DNA from: Lysobacter solisilvae
GTDB taxonomy: Bacteria; Pseudomonadota; Gammaproteobacteria; Xanthomonadales; Xanthomonadaceae
Direction: 5' to 3'
DNA length: 64,000 bases
Assembly (NCBI RefSeq): GCF_016613535.2
Contig: NZ_CP071518.1
Span: 1,922,001 to 1,986,000, forward strand
Shown here: positions 1 to 64,000 of the stretch, one piece after another
Numbering within the stretch: the stretch's first letter is position 1
How the letters are laid out: each line of letters starts with the position of its first letter
Program-made: the position numbers and the translations under genes
Notes under the pieces: generated by a model
Seen by the model: only the letters and a program-made list of their open reading frames with translations
Told to the model about the DNA's origin: nothing
Databases searched by the model: none

Positions 1-2200
1 CGCCGGCGAGCGCTACAACAAGGTCGTCGACATCTGGTCGCGCACGAACGAGCGCGTGGCCAAGGCGATGATGGACACCATCGGCACCGACACCGTCGTC
101 AATGCCGAGGGCAAGACGGTGCCGCAGAAGTCGATGAACTCGATCTACATCATGGCCGACTCGGGCGCCCGCGGTTCGCAGGCCCAGATCCGCCAGCTGG
201 CCGGTATGCGTGGCCTGATGGCCAAGCCGGACGGCTCGATCATCGAGACGCCGATCACGGCGAACTTCCGCGAAGGCCTGAACGTCCTCCAGTACTTCAT
301 CTCGACCCACGGTGCGCGAAAGGGCCTTGCCGACACCGCGCTGAAGACCGCGAACTCCGGTTACCTGACCCGTCGTCTCGTCGACGTCGCGCAGGACGTG
401 GTGATCACTGAAACCGACTGCGGCACGCTCGAGGGTCTGACCATGACCCCGATCGTCGAAGGCGGCGACGTGGTCGAGCCGCTGCGCGACCGCGTGCTGG
501 GCCGTGTCGTGGCCGAGGACGTGTTCCTGCCGGGCAACGACGAGGATCCGATCGTCACCCGCAACACCCTGCTCGACGAAGCGTGGGTGGCCAAGCTCGA
601 AGACGCCGGCGTGCAGTCGATCAAGGTGCGCTCGACGATCACCTGCCGCTCGTCGTTCGGCGTGTGCTCGCACTGCTACGGCCGAGACCTTGGCCGCGGC
701 CACCTGGTCAACCACGGCGAAGCGGTCGGCGTCGTCGCCGCGCAGTCGATCGGCGAGCCGGGTACCCAGCTGACCATGCGTACGTTCCACATCGGTGGTG
801 CGGCATCGCGTGCCGCCGCCATCGACAACGTGACGGTCAAGACCACCGGTACGCTGAAGTACAACAACCTCAAGTTCGTCGAGCACAACCAGGGCCACCG
901 CGTGGCCGTGTCGCGCTCGGGTGAACTGTCCGTGCTCGACGGTCATGGCCGCGAGCGCGAGCGTTACAAGGTGCCCTACGGCGCCACCATCGCGGTCAAG
1001 GACGGCGCGGAGATCAAGGCCGGCCAGCAGATCGCCAACTGGGATCCGCATAACCACCCGATCGTGTCGGAAGTCGCCGGTTCCATCCGCTTCATCGACT
1101 TCATCGACGGCGTCACCGTCATCGAGAAGACCGACGACCTGACCGGCCTGGCGTCGCGCGAGATCACCGATCCCAAGCGTCGCGGTTCGCAGGGCAAGGA
1201 CCTGCGCCCGATCGTCCGCATCGTCGACAAGAACGGCAAGGACCTCGCGATCCCGGGTACCGACCTGCCGGCGCAGTACATGCTGCCGCCGCGCTCGATC
1301 GTGAACCTGCAGGACGGCGCGCCCGTGGGCGTGGGCGACGTGGTCGCCAAGATCCCGCAGGAAGCGTCGAAGACCCGCGACATCACCGGTGGTCTGCCGC
1401 GCGTGGCCGACCTGTTCGAGGCGCGCAAACCCAAGGACCCGGCCATCCTGGCCGAGATCTCCGGCATCGTCTCGTTCGGCAAGGACACCAAGGGCAAGCA
1501 GCGCCTGATCATCAAGCCGATCGATGGCGAAGAGCACGAAGAGCTGATCCCCAAGTACCGCCAGATCATCGTGTTCGAAGGCGAGCACGTGGAGAAGGGC
1601 GAGACCGTGGTGGACGGCGAGCCCAGCCCGCAGGACATCCTGCGTCTGCTCGGCGTCGAGCCGCTGGCCGTGTACCTGACCAAGGAAATCCAGGACGTCT
1701 ACCGCCTGCAGGGCGTGAAGATCAACGACAAGCACATCGAGGTGATCGTTCGCCAGATGCTGCGCAAGGCCGAAATCACCGACGCTGGCGACAGCAAGTT
1801 CCTCAACGGTGAGCAGGTCGAGCGCCAGCGCCTGGTCGAAGAGAACGCCCGACTGCAGTCGAAGAACGAGCTGCTCGCCAAGGCCGACCCGGTCCTGCTG
1901 GGCATCACCAAGGCTTCGCTGGCCACCGAGTCGTTCATCTCGGCGGCGTCGTTCCAGGAGACCACCCGCGTCCTCACCGAGGCGGCCGTGCGCGGCACGC
2001 GCGACGGGCTGCGCGGTCTCAAGGAGAACGTGATCGTGGGTCGCCTGATCCCGGCCGGTACCGGCCTGGCGTACCACACCCAGCGCCGCCGCAACGCCTC
2101 GGGCTTGACCGAGTCCGAGATGGAGACGCTGTCCGGTGGTCCGGTCGAGGTTGCGGCGCCCGTCGCAGCAGCGGCCGAGGCCGATTCCGGCGAAGAGTGA
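1..2200 (+). CDS. rpoC: DNA-directed RNA polymerase subunit beta' (C-terminal part, start outside window)
   Basis: The reading frame is open from base 2 and gives about 732 residues, roughly the C-terminal half of a beta' subunit. The visible parts include the bridge helix ([16 protein letters not shown], around base 310), the second zinc site (a Cys in TDCGT plus [11 protein letters not shown], bases 416-676) and the trigger loop ([16 protein letters not shown], around base 752). These residues form part of the catalytic centre of RNA polymerase. The gene is followed by the str operon, the usual rpoBC-rpsLG order. The C-terminus ends in an Ala/Glu-rich tail. The missing 5' end is only due to the window edge. 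Confidence 0.98.
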
Positions 2201-2206
2201 TCGGCC

Positions 2207-2224
2207 GCCGGCCCTCGGGCCGGC
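2207..2224 (+). terminator. GC hairpin directly after rpoC
   Basis: A perfect 8-bp inverted repeat (gccggccc / gggccggc) with a 2-nt loop lies 7 bases after the rpoC stop. No T-run follows, so it could be a weak terminator, a pause site or a 3'-end stabiliser. Confidence 0.35.
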
Positions 2225-2277
2225 CCCGAACCCGGCCCCGCCGCTGGCGGCGGGCGCCGGCCTGGAGCGATCCGGGG

Positions 2278-2305
2278 TTACATCCATGTCGATTGCGGGT
2301 ATAAT
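2278..2305 (+). promoter_or_regulatory. Putative sigma-70 promoter P1 of the str operon
   Basis: A perfect TATAAT lies at 2300-2305 with a weak -35 (ttacat, 2278-2283) at a 16-nt spacing. It sits about 300 nt upstream of rpsL. The transcribed leader has a perfect 7-bp hairpin (gaggcgc atgga gcgcctc, 2349-2367). Confidence 0.55.
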
Positions 2306-2450
2306 TCCCCGCTTTCCGACGGCCTTCGGGCTGTCCAGATCACCAAATGAGGCGCATGGAGCGCCTCGTGTTGGGCCCAGGGTAGGGCGGGATCGCTGCG
2401 TTTCCAGGTGTGCCCGCATGGCGTGGCGCACCCGGTTCGGATAGTCCGCG

Positions 2451-2480
2451 TTGACGGTAACGTCAAGCGCGGGCTATACT
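2451..2480 (+). promoter_or_regulatory. Putative sigma-70 promoter P2 of the str operon
   Basis: TTGACG at 2451-2456 and TATACT at 2475-2480 are separated by 18 nt, 120 nt before the rpsL start. Together with the TATAAT site upstream, this suggests two promoters in the 400-bp rpoC-rpsL gap. Confidence 0.6.
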
Positions 2481-2600
2481 TTTTTGTCTCGGCGGGCCGG
2501 ATCCTCGGCTTGCCGTTCGTTTTTCGGCATTGCCGCAAGCTGCACCGCAAAGATTCACCCCTTTCGTTCAAGGCTTCGGCCTTCACACAAAGAGTCACAG

Positions 2601-2975
2601 ATGGCGACGATCAATCAGTTGGTGCGCAAGCCGCGCAGCCCTGAAACCTACAAGAGCGCCTCGCCGGCGCTGGCGAACTGCCCGCAGCGTCGCGGCGTTT
2701 GCACCCGCGTTTACACCACCACCCCGAAGAAGCCGAACTCGGCCCTTCGCAAGGTGGCCAAGGTTCGCCTGACCAACGGTTACGAAGTCATTTCGTACAT
2801 CGGCGGCGAAGGCCACAACCTGCAGGAACACTCGGTCGTGCTGATCCGCGGCGGCCGCGTCAAGGACCTGCCGGGCGTGCGCTACCACACCGTGCGTGGC
2901 TCGCTCGATGCCGCCGGCGTGACCAAGCGTCGCCAGAGCCGTTCGAAGTACGGCGCGAAGCGGCCGAAGTCGTAA
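2601..2975 (+). CDS. rpsL: 30S ribosomal protein S12
   Basis: This 124-residue protein starts [11 protein letters not shown] and has the family length. S12 lies at the decoding centre of the 30S subunit and influences tRNA selection. The loops that carry streptomycin-resistance substitutions, [11 protein letters not shown] and [10 protein letters not shown], are present in wild-type form, with Lys in both. An upstream in-frame extension to 2451 is ignored because 2601 matches the family N-terminus and follows an aaagag ribosome-binding site. It is the first gene of the str cluster. Confidence 0.98.
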
Positions 2976-3043
2976 GCATCCCTAGGCGCCGCCGCCCTTC
3001 GCGGCTGCGCTCCTGACAAAAGATACAGAGAAAGGTACGCACC

Positions 3044-3511
3044 ATGTCGCGTAAAGGTTCCACCCCGCAGCGGTCGGTCCTGCCCGATCCCAAGCACGGC
3101 AGCGAGACGATCGCGCGCTTCATCAACATGGTCATGCAGAGTGGCAAGAAGTCGATCGCGGAAAAGATCGTCTACGGCGCCATGGACGTGATCGGCGAAA
3201 AGAACCCCAATGCCGTCGAGCTGATCGAGAAGGCGCTGGGCAACGTGTCCCCGGCCGTCGAAGTGAAGTCCCGTCGTGTCGGCGGCGCCACCTACCAGGT
3301 GCCGGTCGAAGTGCGCGCTTCGCGCCGCCTGGCCCTGGCGATGCGCTGGCTGATCGACTCCGCGCGCAAGCGTGGCGAGAACTCGATGCCGCGCAAGCTG
3401 GCGGCCGAGCTGCTCGACGCTTCCGAGAACCGTGGTGGCGCGATCAAGAAGCGCGAAGAAACGCACCGCATGGCGGAAGCCAACAAGGCGTTCGCCCACT
3501 ACCGCTGGTAA
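3044..3511 (+). CDS. rpsG: 30S ribosomal protein S7
   Basis: The 155-residue protein starts [20 protein letters not shown] and ends [13 protein letters not shown], both typical of S7. S7 nucleates assembly of the 30S head by binding the 3' major domain of 16S rRNA and contacts E-site tRNA. An agaaagg ribosome-binding site precedes the ATG. The gene lies 68 bp after rpsL. In E. coli S7 represses its own operon at the rpsL-rpsG junction; I could not confirm such a structure here. Confidence 0.98.
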
Positions 3512-3655
3512 CCGGCGAGCCGCGCCCGGCGCGGCCTGCGAACCAGCACATGTGCCGTGGCGGCCCGTCCGCCCGGCAAATCGGAGGCCGCCCACGAGGC
3601 GGCATCCGGCCATCTGCAGATCGATCCAGATCGCAAAAAACAAAGAGAGTGTCCC

Positions 3656-5773
3656 GTGGCTCGCACCACTCCCCTCGAGCGTTACCGCAATTTCGGCATC
3701 ATGGCCCACATCGATGCCGGCAAGACCACCACGTCTGAGCGCATCCTTTTCTACACCGGCGTCAGCCACAAGATCGGCGAAGTGCACGAAGGTGCCGCGA
3801 CGATGGACTGGATGGAGCAGGAACAGGAACGCGGCATCACCATCACGTCCGCCGCGACGACGGCGTTCTGGAAGGGCATGGACAAGTCCCTGCCGGAACA
3901 CCGCTTCAACATCATCGACACCCCCGGGCACGTCGACTTCACCATTGAAGTCGAGCGTTCGCTGCGCGTGCTCGACGGCGCGGTGTTCGTGCTGTGTGCC
4001 GTCGGTGGCGTCCAGCCGCAGTCCGAGACCGTCTGGCGCCAGGCCAACAAGTACTCGGTGCCGCGCATGGCGTTCGTCAACAAGATGGACCGCACCGGCG
4101 CCAACTTCGACAAGGTCGTCGAACAGCTGAAGGCCCGCCTGGGCGCCTACGCCGTGCCGATGCAGGTGCCGATCGGCGCCGAAGACGGTTTCGAGGGCGT
4201 GGTCGACCTGCTGAAGATGAAGGCCATCCATTGGGATGTCGCCTCGCAGGGCACCAAGTTCGAGTACCGCGACATCCCCGCCGAGCTGCAGAGCAAGGCC
4301 GAGGAAGCGCGCGCGTTCATGATCGAGGCCGCCGCCGAGGCGACCGAAGAGCTGATGGACAAGTACCTCAACGAGGGCGAGCTGAGCGAGGAAGAGATCG
4401 TCGATGGCCTGCGCACGCGCACGCTGAAGGTTGAGATCGTCCCCGTGTTCTGCGGTTCGGCGTTCAAGAACAAGGGCGTGCAGGCGATGCTCGACGGCGT
4501 GATCAACCTGCTGCCGTCGCCGGCCGACCGTCCGCCGGTCCAGGGCCTTGACGACAACGACAAGGAAGACACCCGCGTCGCCGACGACAAGGCGCCGTTC
4601 TCGGCGCTGGCGTTCAAGATCATGACCGACCCGTTCGTGGGTTCGCTCACGTTCTTCCGCGTCTACTCGGGCGTGCTCAACTCCGGCGATCAGGTGTACA
4701 ACCCGGTCAAGTCGAAGAAGGAGCGCGTGGGCCGCATCTTGCAGATGCACGCCAACCAGCGCGACGAAATCAAGGAAGTGCGCGCCGGCGACATCGCCGC
4801 GGCCGTGGGCCTGAAGGATGTGACCACCGGCGACACGCTGTGCGCCCAGGACCACATCATCACGCTCGAGCGCATGACCTTCCCGGAGCCCGTCATCTCG
4901 ATGGCGGTCGAGCCCAAGACCAAGTCCGATCAGGAAAAGATGGGCATGGCGCTGGGCCGCCTGGCGCAGGAAGATCCTTCGTTCCGCGTGCGGACCGACG
5001 AGGAATCCGGCCAGACCATCATCGCCGGCATGGGCGAGCTGCACCTGGACATCATCGTCGACCGCATGCGTCGCGAGTTCAACGTGGAAGCCAACGTCGG
5101 CAAGCCGCAGGTGGCCTACCGCGAGACGATCCGCAAGTCGGACGTCAAGTCGGACTACAAGCACGCCAAGCAGTCGGGTGGTAAGGGTCAGTACGGTCAC
5201 GTCGTGATTGAGCTGTCGCCGATGAACGAAGCCGACCGCGCCAACCCGGACGTCGAGAACGACTTCCTGTTCGTCAACGACATCACCGGCGGCGTGATCC
5301 CGAAGGAATTCATCCCGGCGGTCGAGAAGGGCCTGCGCGAGACCATCACCAGCGGTCCGCTGGCGGGGTTCCCGGTCGTGAACGTCAAGGTCAAGCTGGT
5401 CTTCGGCTCGTACCACGACGTCGACTCGTCCGAAATGGCGTTCAAGCTCGCCTCGTCGATGGCGTTCAAGGAAGGCTTCCGCAAGGCCGACCCGGTCCTG
5501 CTCGAGCCGATGATGAAGGTCGAGGTCGTCACGCCCGAGGAATACGTCGGTGACGTGATGGGTGACCTGAGCCGTCGCCGCGGCCTGCTGCAGGGCCAGG
5601 ACGACACGCAGTCGGGCAAGACCATCAATGCGATGGTGCCGCTGGGCGAGATGTTCGGTTACGCGACGACGATTCGTTCGCTGACCCAGGGCCGCGCCAC
5701 TTTCACGATGGAATTCGACCACTACGCCGAAGCGCCGAACAACATCGCCGAAGCAGTGATCAAGAAGGGCTGA
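3656..5773 (+). CDS. fusA: Elongation factor G
   Basis: EF-G is the GTPase that drives ribosome translocation and, with RRF, ribosome recycling. I chose the GTG at 3656 ([18 protein letters not shown]) because it gives 705 residues, the family length, and follows aaagaga; the in-frame extension to 3557 does not look like EF-G. G motifs are clear: AHIDAGKTT (P-loop), the RGITIT switch I, DTPGHVDF and NKMD. Domains II-V follow to the end, including GGKGQYGHV in domain IV. It sits in the str operon 144 bp after rpsG. Confidence 0.98.
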
Positions 5774-5859
5774 TCGGGCGGGGTCGGTGCTCCGGCCCCA
5801 CCTCCGGCTCAGACGACGTTTTCCAGTTCCAAAACATCGATATTTGAAGAGAGACAACC

Positions 5860-7050
5860 ATGGCTAAGGGTAAATTCGAGCGCACCAAGCCCCACGTTAA
5901 CGTCGGCACGATCGGCCACGTGGACCACGGCAAGACCACGCTGACGGCGGCGCTGACCAAGGTGGGCGCGGAACGTTTCGGCGGCGAGTTCAAGGCCTAT
6001 GACGCGATCGACGCGGCGCCGGAAGAGAAGGCGCGCGGCATCACGATCTCGACGGCGCACGTCGAGTACGAAAGCCCGAACCGCCACTATGCACACGTGG
6101 ACTGCCCGGGCCACGCGGACTACGTGAAGAACATGATCACGGGTGCGGCGCAGATGGACGGCGCGATCCTGGTGTGCTCGGCCGCTGACGGCCCGATGCC
6201 GCAGACGCGCGAACACATCCTGCTGTCGCGCCAGGTGGGCGTGCCGTACATCGTCGTGTTCCTGAACAAGGCCGACATGGTCGACGACGCCGAGCTGCTC
6301 GAGCTGGTCGAGATGGAAGTGCGCGAGCTGCTGAGCAAGTACGACTTCCCGGGCGACGACACCCCGATCATCCACGGTTCGGCGCGTCTGGCGCTGGAAG
6401 GCGACCAGTCGGAGATCGGCGTGCCGTCGATCATCAAGCTGGTCGAGGCGCTGGACTCGTTCATTCCGGAGCCGCAGCGTGACGTCGACAAGCCGTTCCT
6501 GATGCCGGTGGAAGACGTGTTCTCGATCTCGGGCCGCGGCACCGTGGTGACCGGCCGTATCGAGCGCGGCATCATCAAGGTGGGCGACGAAATCGAAATC
6601 GTCGGCATCCGTCCGACGCAGAAGACGACGGTCACGGGCGTGGAAATGTTCCGCAAGCTGCTGGACCAGGGCCAGGCGGGCGACAACGCCGGCCTGCTGC
6701 TGCGCGGCACCAAGCGTGACGACGTCGAGCGCGGCCAAGTGCTGTGCAAGCCCGGTTCGATCACCCCGCACACCGAGTTCGAAGCCGAGGTGTACGTGCT
6801 GTCGAAGGACGAGGGTGGCCGTCACACGCCGTTCTTCAAGGGTTACCGCCCGCAGTTCTACTTCCGCACGACCGACATCACGGGCGCCTGCCAGCTGCCG
6901 GAAGGCGTGGAGATGGTGATGCCGGGCGACAACGTGAAGATGGTGGTGTCGCTGATCAACCCGGTGGCGATGGACGAAGGCCTGCGCTTCGCGATCCGCG
7001 AAGGCGGCCGTACCGTCGGCGCCGGCGTGGTGGCGAAGATCATCAAGTAA
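5860..7050 (+). CDS. tuf: Elongation factor Tu
   Basis: EF-Tu carries aminoacyl-tRNA to the ribosomal A site as a GTP complex. The 396-residue protein has GHVDHGKTT (P-loop), GITISTAH (switch I), DCPGHADY with the catalytic His, and NKADM, followed by two beta-barrel domains. The ribosome-binding site gaagagag lies just upstream of the ATG. The 86-bp gap from fusA contains a hairpin (5780-5799). Many Xanthomonadaceae carry a second tuf copy near secE-nusG; it is not in this window. Confidence 0.98.
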
Positions 7051-7059
7051 TACCTGCTG

Positions 7060-7084
7060 CCGGGGCGCGCGCAGCGCGTCCCGG
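7060..7084 (+). terminator. Strong GC hairpin after tuf
   Basis: An 11-bp stem (one G-U pair) with a 3-nt gca loop begins 10 nt after the tuf stop. No T-run follows, so termination would be weak or would need Rho. It probably marks the end of the str operon. Confidence 0.45.
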
Positions 7085-7167
7085 ACGGTGGAGCCCCCTG
7101 CGCAGGCGGGGGGGGGCAGCGCCCGATCGGCCCAGGCCGGCAGGGTTGCCGGAAGTCCGGCTTGGAC

Positions 7168-7197
7168 TTGCAAAGTCCGGGCCTGACCCGTTAGAAT
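7168..7197 (+). promoter_or_regulatory. Putative promoter of the S10 operon
   Basis: TTGCAA (7168-7173) and TAGAAT (7192-7197) are separated by 18 nt. The site lies in the 469-bp tuf-rpsJ gap, about 320 nt before rpsJ, which leaves a long untranslated leader. Confidence 0.5.
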
Positions 7198-7519
7198 GTT
7201 CGACTCTCGCGGCCCTTTCCTCAGGAAGGGGTCACGAACCAGCGAAATGAGGTGCAGGAAGCCCTTCGTTTTCGCCAGACAGGGAAATGTCGCGCGGCAG
7301 CGCTCCGTCCGTTCCGAAAGATAGTTCGGGACACATATGACGGGGCCGTTCGTGCGTTCATGACTTCCGTCTGGGCGGACCGGGAAACCGGTCTGCCTTT
7401 GCTTTTGAGGGGCTTCGGGGCGGTGCGATCCGAAGCGGGTATCAAGCACCACATCAGTCCAGGGGCCCGGCACACCCAGTTGCCGGACCCGTCGCTCTTT
7501 AAACGAAGGAGTTTCCGCC
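7198..7519 (+). promoter_or_regulatory. Long leader of the S10 operon
   Basis: About 320 nt separate the putative promoter from rpsJ with no convincing gene. Short hairpins are visible near 7212-7229 (ccctttcct/aggaaggg) and 7465-7487 (ccggca/tgccgg). In E. coli the S10 leader mediates L4 feedback; whether this leader does so cannot be told by eye. Confidence 0.3.
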
Positions 7520-7831
<312 letters not shown>

Positions 7832-7842
7832 GGCACGCCACC

Positions 7843-8499
7843 ATGACCGCGAAGAAATATTCGTTGGGCATTGTCGGTCGCAAGGCCGGCATGAGCCGAT
7901 TCTTCACCGCCGACGGCAAGTCGGTTCCGGTGACCCTGATCGAAGCCACCCCGAACCGCATCACGCAGATCAAGACGGTTGACACCGACGGCTACAGCGC
8001 CGTGCAGGTCACCGCCGGCGTGAAGCGCGCCTCGCTGCTGAGCAAGCCCGAAGCCGGCCACCTGGCCAAGGCCAAGGTTGAAGCCGGCCGTGGCTTGTGG
8101 GAGCTGCGCGTCGAAGCCGACCAGATTGGTGGTTTCGAAGTTGGCGGCGAGATCAAGGCTGACATTTTCGAAGCCGGCCAGATCGTCGACGTCCAGGGCG
8201 TGACGAAGGGCAAGGGCTTCCAGGGCACGATCAAGCGCTGGAACTTCACCATGGGTGATGCCACCCACGGTAACTCGCTGTCGCACCGCTCGCCGGGCTC
8301 CATCGGCCAGCGCCAGACGCCGGGTCGCGTGTTCCCGGGCAAGAAGATGTCCGGTCACATGGGCGATGTGCAGCAGACGACGCAGGGCCTGGAAGTGGTC
8401 AAGGTCGATGCCGAGCGCGGCCTGATCGCGATCAAGGGTGCTGTTCCGGGTGCTCCGGGCGGCGACGTGATCGTGCGTCCGTCGAGCAAGGGAGTCTGA
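7843..8499 (+). CDS. rplC: 50S ribosomal protein L3
   Basis: This 218-residue L3 has the typical central extension ([18 protein letters not shown] and MSGHMGD), which reaches toward the peptidyl transferase centre. The Gln in [15 protein letters not shown] is the residue methylated by PrmB in other gammaproteobacteria. Its stop overlaps the first possible ATG of rplD, indicating translational coupling. Confidence 0.97.
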
Positions 8500-8501
8500 T
8501 G

Positions 8502-9107
8502 ATGGAACTCACCATTACCAATAGCACCAAGACGCTGTCGGTCTCCGACGCGATCTTCGGTCGCGAGTTCAGCGAAGACCTGGTCCACCAGGTGGTCGTT
8601 GCCTACCGCAACGCCGGTCGTTCGGGCACCAAGGCCCAGAAGACCCGTTCGGAAGTCAACGGCACGACCAAGAAGTCGAAGAAGCAGAAGGGCGGCGGTG
8701 CGCGTCATGGCGCGCTGACGGCTCCGATCTTCGTCGGCGGCGGCGTGACCTTCGCGGCCAAGCCGCGCAGCTTCGCGCAGAAGGTCAATCGCAAGATGTA
8801 CCGCGCCGCGATGGCCGCGATCCTGTCCGAGCTCAACCGCCAGGGCCGCATCATGGTGGTCGAATCCTTCGACATCGACGCACCGAAGACCTCGGGCCTG
8901 ATCGCCAAGCTCAAGGGCCTGGAAGTCGGCAAGCGTCCGCTGATCGTCACCGAAGAGGCGACCGAGAATCTGTACCTCTCGGCACGCAACCTGCCGTACG
9001 TCGAAGTGCGTGACGTCCAGGGCCTGGATCCGGTCGCCCTCGTCGGCGCCGACTCGGTCGTGGTCACCACCGACGCGGTCAAGAAGATCGAGGAATGGCT
9101 GGCATGA
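8502..9107 (+). CDS. rplD: 50S ribosomal protein L4
   Basis: L4 (201 residues from this start) has the long internal loop ([15 protein letters not shown]) that lines the peptide exit tunnel. In E. coli L4 also represses the S10 operon. Two adjacent ATGs exist, at 8499 and 8502; I chose the second because the family N-terminus is MELTIT-like and its spacing to the ggag site is better. The difference is one residue. Confidence 0.96.
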
Positions 9108-9400
9108 ACGACGCCAAGCTCTACAACATCATCCGTGCGCCGCGCGTGTCCGAAAAGACCGCGCGACTGCAGGAAGTTTCCAACCAATACGTCTTCGAAG
9201 TCGCGACGGACGCTACCAAGGCCGACATCAAGGTCGCCGTGGAAAAGCTGTTCGCCGTCAAGGTCGAGGCAGTCAATGTGGTCAACGTGAAGGGCAAGAA
9301 CAAAGCCTTCAAGAACCGCATGGGCCGTCGCGGCGACTGGCGCAAGGCGTACGTGACGCTGGCCGAAGGCCAGTCGATCGACGTGATGGCCACGGCCTGA
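9104..9400 (+). CDS. rplW: 50S ribosomal protein L23
   Basis: L23 (98 residues) sits at the tunnel exit and is the docking site for trigger factor and SRP. The ATG at 9104 overlaps the rplD stop (ATGA) and has a gagg site at a proper distance, so I prefer it to an in-frame ATG at 9095. The [15 protein letters not shown]-terminus and the [11 protein letters not shown] segment are typical. Confidence 0.96.
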
Positions 9401-9410
9401 GGACTGATCC

Positions 9411-10238
9411 ATGGCATTGATGACTTTCAAGCCCACCTCGCCCGGCCGTCGCAGTGCGGTCCGCGTGGTTACGCCTGGCCTGCACAAGGGCGCGCCGCAC
9501 GCGGCCCTCGTTGAGGCCAAGAGCAAGACTGGTGGCCGCAACCACCATGGCCGCATCACCACCCGTCACATCGGTGGTGGCCACAAGCAGCATTACCGCA
9601 TCATCGACTTCAAGCGCGACAAGGTCGGCATCCCCGCCCGCGTCGAACGCATTGAGTACGATCCGAACCGCACCGCGCACATCGCGCTGCTGTGCTACGT
9701 CGATGGTGAGCGTCGCTACATCATCGCCCCCAAGGGTCTGAAGGATGGCGACCAGGTGATCGCGGGCCGTGATGCCCCGATCCGCGTCGGCAACACGCTG
9801 CCGCTGAGCAACATCCCGGTCGGCACCACCGTGTGCTGCGTCGAGATGAAGCCGGGCAAGGGCGCGCAGCTGGCCCGTGCGGCTGGCGCGAGCGTCTACC
9901 TGGTGGCGCGCGAACAGGGTTACGCGACCCTGCGCCTGCGTTCGGGTGAGATGCGCAAGGTTCCGGTCGAGTGCGGCGCCACCATTGGCGAAGTCGGCAA
10001 CGACGAGCACAACCTCGAGAAGCTGGGCAAGGCCGGTGCCAAGCGCTGGCGCGGCATCAAGCCGACCGTCCGCGGCGCGGCCATGAACCCGGTCGACCAT
10101 CCGCACGGCGGTGGTGAGGCCAAGGCTGGCCAGGGTAACCCGCACCCGGTCACCCCCTGGGGTGTGCCGACCAAGGGTTACAAGACCCGCAAGAACAAGC
10201 GCACGACGCAGTTCATCGTTCGCGATCGTAGGAGCTAA
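9411..10238 (+). CDS. rplB: 50S ribosomal protein L2
   Basis: The 275-residue L2 is full length. It carries the conserved C-terminal segment [16 protein letters not shown], whose His is near the peptidyl transferase centre. L2 is needed for subunit association and peptidyl transfer. The ribosome-binding site gagga lies 10 nt before the ATG, and rpsS starts 6 bp after the stop. Confidence 0.98.
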
Positions 10239-10244
10239 TCGGCA

Positions 10245-10514
10245 ATGGCACGTTCACTGAAGAAAGGCCCGTTCGTCGACCACCACCTCATGAAGAAGGT
10301 GGAGACGGCTGGCAACAACAAGAAGCCGATCAAGACCTGGTCGCGTCGTTCGATGATCCTGCCGGAGATGGTTGGCTTCACGCTCGCCATCCACAACGGC
10401 AAGAACCACATCCCGGTGCTGGTCAACGAGAACATGGTTGGCCACAAGCTCGGCGAGTTCGCCCTGACCCGTACGTTCAAGGGTCATGGCGGCGACAAGA
10501 AGTCCGGGAAGTAA
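10245..10514 (+). CDS. rpsS: 30S ribosomal protein S19
   Basis: This is an 89-residue S19 with the usual start [12 protein letters not shown] and the [14 protein letters not shown] segment. S19 forms a complex with S13 in the 30S head. Spacing to rplV is 10 bp, as expected in the S10 operon. Confidence 0.98.
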
Positions 10515-10524
10515 GGAGATGACC

Positions 10525-10860
10525 ATGGAAGCGAAAGCCATCCTGCGCAGCGCGCGCATCTCCGCCCAGAAGGCCCGTCTGGTCGCTGACCAGGTCCGCG
10601 GCCTGTCGGCCGAACGCGCCGTCAACCTGCTGAAGTTCTCGGACAAAAAGGCAGCCGCGATGATCCGCAAGGTCGTCGAGTCGGCCATCGCCAACGCCGA
10701 GAACAACCAGGGCGCCGACGTCGACGACCTCCGCGTCAAGACCATCACGGTGGACGAGGGTCCTTCGCTGAAGCGCTTCATGGCGCGTGCTAAGGGCCGC
10801 GGCACCCGTATCCTCAAGCGCACCAGCCACATCACTGTGGTTGTGGGCGCGGGCAAGTAA
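10525..10860 (+). CDS. rplV: 50S ribosomal protein L22
   Basis: L22 (111 residues) lines the narrow part of the exit tunnel; the beta-hairpin tip [13 protein letters not shown] is intact. I chose the ATG at 10525 over 10519 because the aaggag site ends at 10518, leaving the proper 6-nt spacing only for 10525. Confidence 0.96.
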
Positions 10861-10874
10861 GGCGGAGCATAGAT

Positions 10875-11633
10875 ATGGGTCACAAAGTACATCCGACCGG
10901 CATCCGTCTGGGCATCTCGAAGGACTGGACGTCGAAGTGGTTCGCTGGCAAGAAGCAGTACGCCTCTTTCCTGGCGGCCGACCTCAAGGTTCGCGAGATG
11001 CTGCGCAAGAAGCTCGCGCAGGCAGGTATCTCCAAGATCCTGATCGAGCGTCCGGCCAACAACGCCCGCGTCACTATCCACACCGCCCGTCCGGGCGTGG
11101 TGATCGGCAAGCGCGGCGAGGACATCGAGAAGCTGCGTAAGGAAGTCAGCGACGTGATGGGCGTTCCGGCGCACATCAACGTCACCGAAGTCCGCAAGCC
11201 CGAGCTCGACGCCCAGCTGGTTGCCGAGTCGATCGCGCAGCAGCTGGAGCGCCGCATCATGTTCCGTCGCGCAATGAAGCGCGCTGTCGGCAACGCGATG
11301 CGCCTGGGCGCCCTGGGCATCAAGGTGAATGTCGCCGGCCGCCTCAACGGCGCCGAAATCGCGCGTTCGGAGTGGTATCGCGAAGGTCGCGTGCCGCTGC
11401 ACACCCTGCGTGCTGACATCGATTACGGCTTCGCTGAAGCCAAGACGACCTACGGCATCATCGGCATCAAGGTTTGGGTCTACAAGGGCGAGATCTTTGA
11501 TTTCTCCCAGGTTGGTCAGGAGAAGCAGGACGATTCCGCGGCCCCGCGCGCTGAGCGTGGTGACCGTCCGGACCGTGGCGACCGCAAGGATCGCAACGAC
11601 CGTCCCGGCCGTCCGGCCCGCCCGGCCCGCTAA
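10875..11633 (+). CDS. rpsC: 30S ribosomal protein S3
   Basis: S3 lines the mRNA entry tunnel. The 252-residue protein has the N-terminal KH domain ([14 protein letters not shown], residues about 75-90) and the S3 C-terminal domain, then a charged low-complexity tail of about 38 residues rich in Arg, Asp and Pro ([13 protein letters not shown]). The tail makes it longer than the E. coli protein. Confidence 0.97.
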
Positions 11634-11648
11634 ACGAGGTAATTGACC

Positions 11649-12062
11649 ATGTTGCAACCCAAGCGAACCAAGTATCGCAAGATGCACAAAGGCCGCAATG
11701 ACGGCCTGAGCTGGAATGCGAACGCCGTCAGCTTCGGCGAGTACGGCCTGAAGTCGACCGCGACCGGTCAGCTGACCGCTCGCCAGATCGAGGCCGCGCG
11801 CCGTTCCATCAGCCGCTACGTCAAGCGTGGCGGCAAGATGTGGATCCGCGTGTTCCCCGACAAGCCGATCACCAAGAAGCCGATCGAAGTCCGAATGGGC
11901 TCCGGTAAGGGCAACGTGGAGTACTGGGTCGCCCAGATCCAGCCCGGCCGCATGATCTACGAGATCGAAGGTGTTGACGAAGCCACGGCGCGCGAAGCGT
12001 TCCGTCTGGCCGCCGCCAAGCTTTCGGTGACCACCACTTTCGTGACCCGTACGGTGCGCTAA
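11649..12062 (+). CDS. rplP: 50S ribosomal protein L16
   Basis: L16 (137 residues, start [15 protein letters not shown]) binds near the A-site tRNA elbow. The [14 protein letters not shown] segment is present as [15 protein letters not shown]. An in-frame TTG two codons upstream is possible but the ATG fits the family. The stop overlaps the rpmC ATG. Confidence 0.97.
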
Positions 12063-12247
12063 TGGAACTTAAAGACCTCCGCGCGAAGTCGGCTGATGAG
12101 CTGAAGGCCCACCTGGCCGAGCTGCACAAGGAGACGTTCGCTCTCCGCATGCAGAAGGCCACCGGCCAGCTCGCCAAGACCCACGAAACCCGCCGCGTGC
12201 GCCGCGAGATCGCTCGCGTCAACACGCTGCTTGGGCAGAAGAAGTAA
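12062..12247 (+). CDS. rpmC: 50S ribosomal protein L29
   Basis: The 61-residue L29 ([18 protein letters not shown]...) folds as two helices near the tunnel exit beside L23. Its ATG overlaps the rplP stop codon by one base, showing translational coupling. Length and the [14 protein letters not shown] end fit the family. Confidence 0.96.
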
Positions 12248-12259
12248 GGACCCGCAGTC

Positions 12260-12529
12260 ATGACCGACAACAAAACAGAGAAGGCGCTGCGCACGGTTGA
12301 AGGCCGGGTCGTTAGCAACAAGATGGACAAGACGGTGACGGTGCTCGTCGAGCGCCAGGTCAAGCACGCGCTGTACGGCAAGTACATCCGTCGCTCGACC
12401 AAGCTGCATGCCCACGACGCCGAGAATTCGTGCAACGAGGGCGATGTCGTCCGCGTGGCCGAGTGCGCCCCGATGTCCAAGACCAAGAACTGGCGCGTGG
12501 TGCAGATCGTCACCCGCGCGGCCGAATAA
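12260..12529 (+). CDS. rpsQ: 30S ribosomal protein S17
   Basis: S17 (89 residues) is an early-assembling OB-fold protein of the 30S body. The core motif [18 protein letters not shown] and the [15 protein letters not shown] segment are intact. It is the last gene of the S10 operon, 15 bp before rplN. Confidence 0.97.
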
Positions 12530-12544
12530 GAGGAGGACTGACTC

Positions 12545-12913
12545 ATGATCCAGATGCAGAGCTACCTCGACGTGGCTGACAATTCCGGTGCCAAAGAAGT
12601 GATGTGCATCAAGGTGCTGGGCGGCTCGAAGCGCCGCTATGCCGGCATCGGCGACATCATCAAGGTCACCGTGAAGGACGCCATTCCGCGCGGCAAGGTG
12701 AAGAAGGGCGACGTCTACGACGCCGTCGTGGTCCGCACCCGCAAGGGCGTTCGTCGCCCCGACGGTTCGCTGATCCGCTTCGATGGCAACGCCGCCGTTC
12801 TTTTGAACAACAAGCAGGAACCGATCGGTACCCGCATCTTCGGGCCAGTGACCCGCGAGCTGCGTACCGAGAAGTTCATGAAGATCGTCTCGCTGGCACC
12901 TGAAGTGCTCTGA
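12545..12913 (+). CDS. rplN: 50S ribosomal protein L14
   Basis: The 122-residue L14 ([18 protein letters not shown]) is full length. It forms part of the bridge to the 30S subunit with L19. An agaggag ribosome-binding site is clear. It begins the spc operon, here without a separate promoter that I could recognise. Confidence 0.98.
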
Positions 12914-12927
12914 GCGGAGGAATTAAG

Positions 12928-13242
12928 ATGAACCGTATCCGCAAGGGCGACCAGGTTGTCGTCATCGCCGGCAAGGACAAGGGCAAGAAGGGTGACGTTG
13001 TGCGTGTGGCCGGCGACAAGATCGTCGTGTCCAACATCAACATCATCAAGCGCCACACCAAGCCGAATCCGCAGGCCGGCCAGCCTGGCGGCGTGATCGA
13101 ACGCGAAGCGCCGATCCACATTTCCAACGTGATGCTCTTCAACCCGGCTTCGGGCAAGGGCGAACGCGTTTCTTTCAAGATGCTGGAGGATGGACGCAAG
13201 TTGCGTGTGTTCCGCTCCAGCGGTGAGGCGGTTGACGCCTGA
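12928..13242 (+). CDS. rplX: 50S ribosomal protein L24
   Basis: L24 (104 residues) is an assembly initiator of the 50S subunit. The N-terminal KOW motif ([19 protein letters not shown]) is intact, followed by the usual [18 protein letters not shown] segment. Preceded by ggagg; 11 bp before rplE. Confidence 0.97.
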
Positions 13243-13253
13243 GGAATGCTCAA

Positions 13254-13796
13254 ATGACCACCCGTCTCGAAAAGTTCTACAAGGACGAAGTCGTCCCGGC
13301 CCTGACCAAGAAGTTCGGTTACACGAACCCGATGGAAGTGCCGCGCCTGTCCAAGGTCACCATCAACATGGGCGTGGGCGAAGCTGCCACGAACAAGAAG
13401 ATCCTGGAGAACGCGGTCGCCGACCTGACCAAGATCGCCGGCCAGAAGCCGATCGTCACGAAGAGCCGCGTCTCGGTGGCTTCGTTCAAGATCCGCGATG
13501 GCTGGCCGATCGGCTGCAAGGTCACGCTGCGTCGCGCCCAGATGTTCGAGTTCCTGGACCGCCTGATCAACGTCTCGCTGCCGCGCGTGCGCGACTTCCG
13601 TGGCGTGTCCGGCCGTTCGTTCGATGGCCGCGGCAACTACAACATGGGTGTGAAGGAACAGATCATCTTCCCGGAAATCGACTTCGACGCTGTCGACGCG
13701 GTCCGCGGCATGGATATCGCCATCACCACCACCGCCAAGACCGACGCCGAAGCCAAGGCGCTGCTCGAAGCGTTCCGCTTCCCGTTCCGCAACTGA
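13254..13796 (+). CDS. rplE: 50S ribosomal protein L5
   Basis: L5 (180 residues) binds 5S rRNA and contacts P-site tRNA and S13. The signature INMGVGEA(ATNKK) and the [11 protein letters not shown] segment are present. Full length. In E. coli the start of this gene holds the S8 translational operator; I could not confirm it here. Confidence 0.97.
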
Positions 13797-13813
13797 TTTC
13801 AGAGACTTAGATC

Positions 13814-14119
13814 ATGGCCAAGACCTCGATGATCAACCGCGAAATCAAGCGGAAGAAGCTCAACAAGCAGCACGGCGCCAAGCGCCTGGCGCTGAAGAAG
13901 ATCATCTCCAGCACGACTGCGTCGTACGAAGAGAAGATCGAAGCGGCGACCAAGCTGCAGAAGCTCCCGCGTGACTCGTCCGAGAGCCGCCAGCGCAACC
14001 GTTGCGCACTGTCCGGCCGCTCGCGTGGCGTCTACAAGAAGTTCGGCCTGGGCCGCAACATGCTGCGTAAGGCGACCATGAACGGGGACGTCCCGGGCCT
14101 GCGCAAGGCCAGCTGGTAA
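13814..14119 (+). CDS. rpsN: 30S ribosomal protein S14 (zinc-independent form)
   Basis: The 101-residue S14 starts [17 protein letters not shown] and lacks the CxxC pairs of the short zinc-binding type, so it is the C-minus form. It belongs to the 30S head. After it comes an atypical 115-bp gap before rpsH. Confidence 0.97.
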
Positions 14120-14127
14120 GCGACAAG

Positions 14128-14154
14128 GCCGGCAAGTCTGCTAGACTTGCCGGC
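14128..14154 (+). terminator. Perfect hairpin between rpsN and rpsH
   Basis: A perfect 12-bp stem (gccggcaagtct / agacttgccggc) with a 3-nt loop begins 8 nt after rpsN. It is followed by ttgctt only, not a T-run. It may act as an attenuator, an RNA-processing site or a stabiliser inside the spc operon. Confidence 0.45.
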
Positions 14155-14234
14155 TTGCTTCACGCGTCGGGGTCCCGGCGCGACAACTGTATTCGCAATT
14201 CCGCGGATATCGGTGCACTCATAGGTGACTTTTA

Positions 14235-14630
14235 ATGAGCATGACTGATCCCATCGCCGACATGCTGGTCCGCATCAAGAATGCGGCGGCTGTTCGGAAG
14301 CCGACGGTGAAAATGCCGTCCTCCAAGATCAAGAGCGCGATCGCCGCCGTCCTGAAGGACGAGGGCTACATCGCCGACTTCCGCGTGACCCAGAACGGCG
14401 CCAAGGCCGATCTCGAAGTCGTGCTGAAGTACTACGAAGGCAAGCCGGTGATCGAGCGCCTCCAGCGCTACTCACGTTCGGGTCTGCGCCAGTATCGCGG
14501 CAAGGATGAACTCCCCAAGGTCCTCGGTGGCCTCGGCGTCGCGATCATTTCCACCTCCAAGGGCATCATGACCGATGCGCAGGCGCGCCAGCAGGGCGTC
14601 GGCGGTGAAGTCCTGTGCTTCGTGGCCTAA
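14235..14630 (+). CDS. rpsH: 30S ribosomal protein S8
   Basis: S8 (131 residues, [17 protein letters not shown]) binds the central domain of 16S rRNA and in E. coli represses the spc operon. The C-terminal [14 protein letters not shown] segment is conserved. An in-frame ATG two codons later is possible, but MSMTDP is the family start. Confidence 0.97.
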
Positions 14631-14647
14631 GCGAGGAGCCTAGACCC

Positions 14648-15175
14648 ATGTCTCGTGTAGCCAAGAAGCCGGTCGCCCTGCCCAAGGGCGTCGAAATTTC
14701 CGTGCAGGCCGACAGCATCAACGCCAAGGGTGCCAAGGGCACGCTCAGCGTCCCGAAGCCGGCCGGCATCAACGTCAAGATCGAAGACGGCCAGGCCGTG
14801 TTCTCGACCGAGGACGCCGCGCTGATCCCGCTGACCGGTACCCTCCGTGCCATCCTCGCCAACATGGTGAAGGGCGTTTCCGAAGGCTTTGAGCGCAAGC
14901 TCGAGCTGGTGGGCGTCGGTTACCGTGCCTCGATGAGCGGCAAGGACCTCAACCTGTCGCTGGGCTTCTCCCATCCGGTGCTGTTCCAGACCCCGGAAGG
15001 CATCACCATCGCCACGCCGACGCAGACCGAGATCCTGGTTTCGGGCGCGGACAAGCAGCGCGTCGGTGAAGTTGCCGCCAAGATCCGCGGGTTCCGTCCG
15101 CCGGAGCCCTACAAGGGCAAGGGTGTGAAGTACGCCGGCGAAGTCATCATCCGTAAGGAAGCGAAGAAGGCCTGA
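14648..15175 (+). CDS. rplF: 50S ribosomal protein L6
   Basis: L6 (175 residues) lies near the factor-binding site of the 50S subunit. The start [17 protein letters not shown] and the C-terminal [19 protein letters not shown] signature are present. An in-frame GTG upstream inside rpsH is rejected because the gagga site serves the ATG at 14648. Confidence 0.97.
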
Positions 15176-15219
15176 TCCTGAAAGGGATCACCGGGTTTTC
15201 GGCTTCGAGGAATCACATC

Positions 15220-15576
15220 ATGAGCATCAAGAACACCGCCCGCCTGCGTCGCGCCAAGTCGACCCGCGCCCACATCCGCAACCTGGGTGTGCCGCGCCTG
15301 ACCGTCCTGCGCACCGGCCAGCATCTGTACGCCCAGGTCTTCACCGCCGACGGTTCCAAGGTCCTGGCTGCCGCCTCGACCACCCAGGCCGACGTCAAGG
15401 AAGGCCTGAAGAGCGGCAAGAATGCCGAGGCCGCCGCCAAGGTCGGTCGCGCCATCGCCGAGAAGGCCAAGGCCGCGGGCGTCGAGAAGGTCGCATTCGA
15501 CCGCTCGGGCTACCGCTTCCACGGTCGCATCAAGGCCCTGGCTGACGCCGCACGCGAAGGCGGCCTGCAGTTCTAA
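15220..15576 (+). CDS. rplR: 50S ribosomal protein L18
   Basis: L18 (118 residues) binds 5S rRNA together with L5. The [19 protein letters not shown]-terminus and the C-terminal [19 protein letters not shown] are typical. A 172-bp gap with a hairpin separates it from rpsE. Confidence 0.97.
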
Positions 15577-15597
15577 GCCCTCCGGGGCCGGCTTGAA

Positions 15598-15621
15598 GGC
15601 GTGGGGCTGCGTCCCCATGCC
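15598..15621 (+). terminator. Hairpin between rplR and rpsE
   Basis: A 9-bp stem with one G-U pair (ggcgtgggg / ccccatgcc) and a 6-nt loop lies in the 172-bp gap. There is no T-run. In most related operons this junction is much shorter. Confidence 0.35.
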
Positions 15622-15748
15622 TTGGCCACCTGCCGACGCGGGCTGCGTCGGGCGCGGAGCACGGATTGCCGGTTTCGCGGATCACCCGATGTAACCCACA
15701 ACGATAAGCGGCCACGCCGCAAGCATCCTCAACTACCGAGTATTCGAA

Positions 15749-16291
15749 ATGGCAGAAGAACAACGTGCACCGCGGGGCCGCGATCGTGATCGCAACCGCG
15801 AGGAAGCCGATGACGGCATGATCGAGAAGCTGATCGCGGTCAACCGCGTCAGCAAGACGGTCAAGGGTGGTCGCCAGTTCACCTTCACGGCCCTGACGGT
15901 CGTGGGCGACGGCAACGGCAAGGTCGGTTTTGGTTACGGCAAGGCGCGCGAAGTGCCGGTCGCGATCCAGAAGTCGATGGAATATGCCCGCAAGAGCTTC
16001 ATCAACGTCGATCTGAACAACGGCACCCTGTGGCACGCGGTGAAGTCCGGCCACGGCGCGGCTCGCGTGTTCATGCAGCCGGCTTCCGAAGGTACCGGCG
16101 TCATTGCTGGTGGCGCGATGCGCGCCGTCCTCGAAGCCGTGGGCGTCAAGAACGTGCTGGCCAAGGCCGTGGGTTCGCGCAACCCGATCAACCTGGTGCG
16201 CGCCACGCTCGCCGGCCTGGGTGAAATGCATTCGCCGGCCAAGATTGCGGCCAAGCGCGGCAAGAAGGTGGAGGACCTGAACCATGGCTAA
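15749..16291 (+). CDS. rpsE: 30S ribosomal protein S5
   Basis: S5 (180 residues) lines the mRNA entry channel and affects decoding fidelity. After a charged N-terminal tail come the dsRBD-like domain ([16 protein letters not shown]) and the C-terminal [21 protein letters not shown]. The end overlaps rpmD by 8 bp, so the two are translationally coupled. Confidence 0.97.
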
Positions 16292-16484
16292 GAAGGAAGC
16301 TTCCGCTGCCGGCACCGTCAAGGTGCGTCTGGTCAAGGGTCTGCGTGGTACCCAGGCGCGTCACCGTTTGTCGGTGAAGGCGCTGGGCCTGAACAAGCTC
16401 AACGATGTGCGTGAACTGAAGGACAGCCCGTCTGTGCGCGGCCTGATCAATCAGCTCCACTACCTCGTTCGCGTCGAGGAGTAA
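16284..16484 (+). CDS. rpmD: 50S ribosomal protein L30
   Basis: L30 (66 residues) with the core [23 protein letters not shown] written here as [12 protein letters not shown] and [10 protein letters not shown]. It starts within the last codons of rpsE, as in other proteobacteria. 5 bp before rplO. Confidence 0.96.
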
Positions 16485-16489
16485 TCAAC

Positions 16490-16927
16490 ATGCGTCTCAA
16501 CACTCTGCAACCCGCCGACGGCGCCCGCACCGACCGCAAGCGCGTCGGCCGTGGCATCGGTTCCGGCCTGGGCAAGACCTGCGGTCGCGGCCACAAGGGT
16601 TCGTTCGCGCGCTCGGGCAAGGGCAAGATCAAGGCCGGCTTCGAAGGCGGCCAGATGCCCATGCAGCGTCGTCTGCCGAAGGTCGGCTTCCGTTCGCTGA
16701 TCAAGAAGGACACGGCCGAAGTCCTGCTCTACGCACTGGACAAGCTCGACGCCGGTGACATCGACCTGGCCGCCCTCAAGGCCGCCAAGCTCGTGCCGCC
16801 GAACGCCAAGCAGGCCAAGATCGTGAAGAAGGGCGAGCTCACCAAGAAGTTCGTGCTCAAGGGCGTGCTGGCCACGGCTGGCGCGAAGGCCGCGATCGAA
16901 GCGGCTGGCGGAAAGGTCGGGGAGTAA
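16490..16927 (+). CDS. rplO: 50S ribosomal protein L15
   Basis: L15 (145 residues) is a late core-assembly protein of the 50S subunit. The Gly/Arg-rich N-terminal tail ([18 protein letters not shown]) that threads into 23S rRNA and the [15 protein letters not shown] signature are intact. secY starts 7 bp downstream. Confidence 0.97.
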
Positions 16928-16934
16928 TCCGCGA

Positions 16935-18292
16935 ATGGCGAAGAGCAGCAACGCAATGGCCGGCCTCGGCGGCGGACTCGGCAAATTCACCGAGCTCCGT
17001 CAGCGGCTGCTGTTCGTCGTCGGCGCCCTGATCGTCTTCCGCATCGGCTGCTACATCCCGGTGCCGGGTGTCAATCCGGACGCGATGATCGAGCTCATGA
17101 AGAGCCAGCAGGGCACCATCGTGGACATGTTCAACATGTTCTCCGGTGGCGCTCTGTCGCGCTTCAGCCTGCTGGCTTTGAACGTGATGCCGTACATCTC
17201 GGCATCCATCATCATCCAGCTGCTCGTGCAGATCCTGCCTAGCCTGAAGGCCATCCAGAAGGAAGGCGAGTCGGGCCGGCGCAAGATCAACCAGTGGTCC
17301 CGCATGGGCGCCATTCCCCTGGCCGTGTTCCCAGGCCTGGGGCATCGCTACGGCGCTGCAGAGCGGCGCCGTCAGCCAGGGCATCGCGGTGGTCTACAAC
17401 CCGGGCCCCGGGCTTCGTCCTGACCGCGGTGGTGGCACTGACCGCCGGCACGATGTTCCTGATGTGGCTGGGCGAGCAGATCACCGAGCGTGGCATCGGC
17501 AACGGCGTGTCGCTGATCATTTTCGCCGGCATCGTGGCGGGTCTGCCTTCCGCGGTGCTTGGCATGATCGAGCAGATCCGCAACGGCAACATGAGCGCCC
17601 CGGCGGCCCTGGTGATCGTCGCGCTCGTGGTGGGCTTCACCTACCTGGTGGTGTTCGTCGAGCGCGGCCAGCGCCGGATCACGGTCAACTACGCACGCCG
17701 CCAGGGTGGCCGCAGCGCGTACATGAACCAGTCCTCGTTCCTGCCGCTCAAGCTCAACATGGCCGGCGTGATCCCGCCGATCTTTGCCTCGAGCATCGTG
17801 ATGTTCCCGGCGACGGCGGCTGCCTGGTTCAGCCAGAGCAACCAGTCGGGCTTCCTGCAGCGCCTGGCGCAGATGCTGAATTCCGGCGAGCCCCTGCACA
17901 TGATCCTGTATGCGGGTCTGATCATCGGCTTCGCGTTCTTCTATACGGCGCTGGTGTTCAACTCGCAGGAAACCGCCGACAACCTGAAGAAGTCGGGCGC
18001 GCTGATTCCCGGTATCCGTCCTGGCAAGGCCACCGCCGACTATGTCGACGGCGTGCTGACCCGCCTGACGGCCGCCGGTGCGATCTACCTGGTCATCGTC
18101 TGCCTGCTGCCCGAGATCATGCGCACGCAGCTGGGCACGTCGTTCTACTTCGGCGGCACTTCGCTGCTGATCGTGGTCGTGGTGGTGATGGACTTCATCG
18201 CGCAGATCCAGGCGCACCTGATGTCGCACCAGTACGAGAGCCTGTTGAAGAAGGCGAACCTGAAGGGTTCGCGCGGCGGCATCGGCCGCTGA
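16935..18292 (+). CDS. secY: Preprotein translocase SecY (two apparent +1 frameshifts)
   Basis: SecY is the ten-helix channel of the Sec translocon. The frame starting at 16935 covers the first part ([19 protein letters not shown], plug region and TM2), then breaks. The remaining helices are in another frame through 18292. Reading the DNA shows an extra C at about 17330-17332 (ttcccaggcc for ttccaggcc) and another at about 17407-17410 (gggccccggg for gggcccggg). Removing both restores one 451-residue SecY, including GERGIGNG-like [12 protein letters not shown]. SecY is essential and normally single-copy, so sequencing error is likely. Confidence 0.93.
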
Positions 18293-18305
18293 CAATGGAC
18301 AACGT

Positions 18306-18327
18306 GGGTCCGGCCAAGGCCGGACCC
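18306..18327 (+). terminator. Perfect hairpin after secY
   Basis: A perfect 10-bp inverted repeat (gggtccggcc / ggccggaccc) with a 2-nt loop starts 14 nt after the secY stop. No T-run follows. It may end the spc operon in part. Confidence 0.45.
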
Positions 18328-18559
18328 GCCGGCGGACCGGGTATCACCCGGCCGCTTCGAACCCCGGGATCTACCCCGGAGTTCAGATGGGCGACCTGGG
18401 CGGCGGTCTCGCGCGCGGGTGGTTCCGGGCCTTTCGCGCGCCAGAGTAGCGCGCGGGGCAGGGCAGGGCGGTTCTTCCGCACTGTCCCGCCAGTCCGGAA
18501 CTGTCGCCGGAGCATGGGCACACTCCCCATGCCGGGTACTGCGGCCTCGGCCGCGGTGC

Positions 18560-18588
18560 TTCCAAGTAACCCGAGACCCTGTTAAAAT
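18560..18588 (+). promoter_or_regulatory. Putative promoter of the alpha operon
   Basis: TAAAAT at 18583-18588 with a weak -35 (ttccaa, 18560-18565) at 17 nt, about 60 nt before rpsM in a 354-bp gap. Apart from this site and the hairpin, I see nothing else in that gap; no rpmJ or infA gene was found. Confidence 0.4.
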
Positions 18589-18646
18589 CTCATGTTCACT
18601 CCGCCGGGTTAACCCTTGGCGGCCAAACCAGTTGGAGAATCGCGTC

Positions 18647-19003
18647 ATGGCGCGTATTGCTGGCGTCAACCTGCCTGCCCAGAAGCACGTCTGGGTCGGG
18701 CTGCAAAGCATCTACGGCATCGGCCGTACCCGTTCGAAGCAGGTCTGTGATTCGGCTGGCGTCACGCAGTCGACCAAGATCCGCGACCTGTCGGAACCGG
18801 AAGTCGAGCGCCTGCGCTCCGAGATCGCGAAGTTCGTGGTCGAAGGCGACCTGCGTCGTGAAATCGGTATCGCCATCAAGCGTCTGATGGACCTGGGCTG
18901 CTACCGCGGCCTGCGTCACCGTCGTGGCCTCCCGCTGCGTGGTCAGCGCACCCGTACCAATGCACGTACCCGCAAGGGTCCGCGCAAGGCCATCAAGAAG
19001 TAA
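18647..19003 (+). CDS. rpsM: 30S ribosomal protein S13
   Basis: S13 (118 residues) contacts P-site tRNA and bridges to the 50S through L5. The start [10 protein letters not shown] and the basic C-terminal tail ([16 protein letters not shown]) are typical. The open frame extends upstream to 18419, but only the ATG at 18647, after a ggag site, fits the family. Confidence 0.97.
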
Positions 19004-19016
19004 GGGGTAGACAACC

Positions 19017-19412
19017 ATGGCCAAGCCGGCCGCTGCTGCCAAAACCAAGAAGAAGATCAAGCGAGTCGTCACCGACGGCATCGCCCACGTCCACGCTTCT
19101 TTCAACAACACCATCATCACGATCACCGACCGCCAGGGCAACGCGCTGTCGTGGGCGACTTCGGGCGGCGCGGGTTTCCGCGGTTCGCGCAAGTCGACCC
19201 CGTTCGCCGCGCAGGTCGCCGCCGAAAAGGCCGGCCGCGCTGCGCTCGACTACGGCGTCAAGTCGCTGGAAGTCCGCATCAAGGGCCCCGGCCCTGGTCG
19301 CGAATCCGCCGTTCGTTCCTTGAACAACGTCGGCTACAAGATCGTAAACATCATCGACGTCACGCCGATCCCGCACAACGGCTGCCGTCCGCCCAAAAAG
19401 CGTCGCGTCTGA
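19017..19412 (+). CDS. rpsK: 30S ribosomal protein S11
   Basis: S11 (131 residues) lies on the platform near the E-site mRNA. The [16 protein letters not shown] and [13 protein letters not shown] segments and the C-terminal [13 protein letters not shown] are conserved. It lies 13 bp after rpsM and 14 bp before rpsD. Confidence 0.98.
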
Positions 19413-19426
19413 GGAGCTGAAGACAC

Positions 19427-20056
19427 ATGGCTCGTTATATTGGTCCCAAGTGCAAGCTCTCCCGTCGCGAAGGCGCCGACCTCTCTTTGAAGTCGCCCGT
19501 CCGCGCGCTGGACTCGAAGTGCAAGCTTGAACAGAAACCCGGTCAGCATGGCCCGACCGCCCGCAAGGGCAAGTTGTCGGACTACGCCACCCAGCTTCGC
19601 GAGAAGCAGAAGGTCAAGCGCATCTACGGTCTGCTGGAGCGGCAATTCCGTAACTACTACAAGAAGGCCTCGAACAAGAAGGGCAACACGGGTGAGAACC
19701 TGCTGCAGCTCCTCGAGACCCGGCTGGACAACGTCATCTACCGCATGGGTTTTGCGGTGACCCGCCCGGCCGCGCGCCAGCTGGTCTCGCACCGCGGCGT
19801 GACGGTCAACGGCAAGTCCGTGAACCTGCCGTCGTTCCAGGTCAAGGCCGGTGACGCGATCGCGCTGTCCGAGCGTGCCCAGAAGCAGATGCGCGTGCAG
19901 GAATCCCTGAACGTCGCTGCGCAGATGGACCTCTCGCCGTCGTGGATCGAAGTCGATGCCAAGAAGTTTGCTGGTGTTTTCAAGGCTGTGCCGGATCGTT
20001 CCGACCTGCCGAGCGACATCAACGAAGCGCTGATCGTCGAGTTGTACTCGAAGTAA
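19427..20056 (+). CDS. rpsD: 30S ribosomal protein S4
   Basis: S4 (209 residues) initiates assembly of the 30S body and in E. coli represses the alpha operon. The start [16 protein letters not shown] and the S4 RNA-binding domain ([33 protein letters not shown]) are present. It is the zinc-independent type, lacking the CxxC cluster. Confidence 0.98.
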
Positions 20057-20097
20057 GGCCGGGCCGGCCCCTCTGGGCCGCCTCCGCCTAATCCCAG

Positions 20098-20120
20098 GCT
20101 GGTGCGTTCTGCGCACCGGC
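20098..20120 (+). other. Hairpin between rpsD and rpoA
   Basis: A 9-bp stem with one G-U pair (gctggtgcg / cgcaccggc) and a 5-nt loop in the 150-bp rpsD-rpoA gap. Possible processing or attenuation site. Confidence 0.3.
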
Positions 20121-20206
20121 CTCTCCCGCCAAACGGTGGGAGCTCCAAAAGCCTAAAAGCCGTCGTTTCCCCCACGAGCGATGGCATTGCAGGAGAACGT
20201 TACAAC

Positions 20207-21205
20207 ATGACGGTTACCGCCAACCAGGTACTGCGCCCGCGTGGTCCCCAGATCGAACGCATCTCCGGTCATCGTGCCAAGGTTGTGATCGAACCGCTGG
20301 AGCGCGGATACGGCCACACCCTCGGCAACGCGCTGCGCCGCGTGCTGCTGTCCTCGATCCCCGGCTTCGCCATCACCGAGGTCGAGATCGACGGGGTACT
20401 CCACGAGTACACCACGGTCGAAGGCCTTGAGGAGGACGTGCTGGAAGTCCTGCTCAACCTCAAGGACGTCGCCATCCGCATGCACACCGGCGAGAGCTCC
20501 ACGCTGTCGCTGAGCAAGCAGGGTCCGGGTGTCGTCACCGCCGGTGACATCAAGACCGACCACAACGTCGAGATCCTCAACACCGAGCATGTCATCGCGC
20601 ACCTGACCAAGGACACCGCGCTGAACATGCGTCTGAAGATCGAGCGCGGTTTCGGCTACCAGCCGGCCGCCGCCCGCCGTCGTCCCGACGAAGAGACCCG
20701 CACCATCGGTCGTCTGATGCTGGACGCCTCGTTCTCGCCGGTCCGCCGCGTCGCCTATGCGGTGGAAGCCGCACGCGTCGAACAGCGCACCGACCTGGAC
20801 AAGCTGGTCCTGGACATCGAGACCAACGGCACGATCGACGCCGAGGAAGCCGTGCGCACCGCCGCCGACATCCTCAGCGACCAGCTGTCGGTCTTCGGTG
20901 ACTTCACCCATCGTGACCGTGGCGCTGCCAAGCCGCAGACCGGTGGCGTGGACCCGATCCTGCTGCGTCCGATCGACGACCTCGAGCTGACGGTGCGTTC
21001 GGCCAACTGCCTGAAGGCCGAGAGCATCTACTACGTCGGCGATCTGATCCAGAAGACCGAAGTCGAGCTGCTCAAGACGCCGAACCTGGGCAAGAAGTCG
21101 CTCACGGAAATCAAGGAAGTCCTCGCCCAGCGTGGCCTGTCCCTCGGCATGAAGCTCGAGAACTGGCCGCCGGCCGGCATTGCCTCGCACGGCATGATGG
21201 GCTGA
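20207..21205 (+). CDS. rpoA: DNA-directed RNA polymerase subunit alpha
   Basis: Alpha (332 residues from the ATG at 20207) dimerises to start RNA polymerase assembly. The N-terminal domain has [18 protein letters not shown], and the C-terminal domain that binds UP elements and activators has [18 protein letters not shown] and [19 protein letters not shown]. The open frame extends upstream to 20102, but 20207 follows aggaga and fits the family start. Confidence 0.98.
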
Positions 21206-21216
21206 GCAACACCCGG

Positions 21217-21236
21217 CCCCCGCCTGACGGCGGGGG
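21217..21236 (+). other. Perfect hairpin between rpoA and rplQ
   Basis: An 8-bp perfect stem (cccccgcc / ggcggggg) with a tgac loop, 11 nt after the rpoA stop in a 178-bp gap. It is followed by tcgttg, so it is at most a weak terminator. Confidence 0.35.
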
Positions 21237-21383
21237 TCGTTGCAACACATCGCCGACGGGCCTGAAGGCTCGCGGCACGCCGCCCAGGGAGGGTCGGCTC
21301 GGACCATCCGCAGTCCACAGTGCCAACGCCATGAAGGCGACAGAGAAGTCCAACAGTTACAACATTCAACAGGAACCACAGTC

Positions 21384-21755
21384 ATGCGCCACCAGAAAGC
21401 CGGACGTCGTCTCAGCCGTACCACTGCCCATCGCGAAGCGATGTTCAGCAACATGGCTGCGTCCCTGATCAAGCACGGCCTGATCCGCACCACCCTGCCC
21501 AAGGCCAAGGAACTGCGCCGCGTCGCCGAGCCGCTCATCACGCTTGCCAAGGTCGATGGCGTTGCCAACCGCCGCCTGGCCTTCTCGCGCCTGCGCGACA
21601 AGGAAGCCGTCGGCACGCTGTTCACGACGCTGGGCCCGCGTTACCAGTCCCGTCCGGGCGGCTACCTGCGCATCCTCAAGTGCGGTTTCCGCGCTGGTGA
21701 CAATGCGCCGATGGCCTACGTCGAACTGGTCGACCGCCCCGCAGCGGCGGAATAA
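21384..21755 (+). CDS. rplQ: 50S ribosomal protein L17
   Basis: L17 (123 residues; [19 protein letters not shown]) is the last gene of the alpha operon and lies near the tunnel exit. The [23 protein letters not shown] segment is typical. The open frame runs upstream to 21240 but only the ATG at 21384 fits. Confidence 0.97.
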
Positions 21756-21788
21756 GACGCTCCCCGGCTTGCGCCGGGTCGCTCGCAC

Positions 21789-21823
21789 AAAAGCCTCGGC
21801 ATGTTGCCGGGGCTTTTGCGTTT
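21789..21823 (+). terminator. Intrinsic terminator of the ribosomal gene block
   Basis: Stem aaaagcc-t-cggca / tgccg-g-ggctttt (13 pairs, one G-U) with a tgt loop, followed by ttttgcgttt. This is a classical Rho-independent terminator, 33 nt after rplQ. The rest of the gap to 22066 holds a second hairpin (21852-21876) and no gene. Confidence 0.85.
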
Positions 21824-22066
21824 CTGGAGGGGGCGGGTGTGGCCTCCGGACGGTCCGCTTCGCTTCGCGGCGGACCTCCTGAGGTCTTGGCGGGCTCACC
21901 TGCGCATGCTCGATGCCAGGCGCATCGACTGGCCAACGCCCCGGAAGGGCAAAGCTTCCCGGCAGAACGTGCACCGCCCAATCGATGCATTAAGATGCGA
22001 TGAAGGTCGTATTCACGAACCGCGCGGCGGTCTCGGGCTGCGACGGGGCGCCACGGGAGGGGGTCG

Positions 22067-22777
22067 ATGGGCAAGTTGCTGCGGGGCCTGCACAAGCTGG
22101 GCCTGGTCGAGTTGGACGAGGGCGAGCGGCCTATGGATCCCGGGTCCGTCGATGACCTGGCCGCGCCCGCGGAGGAGACTGCGGCGTCAACGACTCCGGC
22201 CGACACCGGCCCGCCTGACCTCCCGCCCTTCGTGCCCGAGGTTCCCAGCCAGGTCGCCGAGAACCGGGCCTTCGAGGACATCTACGGGGAGCACCGAATC
22301 CCGCCGTCGCCGTACTCGGCCGAGAAACTGGTCAAGGTGCTCGAGGGCCTGCGCGCGATGCAGCCGGAGATGCGCCGGACCGCCGTGATGGCGATCGACA
22401 GCGCCGACGACAGCTGGGCCGTCGAGGACGCCGTGCTCGACGCGCAGCGCAAGATCAAGGCGCTGGAGGCCGCCAAGCAGGGCCTCCTGCAGGCCGCGCA
22501 GGTGGCGGCGTCGCAGGCGCATTCCGACCTCGAGGCGCGTGAGAAGCAACAGCAGGAAACGATCACCCACATCCGCGGCCAGATCAGCGAACTCGAGGCG
22601 ATGCTCGCGCGCGAAGTGGAAGGCGCGGCCCGCGACAAGGCCGAGATCCAGGCCGCCAAGCGCGCGACGGAAGAAGCCTGCCTGCGCGAACGCATGCGGC
22701 TGGATTCGCAGATCGACGTGCTCCAGGAGATCCCACGCACGTTCGGCGCCGACAGCACGCCCTCCGCGAGCCCGTAA
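22067..22777 (+). CDS. Uncharacterised coiled-coil protein, first gene of the PspA/AAA cluster
   Basis: I do not recognise this 236-residue protein. It has no signal peptide or membrane segment. Residues about 20-65 are Pro/Ala/Asp-rich and probably disordered. Residues about 85-215 are Gln/Glu/Ala/Arg-rich and look like a long coiled coil (QRKIKALEAAKQGLLQAAQ). It begins MGKLLRGLHKLGLVEL and sits 66 bp upstream of the OmpA-fused binding protein, as first gene of a nine-gene same-strand run. Long cytoplasmic coiled coils are compatible with a scaffold or adaptor, but no function can be assigned. Confidence 0.8.
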   Translation: MGKLLRGLHKLGLVELDEGERPMDPGSVDDLAAPAEETAASTTPADTGPPDLPPFVPEVPSQVAENRAFEDIYGEHRIPPSPYSAEKLVKVLEGLRAMQPEMRRTAVMAIDSADDSWAVEDAVLDAQRKIKALEAAKQGLLQAAQVAASQAHSDLEAREKQQQETITHIRGQISELEAMLAREVEGAARDKAEIQAAKRATEEACLRERMRLDSQIDVLQEIPRTFGADSTPSASP

Positions 22778-22843
22778 GCGCACCCATTTCCCGTCGCGGC
22801 GCCACGCCTGCCGCGCAATCGAATCACAAGGAGACCGCAATCC

Positions 22844-24514
22844 ATGGCCAAACTCACCCCGCTCGCCAAGGGCCTGATCACCGTCGCCATCCTGGGCGTC
22901 GCGGCCGCAGGCGCCTGGCATCTGGGCCTCAAGAAGATCATGGACAAGGGCGAGGGCGCGGACGTCGCCGCCGGTGCTTCAGGCGATGGCGCCGCGAAAC
23001 CGGCGACTCCGGCCGCGGCCACGAGCGGGTCGGGCCCCCTGGGTTCGGCCGGCAACCCGCTGAAGGTCAGCATCGTCAGCTTCCACGGCTATGCGCCGGC
23101 GCTGGTGGCCAACGGCAAGTCGCTCAAGACCCAGGCCGGTTCGATCTTCGAACGCAATGGCGTCAATGTGGAACTGGTCATCCAGGACGATATCCCGACC
23201 CTGTCGACGATCTTCGAGTCCGGCGCAGCGCATTGCGCGTGGCGCACGTCCGATTTCTGGGCGCAGGAACAACCCAACCTGCGCAATGCCCGCCTCGATG
23301 CGCGCGCGGTGATGATCGTGGACAACACGCAGGGCGCCGACGCGATCATCGCGCGCGACCCGCAGATCAACCGGGTCGAGGACCTGGCCGGCCGCAAGGT
23401 CGCGATGCTGCAATACACGCCTTCCGATGGCATGACCATCGATGCCGTCGACAACTCCAGCCTGAGCGCGCGCCGCAAGGAGTCGGTGAAGTACGTCTAC
23501 ATCAATGCCGAGGAAGGCACCGCGGGCGTGCGCGCCGCGCTGGAGTCGGGCAACGTCGACGCCGCCGCGCTCTGGGATCCGGACCTGTCGCTGGCGCTGA
23601 AGAACATTCCCGGCGCGCACGTCGTCTACTCCACCAAGACCGCCACCAACCTGATCTACGACGTCATCGTGTGCGACAGCCGGGTGCTCAATGACGCTGC
23701 CAGCACCGACGCGGTGCAGGGCCTGGTGACGGGCTGGATGGAAGGCGTGGAAGCCGCCAAGCGCAATCCGGACGATGCCGTCGACGCGCTGGTGAAGACC
23801 GAGGAGTTCTTCACCCTGTTGGCCAAGGACGAGGGGCGGCCCTTCGTCAAGCAGCTGTTCTCCAACCTGGTCTGGACGGGGCTGGACGACAACGCCCGCA
23901 TCCTGGGTCTGGCGGGCGGCACGAACCACTACGAGCGCGTGTACCGCCGATTTGACCAGATCTATCGCAAGGCCGGTGCGCTGGCCAACCCGAACTCGCC
24001 GGTGATCACCCCGCAGGATTCGTTCGACTACCGCTTCATCCGCAAGCTGCTGGAGAAAAACCAGGCTGCCCAGCAGGCTGCCGCGAAACCCGAGTTCACC
24101 TTTACCGCCACCGAGCGCGCGGAGGCCGCGGAGACCGAGGCGGCGGTCACCAAGCCGGTAACGGTCGGCTTCCAGAGTGGCAGCGGTGCGCTGACCAAGC
24201 GCGCTGAGAAGACCATCAACGAGGAGATGGTGCCGTTCATCGAAAACAACGGCTCGGCCTACTTCGAGATCTCCGGCAACACCGACTCGACGGGTGCACA
24301 CGACACGAACATGCGCCTGTCCCGGCAGCGTGCGCAGGCGGTCGTCGAGTACCTGGTGTCGCAATGGGAGTTTGACCGCAACCGCTTCAGCGTGGTCGGA
24401 AACGGTCCCGACAAGCCGCTGTGCGACGAAAGCAACCCGGGCAGCGAAGGCCTGAGCCTGGAAGACTGCCGCGCTTCAAACCGCACGACCCGCATCGGCG
24501 TGCATACGCGCTGA
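22844..24514 (+). CDS. ABC transporter substrate-binding protein fused to an OmpA domain
   Basis: This 556-residue protein has three parts. Residues about 8-28 form one hydrophobic segment (GLITVAILGVAAAGAWHLGL) without an evident cleavage site, so it is probably an N-terminal membrane anchor. Residues about 65-390 resemble the NMT1/THI5-like type 2 periplasmic binding fold (GADAIIARDPQINRVEDLAG, DAAALWDPDLSLALK). Residues about 439-556 are an OmpA-like peptidoglycan-binding domain (SGNTDSTGAHDTNMRLSRQ, then NRTTRI). Permease and ATPase genes follow, so it is the solute receptor of an importer, apparently held between membrane and cell wall. The ligand cannot be told from sequence. Confidence 0.88.
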   Translation: MAKLTPLAKGLITVAILGVAAAGAWHLGLKKIMDKGEGADVAAGASGDGAAKPATPAAATSGSGPLGSAGNPLKVSIVSFHGYAPALVANGKSLKTQAGSIFERNGVNVELVIQDDIPTLSTIFESGAAHCAWRTSDFWAQEQPNLRNARLDARAVMIVDNTQGADAIIARDPQINRVEDLAGRKVAMLQYTPSDGMTIDAVDNSSLSARRKESVKYVYINAEEGTAGVRAALESGNVDAAALWDPDLSLALKNIPGAHVVYSTKTATNLIYDVIVCDSRVLNDAASTDAVQGLVTGWMEGVEAAKRNPDDAVDALVKTEEFFTLLAKDEGRPFVKQLFSNLVWTGLDDNARILGLAGGTNHYERVYRRFDQIYRKAGALANPNSPVITPQDSFDYRFIRKLLEKNQAAQQAAAKPEFTFTATERAEAAETEAAVTKPVTVGFQSGSGALTKRAEKTINEEMVPFIENNGSAYFEISGNTDSTGAHDTNMRLSRQRAQAVVEYLVSQWEFDRNRFSVVGNGPDKPLCDESNPGSEGLSLEDCRASNRTTRIGVHTR

Positions 24515-24705
24515 GCGTTGCCCGTGGTCGAACCCCTGCTCACCATGCCGGCCTCGCGGCTGCAGCGATTCCGCTGCCGGCAACGGCCCGTTTCCACGAT
24601 GCCTGCCAGACTCGGCAGCCGCCTGCGCTTGGCGCGTTCATGGAAGCGGACAATGCAGGCTGCATCGATCCTTCTCCCTAATCGTCGAGCGCCTTCCTGA
24701 TCCGA

Positions 24706-25512
24706 ATGGACAGCACCTTCTGGAATCCCTACGCATCGCTCCCGCCCGCACAGCGTCGCGGTTTGGGCATTGGCGCGGTTGTCGCCGTGCTCGCGATCTG
24801 GGCCGTGCTGGCCGGCCTGTCCATCGTCAGTCCCAACAAGCTGCCCGCGCCATGGGACGTCGCCAAGGCCATGGCCTACCTTGCCTGGGACGGCGAGAAC
24901 GGTCGCAGCCTGCTGCTCAACGCGACGATCTGGTCGGTGGGGCGCATCCTCGCCGCCGGTGCCCTGGTGGTCGCCATCGGCATCCCGGTGGGCGTGATCA
25001 TGGGCGCCTCGCCGCGCATCAACGCGATGTTCTCCCCGCTGGTGGATCCCTTCCGTTCCGCTCCCGTCGTCGCGCTGCTGCCGATCATGGTGATGTGGTT
25101 CGGCATTGGTGAGTGGATGAAGGTGCTGTTCCTGTATGCCGGCGCCGTGGTCTATCTGGTGCCGATGGTGCGCGACGCCGTGCAGGCCGTGCCACAGGCC
25201 TATTGGGTGAGCGCCCGCGACCTGGGCGCCACGCCCTGGGAGGCCGTCCGCCACGCCGTGCTCCCAATGGCGATGCCTCGCATCGCCGACGCGGTGATCG
25301 TGGCCACCTCGGTGATGTGGACCTACATCACCGTGGCCGAGTACGTGAATGCCCGCGAGGGCCTGGGCCAGATGATCCAGAACGCGCGCCGGTTCTCGGC
25401 GATGGACCAGGTGTTTGCCGGCATCATCGTGATCATCGCCTTCGCCCTGATCACTTACCAGTTGATGCGCTACGCCAAACGCCGCCTGTATCCGTGGGAG
25501 ACCGAAGCATGA
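24706..25512 (+). CDS. ABC transporter permease (nitrate/sulfonate/taurine type)
   Basis: This 268-residue inner-membrane protein has about six hydrophobic segments and the binding-protein-dependent permease EAA loop (SARDLGATPWEAVRHAVLP, residues about 168-186), which docks on the ATPase. This family imports small organic or inorganic anions or thiamine precursors; the substrate here is unknown. The ATG follows an 191-bp gap after the binding-protein gene that holds no other gene. The stop overlaps the ATPase start by 4 bp (ATGA), so the two are coupled. Confidence 0.93.
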   Translation: MDSTFWNPYASLPPAQRRGLGIGAVVAVLAIWAVLAGLSIVSPNKLPAPWDVAKAMAYLAWDGENGRSLLLNATIWSVGRILAAGALVVAIGIPVGVIMGASPRINAMFSPLVDPFRSAPVVALLPIMVMWFGIGEWMKVLFLYAGAVVYLVPMVRDAVQAVPQAYWVSARDLGATPWEAVRHAVLPMAMPRIADAVIVATSVMWTYITVAEYVNAREGLGQMIQNARRFSAMDQVFAGIIVIIAFALITYQLMRYAKRRLYPWETEA

Positions 25513-26390
25513 GCACGCCGGCCTCCGCCGCGACATCGGCAACGGGAAGCGCCGCTACGGCGCCCGCCGCGGTCAGCCTGGAACTGCGCGAGATCGTGCA
25601 GGAATACCCGACCGCCGACGGCAAGGGCGTAACCCGGGTCGTCGACAGCCTGAGCCTGCGTTACGACCGGCCCGGCATCAACATGCTGCTCGGGCCTTCC
25701 GGCTGCGGCAAGTCGACGGTGCTGCGCATGATGGGCGGCGTCCGTCCGATCGGCGTCGCCACGCCGACCTCGGGCACGGTGCTGATCGACGGCGCGCCCT
25801 GCGTCGGCGCGCACGACGATTCGGTAATGGTGTTCCAGCGCTACGCGAACCGCCCGGACCTGAGCGTGTGGGACAACGTTGCGTTTCCGTTCCGCCTGGG
25901 CCTGTGGCGCAAGCGCGTCGCCAAGGCGCAGTGGTCCGCGCGGGTCGATGACATCCTGAAGGCCGTCGGGTTGTGGGAGCACCGTGCGCTGCGCCCGGCG
26001 CAGCTTTCCGGCGGCCAGAACCAGCGTGTCGCGCTGGCCCGTGCGCTGGTGCTGGAGCCACGCATCCTCCTGATGGACGAGCCCTTCGCCGCCCTCGACG
26101 CGCAGACGCGCGTGGAGATGCAGCAGCTGCTCAACGACCTCTACGTACGCCGGCCCTGCCTGATCGTGTTCGTGACCCACGACGTCATCGAGGCGCTCGC
26201 ACTGGGAGATCGCGTCACCGTGTTGTCCACGCAGCCGGCGCGGATCGCGGACGAATTCACCATCGATGAGCCGCGCCCGCGCAGCGCCACCTGGCAACGC
26301 GCCACCGACACCGTGAAGCTCGAGGAGCGCGTCCTGAACCAGCTGCACGCCAAGAGCGCCGGCCGCGGCACCGTGGCGGTCTCGATATGA
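25509..26390 (+). CDS. ABC transporter ATP-binding protein
   Basis: A 293-residue ABC ATPase that would energise the preceding permease. Walker A GPSGCGKST lies at residues 62-70, Q-loop VFQRYANRPDLSV follows, the signature is LSGGQNQRVALARAL from residue 166, Walker B LLMDEP has Asp190 and Glu191, and the switch His224 is in FVTHD. The first 25 residues are Ala/Ser/Thr-rich and extend beyond typical SsuB/TauB proteins. The open frame continues upstream inside the permease, but the ATG at 25509 is coupled to its stop. Confidence 0.95.
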   Translation: MSTPASAATSATGSAATAPAAVSLELREIVQEYPTADGKGVTRVVDSLSLRYDRPGINMLLGPSGCGKSTVLRMMGGVRPIGVATPTSGTVLIDGAPCVGAHDDSVMVFQRYANRPDLSVWDNVAFPFRLGLWRKRVAKAQWSARVDDILKAVGLWEHRALRPAQLSGGQNQRVALARALVLEPRILLMDEPFAALDAQTRVEMQQLLNDLYVRRPCLIVFVTHDVIEALALGDRVTVLSTQPARIADEFTIDEPRPRSATWQRATDTVKLEERVLNQLHAKSAGRGTVAVSI

Positions 26391-26394
26391 TGCG

Positions 26395-27264
26395 GTGGCA
26401 GGCGACGAAGTGAATTCCCTGGATCCCAGAGCGCCGGTCAACCAGAAGCCGTCCTACCTGGGCGAGATGCTGACCAGCCCGATCAACGTGAACATCGGCC
26501 TGGTGTCGGTGATCACGGCGACCGTGCTTTCGTTTCCCTTCGGCCTCGCGGGCGCGGCGCTGCCCCTGATCGCGTTCGGGGCCGGCGAGGCCATCGCTGC
26601 GTTGTTCATCCCGTCCTCGCCCACGTTCCGTGACAGGGTCGATCGCCGCCATCGTGTGCGCCAGCGCGAGGCCCGCATCGCCCAGTTGCGCGAGGAGATC
26701 CTGCAACGCGCCGGCGACGAGCACGACAACTGGGAAACCTTCGCCCGCCTGCGCGAACGGGTGGCCTCGGTAACCGAACTGCTGCGGCACCGCAGCACGT
26801 CCCTGGAAGCCCACGAACTGGAAAAGCTCGAAGACGCCACGGCCGACTACCTGGGCCTGTGGCTGGGCGAGTTGAGCATGGCCGAGCGACTGGAATCGGC
26901 GGATGTCGGCCAGCTGCAGCGCCGGGCCGCCGACCTGGGCAAGAAGATCGCCGGCGACGACGCGGATCGTCGCAGCCTGGTCAAGGCCAAGGCCGACCTC
27001 GAGGAACTGATCCAGCGCCACCGTCGCCTGGCCAGCCGCAAGGCTGCCGTCGACGCCGCGTTGCTTTCGTTGCCCGATACCGTCGAGGAGATCTACCAGA
27101 CCCTCATCACCACCCCCGCGGCCGGGGATGCCCGCGGCCAGCTGCAGGAAGCGATCGAGCGCCTGCGCCTGGAAGAAGAACTCGATACTTCCTACACCGT
27201 CGAACTGGACCAGGCGTTGCCACAGCGAGTAGTCCGCGCCGCCGCCCAAACGCAGAAGCACTGA
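26395..27264 (+). CDS. Uncharacterised two-TM coiled-coil protein
   Basis: This 289-residue protein is not recognised. Residues about 31-72 form two closely spaced hydrophobic helices (NIGLVSVITATVLSFPFG and GAALPLIAFGAGEAIAAL), giving a hairpin anchor. The rest is charged and helical with likely coiled coils (residues about 80-130 and 160-250). I chose the GTG at 26395, 4 bp after the ATPase stop; a second GTG at 26410 is an alternative. Its place between an ABC importer and the PspA/AAA genes suggests a membrane platform linking the two, which is inference from order only. Confidence 0.8.
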   Translation: MAGDEVNSLDPRAPVNQKPSYLGEMLTSPINVNIGLVSVITATVLSFPFGLAGAALPLIAFGAGEAIAALFIPSSPTFRDRVDRRHRVRQREARIAQLREEILQRAGDEHDNWETFARLRERVASVTELLRHRSTSLEAHELEKLEDATADYLGLWLGELSMAERLESADVGQLQRRAADLGKKIAGDDADRRSLVKAKADLEELIQRHRRLASRKAAVDAALLSLPDTVEEIYQTLITTPAAGDARGQLQEAIERLRLEEELDTSYTVELDQALPQRVVRAAAQTQKH

Positions 27265-27265
27265 C

Positions 27266-28123
27266 ATGAGCACCGTCACCACCACCGAACTCCAGCAGCT
27301 CTGCGATTTCCGGCAGCACCAGGACGCCGTGCGCGATACGCTCGCCGCCGCGCTGGCCCATCCGGTTTCGCGCCTGCGCTTTCTCGGCCGCTATTCGAGC
27401 TGGAACGGCTTCTTCGGCTCCGGCGTGGCCACGCTCGCCGGCAAGATCGGCCGTGCCCGCGGTTGCTTCGTCGATGCCGCGCAGCCGATCGCCGCGATCG
27501 CCGACCGCAGCGTCTACGTCGCGAGTTTCTTCTTCGACGCGGCGCGCGACGAGTTCGACGACCGCGATACCGTCCATCGCGACACCCACCGCTGCCTGGC
27601 GCAGTCCATGCTCAAGGGCGCCATCGACCACGCACGGCAGGCGCAGGCGATGGACGACAACGCGCTCGCCGGCGTGTTGTCCGACCCGGCCTGGCTCAGC
27701 GCGCTCAACGCACGCGTGGCGGCGGGGTACGGCAACGGCACGCCGGACGATCTGCCGCACCTGTTCGCCGGCATCGGGTATCACCTGGGCTCGGAACTGC
27801 TGGCCGACCAGGAGTTCTCGATCATCGATCGCACCCTGCACGAACTGGCGCCGGAACTGGTGGCGTACCTGAAGGATGCCCGCGTCAACATCGCGGGGCA
27901 GGAACACCGCGCATACCAGTGGATCGCGATCCACTCCGGGCACGGCGGCGGTGCCGAGGCCGATCACTTCGAGTGGGCAACCCAGGGCGTCCGGCTGGCG
28001 TTCCGCTTCGTGCCGCAGGCGCAACACGACGGCCTGCGCGACCACCTGCACCGCGGCTTCCGCGAATTCGCCCGCGACCACCGCGAATTCTTCCAGCGCG
28101 TCAATTCCGACGCGACCCCCTGA
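27266..28123 (+). CDS. Uncharacterised soluble protein of the PspA/AAA cluster
   Basis: A 285-residue protein with no signal peptide or TM segment that I can see and no family that I recognise. It looks all-helical and is rich in His, Asp and Glu, notably DTVHRDTH (His104, His108), GQEH (His214) and HSGHGGGAEADHFEW (His223, His226, His234). This spacing could bind a metal; a heme-oxygenase/TENA-like helical fold is one possibility, held weakly. It starts one base after the previous stop, so it is almost certainly co-translated with its neighbours. Confidence 0.8.
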   Translation: MSTVTTTELQQLCDFRQHQDAVRDTLAAALAHPVSRLRFLGRYSSWNGFFGSGVATLAGKIGRARGCFVDAAQPIAAIADRSVYVASFFFDAARDEFDDRDTVHRDTHRCLAQSMLKGAIDHARQAQAMDDNALAGVLSDPAWLSALNARVAAGYGNGTPDDLPHLFAGIGYHLGSELLADQEFSIIDRTLHELAPELVAYLKDARVNIAGQEHRAYQWIAIHSGHGGGAEADHFEWATQGVRLAFRFVPQAQHDGLRDHLHRGFREFARDHREFFQRVNSDATP

Positions 28124-28158
28124 TCCTCTACGCACGAACAAGCAAAGGAGTAGACCGA

Positions 28159-28866
28159 ATGTCCTCTGTCAACCTGATGGCGCGCCTGGCCAACCTGTGG
28201 CGGGGTTTCGTCTCGCTCTGGGTCTCCGACATCGAGAAGAACCATCCCGAGATCGCCTACGAGAACGCGATCCGCGGCATGGTCGACAAGTACACGAAGC
28301 TGCGCAGCGCCACCGCCGCGATCGTGCGTCGTCGCGAGGAGATCGACGCCCGCCTCACCAGTGACCAGCGCGCCCTGGACCAGGTCAACCGCGACCTCGA
28401 GGCGGCGCTGGCCACCCAGCAGGACGACATCGCGCTGATCCTCATCCAGAAGAAGGAAGCGCTGGACGCGGCCATCGCCGAGCTCAACCAGGACATGCAG
28501 CAGGCCAACGGCGATGCCGAGGAAGCCAAGAGCGCGCTGCTGTCGGTCAAGAGCGAGATCGACAAGCTCAAGGCCGAACGGGACCGCATGCTGGCGCAGA
28601 TGAAGAGCGCCCAGGCCCGGCTGGCGATCCAGGGGCAGCTGGACGGCCTGTCCGTCGACGCCGAGGTGCAGGCGCTGGACAAGGTGCGCGACCACATCAA
28701 GAACACCGTCTCCGAGGCCAAGCTGGCGCGCGAACTGCATGAGTCCGATCTCGACGTGCGCCTGAAGAAGCTGCAGAGCCAGAGCGGCAACATCACCGCC
28801 CAGGCCAAGCTCGACGAGCTCAAGCGCCAGCGCGCCGCGCAGGCGTCCACGCAGCGCCAGATGTAA
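28159..28866 (+). CDS. PspA/IM30-family protein (ESCRT-III superfamily)
   Basis: This 235-residue protein has the PspA/Vipp1 layout: an amphipathic N-terminal helix (MARLANLWRGFVSLWV), then long uninterrupted heptad-rich helices through residue about 200, including IRGMVDKYTKLRSATAAIV and QQDDIALILIQKKEALDAA at the positions of the PspA hairpin. PspA family proteins bind stressed membranes and polymerise like ESCRT-III. Start at the ATG at 28159 after aaaggag. No pspF, pspB or pspC gene is nearby, so this is not the E. coli psp operon; its partner seems to be the AAA ATPase encoded next. Confidence 0.85.
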   Translation: MSSVNLMARLANLWRGFVSLWVSDIEKNHPEIAYENAIRGMVDKYTKLRSATAAIVRRREEIDARLTSDQRALDQVNRDLEAALATQQDDIALILIQKKEALDAAIAELNQDMQQANGDAEEAKSALLSVKSEIDKLKAERDRMLAQMKSAQARLAIQGQLDGLSVDAEVQALDKVRDHIKNTVSEAKLARELHESDLDVRLKKLQSQSGNITAQAKLDELKRQRAAQASTQRQM

Positions 28867-28939
28867 GGGCAGGGCGGGGCGACGCCGCCGCCGCCGCCGT
28901 CGCGTTTCTCAGTCCCCTCCTTCGAGCTACCCGCCGCCC

Positions 28940-30766
28940 GTGACGACCGCACCCGCCGACAAGCCCGCACTGCCCGCCTGGGCCGAAACGGTCCGCCGCA
29001 AGTACCTGGGCGGCGAGACCGGCATGTTCGTGCTGTATCGCAACGTCTTCGACGAGATCCTCTACGACGGGCGGCAGTACGACGTGATCGAGTTCCTGTC
29101 GCAGGTGCTGCTGGCCGGCAACAAGCAGCATGTCATCGCCTATGACCCGTCGGAAGGCCTGCGTGCGGTGGGCGAGGACCGGACGGTTGCCGAGCCCGCG
29201 CTGCGCGCCATGGCCGAGGGCGGCGATCCGCTGGCCTTCATCGAGCGGCGCCTGTCGGGCGGCGTGCACCATGCGGTCATCATCAACTACGCCGGCAGCG
29301 TGGCGCCCGCGGGCGAGGAGAACCTGCTCGCCCAGCAGGACCGCATGAACGCCATCCGCCTGCACCGCTGGTCGCAGAGCCAGTGGCTCACCGGCGGCGA
29401 CAACATCGTCTTCCTGCTCAGTGAATCGCTGGCCGAGCTCAACGCCAAGCTCGTGGCCAATCCGCGGATCGCGGCGATCGAAGTTCCGCTTCCCGACGCC
29501 GCCGAGCGGGCGGCGATCATCCGGCATTGCGACCCGGACATCGACGACCCGCACGTCGCGCGCCTGGCCGAACACAGCGCGGGCCTGCGCGCCGTGCAGA
29601 TCGCGCAGATCCTGCGGCCGCGCCTGGACAAGGGCATGGACGAGGCCGAACGGCGCGCGCTGGTCCTCTCGTTGCTGGGCGACAGTGCCAACGCTGCTGC
29701 GCGCGCCGACAAGCTGACGGCGGTCACCGCGGGCATGGAGGCGCAGGAGATCCGCAACCTCATCAATCCCGAGCACCCGCTGCCCGAGCACGACGACCGA
29801 GATCCGTACGCCGATGTGATCGAACTGGTCCACCGGCGCAAGCGCGAGATCATCGAGAAGGAATGCGCCGGGCTGATCGAGTTCGTCGACGCACGCCACG
29901 GCCTGGATGCCGTCGGCGGCAACGAGGCGATCAAGGCCGAGCTGCTGCGCGTGGCCGAAGCGCTCAAGTCCGGCGACCGGCTGCGCGCGCCGATGGGCAT
30001 GCTGTTCGTCGGCCCGATGGGAACCGGCAAGACCTTCGTCGCCAAGGCCTTCGTCAAGACCTCCGGCCTGAGCGCGGTCACGCTCAAGAACTTCCGCTCC
30101 AAATGGGTCGGCTCGACCGAGGCCAACCTGGAGAAGGTTCTGGGCATGGTGAAGGCACTGGGTCCGATCATCCTCATCATCGACGAGGGCGACCGCAGCT
30201 TCGGCAGCCAGAGCGAGGATGGCGACGGCGGCACGTCCTCGCGCGTGGTGGCGCGCATCAAGGAGTTCATGAGCGACACCGACAACCGTGGTCTGGTCCT
30301 GTTCGTCCTGATGACCAACCGCCCCGACAAGCTCGACATCGACATCAAGCGCGCGGGCCGCCTGGACGTGAAGATCCCCTTCTTCTACATGGACACCCGC
30401 GAGGATGTGGCCGCCGTGCTGGGTGCGCTGTGCCGCCGTTACCAGCTGCCGATTCCTGAAGCCGACCTTGTCGCTTCGCCTGTCGTCGAGAAGCTGATCG
30501 GCTACTCGAACGCCGACCTCGAGGCCGTGGTGCTGCAGGCGCTCGCCGTCGCGCAGCGCGACGGCGTGGACGCGGGCTGGAAGCACTTCGAGGAAGCCGC
30601 AAACGACTACCTGCCCTCGCGCGATGCGCGCATGCTCGAGTACATGGAGCTGCTGGCCGTGTTCGAATGCTCGCGCCGTTCGATGTTGCCCGCCAAGTAC
30701 CGCGACCTGCCGTCCGTGCAGCTGCGCGACGCCCTCGCGCAGATCAAGCGCGAACTCCACCTGTGA
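28940..30766 (+). CDS. AAA ATPase paired with PspA
   Basis: A 608-residue protein with a GTG start. Residues 1-330 are a domain I do not recognise ([16 protein letters not shown]...), possibly a degenerate ATPase-like domain. Residues about 330-530 are one classical AAA module: Walker A GPMGTGKT (358-365), pore loop SKWVG with Trp389, Walker B IIDEGD (Asp415, Glu416), sensor-1 Asn460 in MTNRPD, and the arginine-finger box KRAGRLD with Arg474. The aromatic pore loop indicates substrate threading. The KWVG loop resembles Vps4-like proteins, the AGRLD box resembles the FtsH/p97 group. Inferred role: remodelling the PspA polymer. Confidence 0.88.
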
Positions 30767-30801
30767 TCCAGGCCGAACCCGGCCCCACCGAGGATTCCCC
30801 C

Positions 30802-31242
30802 ATGAACGACCTCACTCCGCAACAGGCCCGCATCATCGCCCACGGCCTCTACGACCTGGCCAACACCGACGGCGTGCATCCCGCCGAAACCATGCTCGTG
30901 CAGGAGTTCTACGGCGCCGCGCAGGGCGAATTCGGCGGCGCAGGCGACCTCTCGGTGCTGGCCGCAACGCCCTTCGACATCGCCCAGGCCGCGCAGGTGC
31001 TCGACTCGATCGAACTGCGCGGCGTGTTCGTGCATTCATGCGTGCTGCTGGCCTACGCCGACGGCCGTTATTCCGCCGCCGAGCGCGCCCGCGTCGCGGC
31101 GCACGCGCAGGCGCTGGGGCTCTCGGCCGAGCAGCTGGCCACCATCGAGGACGGCGTGAGCGACCATCTGATGCAGCAGATCGCGCGCATCGAGAACATC
31201 GACGCCCTGGGCGAAGTCGCCCGGGAACTCAAGCAGTCCTGA
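30802..31242 (+). CDS. TerB-like protein
   Basis: A 146-residue helical protein without signal peptide. The repeated pattern of an acidic loop before a helix with Glu (ANTDGVHPAETMLVQ, residues about 20-34, and AYADGRYSAAERARVAAHA, about 86-104) is the TerB / DUF533-like pattern that binds metal in tellurite-resistance proteins. TerB-like domains are often found with membrane-stress modules. The ATG at 30802 is 35 bp after the AAA gene; an open extension into that gene is ignored. Last gene of the cluster. Confidence 0.75.
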   Translation: MNDLTPQQARIIAHGLYDLANTDGVHPAETMLVQEFYGAAQGEFGGAGDLSVLAATPFDIAQAAQVLDSIELRGVFVHSCVLLAYADGRYSAAERARVAAHAQALGLSAEQLATIEDGVSDHLMQQIARIENIDALGEVARELKQS

Positions 31243-31285
31243 AGCACACCAAGCCCCCATCCTTCCATCGTCGAAGCGTGCCTGC

Positions 31286-31798
31286 ATGAATCCCAATCCC
31301 CTTGCCTGGTCCTTCCGCGCGCAATGCGCCCTGGGTCTGGCCACCTGCGCCGCACTGCTCGGCTTCGCGTTCTACACGCAGTTCCGCGACGTCAATCCGC
31401 TCGACCCCTGCAATCTGTGCATCCTGCAGCGGGTCGCCTTCGCGGCGACGGCGCTCGCGTTCCTGCTCGGGGCGCTGCACGCGCCCGGCGGGGCCGCGGG
31501 CCGGCGCGTGTACGCGGGACTGGCCCTGCTCGCGTCCGCCGTCGGCGCTGCGATCGCGGCCCGCCATGTCTGGATCACCACGCTGCCCGAGGACGCCCGC
31601 CCCAGCTGCGGCGCGCCGCTTGAATTCATGGTCCAGGCCAGCGGCTATCTCGATGCCGTGCGCAAGGTGCTGACCGGCTCGGGTGAATGCGGCAAGGTCG
31701 ACTGGACGTTCCTGGGCCTGTCGATGCCGGCCTGGAGCTTGGTCTGGTTTGTCGCATTGCTGCTGTGGGCGGGCTACGTGGGATTTCGCCGCCGCTGA
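31286..31798 (+). CDS. dsbB: Disulfide bond formation protein B
   Basis: DsbB reoxidises DsbA using quinone. The 170-residue protein has four hydrophobic segments and both periplasmic Cys pairs: Cys42-Cys45 in DPCNLCILQR and Cys108 with Cys135 (ARPSCGAP and GSGECGKVDW). It starts 43 bp after the TerB-like gene on the same strand, so it may be read through from that cluster, but the function is general. No dsbA in the window. Confidence 0.95.
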   Translation: MNPNPLAWSFRAQCALGLATCAALLGFAFYTQFRDVNPLDPCNLCILQRVAFAATALAFLLGALHAPGGAAGRRVYAGLALLASAVGAAIAARHVWITTLPEDARPSCGAPLEFMVQASGYLDAVRKVLTGSGECGKVDWTFLGLSMPAWSLVWFVALLLWAGYVGFRRR

Positions 31799-31966
31799 CG
31801 GCGCGCCCGCCGTGGCCGCTCGCGCGCGGTCACAGCGATCATGCAAACCGGGAATGAGCGGTTGCGGCTGCAACCGTTGCAGGGCCTGCTTTTCGGGGAC
31901 ATGATGGGGTTCGCTGCATCGCAGCATCCCCTTTCGCCCCCTCCAGGTTTTCAGGTTGCTTTCGCC
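31799..31966 (+). promoter_or_regulatory. Leader region of the DAHP synthase gene with hairpins
   Basis: The 168-bp gap has an inverted repeat cggttgc...gcaaccg (31859-31876 region) and a second gctgc-atc-gcagc element near 31910-31925 flanked by gggg and cccc and followed by tttcg. An attenuator is possible. An open frame from 31841 runs into the gene but lacks Phe/Tyr/Trp runs, so a classical leader peptide is not supported. Confidence 0.25.
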
Positions 31967-33362
31967 ATGTCCGCTTCCGACCGCTCCGTCCGCGCCGTTC
32001 ACCTGCCGTCCGAATGGTCGCCGTCGAGCTGGCGCCAGCGCACCGCGCTGCAGATGCCCACGTATCCCGACGCGACCGAGCTCGAAGGCGTGCTGCAGGA
32101 GCTGCACGCGCTGCCGCCGCTGGTGACGTCCTGGGAGATCCTCGCGCTGCAGAAGCAGGTCGCCGAGGCCCAGGAAGGCAAGCGCTTCCTGCTCCAGGGC
32201 GGCGACTGCGCCGAGGTGTTCGAAGGCTGCACGCCCGAGGTGATTTCCAACCGCCTCAAGGTGCTGCTGCAGATGAGCCTGGTGCTCGTGCATGGCCTGC
32301 GCCTGCCGGTGGTGCGCGTGGGCCGGTTCGCCGGGCAATACGCCAAGCCGCGGTCGGCCGATACCGAGACCATCGACGGCGTCACGCTGCCCAGCTACCG
32401 CGGCGACATGATCAACGCGCCGCCCTTCACCGCGCAGGCGCGCACGCCCGATCCGCGCCGCATGATCAAGGCGCACGCGCGCTCGGCGATGACGATGAAT
32501 TTCGTCCGCTCGCTGATCGACGGCGGTTTCGCCGACCTGCACCATCCCGAGTACTGGAACCTCAGCTGGGTCGGCCATTCACCGCTGGCCGACGAGTACC
32601 AGCGGATGGTCGACGGCGTCGGCGACGCGGTGCGCTTCATGGAGACGCTGTCTGGCAGCGAGGTGCACAACCTCAACCGGGTCGACTTCTACACCTCGCA
32701 CGAGGCACTGCTGTTGCCCTACGAGGAATCGCAGACGCGGCAGGTGCCGCGCCAGTGGGGCTGGTTCAACCTCAGCACGCACTTCCCGTGGATCGGCATG
32801 CGCACCGCACAGCTCGACGGCGCGCACATCGAATACTTCCGCGGCATCCGCAATCCGGTCGGCCTGAAGATCGGTCCCTCGGTGACGCCGGACCAGCTGC
32901 TGCGCGTGGTCGACGTGCTCAATCCGAACGACGAGCCCGGCCGACTGACGCTGATCCACCGCATGGGCGCCGCAGCCATCGCCGACCGCCTGCCGGCGCT
33001 GCTGGAGGCCGTGAAGCGCGAAGGCCGCCGCGTGCTGTGGATCTGCGATCCGATGCACGGCAACACCGAGAGCACCAGCAACGGCTACAAGACCCGCCGC
33101 TTCGCCAACATCCGCGGCGAACTCGAGCAGGCCTTCGACCTGCACGCCGCGGCCGGCACGCGCCTGGGCGGCGTCCACCCTGGAGCTGACCGGCGAAGAT
33201 GTCACCGAATGCCTCGGCGGTGCGCGCGAGCTCACCGAAACCGACCTGGAACGCGCCTACCTCACCTGCGTCGATCCGCGCCTGAACTACGAGCAGGCGA
33301 TGGAGATCGCGATGCTGATCGTCCGCAAGCAGGCGCGCCTGGGGATGCCTGGCGGCGGGTAG
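31967..33362 (+). CDS. Class II DAHP synthase (one apparent frameshift)
   Basis: 3-deoxy-7-phosphoheptulonate synthase catalyses the first step of the shikimate pathway from PEP and erythrose 4-phosphate. The plant/Xanthomonas-type class II enzyme is recognised from LLQGGDCAEVF, VVRVGRFAGQYAKPRS, ARSAMTMNFVRS and ICDPMHGNT. After GTRLGGVH an extra C (caccctggag for cacctggag, 33178-33180) shifts the frame; the correct end (ELTGEDVTECLGGARELTE ... GMPGGG) continues to the TAG at 33360-33362. Corrected length is 464 residues, the family size. The start at 31967 gives MSASDRSVRAVH. Confidence 0.92.
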
Positions 33363-33370
33363 GGCAGGGC

Positions 33371-33389
33371 GGAGGCGTGGCGCGCCTCC
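33371..33389. terminator. Hairpin between convergent genes
   Basis: A 7-bp perfect stem (ggaggcg / cgcctcc) with a 5-nt loop lies just after the DAHP synthase; a second stem (acccgcg / cgcgggt, 33466-33483) lies just after the amidase on the other strand. Neither has a T-run. Confidence 0.35.
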
Positions 33390-33500
33390 ACGCGTTGTGC
33401 GGTTCTGGCTGCTTTCTTTGCGAAGCAGCGGCGGCGAAACCATTTGCTGCCGCAGTGGCTCGGCGACCCGCGCGAACGCGGGTCGTCGGCGAACACCTGG

Positions 33501-35125
33501 CTACTGCTTGGCCAGCGTCGGCAGAAACGTCGGTGCCTTGCGCGCCCGCGTCCTCTGCTCGAAGGCGTAGCCCAGCTGCAGCAGCTTCGGTTCGCTCCAC
33601 GCAGTGCCCATGAAGACCACGCCCAGCGGCAGGCCCCCGGCTGTCTCCCATCGGAACAGTGAGGCTCGGATACCCCGCCACGGCCGCGGCGCCGTACCCG
33701 GCCGGCACGGAGGGGTCGCCCACCGCCTGGTTGACCGTCCACGCCGGGGCCATCGTCGGCGCGATCAGCGCATCCAGCCGCTGTTCGCCCAGCGCGGCGT
33801 CGATGCCCTCGACACCGGCCATGCGGCGGATGGCGCTGCGCGTGTCCAGGTAGACCGGATCGCCGAGTTCACCCTTGGCGTTGGCCAACTCGAACAGGTC
33901 CTGCCCGAAGTGCGGCATTTCCTTGCCGGCATGGCGCTTGTTGAATTCGATCAGCTGCGCCAGCGTGCGCACGGGGGCCTGCTGTCGTGCGAGGTAGTGC
34001 TCCAGTCCGTACTTGAACTCGTACAGCAGCACGTCCAGTTCGCCGGCGCTCCACTGGCCTTCGGTCGGGATCCGCGCGTCGACGACCACCGCACCGGCCG
34101 CGCGCATCGTGGCGATCGCGCGTTCCATGGCGGCGTCGATGTCGGGGTTGACGCCCATCTTGTCGCGCAACACGCCGATGCGTGCGCCGCGCAGGCCATC
34201 GGCGCGCAGGTGCTGCGGGTAATCGAACACCGCCCGACCCACGCTGTGGCCGGTGAGCGGATCGGCTTCGTCGCGCCCGACCATCGCCGCCAGCAGGATC
34301 GCGGCGTCAGTCACGCTGCGCGCCATCGGGCCCGGCGTGTCCTGGCTGTTGGAAATCGGGATGATCCCGTTGCGGCTGACCAGGCCCACCGTCGGTTTCA
34401 GGCCGACCAGGCCGGCGACCGACGCCGGGCACAGGATGCTGCCGTCGGTTTCGGTGCCGACGCCGGCACCTGCGAGGCTGGCCGCGATCGCGCTGCCGGT
34501 GCCGGAGCTCGAGCCACAAGGGCTGCGGTCGAGGACGTAGGGATTGCGGGTCAGGCCGCCGCGTGCGCTCCAGCCCGACGTCGAACGGGTGGAACGGAAA
34601 TTCGCCCATTCGCTCAGGTTGGTCTTGCCCAGGATGACCGCGCCGGCGGCGCGCAGTCGCTGCACCACGAATGCGTCCTGCCGCGGCTTGTGCGAAGCCA
34701 GGGCGAGCGAGCCGGCGGAATTCACCATCGGCGTGGCGTCGATGTTGTCCTTGAGCAGGATCGGAATGCCGTGCAGCGGCCCGCGCACGCGCCCGGCGCG
34801 GCGCTCGGCATCGCGCGCGTGCGCTTCGCTGAGGGCTTCGGGATTGAGTTCGATCACCGCATTGAGCGTGGGACCCGCATCATCGATCCGGGCGATGCGG
34901 TCCCAGGTAGGCGCGCGTCAGCGTGCTGCTGTCCAGTTCCCCCGCCCGCATCCGCGCGGCCAGCGTCGAGATGTCCACTTCGGTGACGTCCAAGCTGGCC
35001 TTGGGCGCTTGCGGCGCCCCGGACAGGCCCAGGCGGTCGCAACTGGCCGACAGGGCCAACAGGGGCAGGACCATCGCCGCGACCAGCAGGCGGCTGCGGC
35101 CGTGGAGACGGCTCGGATTCGACAT
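33501..35125 (-). CDS. Exported amidase-signature enzyme (two apparent frameshifts)
   Basis: An amidase-signature hydrolase. The catalytic Lys is in PILLKDNID, the cis-Ser in CGSSSGTGSA and the Ser nucleophile in TETDGSI. The N-terminus (MSNPSRLHGR then LLVAAMVLPLLALSASC) is a lipoprotein-type signal with Cys after LSAS. Two breaks separate the pieces: an extra base in ccc at 34902-34904 (the text should read TRAYLDRIARIDDAGP) and one in ccccc at 33634-33638 (should continue LPLGVVFMGTAWSEPKLLQLGYAF). Correcting both gives about 540 residues ending LPTLAKQ. The natural substrate is unknown. It converges with the DAHP synthase gene. Confidence 0.88.
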
Positions 35126-35325
35126 CGGTTTTTCCCCGGACATGCAGTGCATGGCCGCGCCAGGCGCGGACGCGGCAGCATGGCGCGGCGCGTGACGTGC
35201 AGACAAGGGGCGGGGGGAGGGGGCAAGCGTGTCGGTCGTCACGCTGCCGCGAAATCACGCGGCCTGCGGTTCGGCAGGGCCGATGAGCGGTGGCGCGGCC
35301 CGTCACTGCCGCGCGCGCGAGCCCG

Positions 35326-35715
35326 TCAGGCGCGCCGGACGAACCAGGGAATGCTGGAGCGCGCGAACAGTAGCGAGGCGCCGCCGACATGCAGCAGCAG
35401 GGGCAGCAGGCCGAGCAGCTGGACGGAAGTGGACTCCACCGCCAGCAGGGCCGGCAATGCGCGCGCCAGCCCCATCACCACCATCAGCGCGCAGACCCAG
35501 CGCGCCCAGTTGTGTCCGCGCCAGATGGCCACCAGCACGCCACCCATGACCAGGAAGCCGATCGACAGCACGGCGTGGATGAGTGTCACCAGCGGCGCGG
35601 GCGGGATCCTCTGCAGGATCTGCAGGGAGAACAGCAGCACGCTCGACAGTCCGACCGCCAGCATCAGCACCGCGATCACCACGGTACGGGGTCGGAATGG
35701 TGTCGAAGCTTTCAT
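35326..35715 (-). CDS. Small integral membrane protein
   Basis: This 129-residue protein has four hydrophobic segments (TVVIAVLMLAVGLSSVLLF, TLIHAVLSIGFLVMGGVLVAI, WVCALMVVMGLARALPALLA, LLGLLPLLLHVGGASLLFA) and no recognised motif. It lies 16 bp downstream of another membrane-protein gene on the same strand, so the two probably form an operon. The 200 bp between it and the amidase start hold nothing that I recognise. Confidence 0.7.
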   Translation of the reverse strand: MKASTPFRPRTVVIAVLMLAVGLSSVLLFSLQILQRIPPAPLVTLIHAVLSIGFLVMGGVLVAIWRGHNWARWVCALMVVMGLARALPALLAVESTSVQLLGLLPLLLHVGGASLLFARSSIPWFVRRA

Positions 35716-35731
35716 GGCGTCGGTCCGTGCC

Positions 35732-36295
35732 TCAGGCGTGGCGGGAGGACTGCAGGTCGTATCCGTGCATCGTGGCGGGTGGCGACGACGCGCGGCTGGC
35801 CCGACGCCGCGTCATCAGGTCGCGTGCCAGCACCCAGACCACCCACACGTTGACCACCAGCACGCCGACCAGCAGGGCGCCCGGGTGGACGACCAGCGCA
35901 TACAGGTCGAACGGCAGGTACACGGCCGCGCCGATGCAGCCCAGCCACGAAGCCCACGCGCGACCACGCCACAGGCCCAGCGCCTCGACCAGGCGCATGG
36001 CGGCGTAGAGCACGGCGATGCCGGCGGCGAGGTGGATCGAATCGGGATTGAGCGCCTGCGACAGCGTCGCGATGGCTTCGTCGCGGGCGTCCAGGCCCAG
36101 CGCGGCGGCGGCGGTGTGGACCCACCCGCGCAGCACCAGCGGGCCGATCATTTCCAGCCCACCGGCGGCCAGCAGGGCGAGCACGCCCTTGAAGAACTCG
36201 AACAGCGCGACCGCGTGCAGGCCCGTCCGGGCCTGCGTGGCGGTGGCCGGGACCTCGCACAGGGCGAGGTCCGGCACGGGACCCATCATCGTCAC
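35732..36295 (-). CDS. DUF2127-like membrane protein
   Basis: A 187-residue protein with about four TM segments. GLHAVALFEFFKGVLALLAAGGLE near the N-terminus and IAVLYAAMRLVEALGLWRGR, ASWLGCIGAAVYLPFDLYAL in the middle fit the DUF2127 family of predicted membrane proteins, whose function is not known. It lies between typA (upstream, same strand, 28 bp) and the small four-TM protein, so read-through from typA is possible. Confidence 0.75.
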   Translation of the reverse strand: MTMMGPVPDLALCEVPATATQARTGLHAVALFEFFKGVLALLAAGGLEMIGPLVLRGWVHTAAAALGLDARDEAIATLSQALNPDSIHLAAGIAVLYAAMRLVEALGLWRGRAWASWLGCIGAAVYLPFDLYALVVHPGALLVGVLVVNVWVVWVLARDLMTRRRASRASSPPATMHGYDLQSSRHA

Positions 36296-36323
36296 CGCGT
36301 CACAGCGTCCGATGCAACGGCGA

Positions 36324-38153
<1,830 letters not shown>

Positions 38154-38204
38154 GCGGGGATGGGCACCGGGGAACGGCGCCTGGGCAGCGGAAGGAAGCC
38201 GAAA

Positions 38205-38210
38205 ATTATA
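38205..38210 (-). promoter_or_regulatory. Putative -10 element of typA
   Basis: On the minus strand the sequence reads TATAAT, about 50 nt before the typA start. No good -35 is seen at 17 nt. Confidence 0.45.
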
Positions 38211-38290
38211 GCCCGGACCGGGTACCCGCGTCCCGTCTCCCCGGCGGCCTGCGGTATCCTTCCCTGAATGTCCCGGCCCGAGGCCCTCCC

Positions 38291-38527
38291 ATGACGCGCA
38301 TCCGGACCGGATGGAAGCCGCCCCTGTGGCTGCTGGCGGTCGACGCGGTCGGTATCGTCCTGTTGGGCCTGGGCCTGTTCATGCAGTACAACCCGCAGGC
38401 CCCGCTGGCCCAGGGTGCGCTGGCGGTGCTGAGGCTGCCCCTGCTCGTGGCCGGTGGTGCGGCCTGCCTGCTGGGTGCGCTCGCGGCCGCCTGGCTGGCC
38501 GTGGCCCACCTGCGCCAGGTGTCCTGA
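38291..38527 (+). CDS. Small two-TM protein
   Basis: A 78-residue open frame starting MTRIRTGWKPPLWLLAVDAVG with two clear hydrophobic helices (VDAVGIVLLGLGLFMQY and LPLLVAGGAACLLGALAAAW). No family was recognised. It sits between typA (divergent) and ppiB (same strand, 93 bp). The membrane pattern, positive-inside N-terminus and position support a real gene, though a chance frame cannot be excluded. Confidence 0.6.
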   Translation: MTRIRTGWKPPLWLLAVDAVGIVLLGLGLFMQYNPQAPLAQGALAVLRLPLLVAGGAACLLGALAAAWLAVAHLRQVS

Positions 38528-38620
38528 ACAGGCCGTCGGCTACATGCTTCCCGCTGTCCCGGGCCGCGCCGAGCTGAATGGTGCGCCCAGTTCCAACCAT
38601 CCCCCGCAAGGAGTATCCCG

Positions 38621-39115
38621 ATGTCCCTGATTGCCAATTTCGAGACCGACCGCGGCCTGATCCGCGTCGAACTGGCCGCCGACAAGGCGCCCCTGACCGT
38701 CGCCAACTTCGTCAACCTGGCCCAGCGCGGCTATTACGACGGCCTGAAGTTCCACCGCGTCATCAACGATTTCATGGTCCAGGGTGGCTGCCCGCTGGGC
38801 ACCGGCACCGGCGGCCCGGGCTACAAGTTCGAGGACGAGGCCAACAACGGCCTGGGCCACGAGCGCGGCGTGCTGTCGATGGCCAATGCCGGCCCGAACA
38901 CCAACGGCAGCCAGTTCTTCATCACCCACGTGCCCTGCGGCTGGCTGGACGGCAAGCACACCGTCTTCGGCAAGGTCCTGGAAGGCATGGACGTGGTGGA
39001 CAACATCAAGCAGAGCGACCACATCAACAAGATCCGCATCGAAGGCGACGCCGACGCCGCCCTGGCCGCCAAGGCCGACCGCGTGGCCGAGTGGAACCGG
39101 ATCCTGGCCGCCTGA
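38621..39115 (+). CDS. ppiB: Cytoplasmic peptidyl-prolyl cis-trans isomerase (cyclophilin)
   Basis: A 164-residue cyclophilin that isomerises Xaa-Pro bonds. The catalytic region [13 protein letters not shown] and the [11 protein letters not shown] motif are intact, with the usual W at [14 protein letters not shown]. There is no signal peptide, so it is the cytoplasmic PpiB type. The ATG follows aaggag. A strong terminator follows the gene. Confidence 0.96.
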
Positions 39116-39177
39116 TTCGCGGCCTGGTCAGCGGTAAAGATCAGCGGTAGCGATCAGCTCCGACGATCCGCGGTAAC

Positions 39178-39207
39178 CAGACGGGGCGCCCTGCGGCGCC
39201 CCGTCTG
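39178..39207. terminator. Bidirectional terminator between ppiB and the lipoprotein gene
   Basis: A perfect 13-bp inverted repeat (cagacggggcgcc / ggcgccccgtctg) with a ctgc loop followed by cattt. It lies between convergent genes and may serve both. Confidence 0.7.
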
Positions 39208-39233
39208 CATTTCCGGTCCCGGCGGCGCGCGCT

Positions 39234-39839
39234 TCAGTTGGCGCCCTGGTTGAACCGCATCCCGTCCAGCATCGCGTTGACCGAGGCCACGTCGCGGCCG
39301 TGGTAGTGCTCCTTGGGCGCCATCCATACCAGCACCGTCAGGCGGCCCTCGCGCTCGGCCACGGCCGCGGTCCCTTCGTAGATCAGGCCATCGGGGTTGG
39401 TCATGCGCAGGTCGAAGCGCACGCCTTCCACCGTGCCGAAGCGATGCGGCCGCAGGCCGCTGGCGTCCACGCCCACCCATTGCTGGTCGGCCAGCCCATC
39501 CACCACGAGCTGCTGCAGTTCATCCAGCCGCATGCCCACGCGGTACCACGGGCCGTCCGGACGCGAGCGCCGCTCGCGCGCGAGCTGGAACACGTGCTCG
39601 CCAGGCTTGACCCGGGAATACACCAGCAGCCGGTTCAGCAGCACCCCGTCGACGGTCCACAGTTCCTGGCGGTGCGACTTGATGCGCGCCCAGTCGAGCG
39701 GCGTCTCCAGCGTCATGTCGAACACCTCGGTCTCGCCCTTGACCTGCAGCCGGCCCCCCGGCCCCGAGGCGCAGGCCGCGAGCAGGGCGAATACGAGCGA
39801 CAGCAGCAGCGCGCGAGCGCGCGGGGTGGTCAACATCAT
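39234..39839 (-). CDS. Putative lipoprotein
   Basis: A 201-residue protein starting MMLTTPRARALLLSLVFALLAACASG. The lipobox LAAC fits a lipoprotein signal. The remainder (LQVKGETEVFDMTLETPLDW...) is a soluble beta-rich domain I do not recognise. Its start overlaps the stop of the M48 protease gene (ATGA), so it is co-translated with it. The open frame extends upstream inside the protease gene, which I ignore. Confidence 0.8.
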   Translation of the reverse strand: MMLTTPRARALLLSLVFALLAACASGPGGRLQVKGETEVFDMTLETPLDWARIKSHRQELWTVDGVLLNRLLVYSRVKPGEHVFQLARERRSRPDGPWYRVGMRLDELQQLVVDGLADQQWVGVDASGLRPHRFGTVEGVRFDLRMTNPDGLIYEGTAAVAEREGRLTVLVWMAPKEHYHGRDVASVNAMLDGMRFNQGAN

Positions 39840-41005
39840 CGGGGAGACTCCATCCGGGTCACGTAATGCTGCACCACGGCCGCGTCGTCGGCCTGGGGCG
39901 CCAGGGTGAGGTAGCGGCGCAGCGACACGACGGCCGCGGCGGTCTGGCCTTTCTCGCGCAGCTGCATGCCGTGTTCGCGCCAGGCCGCGGGCGGCGCGCC
40001 GGGCTGCGTGGTGGCGCGCGCGAACAGCGTCGCGGCCCGGGCGGCGTCGTCCTTGTGGTTGCGGCGGCGGTGGGCCTCGCCGAGGTAATAGGTGTAGAGG
40101 CCCTTGTACTCGGGCGCCGCGTCGGCCTCCAGCTCGGTGAACACCTGCACGGTCATGTCGTAGGTGCGGCGGGAGAGCTCGCCGGCCATCCATTTTTCCT
40201 GGAAGGGCGCCATCGCGGCGCGGTACTCGGCCAAGTGCGTGATGGCGGTGCCGGACGCCGGAATCGCCGCCGCCGCGGCGCGGATGTCGGCGATGCGTTC
40301 TTCGCTCTGCGGGTGGCTGGCGAACACCACGCGGTTGCGATGGGTGCGGTCGGCCTGTTCCTCGCGGCGCAGCCGTTCCCAGACGCGCACGCCGGCCTGC
40401 GGGTCGTAGCCCTGCGCGACCGCCGTGGCGAAGCCCAGCGCGTCGGCCTCGCGCTCGTTGTCGCGCGACTGCTTGAACAGCGTGCCGATCCCGCCCAGTG
40501 CCGCCAGCTCACCGGCGATGGGCACGCCGAAGGTCAGCGTCACCAGCCCGAAGGTATTGAGGAACGCGCTGGTGCGCTTGGCCGAGTTCCAGCCCTCCAG
40601 CGAGTGCCGGGCCTTGTAGTGGGCGAACTCGTGGCCCAGCACCACCGCCAGTTCCGACTCGTCGCGCATGCGCAGCAGCGCGCCGGTGAACAGCAGGGTG
40701 GCGCCGTTGGGGGCCATCGATGCGTTGAACACCGGCACGTCGACGATGTAGACGCGCATCTCCTTGCAATGGGGGCCGGCCACCTTGCACACCACGTCTT
40801 CCACGTAGGCCTGCAGGGAGGCGTCGCGCACGACATAGGGCGACTGGCGGATCTGCTTTTCCGCCTGGTCCATGCCGTACCACAGCTCGGCCTCGGTCGT
40901 GCCGGGGGCGGGGCGCTGGCCCGGTTGCAGGTGGGCCAGCGGCGGCGCCGCGCCGGCCGTGCCGGCGAAGAAGAGGGACAGCGCAAGGCTCAGTTTCCGG
41001 ACCAT
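39836..41005 (-). CDS. Exported M48-family metalloprotease with C-terminal helical repeats
   Basis: A 389-residue protein with a signal peptide (LSLALSLFFAGTAGA). The zinc site is complete: HEFAH at residues 125-129 and Glu184 in NEREADALG. After the protease domain, a helical region (residues about 260-385) resembles TPR-like repeats. BepA/LoiP-type M48 proteases act in outer-membrane protein quality control; the same role is likely but not proven here. It is the middle gene of a three-gene - strand operon. Confidence 0.9.
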   Translation of the reverse strand: MVRKLSLALSLFFAGTAGAAPPLAHLQPGQRPAPGTTEAELWYGMDQAEKQIRQSPYVVRDASLQAYVEDVVCKVAGPHCKEMRVYIVDVPVFNASMAPNGATLLFTGALLRMRDESELAVVLGHEFAHYKARHSLEGWNSAKRTSAFLNTFGLVTLTFGVPIAGELAALGGIGTLFKQSRDNEREADALGFATAVAQGYDPQAGVRVWERLRREEQADRTHRNRVVFASHPQSEERIADIRAAAAAIPASGTAITHLAEYRAAMAPFQEKWMAGELSRRTYDMTVQVFTELEADAAPEYKGLYTYYLGEAHRRRNHKDDAARAATLFARATTQPGAPPAAWREHGMQLREKGQTAAAVVSLRRYLTLAPQADDAAVVQHYVTRMESPR

Positions 41006-41129
41006 GGCGATCTACCTGCGTGACCTGGGACGGGCACCACTGACAGGGTCAGTGGCGGTGTCGCCGCGTGCCCCGGGAACATCGGCGTCACGAGGGCATT
41101 CTCGGACGGGCAGGGCAGGAATGCGTGAT

Positions 41130-41913
41130 TTACAGCGGCAGTTTCCGCAGCATTCGCTGAACCGTTTCCTCGGCGCCCTTCTGGTCGCGCAGGTCGCCGG
41201 ACTGGTTGGCCAGCAGGTTGTACCAGACGACCTGGCCGGTCCGCAGATCGACCAGGGTCGCCACGCCCACCTAGGCGCCGCCCCCGATGTCCATGTAGCC
41301 GCCCAGCGCCACCCCGACGACGATGCCCAGCACGCGCAGGGCCGTGCGGCCGCTGCTGGCGTAACTGTCGCGGACATAGGTGAACAGGGCGTAGTCCGCG
41401 CCCGTGGCCTCGCGCAGCGCCGCCACGCCCGGACCCAGGCTCCAGTCCATCCGGCTGCGGCCGTGGCTGTCGCGCTTGGTGGCCAGGCCACTGCCGCCGA
41501 CCGTGTACTGCGTGATGCTGATCGCCACCGCCTGGTTCAGGCGCAGGATCTGGCCCAGCTGGGAGGCCGGATCCAGGTCGTCGGCGACGTCGTAATCCGG
41601 CTTGAGCTCCACGTTGCGCCCCCGCCAGCTGGGCGTGCACCTGCTGCGGGAAAAGTCTGCGCGCGGCCTCGGACCATTCCCGGCGCGGCTCCTGCATGCC
41701 GCCGGCGGTCAGCAGGGACAGTTCGATGTCCGGTTCGACCAGCACGATGCTGCCGTCCACGCGGACCAGATGGCCACCGCTGTCGGTGGCGATCCGGGTG
41801 CGGTTGGCGGCGTCGGCCGGGGCTGCCGGCAGGCACAGGGCCAGCGCGAGCGCGATGCCTGCGCCGAAGGCCAGGAAGGGACGCCCCGTGCGTCCGCGGA
41901 ACACTGCATTCAT
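41130..41913 (-). pseudogene. Exported protein, broken by one frameshift and one in-frame stop
   Basis: The gene starts at 41913 after gggggag with a signal peptide (AGIALALALCLPAAPADAA). The frame is lost in the run ccccc at 41619-41623; removing one base restores ...QLAGRNVELKPDYDVADD. Later an in-frame TAG (41271-41273) follows YMDIGGGA, after which the protein continues VGVATLVDLRTGQVVWYN to the TAA at 41130. TGG to TAG is the simplest explanation. Corrected length is about 260 residues. The layout recalls CsgG/DUF-type assembly lipoproteins, but I cannot name a family. First gene of the M48 operon. Confidence 0.65.
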
Positions 41914-42054
41914 GCGAGCTCTCCCCCGGAAGGACCCGTCAGCGCGGCGTGCGGCCCGGGTATTCCGGGCCTGGGCCCGGGGCTTATAACCCAGGACGCA
42001 GGCTGCGATGCCGCAGCCGCGCCGCTACAATACCCCCGCTCCCCCATCAGGTCA

Positions 42055-43266
42055 ATGTCAATGCCCCAGCTTGCCCGGCGCATCGGTCGCGCCAAGCCCA
42101 GCGCGATCATGCAGGTGGCCGAAAAGGCCAAGCGTCTCAAGGCCGAAGGTCGCGACATCATCAGCTTCTCGATCGGTGTCCCCAACTTCCTCCCGGGCGA
42201 GCACGTCTACGCCGCCGCGCGCGAGGCGCTGCAGAAGGACAGCGGCCAGTACGGCAGCAACCGCGGCAGCGACGCACTGCTCGACGCCTTCCTCGCGCAC
42301 ATGCACAAGATCGGCCTGGATGGCTACGGCAAGGTCAACATCGCCACCGGCATCGGCGCCAAGCACGTGATCTACAACCTGGCCGAAGCGCTGCTGGACG
42401 AGGGCGACACCATCGCCTTCCCGACGCCGTACTGGACCAGCTACCTCGACATCGCCGAGATCGTCGACGCCAAGATCGACCTGCTGCCGTGCCCGCCGTC
42501 GCAGGACTACAAGGTCACCCCGGCCCAGCTCGACGCCGCACTGGCGAAGAAGCCCAAGGTGTTCCTGTTCAACAATCCGTCGAACCCGACCGGCATGGTC
42601 TATTCGAAGGAAGAGATCACCGCGCTGGCCGACGTCGTGGCCAAGTATCCGGACACCTGGATCATCACCGACGACATCTACAACCGCATGGTGTTCGACG
42701 AGGTCGGCTACCACAACTTCGTGCACGTCCGCCCGGAGCTGCGCGACCGCGTGATCTTCATCGACTCGCTGTCCAAGACCTACGGCATGCCCGGCTGGCG
42801 CGTGGGCTTCATGGCCGGTCCCGAAGCGGTCGCCCAGGCGATCGTGACGATGAACTCCAACCACATCACCAACCTGCCCGAAGTCACCACCGCCGCCGCG
42901 GTCGCCGCGATGTGCGGCCCGCAGGACGTGCCGACGCAGAAGAACGCCGAGTTCCAGGCCAAGCGCGACCAGGTGATGGACGTGATGAGCTCGCTCAAGG
43001 GCGTGGTCTGCCCGCGTCCGCAGGGCGCCTTCTACGTGTTCCCGGACATCTCGGTGGCCTTCGGCAAGACCCACGGCCCGAGCGGCAGGAAGGTCGAGAA
43101 CGACGTCGACTTCTGCAACATGCTGCTGGAAACCAAGGGCGTGGCCTGCGTGCCGGGCTCGGCCTTCGGTGAACCGCGCGCGCTGCGCATCAGCTACACC
43201 TGCCCGACCCCGCAGCTGGCCCCGGGCCTGCAGCGATTCGCCGAGTTCTTCAACGAGCTGGCCTGA
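42055..43266 (+). CDS. Class I/II aminotransferase (PLP-dependent)
   Basis: An aspartate/tyrosine-type aminotransferase of fold type I, 403 residues from the ATG at 42055. Substrate-binding NPSNPTG and the PLP lysine in SLSKTYGMPGWRVG (Lys241) are present, as is the conserved end ALRISYTCP. A second in-frame ATG at 42061 has a better spaced ribosome site. The amino acid handled cannot be decided; aspartate is most likely from the family. A TACAAT (42026-42031) is a possible -10 box upstream. Confidence 0.93.
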   Translation: MSMPQLARRIGRAKPSAIMQVAEKAKRLKAEGRDIISFSIGVPNFLPGEHVYAAAREALQKDSGQYGSNRGSDALLDAFLAHMHKIGLDGYGKVNIATGIGAKHVIYNLAEALLDEGDTIAFPTPYWTSYLDIAEIVDAKIDLLPCPPSQDYKVTPAQLDAALAKKPKVFLFNNPSNPTGMVYSKEEITALADVVAKYPDTWIITDDIYNRMVFDEVGYHNFVHVRPELRDRVIFIDSLSKTYGMPGWRVGFMAGPEAVAQAIVTMNSNHITNLPEVTTAAAVAAMCGPQDVPTQKNAEFQAKRDQVMDVMSSLKGVVCPRPQGAFYVFPDISVAFGKTHGPSGRKVENDVDFCNMLLETKGVACVPGSAFGEPRALRISYTCPTPQLAPGLQRFAEFFNELA

Positions 43267-43401
43267 GCACAGGGCGGGTCCCGACCCGCCGTGCTGCACC
43301 CGTACACCGCAGGGGTGGGCCCAGGCCCACCCGCGTCGTCTTCCCCGGCGCCCGCGGCTTTTTCGAATCACCCGTCACGAATCCCGAACCACGGAGTCCC
43401 C

Positions 43402-44385
43402 ATGAAAACCCCCGTCCGCGTTGCAGTCACCGGCGCCGCCGGCCAGATCGGCTACGCCCTGCTGTTCCGCATCGCCTCCGGCGAAATGCTCGGCAAGGAC
43501 CAGCCCGTCATCCTGCAGATGCTCGAGCTGCCGATGGAAAAGGCCCAGGCCGCGCTCAAGGGCGTGATGATGGAGCTGGAGGACTGCGCGTTCCCGCTGC
43601 TGGCCGGCATGGTCGGCACCGATGACCCGAAGGTCGCCTTCAAGGACGCCGACTACGCGCTGCTGGTCGGCGCGATGCCGCGCGGCCCGGGCATGGAGCG
43701 CAAGGACCTGCTGCTCAAGAACGCCGAGATCTTCACCGTGCAGGGCAAGGCCCTGAACGAAGTCGCCTCGCGCAACGTCAAGGTGCTGGTCGTCGGCAAC
43801 CCGGCCAACACCAACGCCTACATCGCCATGAAGTCGGCGCCGGACCTGCCGGCGAAGAATTTCACCGCGATGCTGCGCCTGGACCACAACCGCGCGCTGT
43901 CGCAGCTGGCCAGCAAGGCCGGCGTGGCCGTGGCCGACATCGAGAAGATGGTGGTCTGGGGCAACCACAGCCCGACGATGTACCCCGACTACCGCTTCGC
44001 GACCGTGAACGGTGCGTCGCTCAAGGACCGCATCAACGACGCCGACTGGAACGCCAACACCTTCATCCCGGTGGTGGGCAAGCGCGGCGCGGCGATCATC
44101 GAGGCCCGCGGCCTGTCCTCGGCCGCCTCGGCCGCCAACGCCGCCATCGACCACATGCGCGACTGGGCCCTGGGCACCAACGGCAAGTGGGTGACGATGG
44201 GCGTGCCGTCCGACGGCAGCTACGGCATCCCGGAAACGGTGATGTACGGCGTGCCGGTGACCTGCGCCAACGGCGAGTACACCCGCGTGGAAGGCCTGCC
44301 GGTCGACGAGTTCAGCCGCGCCGCGATGGACAAGACGCTGGCCGAGCTCGAGGAAGAGCGCGCCGGCGTCGCGCACCTGCTGTAA
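43402..44385 (+). CDS. mdh: Malate dehydrogenase
   Basis: The 327-residue enzyme interconverts malate and oxaloacetate with NAD. The N-terminal nucleotide-binding motif [12 protein letters not shown], the substrate loop [13 protein letters not shown] with catalytic arginines and the [11 protein letters not shown]is-Asp region identify the MDH type 2 group. The ATG at 43402 has ggag 8 nt upstream. Together with dctA and prpBC nearby it forms a small C4/propionate-metabolism neighbourhood. Confidence 0.96.
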
Positions 44386-44414
44386 GCCGGCGCGCAGCTC
44401 CTGCCACGCAACAA

Positions 44415-44446
44415 GACGAAGGCGGCCTCGGCCGCCTTCGTCGTTT
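44415..44446 (+). terminator. Intrinsic terminator of mdh
   Basis: A 12-bp perfect stem (gacgaaggcggc / gccgccttcgtc) with a ctcg loop followed by gttt, 29 nt after the mdh stop. Confidence 0.8.
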
Positions 44447-44454
44447 CCGGAAGA

Positions 44455-44576
44455 CCATAGGGAGGGTCTCGACCCGCCATCGGGGGAACAAACGTCGGCG
44501 CGACCGTTGACCGACGGTTTTCCCAGGCAACTCGCGGCAACGGCATGGCGATGGTGGGCCGAGGCCCACCCTATAT
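44455..44576. repeat. REP-like composite repeat, copy 1
   Basis: The element starts ccatagggagggtctcgacc and ends ggtgggccgaggcccaccctat, two different palindromes in opposite orientation around about 70 bp containing gttgaccgacggtt. A second copy lies 131 bp downstream. No coding capacity. Confidence 0.75.
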
Positions 44577-44585
44577 GCGGATGGG

Positions 44586-44703
44586 CCATAGGGCGGGTCT
44601 CGACCCGCCATCGCGGGAACAAAGTCGGCGCGACCGTTGACCGACGGTTCTCCCAGACAACCCCTCGCGTCAACGGCAGGGCGATGGTGGGCCAAGGCCC
44701 ACC

Positions 44704-44709
<6 letters not shown>
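44586..44709. repeat. REP-like composite repeat, copy 2
   Basis: A tandem second copy of the element at 44455, with ccatagggcgggtctcgacc at one end and ggtgggccaaggcccaccct at the other. The right end overlaps the stop codon of dctA (44704-44706, minus strand). Confidence 0.75.
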
Positions 44710-46029
<1,320 letters not shown>

Positions 46030-46122
46030 GGGCGGCCGTTGGTAGTGAGGACCGGATCGGCAAACCCTGACCGGCAAGCCGCGATGGTAGCGGGTACTGC
46101 CTCCCCGCTATGCGGGACCCTC

Positions 46123-46181
46123 CGTAGCCCGGGCTTTCAGCCGCGAAGCTGGTCAAGCGAAGCGCACCCGGGGCTCTCCGG
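46123..46181. repeat. Second interspersed repeat family, copy 1
   Basis: About 58 bp, beginning gtagcccgggctttcag and ending cccggggctctccgg. An inverted copy lies at 49657-49713. The rest of the 311-bp dctA-prpB gap holds no gene; a TAAAAT at 46313-46318 may be the -10 of prpB. Confidence 0.7.
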
Positions 46182-46340
46182 ACAAATCGTCCGCCCCCCA
46201 CTTTGCCGAAGCTGCCATCCGTGGCCACCGCACAGGCCTCGCCAGGGCTGCCGGGACGCCGGCCGCCCGCGCGGCATCATTTCCGCCGCAGGCGAGCCGT
46301 CTCGCGGGCGGCTAAAATGTCCTGTCCACCAGGAGCCCCC

Positions 46341-47225
46341 ATGACCTCGAAGCTCTCCGCCGGCGCCCGCTTCCGCGCCGCCGTCCAGGAAGAAACCCCG
46401 CTGCAGGTGATGGGCGCCATTACCGCCTACGCCGGCCTGATGGCCAAGCGCGTGGGCTACAAGGCCCTGTACCTGTCCGGCGGCGGTGTCGCCGCCAATT
46501 CGCTGGGCATGCCGGACCTGGGCATCAGCACCATGGAGGACGTCCTCACCGACGCCCGCCGGATCGTCGACGCCACCCAGATGCCGCTGCTCGTCGACAT
46601 CGACACCGGCTGGGGCGGCGCCTTCAACATCGGCCGCACCATCCGCTCCTTCATCAACGTCGGCGTCGGCGCCGTCCACATGGAAGACCAGGTTGGCCAG
46701 AAGCGCTGCGGCCATCGGCCCGGCAAGGAAGTGGTCACCCGCGAGGAAATGGTCGACCGCATCAAGGCCGCCGTCGATGCGCGCACCGACGACAGCTTCG
46801 TGATCATGGCCCGCACCGACGCCGCCGCCGTGGAAGGCATCGACGCGGCGATCGAGCGCGCCGTGGCCTACGTCGAGGCCGGCGCCGACATGATCTTCCC
46901 CGAGGCGATGCAGACGCTCGGCGACTACCGCCGGTTCAAGGCCGCGGTGAAGGTGCCGATCCTGGCCAACCTCACCGAGTTCGGTTCCACGCCGTTCTTC
47001 ACCACCGACGAACTGCGCCAGGCCAACGTCGACATCGCCCTGTACTGCTGCGGCGCCTATCGCGCCATGAACAAGGCCGCGCTCAACTTCTACGAAACCG
47101 TGCGCCGCGAGGGCACGCAGAAGAACCTCATCGACACCCTGCAGTCGCGCGCCGACCTCTACGATTACCTGGGCTACCACGCCTACGAGGACAAGCTCGA
47201 CGCGCTGTTCTCCCAGAACAAGTAA
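46341..47225 (+). CDS. prpB: 2-methylisocitrate lyase
   Basis: PrpB cleaves 2-methylisocitrate to pyruvate and succinate in the methylcitrate cycle for propionyl-CoA. The 294-residue protein has [14 protein letters not shown], the active-site [10 protein letters not shown] with the catalytic Cys, and [13 protein letters not shown]. The ATG follows aggagc. An in-frame extension upstream to 46203 has no family match. 146 bp later prpC begins on the same strand. Confidence 0.95.
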
Positions 47226-47371
47226 CGGCACGGCACGGCCCGCCGGAAGGCGGCCGGGCCGGCGCAGCTTCAAGTCAGATGACGCACGCGGCAACTGACG
47301 CGCAAGACACATGACGCGGCCCGCAGAAGCCGCGCATCCCCACAGGAATGATCCACGCGAGGAGTTTTCCG

Positions 47372-48523
47372 ATGTCCGACACGACCCCCGTACTTCCCAA
47401 GGTCAAGAAATCAGTCGCCCTGAGCGGCACCGCCGCGGGCAATACCGCGCTGTGCACCGTCGGCCGCAGCGGCAACGACCTGCACTACCGCGGCTACGAC
47501 ATCCACGACCTCGCCACGCGCTCGACCTTCGAGGAAGTCGCCCACCTGCTGGTACACGGCGCGCTGCCCACCCAGAGCCAGCTCGGCGCCTACCGCACCA
47601 AGCTCAAGCGCCTGCGCGGCCTGCCGGCCATCGTCACCGAAGCCCTTGAACTGGTGCCGGCCAACGCCCACCCGATGGATGTGCTGCGCACCGGCTGCTC
47701 GGTGATGGGCACCGTGCTGCCCGAGCGCGAAGGCCACCCGGCCTCCGAGGCGCGCGACATCGCCGACAAGCTCATCGCCAGCTTCGGCTCGATGCTGCTG
47801 TACTGGTGGCACTTCACCCGCAACGGCCGCCGCATCGAGGTCGAGACCAACGACGACTCCGTCGCGGCCCACTTCCTGCACCTGCTGCACGGCGAGAAGC
47901 CCAGCAAGCTGCACGCCGACTCGCTCGACAAGTCGCTGATCCTCTACGCCGAGCACGAGTTCAACGCGTCCACCTTCACCGCCCGCGTCATCGCCGGCAC
48001 CGGCAGCGACCTGCACTCCTGCCTCACCGGTGCCATCGGCGCCCTGCGCGGACCCAAGCACGGCGGCGCCAATGAAGTGGCGATGGACATCATCAGCCGC
48101 TACACCAGCGCCGACGAGGCCGAGGCCGACATTCGCGCGCGCATGGAGAAGAAGGAAATCATCATCGGCTTCGGCCACCCGGTCTACACCATCGGCGATC
48201 CGCGCAACCCCATCATCAAGGAACTCTCGCGAAAGCTGTGCGCCGAGGGCGGCAACCAGACGCTGTTCGACGTGTCCGAGCGCATCGAGACGCTGATGAT
48301 GGACACCAAGAAGATGTTCCCGAACCTCGACTGGTACAGCGCGTCGGCTTACCACATGATGGGCATCCCGACCCCGATGTTCACGCCCCTGTTCGTGATC
48401 GCCCGCACCACCGGCTGGAGCGCGCACGTGATCGAACAGCGCGAGGACGGCAAGATCATCCGCCCGAGCGCGAACTACACGGGACCGGAAGATCGGGAGT
48501 ACGTGGAGATTGCCAAGCGCTGA
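47372..48523 (+). CDS. prpC: 2-methylcitrate synthase
   Basis: PrpC condenses propionyl-CoA with oxaloacetate. The 383-residue protein has the citrate-synthase active-site segments [14 protein letters not shown] and [15 protein letters not shown], and its short length plus adjacency to prpB indicate the methylcitrate enzyme rather than the TCA citrate synthase. The ATG follows gcgagga at 8 nt. No prpD or acnD follows, so the rest of the pathway must be elsewhere. Confidence 0.94.
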
Positions 48524-48544
48524 GTCGCTTCGGATGGACATCAC

Positions 48545-48568
48545 AGGCCGCCTTCGGGCGGCCTTTTT
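48545..48568 (+). terminator. Intrinsic terminator of prpC
   Basis: Stem aggccgcc / ggcggcct with a ttcg tetraloop followed by a T-run (tttt), 21 nt after the prpC stop. Confidence 0.9.
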
Positions 48569-48604
48569 CTTGGAGGGTTGAGCCCAGGCGCCTCGCCGCT
48601 TTGG

Positions 48605-48641
48605 CATGGCGATGGCGGGTCAAGACCCGCCCTATTCGGGA
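48605..48641. repeat. REP-like repeat
   Basis: One copy in the gatggcgggtcaagacccgccctattcg orientation. Confidence 0.7.
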
Positions 48642-48714
48642 CGCCCGGATGCGCGAACGCAGTTGCGCAAGTTCGCAGTAGCGGACCCGCAAACGCCGGT
48701 TCCATGCACGGCAT

Positions 48715-48743
48715 GAAAAAAGGCCGCGCAATTGCGCGGCCTT
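48715..48743 (-). terminator. Intrinsic terminator of the exported-protein gene
   Basis: The palindrome aaggccgcgcaattgcgcggcctt continues on the minus strand into a T-run, 14 nt after the stop of the minus-strand gene. Confidence 0.85.
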
Positions 48744-48756
48744 CTTCGTTCGTGTC

Positions 48757-49161
48757 TCAGTTGCCCGGCTCGGGCGGCTGGTAGACGACGCGCGTCGCCA
48801 CGCATTCCACGTTGGACTCCTTGTGGGGTCCGACCACGGAGGCCAGGTGCAGCGGCGGATCGTAGATGCCCCAGGCCCAGCCGTCGCCATGGGCGAGGTG
48901 GGCGGCGAGTGCACTGCTGGAGTTGGCGCCGATCAGGATCCCGAGGAACTGGTCTTCGGTGAACACGATCGTCGAGCCGTTGGGCATGATGAAAGTGCAG
49001 AAGCCGGTGGCTTCGCAGTTGGCGCCCAGGTCGCGCGGTCCGCCGATGTTGTGGCAGAGGCGTTTTTCTTCGGTCCCGCCGGCGAGGGCGGCGCCGGCGA
49101 TCAAGGTCGCGCTGACGGTCAATGCGGCCGTCATCAGTGCTCTTCTGCTTCGGTGGTTCAT
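48757..49161 (-). CDS. Small exported protein of unknown function
   Basis: A 134-residue protein with a signal peptide (RRALMTAALTVSATLIAGAALA). The mature part has Cys residues in RLCHNIGG, ANCEATGFC and VECVATR and reads like a small periplasmic or secreted domain; I do not recognise it. The ATG at 49161 follows aagggg. The open frame reaches 49794 upstream, but that part passes through repeats and is not a gene. It has its own terminator. Confidence 0.75.
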   Translation of the reverse strand: MNHRSRRALMTAALTVSATLIAGAALAGGTEEKRLCHNIGGPRDLGANCEATGFCTFIMPNGSTIVFTEDQFLGILIGANSSSALAAHLAHGDGWAWGIYDPPLHLASVVGPHKESNVECVATRVVYQPPEPGN

Positions 49162-49323
49162 GGCAATCCCCTTGGGTAGGGTGGCGGGAACTCGGCTAGA
49201 TGCGGCATCGCGGTCGCTTCTGTCGCACCCTTCACGCTGCCAGAGCGGGCGCGGTCGAACTATTCCACTAAGGGGGTAGATCTCACTCCGATGGGGGATG
49301 AGGCGCCTGACGACGACACCAGT

Positions 49324-49606
49324 GCATAGGGCGGGTCTCGACCCGCCGCCGTGGACGCCCGGCCGCATCGATCCGGCTTCCGTCCCGCCATTCGGCATTA
49401 CGTGCGTCGAAGTGAGCGATCGACTGGGCAGGCCTGCGGGAGCGATCTGGCGAGCGTGCGTGAGCACGGCCGATGGCGACGATGGCGGGTCGAGTCCCGG
49501 CGCATCGCCGCATTGGCATGGCGGTGGCGGGTCGAGACCCGCCCTATTCGTGACGCGGACTGCCAGGTGCAGCGCATAGGGCGGGTCTCGACCCGCCGCC
49601 GTGAGC
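49324..49606. repeat. Cluster of REP-like repeats
   Basis: Copies at 49324-49353 and 49575-49606 (catagggcgggtctcgaccc orientation) and at 49481-49500 and 49521-49553 (opposite orientation, the first one degenerate). They fill much of the 599-bp gap 49162-49760; no gene is visible there. Confidence 0.75.
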
Positions 49607-49656
49607 GCCGTAGTCCGGCTTAGCGCGGCGCACCGGGAGACGTCGCGGAGAACTGG

Positions 49657-49713
49657 CCGGAGAGCCAGGTGCGCTTGGCTTGACCAGCTTCGCTGTTGAA
49701 GGCCCGGGCTACG
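49657..49713. repeat. Second interspersed repeat family, copy 2 (inverted)
   Basis: Begins ccggagagccaggtgcgctt and ends ggcccgggctacg, an inverted match to 46123-46181. Confidence 0.7.
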
Positions 49714-49760
49714 TGCCTGGCGGATTCCCGGTTCGCAGCGCGCCGCGGCGCGTTCAATGC

Positions 49761-52752
49761 CTACCGCGGGTGCCCGTTGCCGGTGGCGCGCCAATGCCCC
49801 GCCGCGTGCGGCCGTCCGAACAGGAAGCCCTGGCCGTAGGTGCAGCCCATGTCGATCAAGGCCTGCCGCTGTGCCGGGGTTTCGATGCCTTCGGCGACCA
49901 CGTCCAAGCCCAGCGATCCGGTCAGCGCGATCACCGCTTCCACGATCGCGCGGCTGCGCTGCGTGTCCTCGCCGCCCAGCGGCTCCACGAAGGAACGGTC
50001 GATCTTGATCATCTTCAGCGGGAAGCGGTGGATGTAGCCCAGGCTGGAATAGCCCGTGCCGAAATCGTCCAGGGCGATCTGCACGCCGGCCGCGTGCAGG
50101 TGGTGCAGCACGCGCGTCACCGCTTCGGGGTCACCCAACAGCGTGCCTTCGGTCACTTCGATGCGCAGTTGGGCCGGGTTGAAGCCGGTCTGCGCGGTCA
50201 GTGCCAGCAGGCGAGGGGCGAAGTCCTCGTTGCGGAAATGGCGCGGGGAGATGTTGAGGGTGATGAAGCCGCCGTCGCGCACCAGCGCCGTCGCCGCGGT
50301 GCAGGCCAGGCGGTACATGTGCCAGTCGATGTCCTCGATCATGCCGCTGTCCTCGGCGACCTGGAGGAAGTCGGCCGGCAGCAGCAGTCCGCGTTCGGGA
50401 TGCTGCCAGCGGATCAGGGCCTCGTAGCCGACGGTGTGGCCGTCGACCAGGCACACGATCGGCTGGAAGAACGGTTCGAACTCGTCGTTGGCCAGCGCAC
50501 TGCGCAACTGGCGCTCCAGCTCCAGGATGTCCAGCGCGGTCTGCTGCAGCGAGTCGTCGAACAGCACGAAGCGCTGCCGGCCCGCGTCCTTGGCCCGGTA
50601 CAGGGCGATGTCGGCGTCGTGCAGGATGCGGTCGATGTGCTGGTGGCGCGCTTCGCTCACCGCGATCCCGATGCTGGCCGACAGCTGCAGTTCGCGGCCG
50701 GCCACCTGCAGCGGCGCGCCCAGCGCGCGCTGGATGCGCTGGGCGACCTTGCACGCGTCCTGCGGGGTGGCGCATTCCTCCAGCAGGATGGCGAACTCGT
50801 CGCCGGACAGGCGGGCGACGATGTCCGGCTCGCGCACGCACTGCTGCAGGCGGGTGGCGACCGCGTGCAGCACCTCGTCGCCGGCCAGGTGGCCCAGGCT
50901 GTCGTTGAACAGCTTGAAGCGGTCCACGTCCAAGGTACATGAGGGCGAACTGGCGCTCCGGGTGGCGCCGCAGCTGCGCGATCGCGTGCTCGAGGCGGTC
51001 GCGCAGATACACGCGGTTGGGCAGCCCGGTGAGGGCGTCGTGCATCACCTGGTGCTTGAGCTGGGCTTCGATGCCCTCGCGCACTTCGATCTGCTGCCGC
51101 AGTTCGCGCGTGCGCTCCAGCACGCGCTGTTCCAGCTCGACGTTGAGCCGGTGCAGTGCCTCGGCCTGCGCGCGACGCAGCAGGGTGTTGGCGATCTGGT
51201 AGGAGACGAAGGTCAGCAGTTCGGCGTCGCCGGCGTCGTACAGCAGGTCGGAGCGGTAGCTCTGCACCGCCACCACGCCGATCACGCCGTCGGCGCCGCG
51301 CAGCGGCACGCCCAGCCAGCACTGCGACAGCTGGCCGTAGGTGCGCGAGTAGTCGAAGTCGCCGGTGGCGATCATTTCCTGCATCAGGGCCTGGTCGGCC
51401 AGCAGCGTGGCGCCGGTCCGGATGACGTACTCGCTCAGGCCGCGCGCGAACGGGCGCGCCTGGTTGCGTTCGATCTTGGCGTCGACGTAGTACGGGAATT
51501 CCAGCATCGCGCCGTCGTCGGCGACCAGGGCGATGTAGAAGTTGTCGGCGTTGAGCAGCTCGCCGACCGCCTCGTGGATGCGGCGGTAGAAGCGCTCGGT
51601 GCTCTCTTCGTGGTTGGCCAGCGCGGCGATGCGGTACAGCGTGGCCTGCAGGTGCTCTGCGCGCTCGCGCTCGCGGATCTGCTCCTGCAGCACGCGGTTG
51701 GCGTCGGCCAGCTTGCGCGTGCGGTCCTCCACGCGCCATTCCAGTTCCTGCCGGCCCTTCTTGCGCTCCACCGCGTTGAGCACGTGCTCGGCGACGAAGG
51801 ACAGCACCGCGCAGTCGGAGGCCGTGTAGCGCTCGCCCTCGCGATAGGTCTGCACGACCAGCGCGCCCACTGTCTGGCCGGCACGGATCATCGGCACGCC
51901 GATGAAGTCCACCGCGGGCGTGCCCAAGCCGATGCCGCCGGGCACGGCCAGGATCTCGGCCACCTCGCGCGCGGAGCCGTGGACGACGCGGCCGTGGCGG
52001 ATCAGGCCCAGGGTCAGGCTGTTGCCCATCTTCGCGGCGGGCAGGTCCTCCTCGGGGTCGTACATGCCCGGGTCTTCGTCATCGGCGAAGTACACGAAGC
52101 GCAGCGCGTCGCGTTCGGGCGCGTAGAGCGCGATGTAGAAATTCTCGGCGTACATCAGCTCGCCGATGATGTCGTGCAGGCCCTTGAGCAGGCTGGGCAT
52201 GTCGCGGTCGGAGCCGGCCATGTCCGCGATGGCGAACAGCGCGCGCTGCAGCTGCTCGGCGCTGGCCGACACCGAGACCGCGCTGCGCAGGCCGAGCAGG
52301 GTGGACAGCTCGGCCAGCCGGCGCTTGGCCAAGGTGGTCAGGCGGACTTGCGCGGGAGTGAGCGGGGGCAGGGGACGGCCGTGCAGGGTGACCAGTTCCG
52401 CCCGTCCCTTCTCCTGGCTGTCATGCAGTTCGAGCACGCCGCCGGCGGACACAGCCGAATGGGGTGCGCGCGCGACGGGGCCGGCGGGCACGAGCCTGAC
52501 GGCGCCCTCGCGGTGCAGGGCGACGGCCACGTCCGCCAGCCCGTGGCCGGACAGGCCGCGGACCAGCGCCTCGCCCACTTCCTCGGCCGTCTCCCCGCAC
52601 AGGATGGCCACGGCGTGCTCGGCCAGCGGCGCGGCGGGCGCCTCGTCGCCATCGAAGGGCGCATTCGCGCTCTCGAGCGGGAAGCCCGGGTGTCCAGCGA
52701 GTCGACTCTCGGCGGCCATTGCAGTTCCAGACGCGGGTGAGGCGGGCTGCAT
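49761..52752 (-). CDS. GAF-GAF-GGDEF-EAL signalling protein (one apparent frameshift)
   Basis: A cyclic-di-GMP turnover protein of about 996 residues after correction. Residues about 160-330 and 390-550 look like two GAF sensor domains joined by a helix. The GGDEF domain has SGDEF in place of GGDEF, with an RxxD inhibitory site (REPD) five residues before. The EAL domain is intact: EALIRWQHP (about residue 774), NISPRHF, DDFGTGYSS, KIDRSFV and AEGIET, so phosphodiesterase activity is likely. An extra A at 50932-50933 breaks LMYL/DVDRFKLFNDS. No signal or TM segment was seen. Confidence 0.9.
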
Positions 52753-52933
52753 GGATTCCGGGCTCGCCGTCTCCCGGAGCGCAGGCCGTGAAGAACACGG
52801 CCACCGGAAGCGGCATGGAAAATGCAGCGGTTCCCCGCGATATCGGCGCGCGGCGACGGGGCTTGACCGGAGATTCCTGAATGTCGGCGAGAAGGATGCG
52901 CCACGACAGGAGGCGGCCGAAGCCTGCAGGAGG

Positions 52934-53200
52934 CATGGGGCGGGTCTCGATGCGCCGCCGTCCGATTGGGCCGGGGGGCTTTGGGATGGCGATGGCGGGT
53001 CGAGACCCGCCCTATTCGGGATGTCCGGCCGCGCCGGGAAGCGCTTGCCTCGCGGCTTTGGGATGGCGATGGCGGGTCGAGACCCGCCCTATTCGGGATG
53101 TCCGACCGCGCCGGGGGCGCTTGCGTCGCGGCCTTGGGATGGCGATGGCGGGTCGAGACCCGCCCTATTCGTAAGGGCGGGTCTCGACCCGCCGCCCCGC
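52934..53200. repeat. Tandem 77-bp units with REP-like repeats
   Basis: Three near-identical units start at 52979, 53056 and 53132, each with gatggcgggtcgagacccgccc plus about 40 bp of flank. A divergent forward copy (52934-52966) precedes and an inverted copy (53172-53200) follows. They occupy the gap between the GGDEF-EAL gene and the beta-helix cluster. A TAAAAT at 53214-53219 is a possible -10 box for that cluster. Confidence 0.8.
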
Positions 53201-53278
53201 CGCACCCTTCCTGTAAAATCCGGCCACGATCCGGACGGCGGCCGCGCGTTGGCCAGCGGATCGACAGGGGAAATCCAC

Positions 53279-54121
53279 ATGGTTCGACTTCTTGGCCTGG
53301 CTGCACTGGCAGCCGGCATCCTCGCTGCGCCCGCGCACGCCGAACTGCATTCGTGCACCCAGATCGGTTCGCTGCCCGCGACCATCAGCGCGCCGGGGGC
53401 CTACTGCCTGAAGCAGCATCTCTCGACCGGCATCGCGGCCGGCGCGGCCATCACGATCGCGGCGGACGACGTCACGCTCGACTGCAACGGCTACAAGATC
53501 GGCGGCCTCAACACGACGGCGGACACGCTGGCCGTCGGCGTGCAGGCGGTCGACCGCGCCCAGGTCGTCGTGCGCGGCTGCAACGTGCGCGGTTTCCACA
53601 CCGGCCTGGCGCTCAGCGGCCGGCGCCTGCTGATCGAGGACAACCTGGTCAACGGCAGCCGTTCGACCGGCATGCGCCTGTCGACGCAGCAGTCGATGGT
53701 CCGCGACAACCGCATCCACGACATCGGCAGCACCACCGCAGCCGCCGCCTACGGCCTGCGCCAGGACGTGAGCGGATCGACCGTGATCACCGGCAACCAC
53801 ATCTCGGGCATCGTCAGCAACGGGCCGAGCGTGGGCATCTGGAGCACCGGCGCGCTCGACGTGATCGCCGGCAACCGCATCTTCGCGATGGTCGGCGGCG
53901 TGGCCGGGCAGGCCATCGGCATCCATGCCAGCGCACGCGCGGTCGACATCCGCGGCAACCACCTGATCGCGCCGTATTCCACCAACAGCTACGCGGTGCA
54001 GCTGGGCGACCACGGGCACGAGGGTTCACCCACCGTGTGCACGGGCAACACCGCGGTCGGGTTCACGTTCTCGCCGGTGTACAGCACCTGCGTCCTCAAC
54101 GTCGGCAATACCACCCATTGA
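53279..54121 (+). CDS. Secreted right-handed beta-helix protein, paralogue 1 of 6
   Basis: The 280-residue protein starts with a signal peptide (LLGLAALAAGILAAPAHA). The mature part is built of short repeating strands ending in N or G, such as VTLDCNGYKI, VVVRGCNVRGF, LLIEDNLVNG and MVRDNRIHDI, the pattern of parallel beta-helix proteins (NosD/pectate-lyase-like). No catalytic carbohydrate-lyase residues stand out. Six cysteines lie at family-conserved places. Preceded by aggggaaa. It is the most divergent copy, lacking the YDNCTGF start of the others. Confidence 0.85.
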   Translation: MVRLLGLAALAAGILAAPAHAELHSCTQIGSLPATISAPGAYCLKQHLSTGIAAGAAITIAADDVTLDCNGYKIGGLNTTADTLAVGVQAVDRAQVVVRGCNVRGFHTGLALSGRRLLIEDNLVNGSRSTGMRLSTQQSMVRDNRIHDIGSTTAAAAYGLRQDVSGSTVITGNHISGIVSNGPSVGIWSTGALDVIAGNRIFAMVGGVAGQAIGIHASARAVDIRGNHLIAPYSTNSYAVQLGDHGHEGSPTVCTGNTAVGFTFSPVYSTCVLNVGNTTH

Positions 54122-54182
54122 TGGCCCGCCGGCTGCGCGCGCGTTCCGGCGCCGCCCCGGCTTCCGCTTCCAGGATCCCAGC

Positions 54183-55058
54183 ATGCTTCGCACCCTGACC
54201 CTCCTCGTACTGGCCGCGGCCGGCGTGGGCACGGCCCACGCCGAGTCGTCCGTCTGCACACCAATCACCTCGCTGCCGGCGGTGATCACCAGCCAGGGCG
54301 TGTACTGCCTGGCGGTCGACGCCAACATCACCCTGTTCCAGGGCACGGGCCTGCGCATCGCCGCCGGCAACGTCACCGTGGACTGCAACGGCCACCGCAT
54401 CACCGGGCCCGGCGCGGCCAATGGCATCGAAGCGACCGACGTGGCCAATGCGACGGTGCGCAACTGCGACATCCGCGGGTTCCAGACCGGCATCCTGCTC
54501 GGCGGCAAGGGCACCAGCAGCCCACGCGTGGAAAACAACACCATCCAGGCCAGCACCCTGCGGGGCATCCACGTCGAAGGCACCGGCGCGCTGATCCGCG
54601 GCAACCGCGTATTCGATACCGGCGGCTTCCAGTCCTCGGGCACCGCCGGCATCTCGGTGACGGGCGACGAAGTGCGCGTGGAAGGCAACCAGGTGGCCGG
54701 CGTCCACAGCGCCAGCTACAGCGCGGTGGGCATCAGCATTTCCGGCATCTACTCCACGGTGACCGACAACGCCATCAGCGACCTGGTGTCCGGTGACCAG
54801 TCGCCGGTCGTGGTCGGCATCGGCGTTTACGGGGATGGCTGGTACTGGGCGGTGCAGGGCTCCGTGCAGGGCAACTCGATCATGGCCGGGGCCGCGGCCA
54901 CGCCGGCCAACGGGTTTCCCGTCGTCGCCGGACGGATCGGCACGCGGCCGTATTCGGCGGTGGTGTGCAAGGACAACGTCATGATGGGTTTCTCCGTGCC
55001 CAACGGCGGTACCGCCCTGGGCAAGTGCAAGGACGGCGGCGGCAACCTCGCGAACTGA
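54183..55058 (+). CDS. Secreted right-handed beta-helix protein, paralogue 2 of 6
   Basis: The 291-residue product has a short signal peptide (LRTLTLLVLAAAGVGTAHA), then CTPITSLPAVITSQGVYC, VTVDCNGHRITGPG, ATVRNCDIRGFQTG and rungs such as IRGNRVFDTGGF and VEGNQVAGVHS. It shares the six-Cys layout; the last two flank MMGFSVPNGGTALGK. It lies 61 bp after paralogue 1, probably in one transcript. Confidence 0.85.
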   Translation: MLRTLTLLVLAAAGVGTAHAESSVCTPITSLPAVITSQGVYCLAVDANITLFQGTGLRIAAGNVTVDCNGHRITGPGAANGIEATDVANATVRNCDIRGFQTGILLGGKGTSSPRVENNTIQASTLRGIHVEGTGALIRGNRVFDTGGFQSSGTAGISVTGDEVRVEGNQVAGVHSASYSAVGISISGIYSTVTDNAISDLVSGDQSPVVVGIGVYGDGWYWAVQGSVQGNSIMAGAAATPANGFPVVAGRIGTRPYSAVVCKDNVMMGFSVPNGGTALGKCKDGGGNLAN

Positions 55059-55106
55059 CGCGCCCCGCGGCACCTGCCCACCCCTCTACCGGACCGAGCC
55101 CGAGCC

Positions 55107-55985
55107 ATGACCCGTTTCCTCCTGCCCGTGCTGCTGGCCTGCGCGGCCCTCGCGCCGACGCCGTCCCGCGCCGCCCAGAGCTACGACAGCTGCAAGGGTT
55201 TCATCGACTCGCTGCCGGCCACGCTCTTCCAGGAAGGCACCTACTGCCTGCGCGGCAACCTCAGCACCAGCCAGATCGACGGCAGCGCGATCCTGGTGAC
55301 CGGCAAGAACGTCACCATCGACTGCCACGATTTCAGGATCAGCGGCCTGGGCGCCGGCGCGGCCACCCAGGCGCGCGGCATTGCCAGCGAGTACAACGGC
55401 ACCAACCTGCGCGTGCGCAACTGCCAAGTGCGTGGCTTCGCCTTCGGCGTGCATGCCCAGGGCAGCGGCACCACGGTCGAGGACAGCCGGCTGGACCGCA
55501 ACACGGTGTACGGCCTGTACAGCACCACGAAGGCCATCTACCGCCGCAACCGGGTCACCGCCACCGGCGGCTCCACCGTGGCCTCCACGGCGGCGGGCAT
55601 CGCCGGTGCGGCCGACCAGGTCCGCGACAACCTCATCGACACGGTGACCCCGCGCCCGGACCTCAGCGGCAACAGCACCGGCTACGGCATGCACCTGGCC
55701 CCCGACGCCTTCATGGTGTCCACCGTCACCGGCAACCGCATCCGCGGCGTGACCCGCGCCGGCCTGGGCGTGGCCAGCGGGATCGTCGTCCGCGCCGGCG
55801 GGCGCGCGATCATCCGCGACAACGACCTGGATGGCGACCACAGCGGCCTGGGTCGCGGCCTGGTCTGCGCCAGCAGCGACTACTGGGCCAAGGACAACTA
55901 CGTGCGCGAGTACCACGTGGGCATGGAGGGCTGCATCGACGGCGGCAACGTGATCGTGCCCGCCGCCGCGGTGTACCCGAACTGA
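55107..55985 (+). CDS. Secreted right-handed beta-helix protein, paralogue 3 of 6
   Basis: The 292-residue protein has signal peptide FLLPVLLACAALAPTPSRA, then SYDSCKGFIDSLPATL, VTIDCHDFRISGLG and VRNCQVRGFAFG. Rungs include VEDSRLDRNTVYG and YRRNRVTATGGS. The C-terminal Cys pair brackets ASSDYWAKDNYVREYHVG. It lies 48 bp after paralogue 2. Confidence 0.85.
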   Translation: MTRFLLPVLLACAALAPTPSRAAQSYDSCKGFIDSLPATLFQEGTYCLRGNLSTSQIDGSAILVTGKNVTIDCHDFRISGLGAGAATQARGIASEYNGTNLRVRNCQVRGFAFGVHAQGSGTTVEDSRLDRNTVYGLYSTTKAIYRRNRVTATGGSTVASTAAGIAGAADQVRDNLIDTVTPRPDLSGNSTGYGMHLAPDAFMVSTVTGNRIRGVTRAGLGVASGIVVRAGGRAIIRDNDLDGDHSGLGRGLVCASSDYWAKDNYVREYHVGMEGCIDGGNVIVPAAAVYPN

Positions 55986-56041
55986 TCGCACCGATCGAAT
56001 TGATCCAACCGATCGCACCCACGAACCGCGACTGCACAGGA

Positions 56042-56953
56042 ATGACCGCCATGACCTGCCGCCTGCCCTTGCCGGCCACCAGCCTGCTGGCCACCACCCT
56101 GGCCCTGGCCTGCGCCAGCCTGCCGGCGTGGGCCGCCCGCAGCTACGACAACTGCACCGGTTTCATCGAATCACTGCCGGCCACGCTCTCCACTCCGGGC
56201 AACTGGTGCATGCGCAAGGACCTGGGCACCGCCGTGGGTTCGGGCAATGCGATCACGGTGGCCGCCGACGACGTCGTCATCGACTGCAACGACTTCAAGC
56301 TCGGCGGCATGTCCGCCGGCGCGGCGACCACGGCCCAGGGCATCGGCGCCTGGGACCGCCGCAACATCACCGTGCGCAACTGCAACATCCGCGGATTCGC
56401 CACCGGCGTGGCGCTGCTGGGCACCCAGGGCGGCGCCCATGTGGTGGAGGACAGCCGCTTCGACGGCAACACCTCGATGGGCCTGCGGGTCGAAGGCGAT
56501 GCCTCGATCATCCGCCGCAACGTGGTGGTCCGCACCGGGGGCTCGCAGGCGCCCAACAAGGCCAGCTTCGCCAGCGGCATCGAGACCTATGGCCGCGTGG
56601 ACGTGCTGGGCAACACCTTGCGCGGGCTGGTGACCTCCGATCCCTACCATGGCTACACCATGGGCATCTTCGCCGGCACCGACGTGTCCACCGTTGCCGA
56701 CAACCACATCAGCGGCCTGACGTCCCGCGGCGACGGTTACGCCATCGGGATCTTTGCGCAGGGCAGCGTGCTGATGCGGCGCAATGTCGTCAGCGGGGCG
56801 TGGCTGCCGCAGTCGACGGGCGTCTACTGCGATTCCGACGCGCGCATCCGCGGCAGCGTGATCACCGGCTTCCAGACCGCGCTGATCAACTGCCGCGACG
56901 ACGGCAACACGCTGGTGGAACCGCCGCCGGTCGAAACCCCGCCTTCGCCCTGA
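56042..56953 (+). CDS. Secreted right-handed beta-helix protein, paralogue 4 of 6
   Basis: A 303-residue protein with signal peptide up to ASLPAWA. The mature start is ARSYDNCTGFIESLPATL. Core VVIDCNDFKLGGM, ITVRNCNIRGF and VVEDSRFDGNTSMG. It has a Pro-rich tail (EPPPVETPPSP) not seen in the others. A second in-frame ATG at 56051 is possible. 56 bp after paralogue 3. Confidence 0.85.
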   Translation: MTAMTCRLPLPATSLLATTLALACASLPAWAARSYDNCTGFIESLPATLSTPGNWCMRKDLGTAVGSGNAITVAADDVVIDCNDFKLGGMSAGAATTAQGIGAWDRRNITVRNCNIRGFATGVALLGTQGGAHVVEDSRFDGNTSMGLRVEGDASIIRRNVVVRTGGSQAPNKASFASGIETYGRVDVLGNTLRGLVTSDPYHGYTMGIFAGTDVSTVADNHISGLTSRGDGYAIGIFAQGSVLMRRNVVSGAWLPQSTGVYCDSDARIRGSVITGFQTALINCRDDGNTLVEPPPVETPPSP

Positions 56954-56985
56954 CCGCCCGGCCCCCCATTCCTACGGTAAGCCCC

Positions 56986-57834
56986 ATGCCTTCCTGCTTC
57001 CGATCCTGCCTGATGCCCCTCGCGTTGCTGCTGCTGATGGCGGCGGCGCCTGCCCGGGCCGCGCACAGCTACGACAACTGCACCGGCTTCATCGATTCGC
57101 TGCCCGTGACGATCACCACGCAGGGCACCTGGTGCCTGCGCAAGGACCTGAGCACCTCGATCAAGTACGGCGTGGCCGTGCAGCTGGCCACCAACAACGT
57201 CACCCTGGACTGCAACGACTTCAAGATCGCGGGCAGCGCGGCCTTCATCGACTACGTCCCCGATGGCATCCAGGCGCAGGACCGGCTGAACATCACCGTG
57301 CGCAACTGCCGCGTGGAGGGCTTCACCCGCGGCCTGTCGCTGGCCGGCGCCGCCGGTGGCGGCCACGTGGTCGAGGACAACCGCTTCACCGCCAACACCT
57401 TCGTCGGCATGCTGGTCGAAGGCGACGGTTCGGTGGTCCGCCGCAATTTCGTCGGCGGCACCGGGCGTTCGATGACGCCGCCCTACGACACCCACGCCTA
57501 CGGCATCGTCACCGCCCAGGACGTGGACATCGTCGACAACGAAGTGTCCGGCGTGCAGCCCTACCAGTGGAGCACGGGCAACGCCTTCGGCATCGTGACC
57601 CGCGGCAGCAGCGCCACCGTCGCGCGCAACCGGATCAGCGGGGCGCATTACGGCATCTCCGACAGCGAGTCGACGCGGATCGTGATCCGCGAGAACGAAG
57701 TGCTGCTGTCCGGCGGCAGCGACACCGGGATCACCTGCGCCAGCCCGCTGGGGCGTGCCGAGCGCAACGTGATCGTGCGTGCGGGCACGCCGCTGGTCAC
57801 CTGCAGCAGCCTCGGCAACGACGTGCTGCCGTGA
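56986..57834 (+). CDS. Secreted right-handed beta-helix protein, paralogue 5 of 6
   Basis: A 282-residue protein; signal peptide LMPLALLLLMAAAPARA. The mature part begins AHSYDNCTGFIDSLPVTI and has VTLDCNDFKIAGS, ITVRNCRVEGFTRG and VVEDNRFTANTFVG. It is very close to paralogues 4 and 6 in the first 150 residues and diverges after. 32 bp after paralogue 4. Confidence 0.85.
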   Translation: MPSCFRSCLMPLALLLLMAAAPARAAHSYDNCTGFIDSLPVTITTQGTWCLRKDLSTSIKYGVAVQLATNNVTLDCNDFKIAGSAAFIDYVPDGIQAQDRLNITVRNCRVEGFTRGLSLAGAAGGGHVVEDNRFTANTFVGMLVEGDGSVVRRNFVGGTGRSMTPPYDTHAYGIVTAQDVDIVDNEVSGVQPYQWSTGNAFGIVTRGSSATVARNRISGAHYGISDSESTRIVIRENEVLLSGGSDTGITCASPLGRAERNVIVRAGTPLVTCSSLGNDVLP

Positions 57835-57884
57835 CCCGCGCCGCCTTCCTTTCGATGCCAACCCCCGTGCACACCGGAGCGCCC

Positions 57885-58760
57885 ATGGCCCGCCCCCTGT
57901 TCCTGTTGCTGGCCGTTGCGGCAGTGGCCACCTGCATGCTGCCGGGCGCCGCGCGCGCCGCGCGGGCCTACGACAACTGCACCGGCTACATCGATGCCGT
58001 GCCGGCGGCGATTGCCACCCAGGGCACCTGGTGCCTGCGCAAGGACGTCTCCACCGCGGTGGCCAATGGCGCCGCGATCGAAGTGAAGACCAACAACGTC
58101 ATCATCGACTGCAACGACTTCAAGATCGGCGGCCTGGGCGCGGGCACCGGCACCTCGACCTTCGGCATCTACGCCGCGGCGCGGGTAAACGTCACCGTGC
58201 GCAACTGCAGCCTGCGCGGCTTCCGCTACGGCGTGGCGCTGCTCGGCGCCGCCGGCAGCGGCCACGTGGTCGAGAACAACCGCCTGCAGGGCAACACCCA
58301 GGCCGGCGTGGTGGTGGAAGGCGACGGCTCGAGCGTGCGCAACAACCTGGTCACCGACACCGGCGGCTCCACGCTGTACACCGGCAGCGCCGCCGGCGTG
58401 CGCACCCTGGGCGCCGTGCACGTGCAGGACAACATCGTGTCCGGCGTCGCGCCCAGCGCCGACGCCGACGGCCACGCCGGCGCGATCGGCATCCACAGCC
58501 TGGCCAACGACAACGGCGCCCTCCAGCGCAACCGCGTGCGCGGCCTGCTGCCCGTCGGCGCAGGCACGGCCGTGGGCGTGCGCATCGAAGGCGACACCAC
58601 GCTGGTGCTGGAAGGCAACGACGTGATCGGTCCGGCGTCGGGCACCGGTCTGCTGTGCGACGCCGGCACCGTCCTGGCCACCGGCAATGCCGTCCTCGGC
58701 TTCGCCACGGCGATCGATACCTGCGTCGATGTGGGCGGGAATGTCGTTGACGCGGAGTGA
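57885..58760 (+). CDS. Secreted right-handed beta-helix protein, paralogue 6 of 6
   Basis: A 291-residue protein; signal peptide FLLLAVAAVATCMLPGAARA. The mature part starts ARAYDNCTGYIDAVPAAI, with VIIDCNDFKIGGLG, VTVRNCSLRGF and VVENNRLQGNTQAG. The last Cys pair brackets DAGTVLATGNAVLGFATAIDT. I chose the ATG at 57885 after ggagc; an ATG at 57855 is in frame but would put a longer, odd segment before the signal. 50 bp after paralogue 5; a REP-like repeat follows. Confidence 0.85.
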   Translation: MARPLFLLLAVAAVATCMLPGAARAARAYDNCTGYIDAVPAAIATQGTWCLRKDVSTAVANGAAIEVKTNNVIIDCNDFKIGGLGAGTGTSTFGIYAAARVNVTVRNCSLRGFRYGVALLGAAGSGHVVENNRLQGNTQAGVVVEGDGSSVRNNLVTDTGGSTLYTGSAAGVRTLGAVHVQDNIVSGVAPSADADGHAGAIGIHSLANDNGALQRNRVRGLLPVGAGTAVGVRIEGDTTLVLEGNDVIGPASGTGLLCDAGTVLATGNAVLGFATAIDTCVDVGGNVVDAE

Positions 58761-58787
58761 GTGACGGCGGGCCGACATGGGTCGAGA

Positions 58788-58825
58788 CATAGGGCGGGTC
58801 TCGACCCGCCGCCGTCCGATTCGGC
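58788..58825. repeat. REP-like repeat after the beta-helix cluster
   Basis: catagggcgggtctcgaccc orientation, followed by gccgccgtccgattcggcc, the same flank as at 52934. Confidence 0.75.
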
Positions 58826-58870
58826 CGGAGTCGAGTTTCAAGGGTTAGAGAAAGGGTCAGGGGAGTGCTA

Positions 58871-59359
58871 ATGGAAGGGGGGCCGTCGCAGCTCGAATTG
58901 CGCAGCGCGAAGTTCACGTACGCGGTCTTCATGCTGCCTGCCGCCGTCCTCGCCCTGTTGGCCGTTTCGGCTGAGTTGAACAATGGCGGGGCCTGGCTTG
59001 CCACGGCTGCGATGGGTTTGCTCGCGGTTGCCGTGCTGGGGCTTTGCATTGGATTCAACCGGATCCGGCTGGACGGTCAGACACTCTCGTTCCGTGGCAC
59101 GCGGCGTGCGTCATTTCGGATCGACGAAATCCGGGTGACGGCGAAGGGAAAGCAGGTAAACGGACGCTCGATGGTGGTTCCCGTATTGATCGTGCACCGA
59201 CGGGGACAGCGGGCCGCCTGTTTCGTGAAACCGATCAAGGCCTTCGGGAGAGAGGACCTGGTCAGGCTGCTCCTGGAGCTTCGCCAGCAGGGCGTCCCGG
59301 TAGTGGTGAAGCCGAGTTCCGGATTGTCCGTGCCGCAATGCAATCCGGCCGGCGGCTGA
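58871..59359 (+). CDS. Two-TM protein with a C-terminal soluble domain
   Basis: A 162-residue protein. Two hydrophobic helices (FMLPAAVLALLAVSAEL and TAAMGLLAVAVLGLCIGF, residues about 18-65) are followed by a beta-rich cytoplasmic part (RIRLDGQTLSFRGTRRASFRIDEIRV) that looks like a PH-like/bPH domain. I do not recognise the family further. The ATG at 58871 has gggga upstream; a GTG two codons earlier is possible. Confidence 0.7.
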   Translation: MEGGPSQLELRSAKFTYAVFMLPAAVLALLAVSAELNNGGAWLATAAMGLLAVAVLGLCIGFNRIRLDGQTLSFRGTRRASFRIDEIRVTAKGKQVNGRSMVVPVLIVHRRGQRAACFVKPIKAFGREDLVRLLLELRQQGVPVVVKPSSGLSVPQCNPAGG

Positions 59360-59791
59360 GGCTGGATTCCGCGGAGTCTTCACGCGTTCGCTCGTTGGGC
59401 CGGAAAGTCATTATTCCGGGGCAGGTGAGCCGCAGCGTTGGGGCTCGCAGCTGCGTCGTTGAGGCTTGAAGCCTTTCCTCCACGAGGCTGGCAGCTCAAT
59501 CGTCGGCGTCGGAAGCCCTGGTCGTGGGACTTCTAGCCTCAAAGTCCGGTCGGGGATGCTTCGGCGCCGCGGCAATTCGGCCCGTGTTTCGGATCGATTG
59601 CCCCGGGATTTGGGCTCGTTTCACTCGTGATTACGGCGCGGCGGGGATCCGGAAGGGTTCGACGGCGCAAATACGACGCCGGGTGGCCGACGTGCGACCA
59701 AGGCGCGGTGTCCGGAGAGAGGCCGGAATCTGACTGACAGCCTTCGGGTGTCTGCAGCGAGCCGAACGAGCCTGGCCGAAGGGCGCCCGAC

Positions 59792-60065
59792 CCTGGCGAC
59801 GAAGTCCGGAACCTTGGCGATGGGGTTCGGAGCCTTGGCAGTGAGGTTTCCTGACCTTGGCGATAAGGTTCGGAACCTTGGCGATGAGGCTCGAAGCCCT
59901 GGCGATGAGGCTCAAAGCCTTGGCGATGAGGTGGCGAACCTTTCCGGCAAGGTTCTGGGCCTTTCGGGTGAGTGAAACGAGCCTTGCGCGCAGGGCTCCG
60001 GGCTTTGGCGATAAGGTCCGGAACCTTGGCGATGAGGCTCAGAGCCTTGTCATTCGGGTCGACAA
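59792..60065 (+). repeat. 21-bp degenerate minisatellite
   Basis: About thirteen units of 21-22 bp on the pattern cttggcgatgaggctcggaac, variable at several positions. Most units are a multiple of three, so open frames cross it and would give LGDEARS-like heptads, but unit length varies (two are 22 bp) and no start or family is convincing. Degenerate inverted copies follow at about 60118-60200. The stretch 59360-59791 before it holds nothing I recognise. Confidence 0.75.
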
Positions 60066-60230
60066 CCTCGTCGAATGACCCCGCGTCCGGGAAACGAGCC
60101 CCGGACGACCCCGTGCACGAGGCTTTCAGCCTCATCGCCAAGGCTTTGGGCCTTGGCGGCAAGGCTCTTGAGCCTTAGCGAAATGACTCGGAGCCTCATC
60201 GGGCAAACGCGTGAAGGCGTCGGCTTAAGC

Positions 60231-60452
60231 TCCTTCCCCCGTTTCACGGGGGAAGGTTGGGATGGGGGCGGACGATCGCGACGGTCATGACGGGGCTGGT
60301 TCGAAAGGCACGAGATATCGGCTCTCTGGCGATCTGCCGCCCCCACCCCAACCGTCCCGGCCAGCAGGCACAGCCTGCTGGCGTTCGATGACGCGCGGAC
60401 CAGTGGTCCGCAAGCGCGTCCTCTCACCCCCCGTGAAACGGGGGAGGGAGCC
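60231..60452. repeat. Palindrome-bounded composite element
   Basis: One end is the perfect palindrome ccttcccccgt-ttc-acgggggaagg (60232-60256) followed by ttgggatggggg; the other end contains ccccaccccaa and cccccgtgaaacggggg (60429-60446), roughly the inverted copy. It lies just after the end of the SulP gene and may serve as its terminator region. Confidence 0.55.
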
Positions 60453-60453
60453 G

Positions 60454-62148
60454 TCAAGGCTGCCAATCCACCGCATGCTCGTCGAGGTACACATGCACGG
60501 CTTCGCCGATGGTGGGATGGATCGGGCCGAAGCGTTCCAGGATCTCGAAGCGTTCCAGTTTGTCCTTCACCGGGTCCTTGAGCTCGGCCAATCGCAGCTC
60601 GATGCCGGCCGCCTGCAGCTGTCGCACCAGTTCGGCCAGCATGTCGGCCGAGGTGACGTCGATGCTGGTGACCGGTTCGGCGGCCACCACCACCCGCCGC
60701 ACCGGGGTGGGCGATTGCGCCACGGCGGCCAGCACCCGCTGGTGGAACAGTTCGGCGTTGGCGAAGAACAGGGGCGCATCCCAGCGGAACAGGACCAGGC
60801 CCGGGACCCGCCGTGCGTGCGGATAGCGCTTGGTGTCGTGATAGCCGCGCAGGCCCTCGACCCGGCCCATCACCGCGTCGTGCGGCCGCCATGCATCCCA
60901 GAGGAACTCGATGACGGCGATCGTGATCGCGATGCCGATGCCCGGGATCACGCCCATCACGGCCACGCCCGCGAAGCAGGCCATCGAGAGCCAGAACTCC
61001 CAGGGCTGGATGCGAAGGATTCGGCGCAGGTCGTCGAACTCGAACAGGCCGATCGCCGCGGCGATCACCACCGCCGCCAGCGCGCTGTTGGGCAGGTGCT
61101 GCAGCAGGTTCGGCGCCACCAACAGGAGCAGGGCCACGGTGACGGCCCCGACGACGCCGGTCAGCTGGGTTTTGGAGCCGGCTGCTTCGGCGACCGGAGT
61201 GCGCGAGGAGCTGCTGCTGATCGGAAAACCCTGGAACAGCCCGGCCGCGAGGTTCGCGGCGCCCAGGCCGATCATTTCCTGGTTGGGGTCGACCGTGGTG
61301 CCCATCCTGGCCGCGTACGTGCGTGACAGCACGCTGGTGTCGGCGAAGGCCACCATCGCCACCGCGCAGCCGCCGATCACCACGTCGCGCAGGTCGGCCA
61401 GGCCGATCCACGGCAGCACGAACGACGGCAGGCCCTGCGGCAGCGGGCCGAGCACCTTCACCCCGGCGTGGTCGTCCAAGCCGAGCGCGCCGACGACGAT
61501 GGTCGCGGCCACCACGGCGATCAGCAGGCCGGGAATGCGCTTGTACGGTTTGAGCAGCAGGATCAGCACCAGCGTGCCGGCGCCCACGGCGAACGCGGTC
61601 CAGTTCGACTGCCCGTCCAGGAGGGCCTGGCCGATCCGCACGCTGTCGCGCAACGGTCCGGCGCCTTCGATCGAGAATCCGAACAGCTTGGGCAGCTGGC
61701 TGATCAGCACCGTGAGCGCGATGCCGTTCATGTATCCGTAGCGGATCGGCTTGGACAGCAGCTCGGTGACGAAGCCCAGGCGCAGGATGCCGATGAGCAC
61801 GCACACCAGCCCCGAGACCACCGCCATCAGGCTGGCCACGAGCACGGCGCGCGCGGGGTCGCCGGCCGAGAGGGGCAGTACGACCGCGAGGATGACCGCC
61901 GCCAGCGAGGAGTCCGGCCCCAGCACCAGGATGCGGCTCGGGCCGAACACGGCGTAGGCCAGCAGCGGCACGATCGTGGCGTACAGGCCGTAGATCCCCG
62001 GCACGCCGGACGCGACGGCGTAGGCGATGCCGACCGGGACCAGCATCGTGGTCAGCACCAGGCCGGCCACCAGGTCGTGCGGAAGCCAGGCCGCCTGGTA
62101 GCGGCGCAGGACCTGCAGTCCGGGTAACCAGCGCGTCCAGTCGATCAT
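60454..62148 (-). CDS. SulP-family anion transporter with STAS domain
   Basis: A 564-residue inner-membrane protein. The N-terminal 420 residues have ten or more TM helices with the SulP motifs VPVGIAYAVASGVPGIYGLY and SSSSSRTPVAEAAGSKTQL. The C-terminal STAS domain (from about residue 435: FRWDAPLFFANAELF, VVVAAEPVTSIDVTSADML) is complete. SulP proteins carry sulfate, bicarbonate or other anions; the substrate is not set by sequence. I chose the ATG at 62148 (MIDWTRWLPGLQVL); an upstream extension in the same frame is unlikely. Confidence 0.93.
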   Translation of the reverse strand: MIDWTRWLPGLQVLRRYQAAWLPHDLVAGLVLTTMLVPVGIAYAVASGVPGIYGLYATIVPLLAYAVFGPSRILVLGPDSSLAAVILAVVLPLSAGDPARAVLVASLMAVVSGLVCVLIGILRLGFVTELLSKPIRYGYMNGIALTVLISQLPKLFGFSIEGAGPLRDSVRIGQALLDGQSNWTAFAVGAGTLVLILLLKPYKRIPGLLIAVVAATIVVGALGLDDHAGVKVLGPLPQGLPSFVLPWIGLADLRDVVIGGCAVAMVAFADTSVLSRTYAARMGTTVDPNQEMIGLGAANLAAGLFQGFPISSSSSRTPVAEAAGSKTQLTGVVGAVTVALLLLVAPNLLQHLPNSALAAVVIAAAIGLFEFDDLRRILRIQPWEFWLSMACFAGVAVMGVIPGIGIAITIAVIEFLWDAWRPHDAVMGRVEGLRGYHDTKRYPHARRVPGLVLFRWDAPLFFANAELFHQRVLAAVAQSPTPVRRVVVAAEPVTSIDVTSADMLAELVRQLQAAGIELRLAELKDPVKDKLERFEILERFGPIHPTIGEAVHVYLDEHAVDWQP

Positions 62149-62426
62149 GCCCGTGGGCTCTCCTGCGGCGGGTGCGCTTGTGGGGGGGCGCTCGTGGCGA
62201 GTGCGATTGTGACGGCTGCGGTCTTGGCGCGCGCGGTGCATGCGTGCCGCGACGCAGGCAGCCCGCCGGCGCCGTGGTCGGCGCGTGCGCCAGGTCGCCG
62301 ATGGGCTGTGCGGGGAGCCAGGCCGGCCATGGCCCTCGAGGCTCCACGCAGTCACCGGCGATCCGGATGGCGGGAGGCTTGGTAGGCTGGCCCGACCGAC
62401 GCCGTCCTGCCTGACCGGAGGCCCCC

Positions 62427-62915
62427 TTGGATTGGTTGATACCGCAAGGCCTGTTCGCCGAGCACCTGATCGCGCTGATCGTGGCCCTGCTGGTGACGGG
62501 CCTGGTCGTGGTGATCCATTACGAAGGCGTGCACGCACTGGCGGCGCGTTATGCCGGGCGCACGCCCAAGCGCGATCGCGGCATCATGCTGCGGGTGATC
62601 TTCGCGCTGCTGGGCCTGCACGTGGTGGAGATCTGGTGCTACGGCCTGGCCTACTGGGGCCTGACGAAGGTGCAGGGCCTGGGGTTCCTGCACGGCGTGC
62701 ACGGAGCCGACACCCTGTTCGACGCGGTGTACCTGTCGGCCACCACCTACAGCACGGTCGGGTTTGGCGACCTGTCGCCGGTCGGCGCGGTGCGCGTGGT
62801 CTCGGGACTGGAATCGCTCACCGGGCTGCTGCTGATCACCTGGTCGGCGTCGTTCACGTACCTGGAGATGTCGCGGCTGTGGAGCGATGGCGTGCCGGGC
62901 CGGAGACAGGACTGA
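62427..62915 (+). CDS. Two-TM potassium channel
   Basis: A 162-residue ion-channel protein with the potassium selectivity filter TVGFGD (residues 110-115) preceded by a pore helix (DTLFDAVYLSATTYS). Hydrophobic segments lie at residues about 12-32, 52-82 and 122-142. No ligand-binding domain follows. The start is a TTG at 62427, chosen because a good GGAGG site ends 5 nt before it and it is the only start that includes the first TM helix. The 278-bp gap upstream to the SulP start holds no further gene. Confidence 0.88.
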   Translation: MDWLIPQGLFAEHLIALIVALLVTGLVVVIHYEGVHALAARYAGRTPKRDRGIMLRVIFALLGLHVVEIWCYGLAYWGLTKVQGLGFLHGVHGADTLFDAVYLSATTYSTVGFGDLSPVGAVRVVSGLESLTGLLLITWSASFTYLEMSRLWSDGVPGRRQD

Positions 62916-62935
62916 TCGGCGACGCGGGTAGCGCG

Positions 62936-63088
62936 CTATCCGTGCCGCTTGAAGTACTGGACTTCCCGCTCGTGCTTCTCCGCCGCCGCCCGCGTGGGGA
63001 AGGTACCCAGGTTGCGGCGCTTGCCGGTGCGCGGATCCTTCTTGCGCGAGTAGAGACGGTACCCGCCGGAGGGCAGCTTGCGGATCAT
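62936..63088 (-). CDS. Short basic protein (50 residues)
   Basis: A 50-residue protein (start MIRKLPSGGYRLYSRKKDP, end VQYFKRHG), Arg/Lys-rich. RKKDPRTGKRRNLGTFPTRAAAEKH looks like the arm/N-terminal DNA-binding domain of tyrosine recombinases; similar free-standing small proteins are familiar in proteobacteria. The open frame extends upstream, but the ATG at 63088 gives the family-like N-terminus. Function unknown; it may bind DNA or RNA. Confidence 0.75.
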   Translation of the reverse strand: MIRKLPSGGYRLYSRKKDPRTGKRRNLGTFPTRAAAEKHEREVQYFKRHG

Positions 63089-63218
63089 GTCGGGGCTCGC
63101 AGTGGTGCGATGACATGAAGCCATGGCGGCCGTGATCCGGCCGTGGGGGATTGCTGGTGATCTGGCGGCCGTGGTCACGCAACCGCAACAGCAAATCGCA
63201 ACAGCAACAGCCGCGACG

Positions 63219-63421
63219 CATAGGGCGGGTCTTGACCCGCCTGCGCCTCGGCGGTGTTCCGGCCTCCACTGGCGCTGATCTGGATCCCGCGTCGAACTCA
63301 CACCACTTCGTTCAGTCCCGGTCGCGGCCAAGACGCGCCAGCGGAAATCGGCAAGCCTGGCTTGTAGCCCGGGCACACCTCCGTTGGCGACCAGGTGGCG
63401 GGTCAAGACCCGCCCTATGCA
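63219..63421. repeat. Two REP-like repeats in opposite orientation
   Basis: One copy at 63219-63248 (tagggcgggtcttgaccc) and one at 63394-63421 (ggcgggtcaagacccgcccta). A tagcccgggc fragment at 63366-63375 may be part of the second repeat family. They occupy the 403-bp gap 63089-63491, in which I see no gene. Confidence 0.7.
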
Positions 63422-63435
63422 CGGGTTGGCAGGTC

Positions 63436-63461
63436 AAAGGCCGCCCCGCGGGCGGCCTTTT
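63436..63461. terminator. Intrinsic terminator downstream of the GST gene
   Basis: Stem aaaggccgcc / ggcggccttt with a ccgcg loop and tttt on the + strand, 31 bases from the GST stop. It could work in either direction. Confidence 0.7.
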
Positions 63462-63491
63462 CGTCTGATCGCTGCGGCTGAGGGAAATCAG

Positions 63492-64000
63492 CTAAAGGCC
63501 TTCGGCCTTCATGGCCGCCTGCACGCCGGCATCGGCCAGCAGGCGGTCGCGGAAGGCGGTGAGGTGGTCCAGGCCCGCCAGGTCGATGCCGACCTTGCCG
63601 GCCCACAGCGTGGTGATCAGCAGGTACGGGTCGGCGTAGCTGCGGAAGCCGGCGATCCACTCCTTGCCTTCCAGCTGCTCGTTGGCCCGTTCGAACAGGG
63701 CGCGGACGTTCCTGCGCGCCTGGTCCTTCACCGCGTCGTGCTGGCTCTCGTCGGCGATGTAGCGGCCTGGACCGAAGATCGGCTTGAACGCGGGGTGCAC
63801 GTCGGAGTTGACGAAGGCCAGCCAGCGGTTGGCCTCGGCGCGCTGGCGGGCGCTGCCGTCGCCCTGCAGCTTGGCTTCGGGCCAGGTGTCGGCGATGTAG
63901 CCCAGGATGGCCGCGTTCTGGGTGAGGATGAAGTCACCGTCGCGCAGCGCCGGCACGGCGCCGGCGGGGTTGATGGCGAGGTATTCGGGCGTCTGCCGCT
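63492..64000 (-). CDS. Glutathione S-transferase family protein (N-terminus outside window)
   Basis: The frame is open to the window end. The visible part begins QTPEYLAINPAGAVPALRDG, the end of the thioredoxin-like GST domain, then ILTQNAAILGYIAD with the Thr/Gln-Asn of the glutathione site, and continues with the all-helical C-terminal domain to the TAG at 63492. GSTs of this group conjugate or transfer glutathione. About 170 residues are visible; the first ~35-40 are missing. Confidence 0.9.
   Translation of the reverse strand, partial: RQTPEYLAINPAGAVPALRDGDFILTQNAAILGYIADTWPEAKLQGDGSARQRAEANRWLAFVNSDVHPAFKPIFGPGRYIADESQHDAVKDQARRNVRALFERANEQLEGKEWIAGFRSYADPYLLITTLWAGKVGIDLAGLDHLTAFRDRLLADAGVQAAMKAEGL

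Follow-up and report, generated by a model that had tools for sequence, protein, structure and literature searches.

A run of nine genes in Lysobacter solisilvae is a co-inherited cassette that places a PspA-family protein and a AAA ATPase beside a solute-binding protein tethered to peptidoglycan. Comparison with related loci shows that g1, the tethered binding protein and g5 (Table 1) co-occur with PspA and the AAA ATPase; the function is what we infer. Our best explanation as a whole, which could equally well prove right or wrong, is that the cassette is a horizontally moved, transferable unit in which a PspA polymer, together with a AAA motor dedicated to its disassembly, is coupled via membrane proteins to a peptidoglycan-fixed solute sensor.

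Table 1. Features of the cassette in the window (the whole 64,000-nucleotide stretch analyzed). Scores are Pfam bit scores.
Feature	Position	Strand	Description
g1	22067..22777	+	236 aa; soluble, coiled-coil-like
g2 receptor	22844..24514	+	OmpA 52.0 bits (cut-off 27.2); NMT1 24.3 (cut-off 20.5)
Anchor helix of g2 (residues 2-30)	22847..22933	+	motif LT[PG]x[AST]K
g3 ABC permease (TauC/SsuC-like)	24706..25512	+	BPD_transp_1 (PF00528) 90.2 bits (cut-off 26.4)
g4 ABC ATPase	25509..26390	+	ABC_tran (PF00005) 90.9 bits (cut-off 25)
g5, GTG start	26395..27264	+	N-terminal hydrophobic hairpin, long helices
g6 predicted heme-oxygenase-like (HDO-type) metalloenzyme	27266..28123	+	
g7 PspA/IM30 family	28159..28866	+	PspA_IM30 (PF04012) 62.6 bits (cut-off 33.9)
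g8 classical AAA ATPase, GTG start	28940..30766	+	AAA (PF00004) 89.3 bits (cut-off 21.2)
g9 TerB-domain protein	30802..31242	+	TerB (PF05099) 26.4 bits (cut-off 24.4)

The existence of nine same-strand ORFs between positions 22067 and 31242 (+) was confirmed, and the ORFs and their Pfam matches bear out the families that a sequence-only reading of this DNA had named. No Pfam match above cut-off was found for g1, g5 or g6. From g1 to g9 the spacings are 66, 191, -4, 4, 1, 35, 73 and 35 bp, and another 43 bp separate g9 from dsbB. The cassette lies between rplQ and dsbB, which are adjacent in 10/10 relatives tested. A consensus scan for promoters returned 0 sites against 0.6 expected, which says little at 67% GC.

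Relatives were collected by a scan of genome contigs, from which 80 of 127 were kept, making all totals lower bounds. Full-flank counts refer to 48 loci, with 32 of the 80 dropped for a nearby contig end, and an ABC ATPase was counted as present only if it scored at least 240 bits on the same strand. Because 31 of the 48 full-flank relatives carry SBP-OmpA, the ABC genes, g5, PspA and AAA together, we conclude that the gene set goes beyond chance. One of five closely similar gene orders was followed by 29 of these 31 loci; the deviants were L053, with g1 at the end, and L094, where g5 lies on the opposite strand and was still counted as present. These orders are kept across Pseudomonadota, Acidobacteriota and Myxococcota, plus one Thermodesulfobacteriota.

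A peptidoglycan-tethered binding protein was present in 38 of the 48 full-flank loci, and all 38 also contained PspA, g5 and either g1 or F9, its Acidobacteriota/Myxococcota counterpart (hhalign probability 89.7, E 1.8e-6 against g1). HMM searches detected g1 or g5 in none of the ten receptor-less loci. The AAA ATPase occurs in these ten loci without a receptor, and three of them have PspA (L049, L113 and L118); therefore, PspA and AAA can exist receptor-free. Family distances, with kinship not removed, correlated strongly for AAA with g5 (r 0.95), PspA (0.90) and TerB (0.95), and less for SBP-OmpA with PspA (0.68) and TerB (0.66). The earlier proposal of a functional unit thus holds for PspA, AAA and, among the three unrecognized genes, g1 and g5, all of which are co-conserved with the ABC genes. 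It does not extend to all nine genes: g5 occurs in 38 of the 48 full-flank loci, TerB in 29 and g6 in only seven.

The receptor g2 consists of an N-terminal transmembrane anchor (TM-like residues 4-22; residues 1-40 lack Cys), an NMT1/SsuA-like solute-binding domain and an OmpA-type peptidoglycan-binding domain. Its profile matches in the PDB were OmpA domains and the aliphatic sulphonate-binding protein 2x26 (E 8e-10). By family g2 is SsuA/TauA-like, and curated substrate-specific cut-offs were missed by g2 (65.6 of 163.5, SsuA_fam), g3 (147.1 of 342, TauC) and g4 (168.3 of 395, aliphatic sulfonates). The anchor motif was found in its strict form in 34 of 40 SBP-OmpA proteins, and the other six have near variants.

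In seven of the 38 receptor-bearing full-flank loci, the Comamonadaceae type, the receptor, permease and ATPase give way to a polyamine-binding protein that is PotF-like and carries peptidoglycan-binding domains. There was no permease match in these seven loci and no ABC ATPase inside the cassette. The old receptor's transmembrane anchor persists in swapped loci as a separate short gene for a Sel1-like protein: its motif was present in 12/12 complete short proteins, and anchor helix identity between the two groups was 0.44, compared with 0.10 for shuffles. Across the 80 loci, a profile search found the swap in 14. Pfam, applied to four of these 14 receptors, identified two PG_binding_1 domains and SBP_bac_8, and the nearest solved structure to one of them is a polyamine transport protein (E 8e-66). 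The ligand of the Comamonadaceae variant is probably a polyamine. In a tree of 70 rows (the window, 61 loci from the 80 and eight others), the swap group formed a single clade (12 rows, SH-aLRT 97) nested in a clade of loci with SBP-OmpA and ABC genes, with the receptor-less L113 as its nearest sister.

Six loci outside the 80, which we call type-D, came from a separate search that covered 60 genomes, the window genome among them. These loci share the order PspA-AAA-g5-SBP/OmpA and have no ABC genes on that strand. Their g5 homologues, taken as one profile of six sequences, matched g5 at an hhalign probability of 95.5%. Since 0/5 type-D receptors have the anchor motif, it is not universal. No ABC ATPase was found anywhere in the available stretch, short in some cases, of 12 of the 14 swapped and five of the six type-D loci. 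Among the swapped loci, a generic ABC ATPase gene (213 bits, and so uncounted) lies upstream of g1 in L060, with another gene between, and L078 has three ABC ATPase genes on the opposite strand. The comparison does not support the importer, which the sequence-only reading had made part of the system, as a fixed part of it. With receptor, permease and ATPase replaced by a wall-tethered PotF-like protein, transport looks dispensable, and these gene contents suggest that the essential part is a sensor rather than a transporter. Transporter-free signaling stays putative, since a transporter encoded elsewhere could be the partner of the PotF-like protein.

The PspA-family protein g7 scored 26.3 bits against the TIGR02977 equivalog, far under the cut-off of 242.95, and a second, stronger PspA match lies elsewhere in the genome. 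Within the g8 family (n=91), the C-terminal half carries Walker A in 91/91 members, the Walker B pattern occurs in 90/91, and the N-terminal part has a P-loop in 0/91. The pore loop of g8 is KWVG, and a pattern ending in [KR]WVG occurs in 89/91 family members. The profile of the N-terminal half weakly matches AAA C-terminal halves (best E 0.011). Compared with solved structures, g8 is closest to second AAA domains of the Cdc48/VCP type, among the best 60 of 262 matches.

Hydrophobic, TM-like stretches lie within residues 29-73 of g5, whose AF2 model is all-helical (mean pLDDT 84.2), and g5 is a predicted membrane link. For g5 as an ESCRT-III-like protein, hhalign against PspA gave 10% and fold searches gave no significant match. 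The predicted fold of g6 is heme-oxygenase-like and helical, and on this model g6 is a predicted heme-oxygenase-like metalloenzyme. E96, H104, E177, H226, E231 and H234 are invariant in 49/49 homologues of at least 60% identity, and H104 is replaced by Tyr in the more distant L054. These residues are candidates for the three His and three carboxylate metal ligands that dimetal oxidases of this fold carry on their core helices. Solved structures gave no significant sequence match to g6. Pfam and NCBIfam found no ter genes among the nine other than g9.

The comparison supports the earlier idea that a receptor bound to the wall is linked to a membrane machine of PspA and AAA, as something we infer. 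The trigger would be either a ligand bound by the tethered receptor or altered wall-to-membrane spacing. The transmembrane anchor helix could then relay the signal to the g5 membrane hairpin, and g5 would recruit PspA to the inner face or release it there. Using a pore loop that contains Trp, the AAA ring may unthread PspA subunits and so reset the polymer. In this scheme g1 and TerB would be cytosolic adaptors, and the ABC permease and ATPase would add import of the same ligand in most lineages. In this genome g6 probably oxidizes a small molecule, which may be the ligand or a lipid. A fuller version of this mechanism, which we regard as possible and somewhat doubtful, is a ligand-controlled ESCRT-like machine. 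Here the wall-tethered periplasmic sensor would work through the conserved anchor helix, whose head can be exchanged, and through the g5 hairpin to set the assembly state of PspA, and the AAA ring would dismantle the polymer. The head would have been swapped in evolution, SBP-OmpA for a polyamine-type peptidoglycan-binding SBP, and the transporter lost, much as signaling systems exchange their sensor modules.

The locus could also be read as an ordinary importer cassette for ABC uptake of a sulfonate- or amine-like solute, in which PspA, AAA and TerB merely maintain the membrane or transporter assembly and nothing acts as a sensor. We consider this rather unlikely. ABC genes are in the cassette of 31 of the 38 receptor-bearing full-flank loci, and g2-g4 resemble Ssu/Tau components. 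Passages of Ravi et al. 2024 (mSystems, PMC11237479) likewise suggest a tie between remodeling and solute transport. However, a wall-tethered binding protein without a permease match is found in the swapped loci and in the six type-D loci, nearly all of them without an ABC ATPase in the available stretch. For transport, it is also unusual that the importer's binding protein is tethered to the wall.

PspA proteins respond to membrane stress, and g2 has a transmembrane anchor and an OmpA domain as in MotB-type proteins. Both are consistent with mechanical envelope repair, in which the OmpA/peptidoglycan-binding protein gauges wall-to-membrane distance like MotB and the solute-binding domain is a spacer. 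Yet what stands in for the receptor in the Comamonadaceae type is once more a solute-binding protein, with three aspartates of what we take to be the PotF site kept in the alignment, and, judged by eye, it has a secretion signal instead of a membrane anchor. This makes a mechanical gauge improbable. A mobile defense-like island, with PspA and AAA guarding the membrane under phage attack, would fit the patchy distribution, the position at a housekeeping junction and the weak resemblance of the AAA domain to IetA (PADLOC, E 1.9e-12). It is very improbable, as generic similarity to AAA, ABC and OmpA/MotB proteins seems to account for the PADLOC matches of the nine proteins and the logic of receptor plus ABC genes does not fit defense.

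As a sensor-coupled PspA/AAA machine, this compact cassette of polymer, motor, membrane link and sensor would make motor action and input signal testable in one protein set. The receptor swap points to the anchor helix, g5, PspA and AAA as parts that may be essential and to the permease, ATPase and g6 as non-essential, and it suggests polyamines as the first ligand class.

The cassette shares a PspA-family protein with the classical Psp response (PspF-ABC), whereas the nine genes include no pspB, pspC or pspF and g7 falls below the TIGR02977 cut-off. Like the heme-oxygenase-like dimetal oxidases (HDOs) UndA, CADD, HrmI, PolF and SznF, g6 has the predicted fold and conserved His and carboxylate residues. 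Unlike them, it differs in the spacing of its conserved residues and lies in a PspA operon. Its low-confidence segment, residues 227-231, is near the expected core helix 3, a helix described as flexible in apo HDOs in passages of PMC13108848.

As in ESCRT-III/Vps4, an ESCRT-III-superfamily polymer (PspA) is encoded beside a classical AAA ATPase. The pore loop of Vps4 is KWMG, close in form to the KWVG of g8. Unlike Vps4, g8 gave no Pfam match to MIT at E values up to 0.1 and has instead a weakly AAA-like N-terminal half. Systems of ESCRT-III and Vps4 reportedly occur only in archaea and eukaryotes.

The sequence-only reading knew of no named system with the full set, and the core operon had in fact been described in silico, unnamed, in PMC11237479, for example at OGG56892.1. 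In the relevant passages this core comprises PspA, a transmembrane Snf7-like helical protein, AAA, an ABC ATPase, a permease and a PBPB-OmpA protein that binds solute and peptidoglycan. Our cassette shares PspA, AAA, the ABC ATPase, the permease and the PBPB-OmpA protein, with g5 as the predicted transmembrane helical member. The AAA protein there has two domains, an active C-terminal and an inactive N-terminal AAA copy, and how PspA homologues without a AAA ATPase regulate assembly is given as unknown. The main text contains 0 occurrences of TerB and 0 of heme, and the passages on the operon are silent on g1, on any heme-oxygenase-like gene, on a swap to a PG_binding_1-PotF-like protein and on a conserved anchor helix. 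New beyond this core are the receptor co-occurrence pattern, the PotF-like swap with retained anchor, the g6 prediction, the N-terminal half and pore loop of the AAA protein, and the rplQ-dsbB site.

The nine same-strand ORFs (g1 to g9) that the sequence-only reading had proposed were borne out, with spacings of 66, 191, -4, 4, 1, 35, 73 and 35 bp. Pfam families above the cut-off were NMT1 and OmpA in the receptor g2, permease in g3, ABC ATPase in g4, PspA_IM30 in g7, AAA in g8 and TerB in g9. The same search returned no family above the cut-off for the coiled-coil-like g1, the membrane-hairpin protein g5 or the predicted heme-oxygenase-like metalloenzyme g6. The best-scoring organism-named homologue of g6 was from Lysobacter fragariae (78%), which points to a probable Lysobacteraceae host.

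We scanned GTDB species genomes with a g8 alignment, retained the best 80 of 127 relatives and identified the neighboring families with profiles built in three rounds. Of these 80 loci, 48 were full-flank, meaning that the sequence extended 7 kb or more upstream of g8 and 0.7 kb or more downstream. PspA was found in 41 of the 48, TerB in 29 and g6 in seven, while g5, g1-type genes (g1 or its Acidobacteriota or Myxococcota counterpart) and a peptidoglycan-tethered binding protein were each found in 38, and these 38 were the identical loci. Neither g1 nor g5 was detected by HMM in the 10 full-flank loci lacking a receptor, three of which contained PspA; BLAST found a short member of the g5 cluster in the receptor-less locus L118. 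Pairwise distances between families, taken raw with kinship ignored, were correlated (r 0.66 to 0.96). That the cassette is a real unit is nearly certain. Since L049 and L036 contain g6 with PspA, AAA and TerB and do not have g1 to g5 alongside, their arrangement suggests that g6 is part of the PspA side of the cassette.

Gene orders among the 48 full-flank loci (from the best 80 of 127 relatives) and coordinates of features
Gene order or feature	Where found	Coordinates	Full-flank loci
Cassette g1-g9 (+)	Window	22067-31242	
rplQ-cassette interval	Window	21755-22067	
Cassette-dsbB interval	Window	31242-31286	
Second PspA_IM30 match	G000:C1 (window genome)	3559915-3560586	
g6-PspA-AAA-TerB	L049 (Tahibacter harae)	7934-12400	
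g6-PspA-AAA-TerB	L036	11539-16033	
g1-g2-g3-g4-g5-PspA-AAA-TerB			11
Same, plus g6			6
Same as g1-to-TerB order, without TerB			2
g1b-PspA-g2-g3-g4-g5-AAA	Acidobacteriota		8
g1b-PspA-g2-g3-g4-g5-AAA, plus TerB	Myxococcota		2
g1-anchor/Sel1-PGB/PotF-g5-PspA-AAA-TerB			7
Single deviant orders	L053; L094 (g5 on opposite strand)		1 each
AAA without receptor			10

The gene preceding g5 belonged to a different family in 14 of the 80 loci. In each of the four swapped receptors put through Pfam, we found two PG_binding_1 domains and one SBP_bac_8 domain. The solved structures nearest to that of locus L064 were 3ttk, a "polyamine transport protein" (E 8e-66) that we take to be SpuD, and the putrescine-binding 1a99 (E 1e-58). 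The alignment retains Trp, Tyr and three Asp and has Phe at two further aromatic positions, all presumably part of the PotF ligand site. No permease matched in any of the 14 loci, and no ABC ATPase matched in 12 within the sequence available per locus. L060 had a generic ABC ATPase (213 bits) upstream of g1, past another gene, and L078 had three matches on the opposite strand. In a phylogenetic tree (short search, SH-aLRT in place of bootstrap, midpoint root), the 12 swapped loci included formed a single clade (SH-aLRT 97). Its neighbors were first L113, with PspA and AAA and no receptor, and then L095 from Comamonadaceae, where SBP-OmpA and ABC genes are both present. Because all of these nest within the SBP-OmpA and ABC clade (SH-aLRT 100), the swap would most simply be a derived state.

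A short gene in the swapped loci opens with the transmembrane segment of g2 (L064 ASLTPLSKGLLGLAVVGAMASAVWHLGLK versus g2 AKLTPLAKGLITVAILGVAAAGAWHLGLK), followed by Sel1-like repeats. Of the 40 SBP-OmpA proteins, 34 carried the strict anchor motif and six a near variant of it; all 12 complete short proteins carried the strict form. Mean anchor identity between the two groups was 0.44, compared to 0.10 (maximum 0.31) for shuffled segments. Since the segment outlasts the domain it once carried, this suggests that it has a membrane partner. The only other cassette protein with a visible membrane segment in swapped loci is g5, and we infer that the anchor helix is coupled to it.

A separate search of 60 genomes, the window's own among them, revealed six loci of a related four-gene type (type D) from the window's taxonomic order, each with PspA, a shorter AAA, a protein of 282-290 aa and an SBP/OmpA protein. 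As a profile, the 282-290-aa proteins matched g5 (hhalign 95.5%, E 1.6e-8). ABC genes had no match in five of the six loci within the stretch available, just 6.4 kb in one, and L040 had an ABC ATPase on the opposite strand. The anchor motif was absent from all five type-D receptors examined. Across the receptor-bearing forms, the common minimum is thus a wall-anchored binding protein together with PspA, AAA and g5.

Full-length g8 (E < 1e-150) occurred in two of 59 other genomes, G046 (67%) and G015 (47%), and a shorter relative (E 1e-49 to 1e-64) in eight more. Two same-genus genomes yielded nothing beyond general AAA similarity in the g8 search. The cassette fits exactly between rplQ, the end of a ribosomal-protein operon identified by sequence, and dsbB, directly downstream by Pfam. 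Since rplQ and dsbB lie a few hundred bases apart in all 10 relatives' genomes tested, including both same-genus genomes, G015 and G046, the cassette was either acquired at this site or retained here alone. GC content (0.677 versus 0.671) gave no mark of foreign origin. The cassette is a transferable unit. The window genome, one contig of 3.93 Mb, has a stronger PspA_IM30 match elsewhere (124.9 bits, E 5.7e-36), so the cassette PspA is a divergent, extra copy. AAA proteins of the g8 family also occur without a detected cassette partner nearby (L092, L117, L121-L124). Divergent relatives in G045 (L039) and G054 (L045) had no PspA or receptor match alongside, and plasmids of Aneurinibacillus and Paenibacillus (NZ_CP116888.1, NC_014628.2) encode distant, nearly full-length relatives (about 26% identity).

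In the g8 family (91 sequences), Walker A was always located in the C-terminal half, and the N-terminal part never contained a P-loop. The pore-loop pattern was found in 89 (KWVG 83, RWVG 6) and presumably resembles that of Vps4; g8 as Vps4 itself was ruled out by the MIT criterion. Among the 60 of 262 structure matches listed, the best were second AAA domains of Cdc48/VCP-type proteins. From family knowledge, PspA is likely the polymer and AAA the motor. It is plausible, at about even chances, that the receptor signals to PspA/AAA; less probably, the cassette could act as a bacterial ESCRT-like machine under ligand control.

Our literature search on the gene combination found no publication besides Ravi et al. 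2024 (PMC11237479). Since its available portions already describe such operons, identified by comparative genomics, and put forward an ATP-dependent remodelling of membranes tied to solute transport, the cassette core is not new. New here are that the tethered receptor, in most lineages along with its anchor, is the constant element, whereas the transporter is not; that g1 accompanies this receptor; and that the heme-oxygenase-like gene and TerB can be cassette members. The N-terminal half of g8 gave weak matches (best E 0.011) to the latter half of AAA domains, in agreement with the inactive copy described in the same portions of Ravi et al. (PMC11237479).
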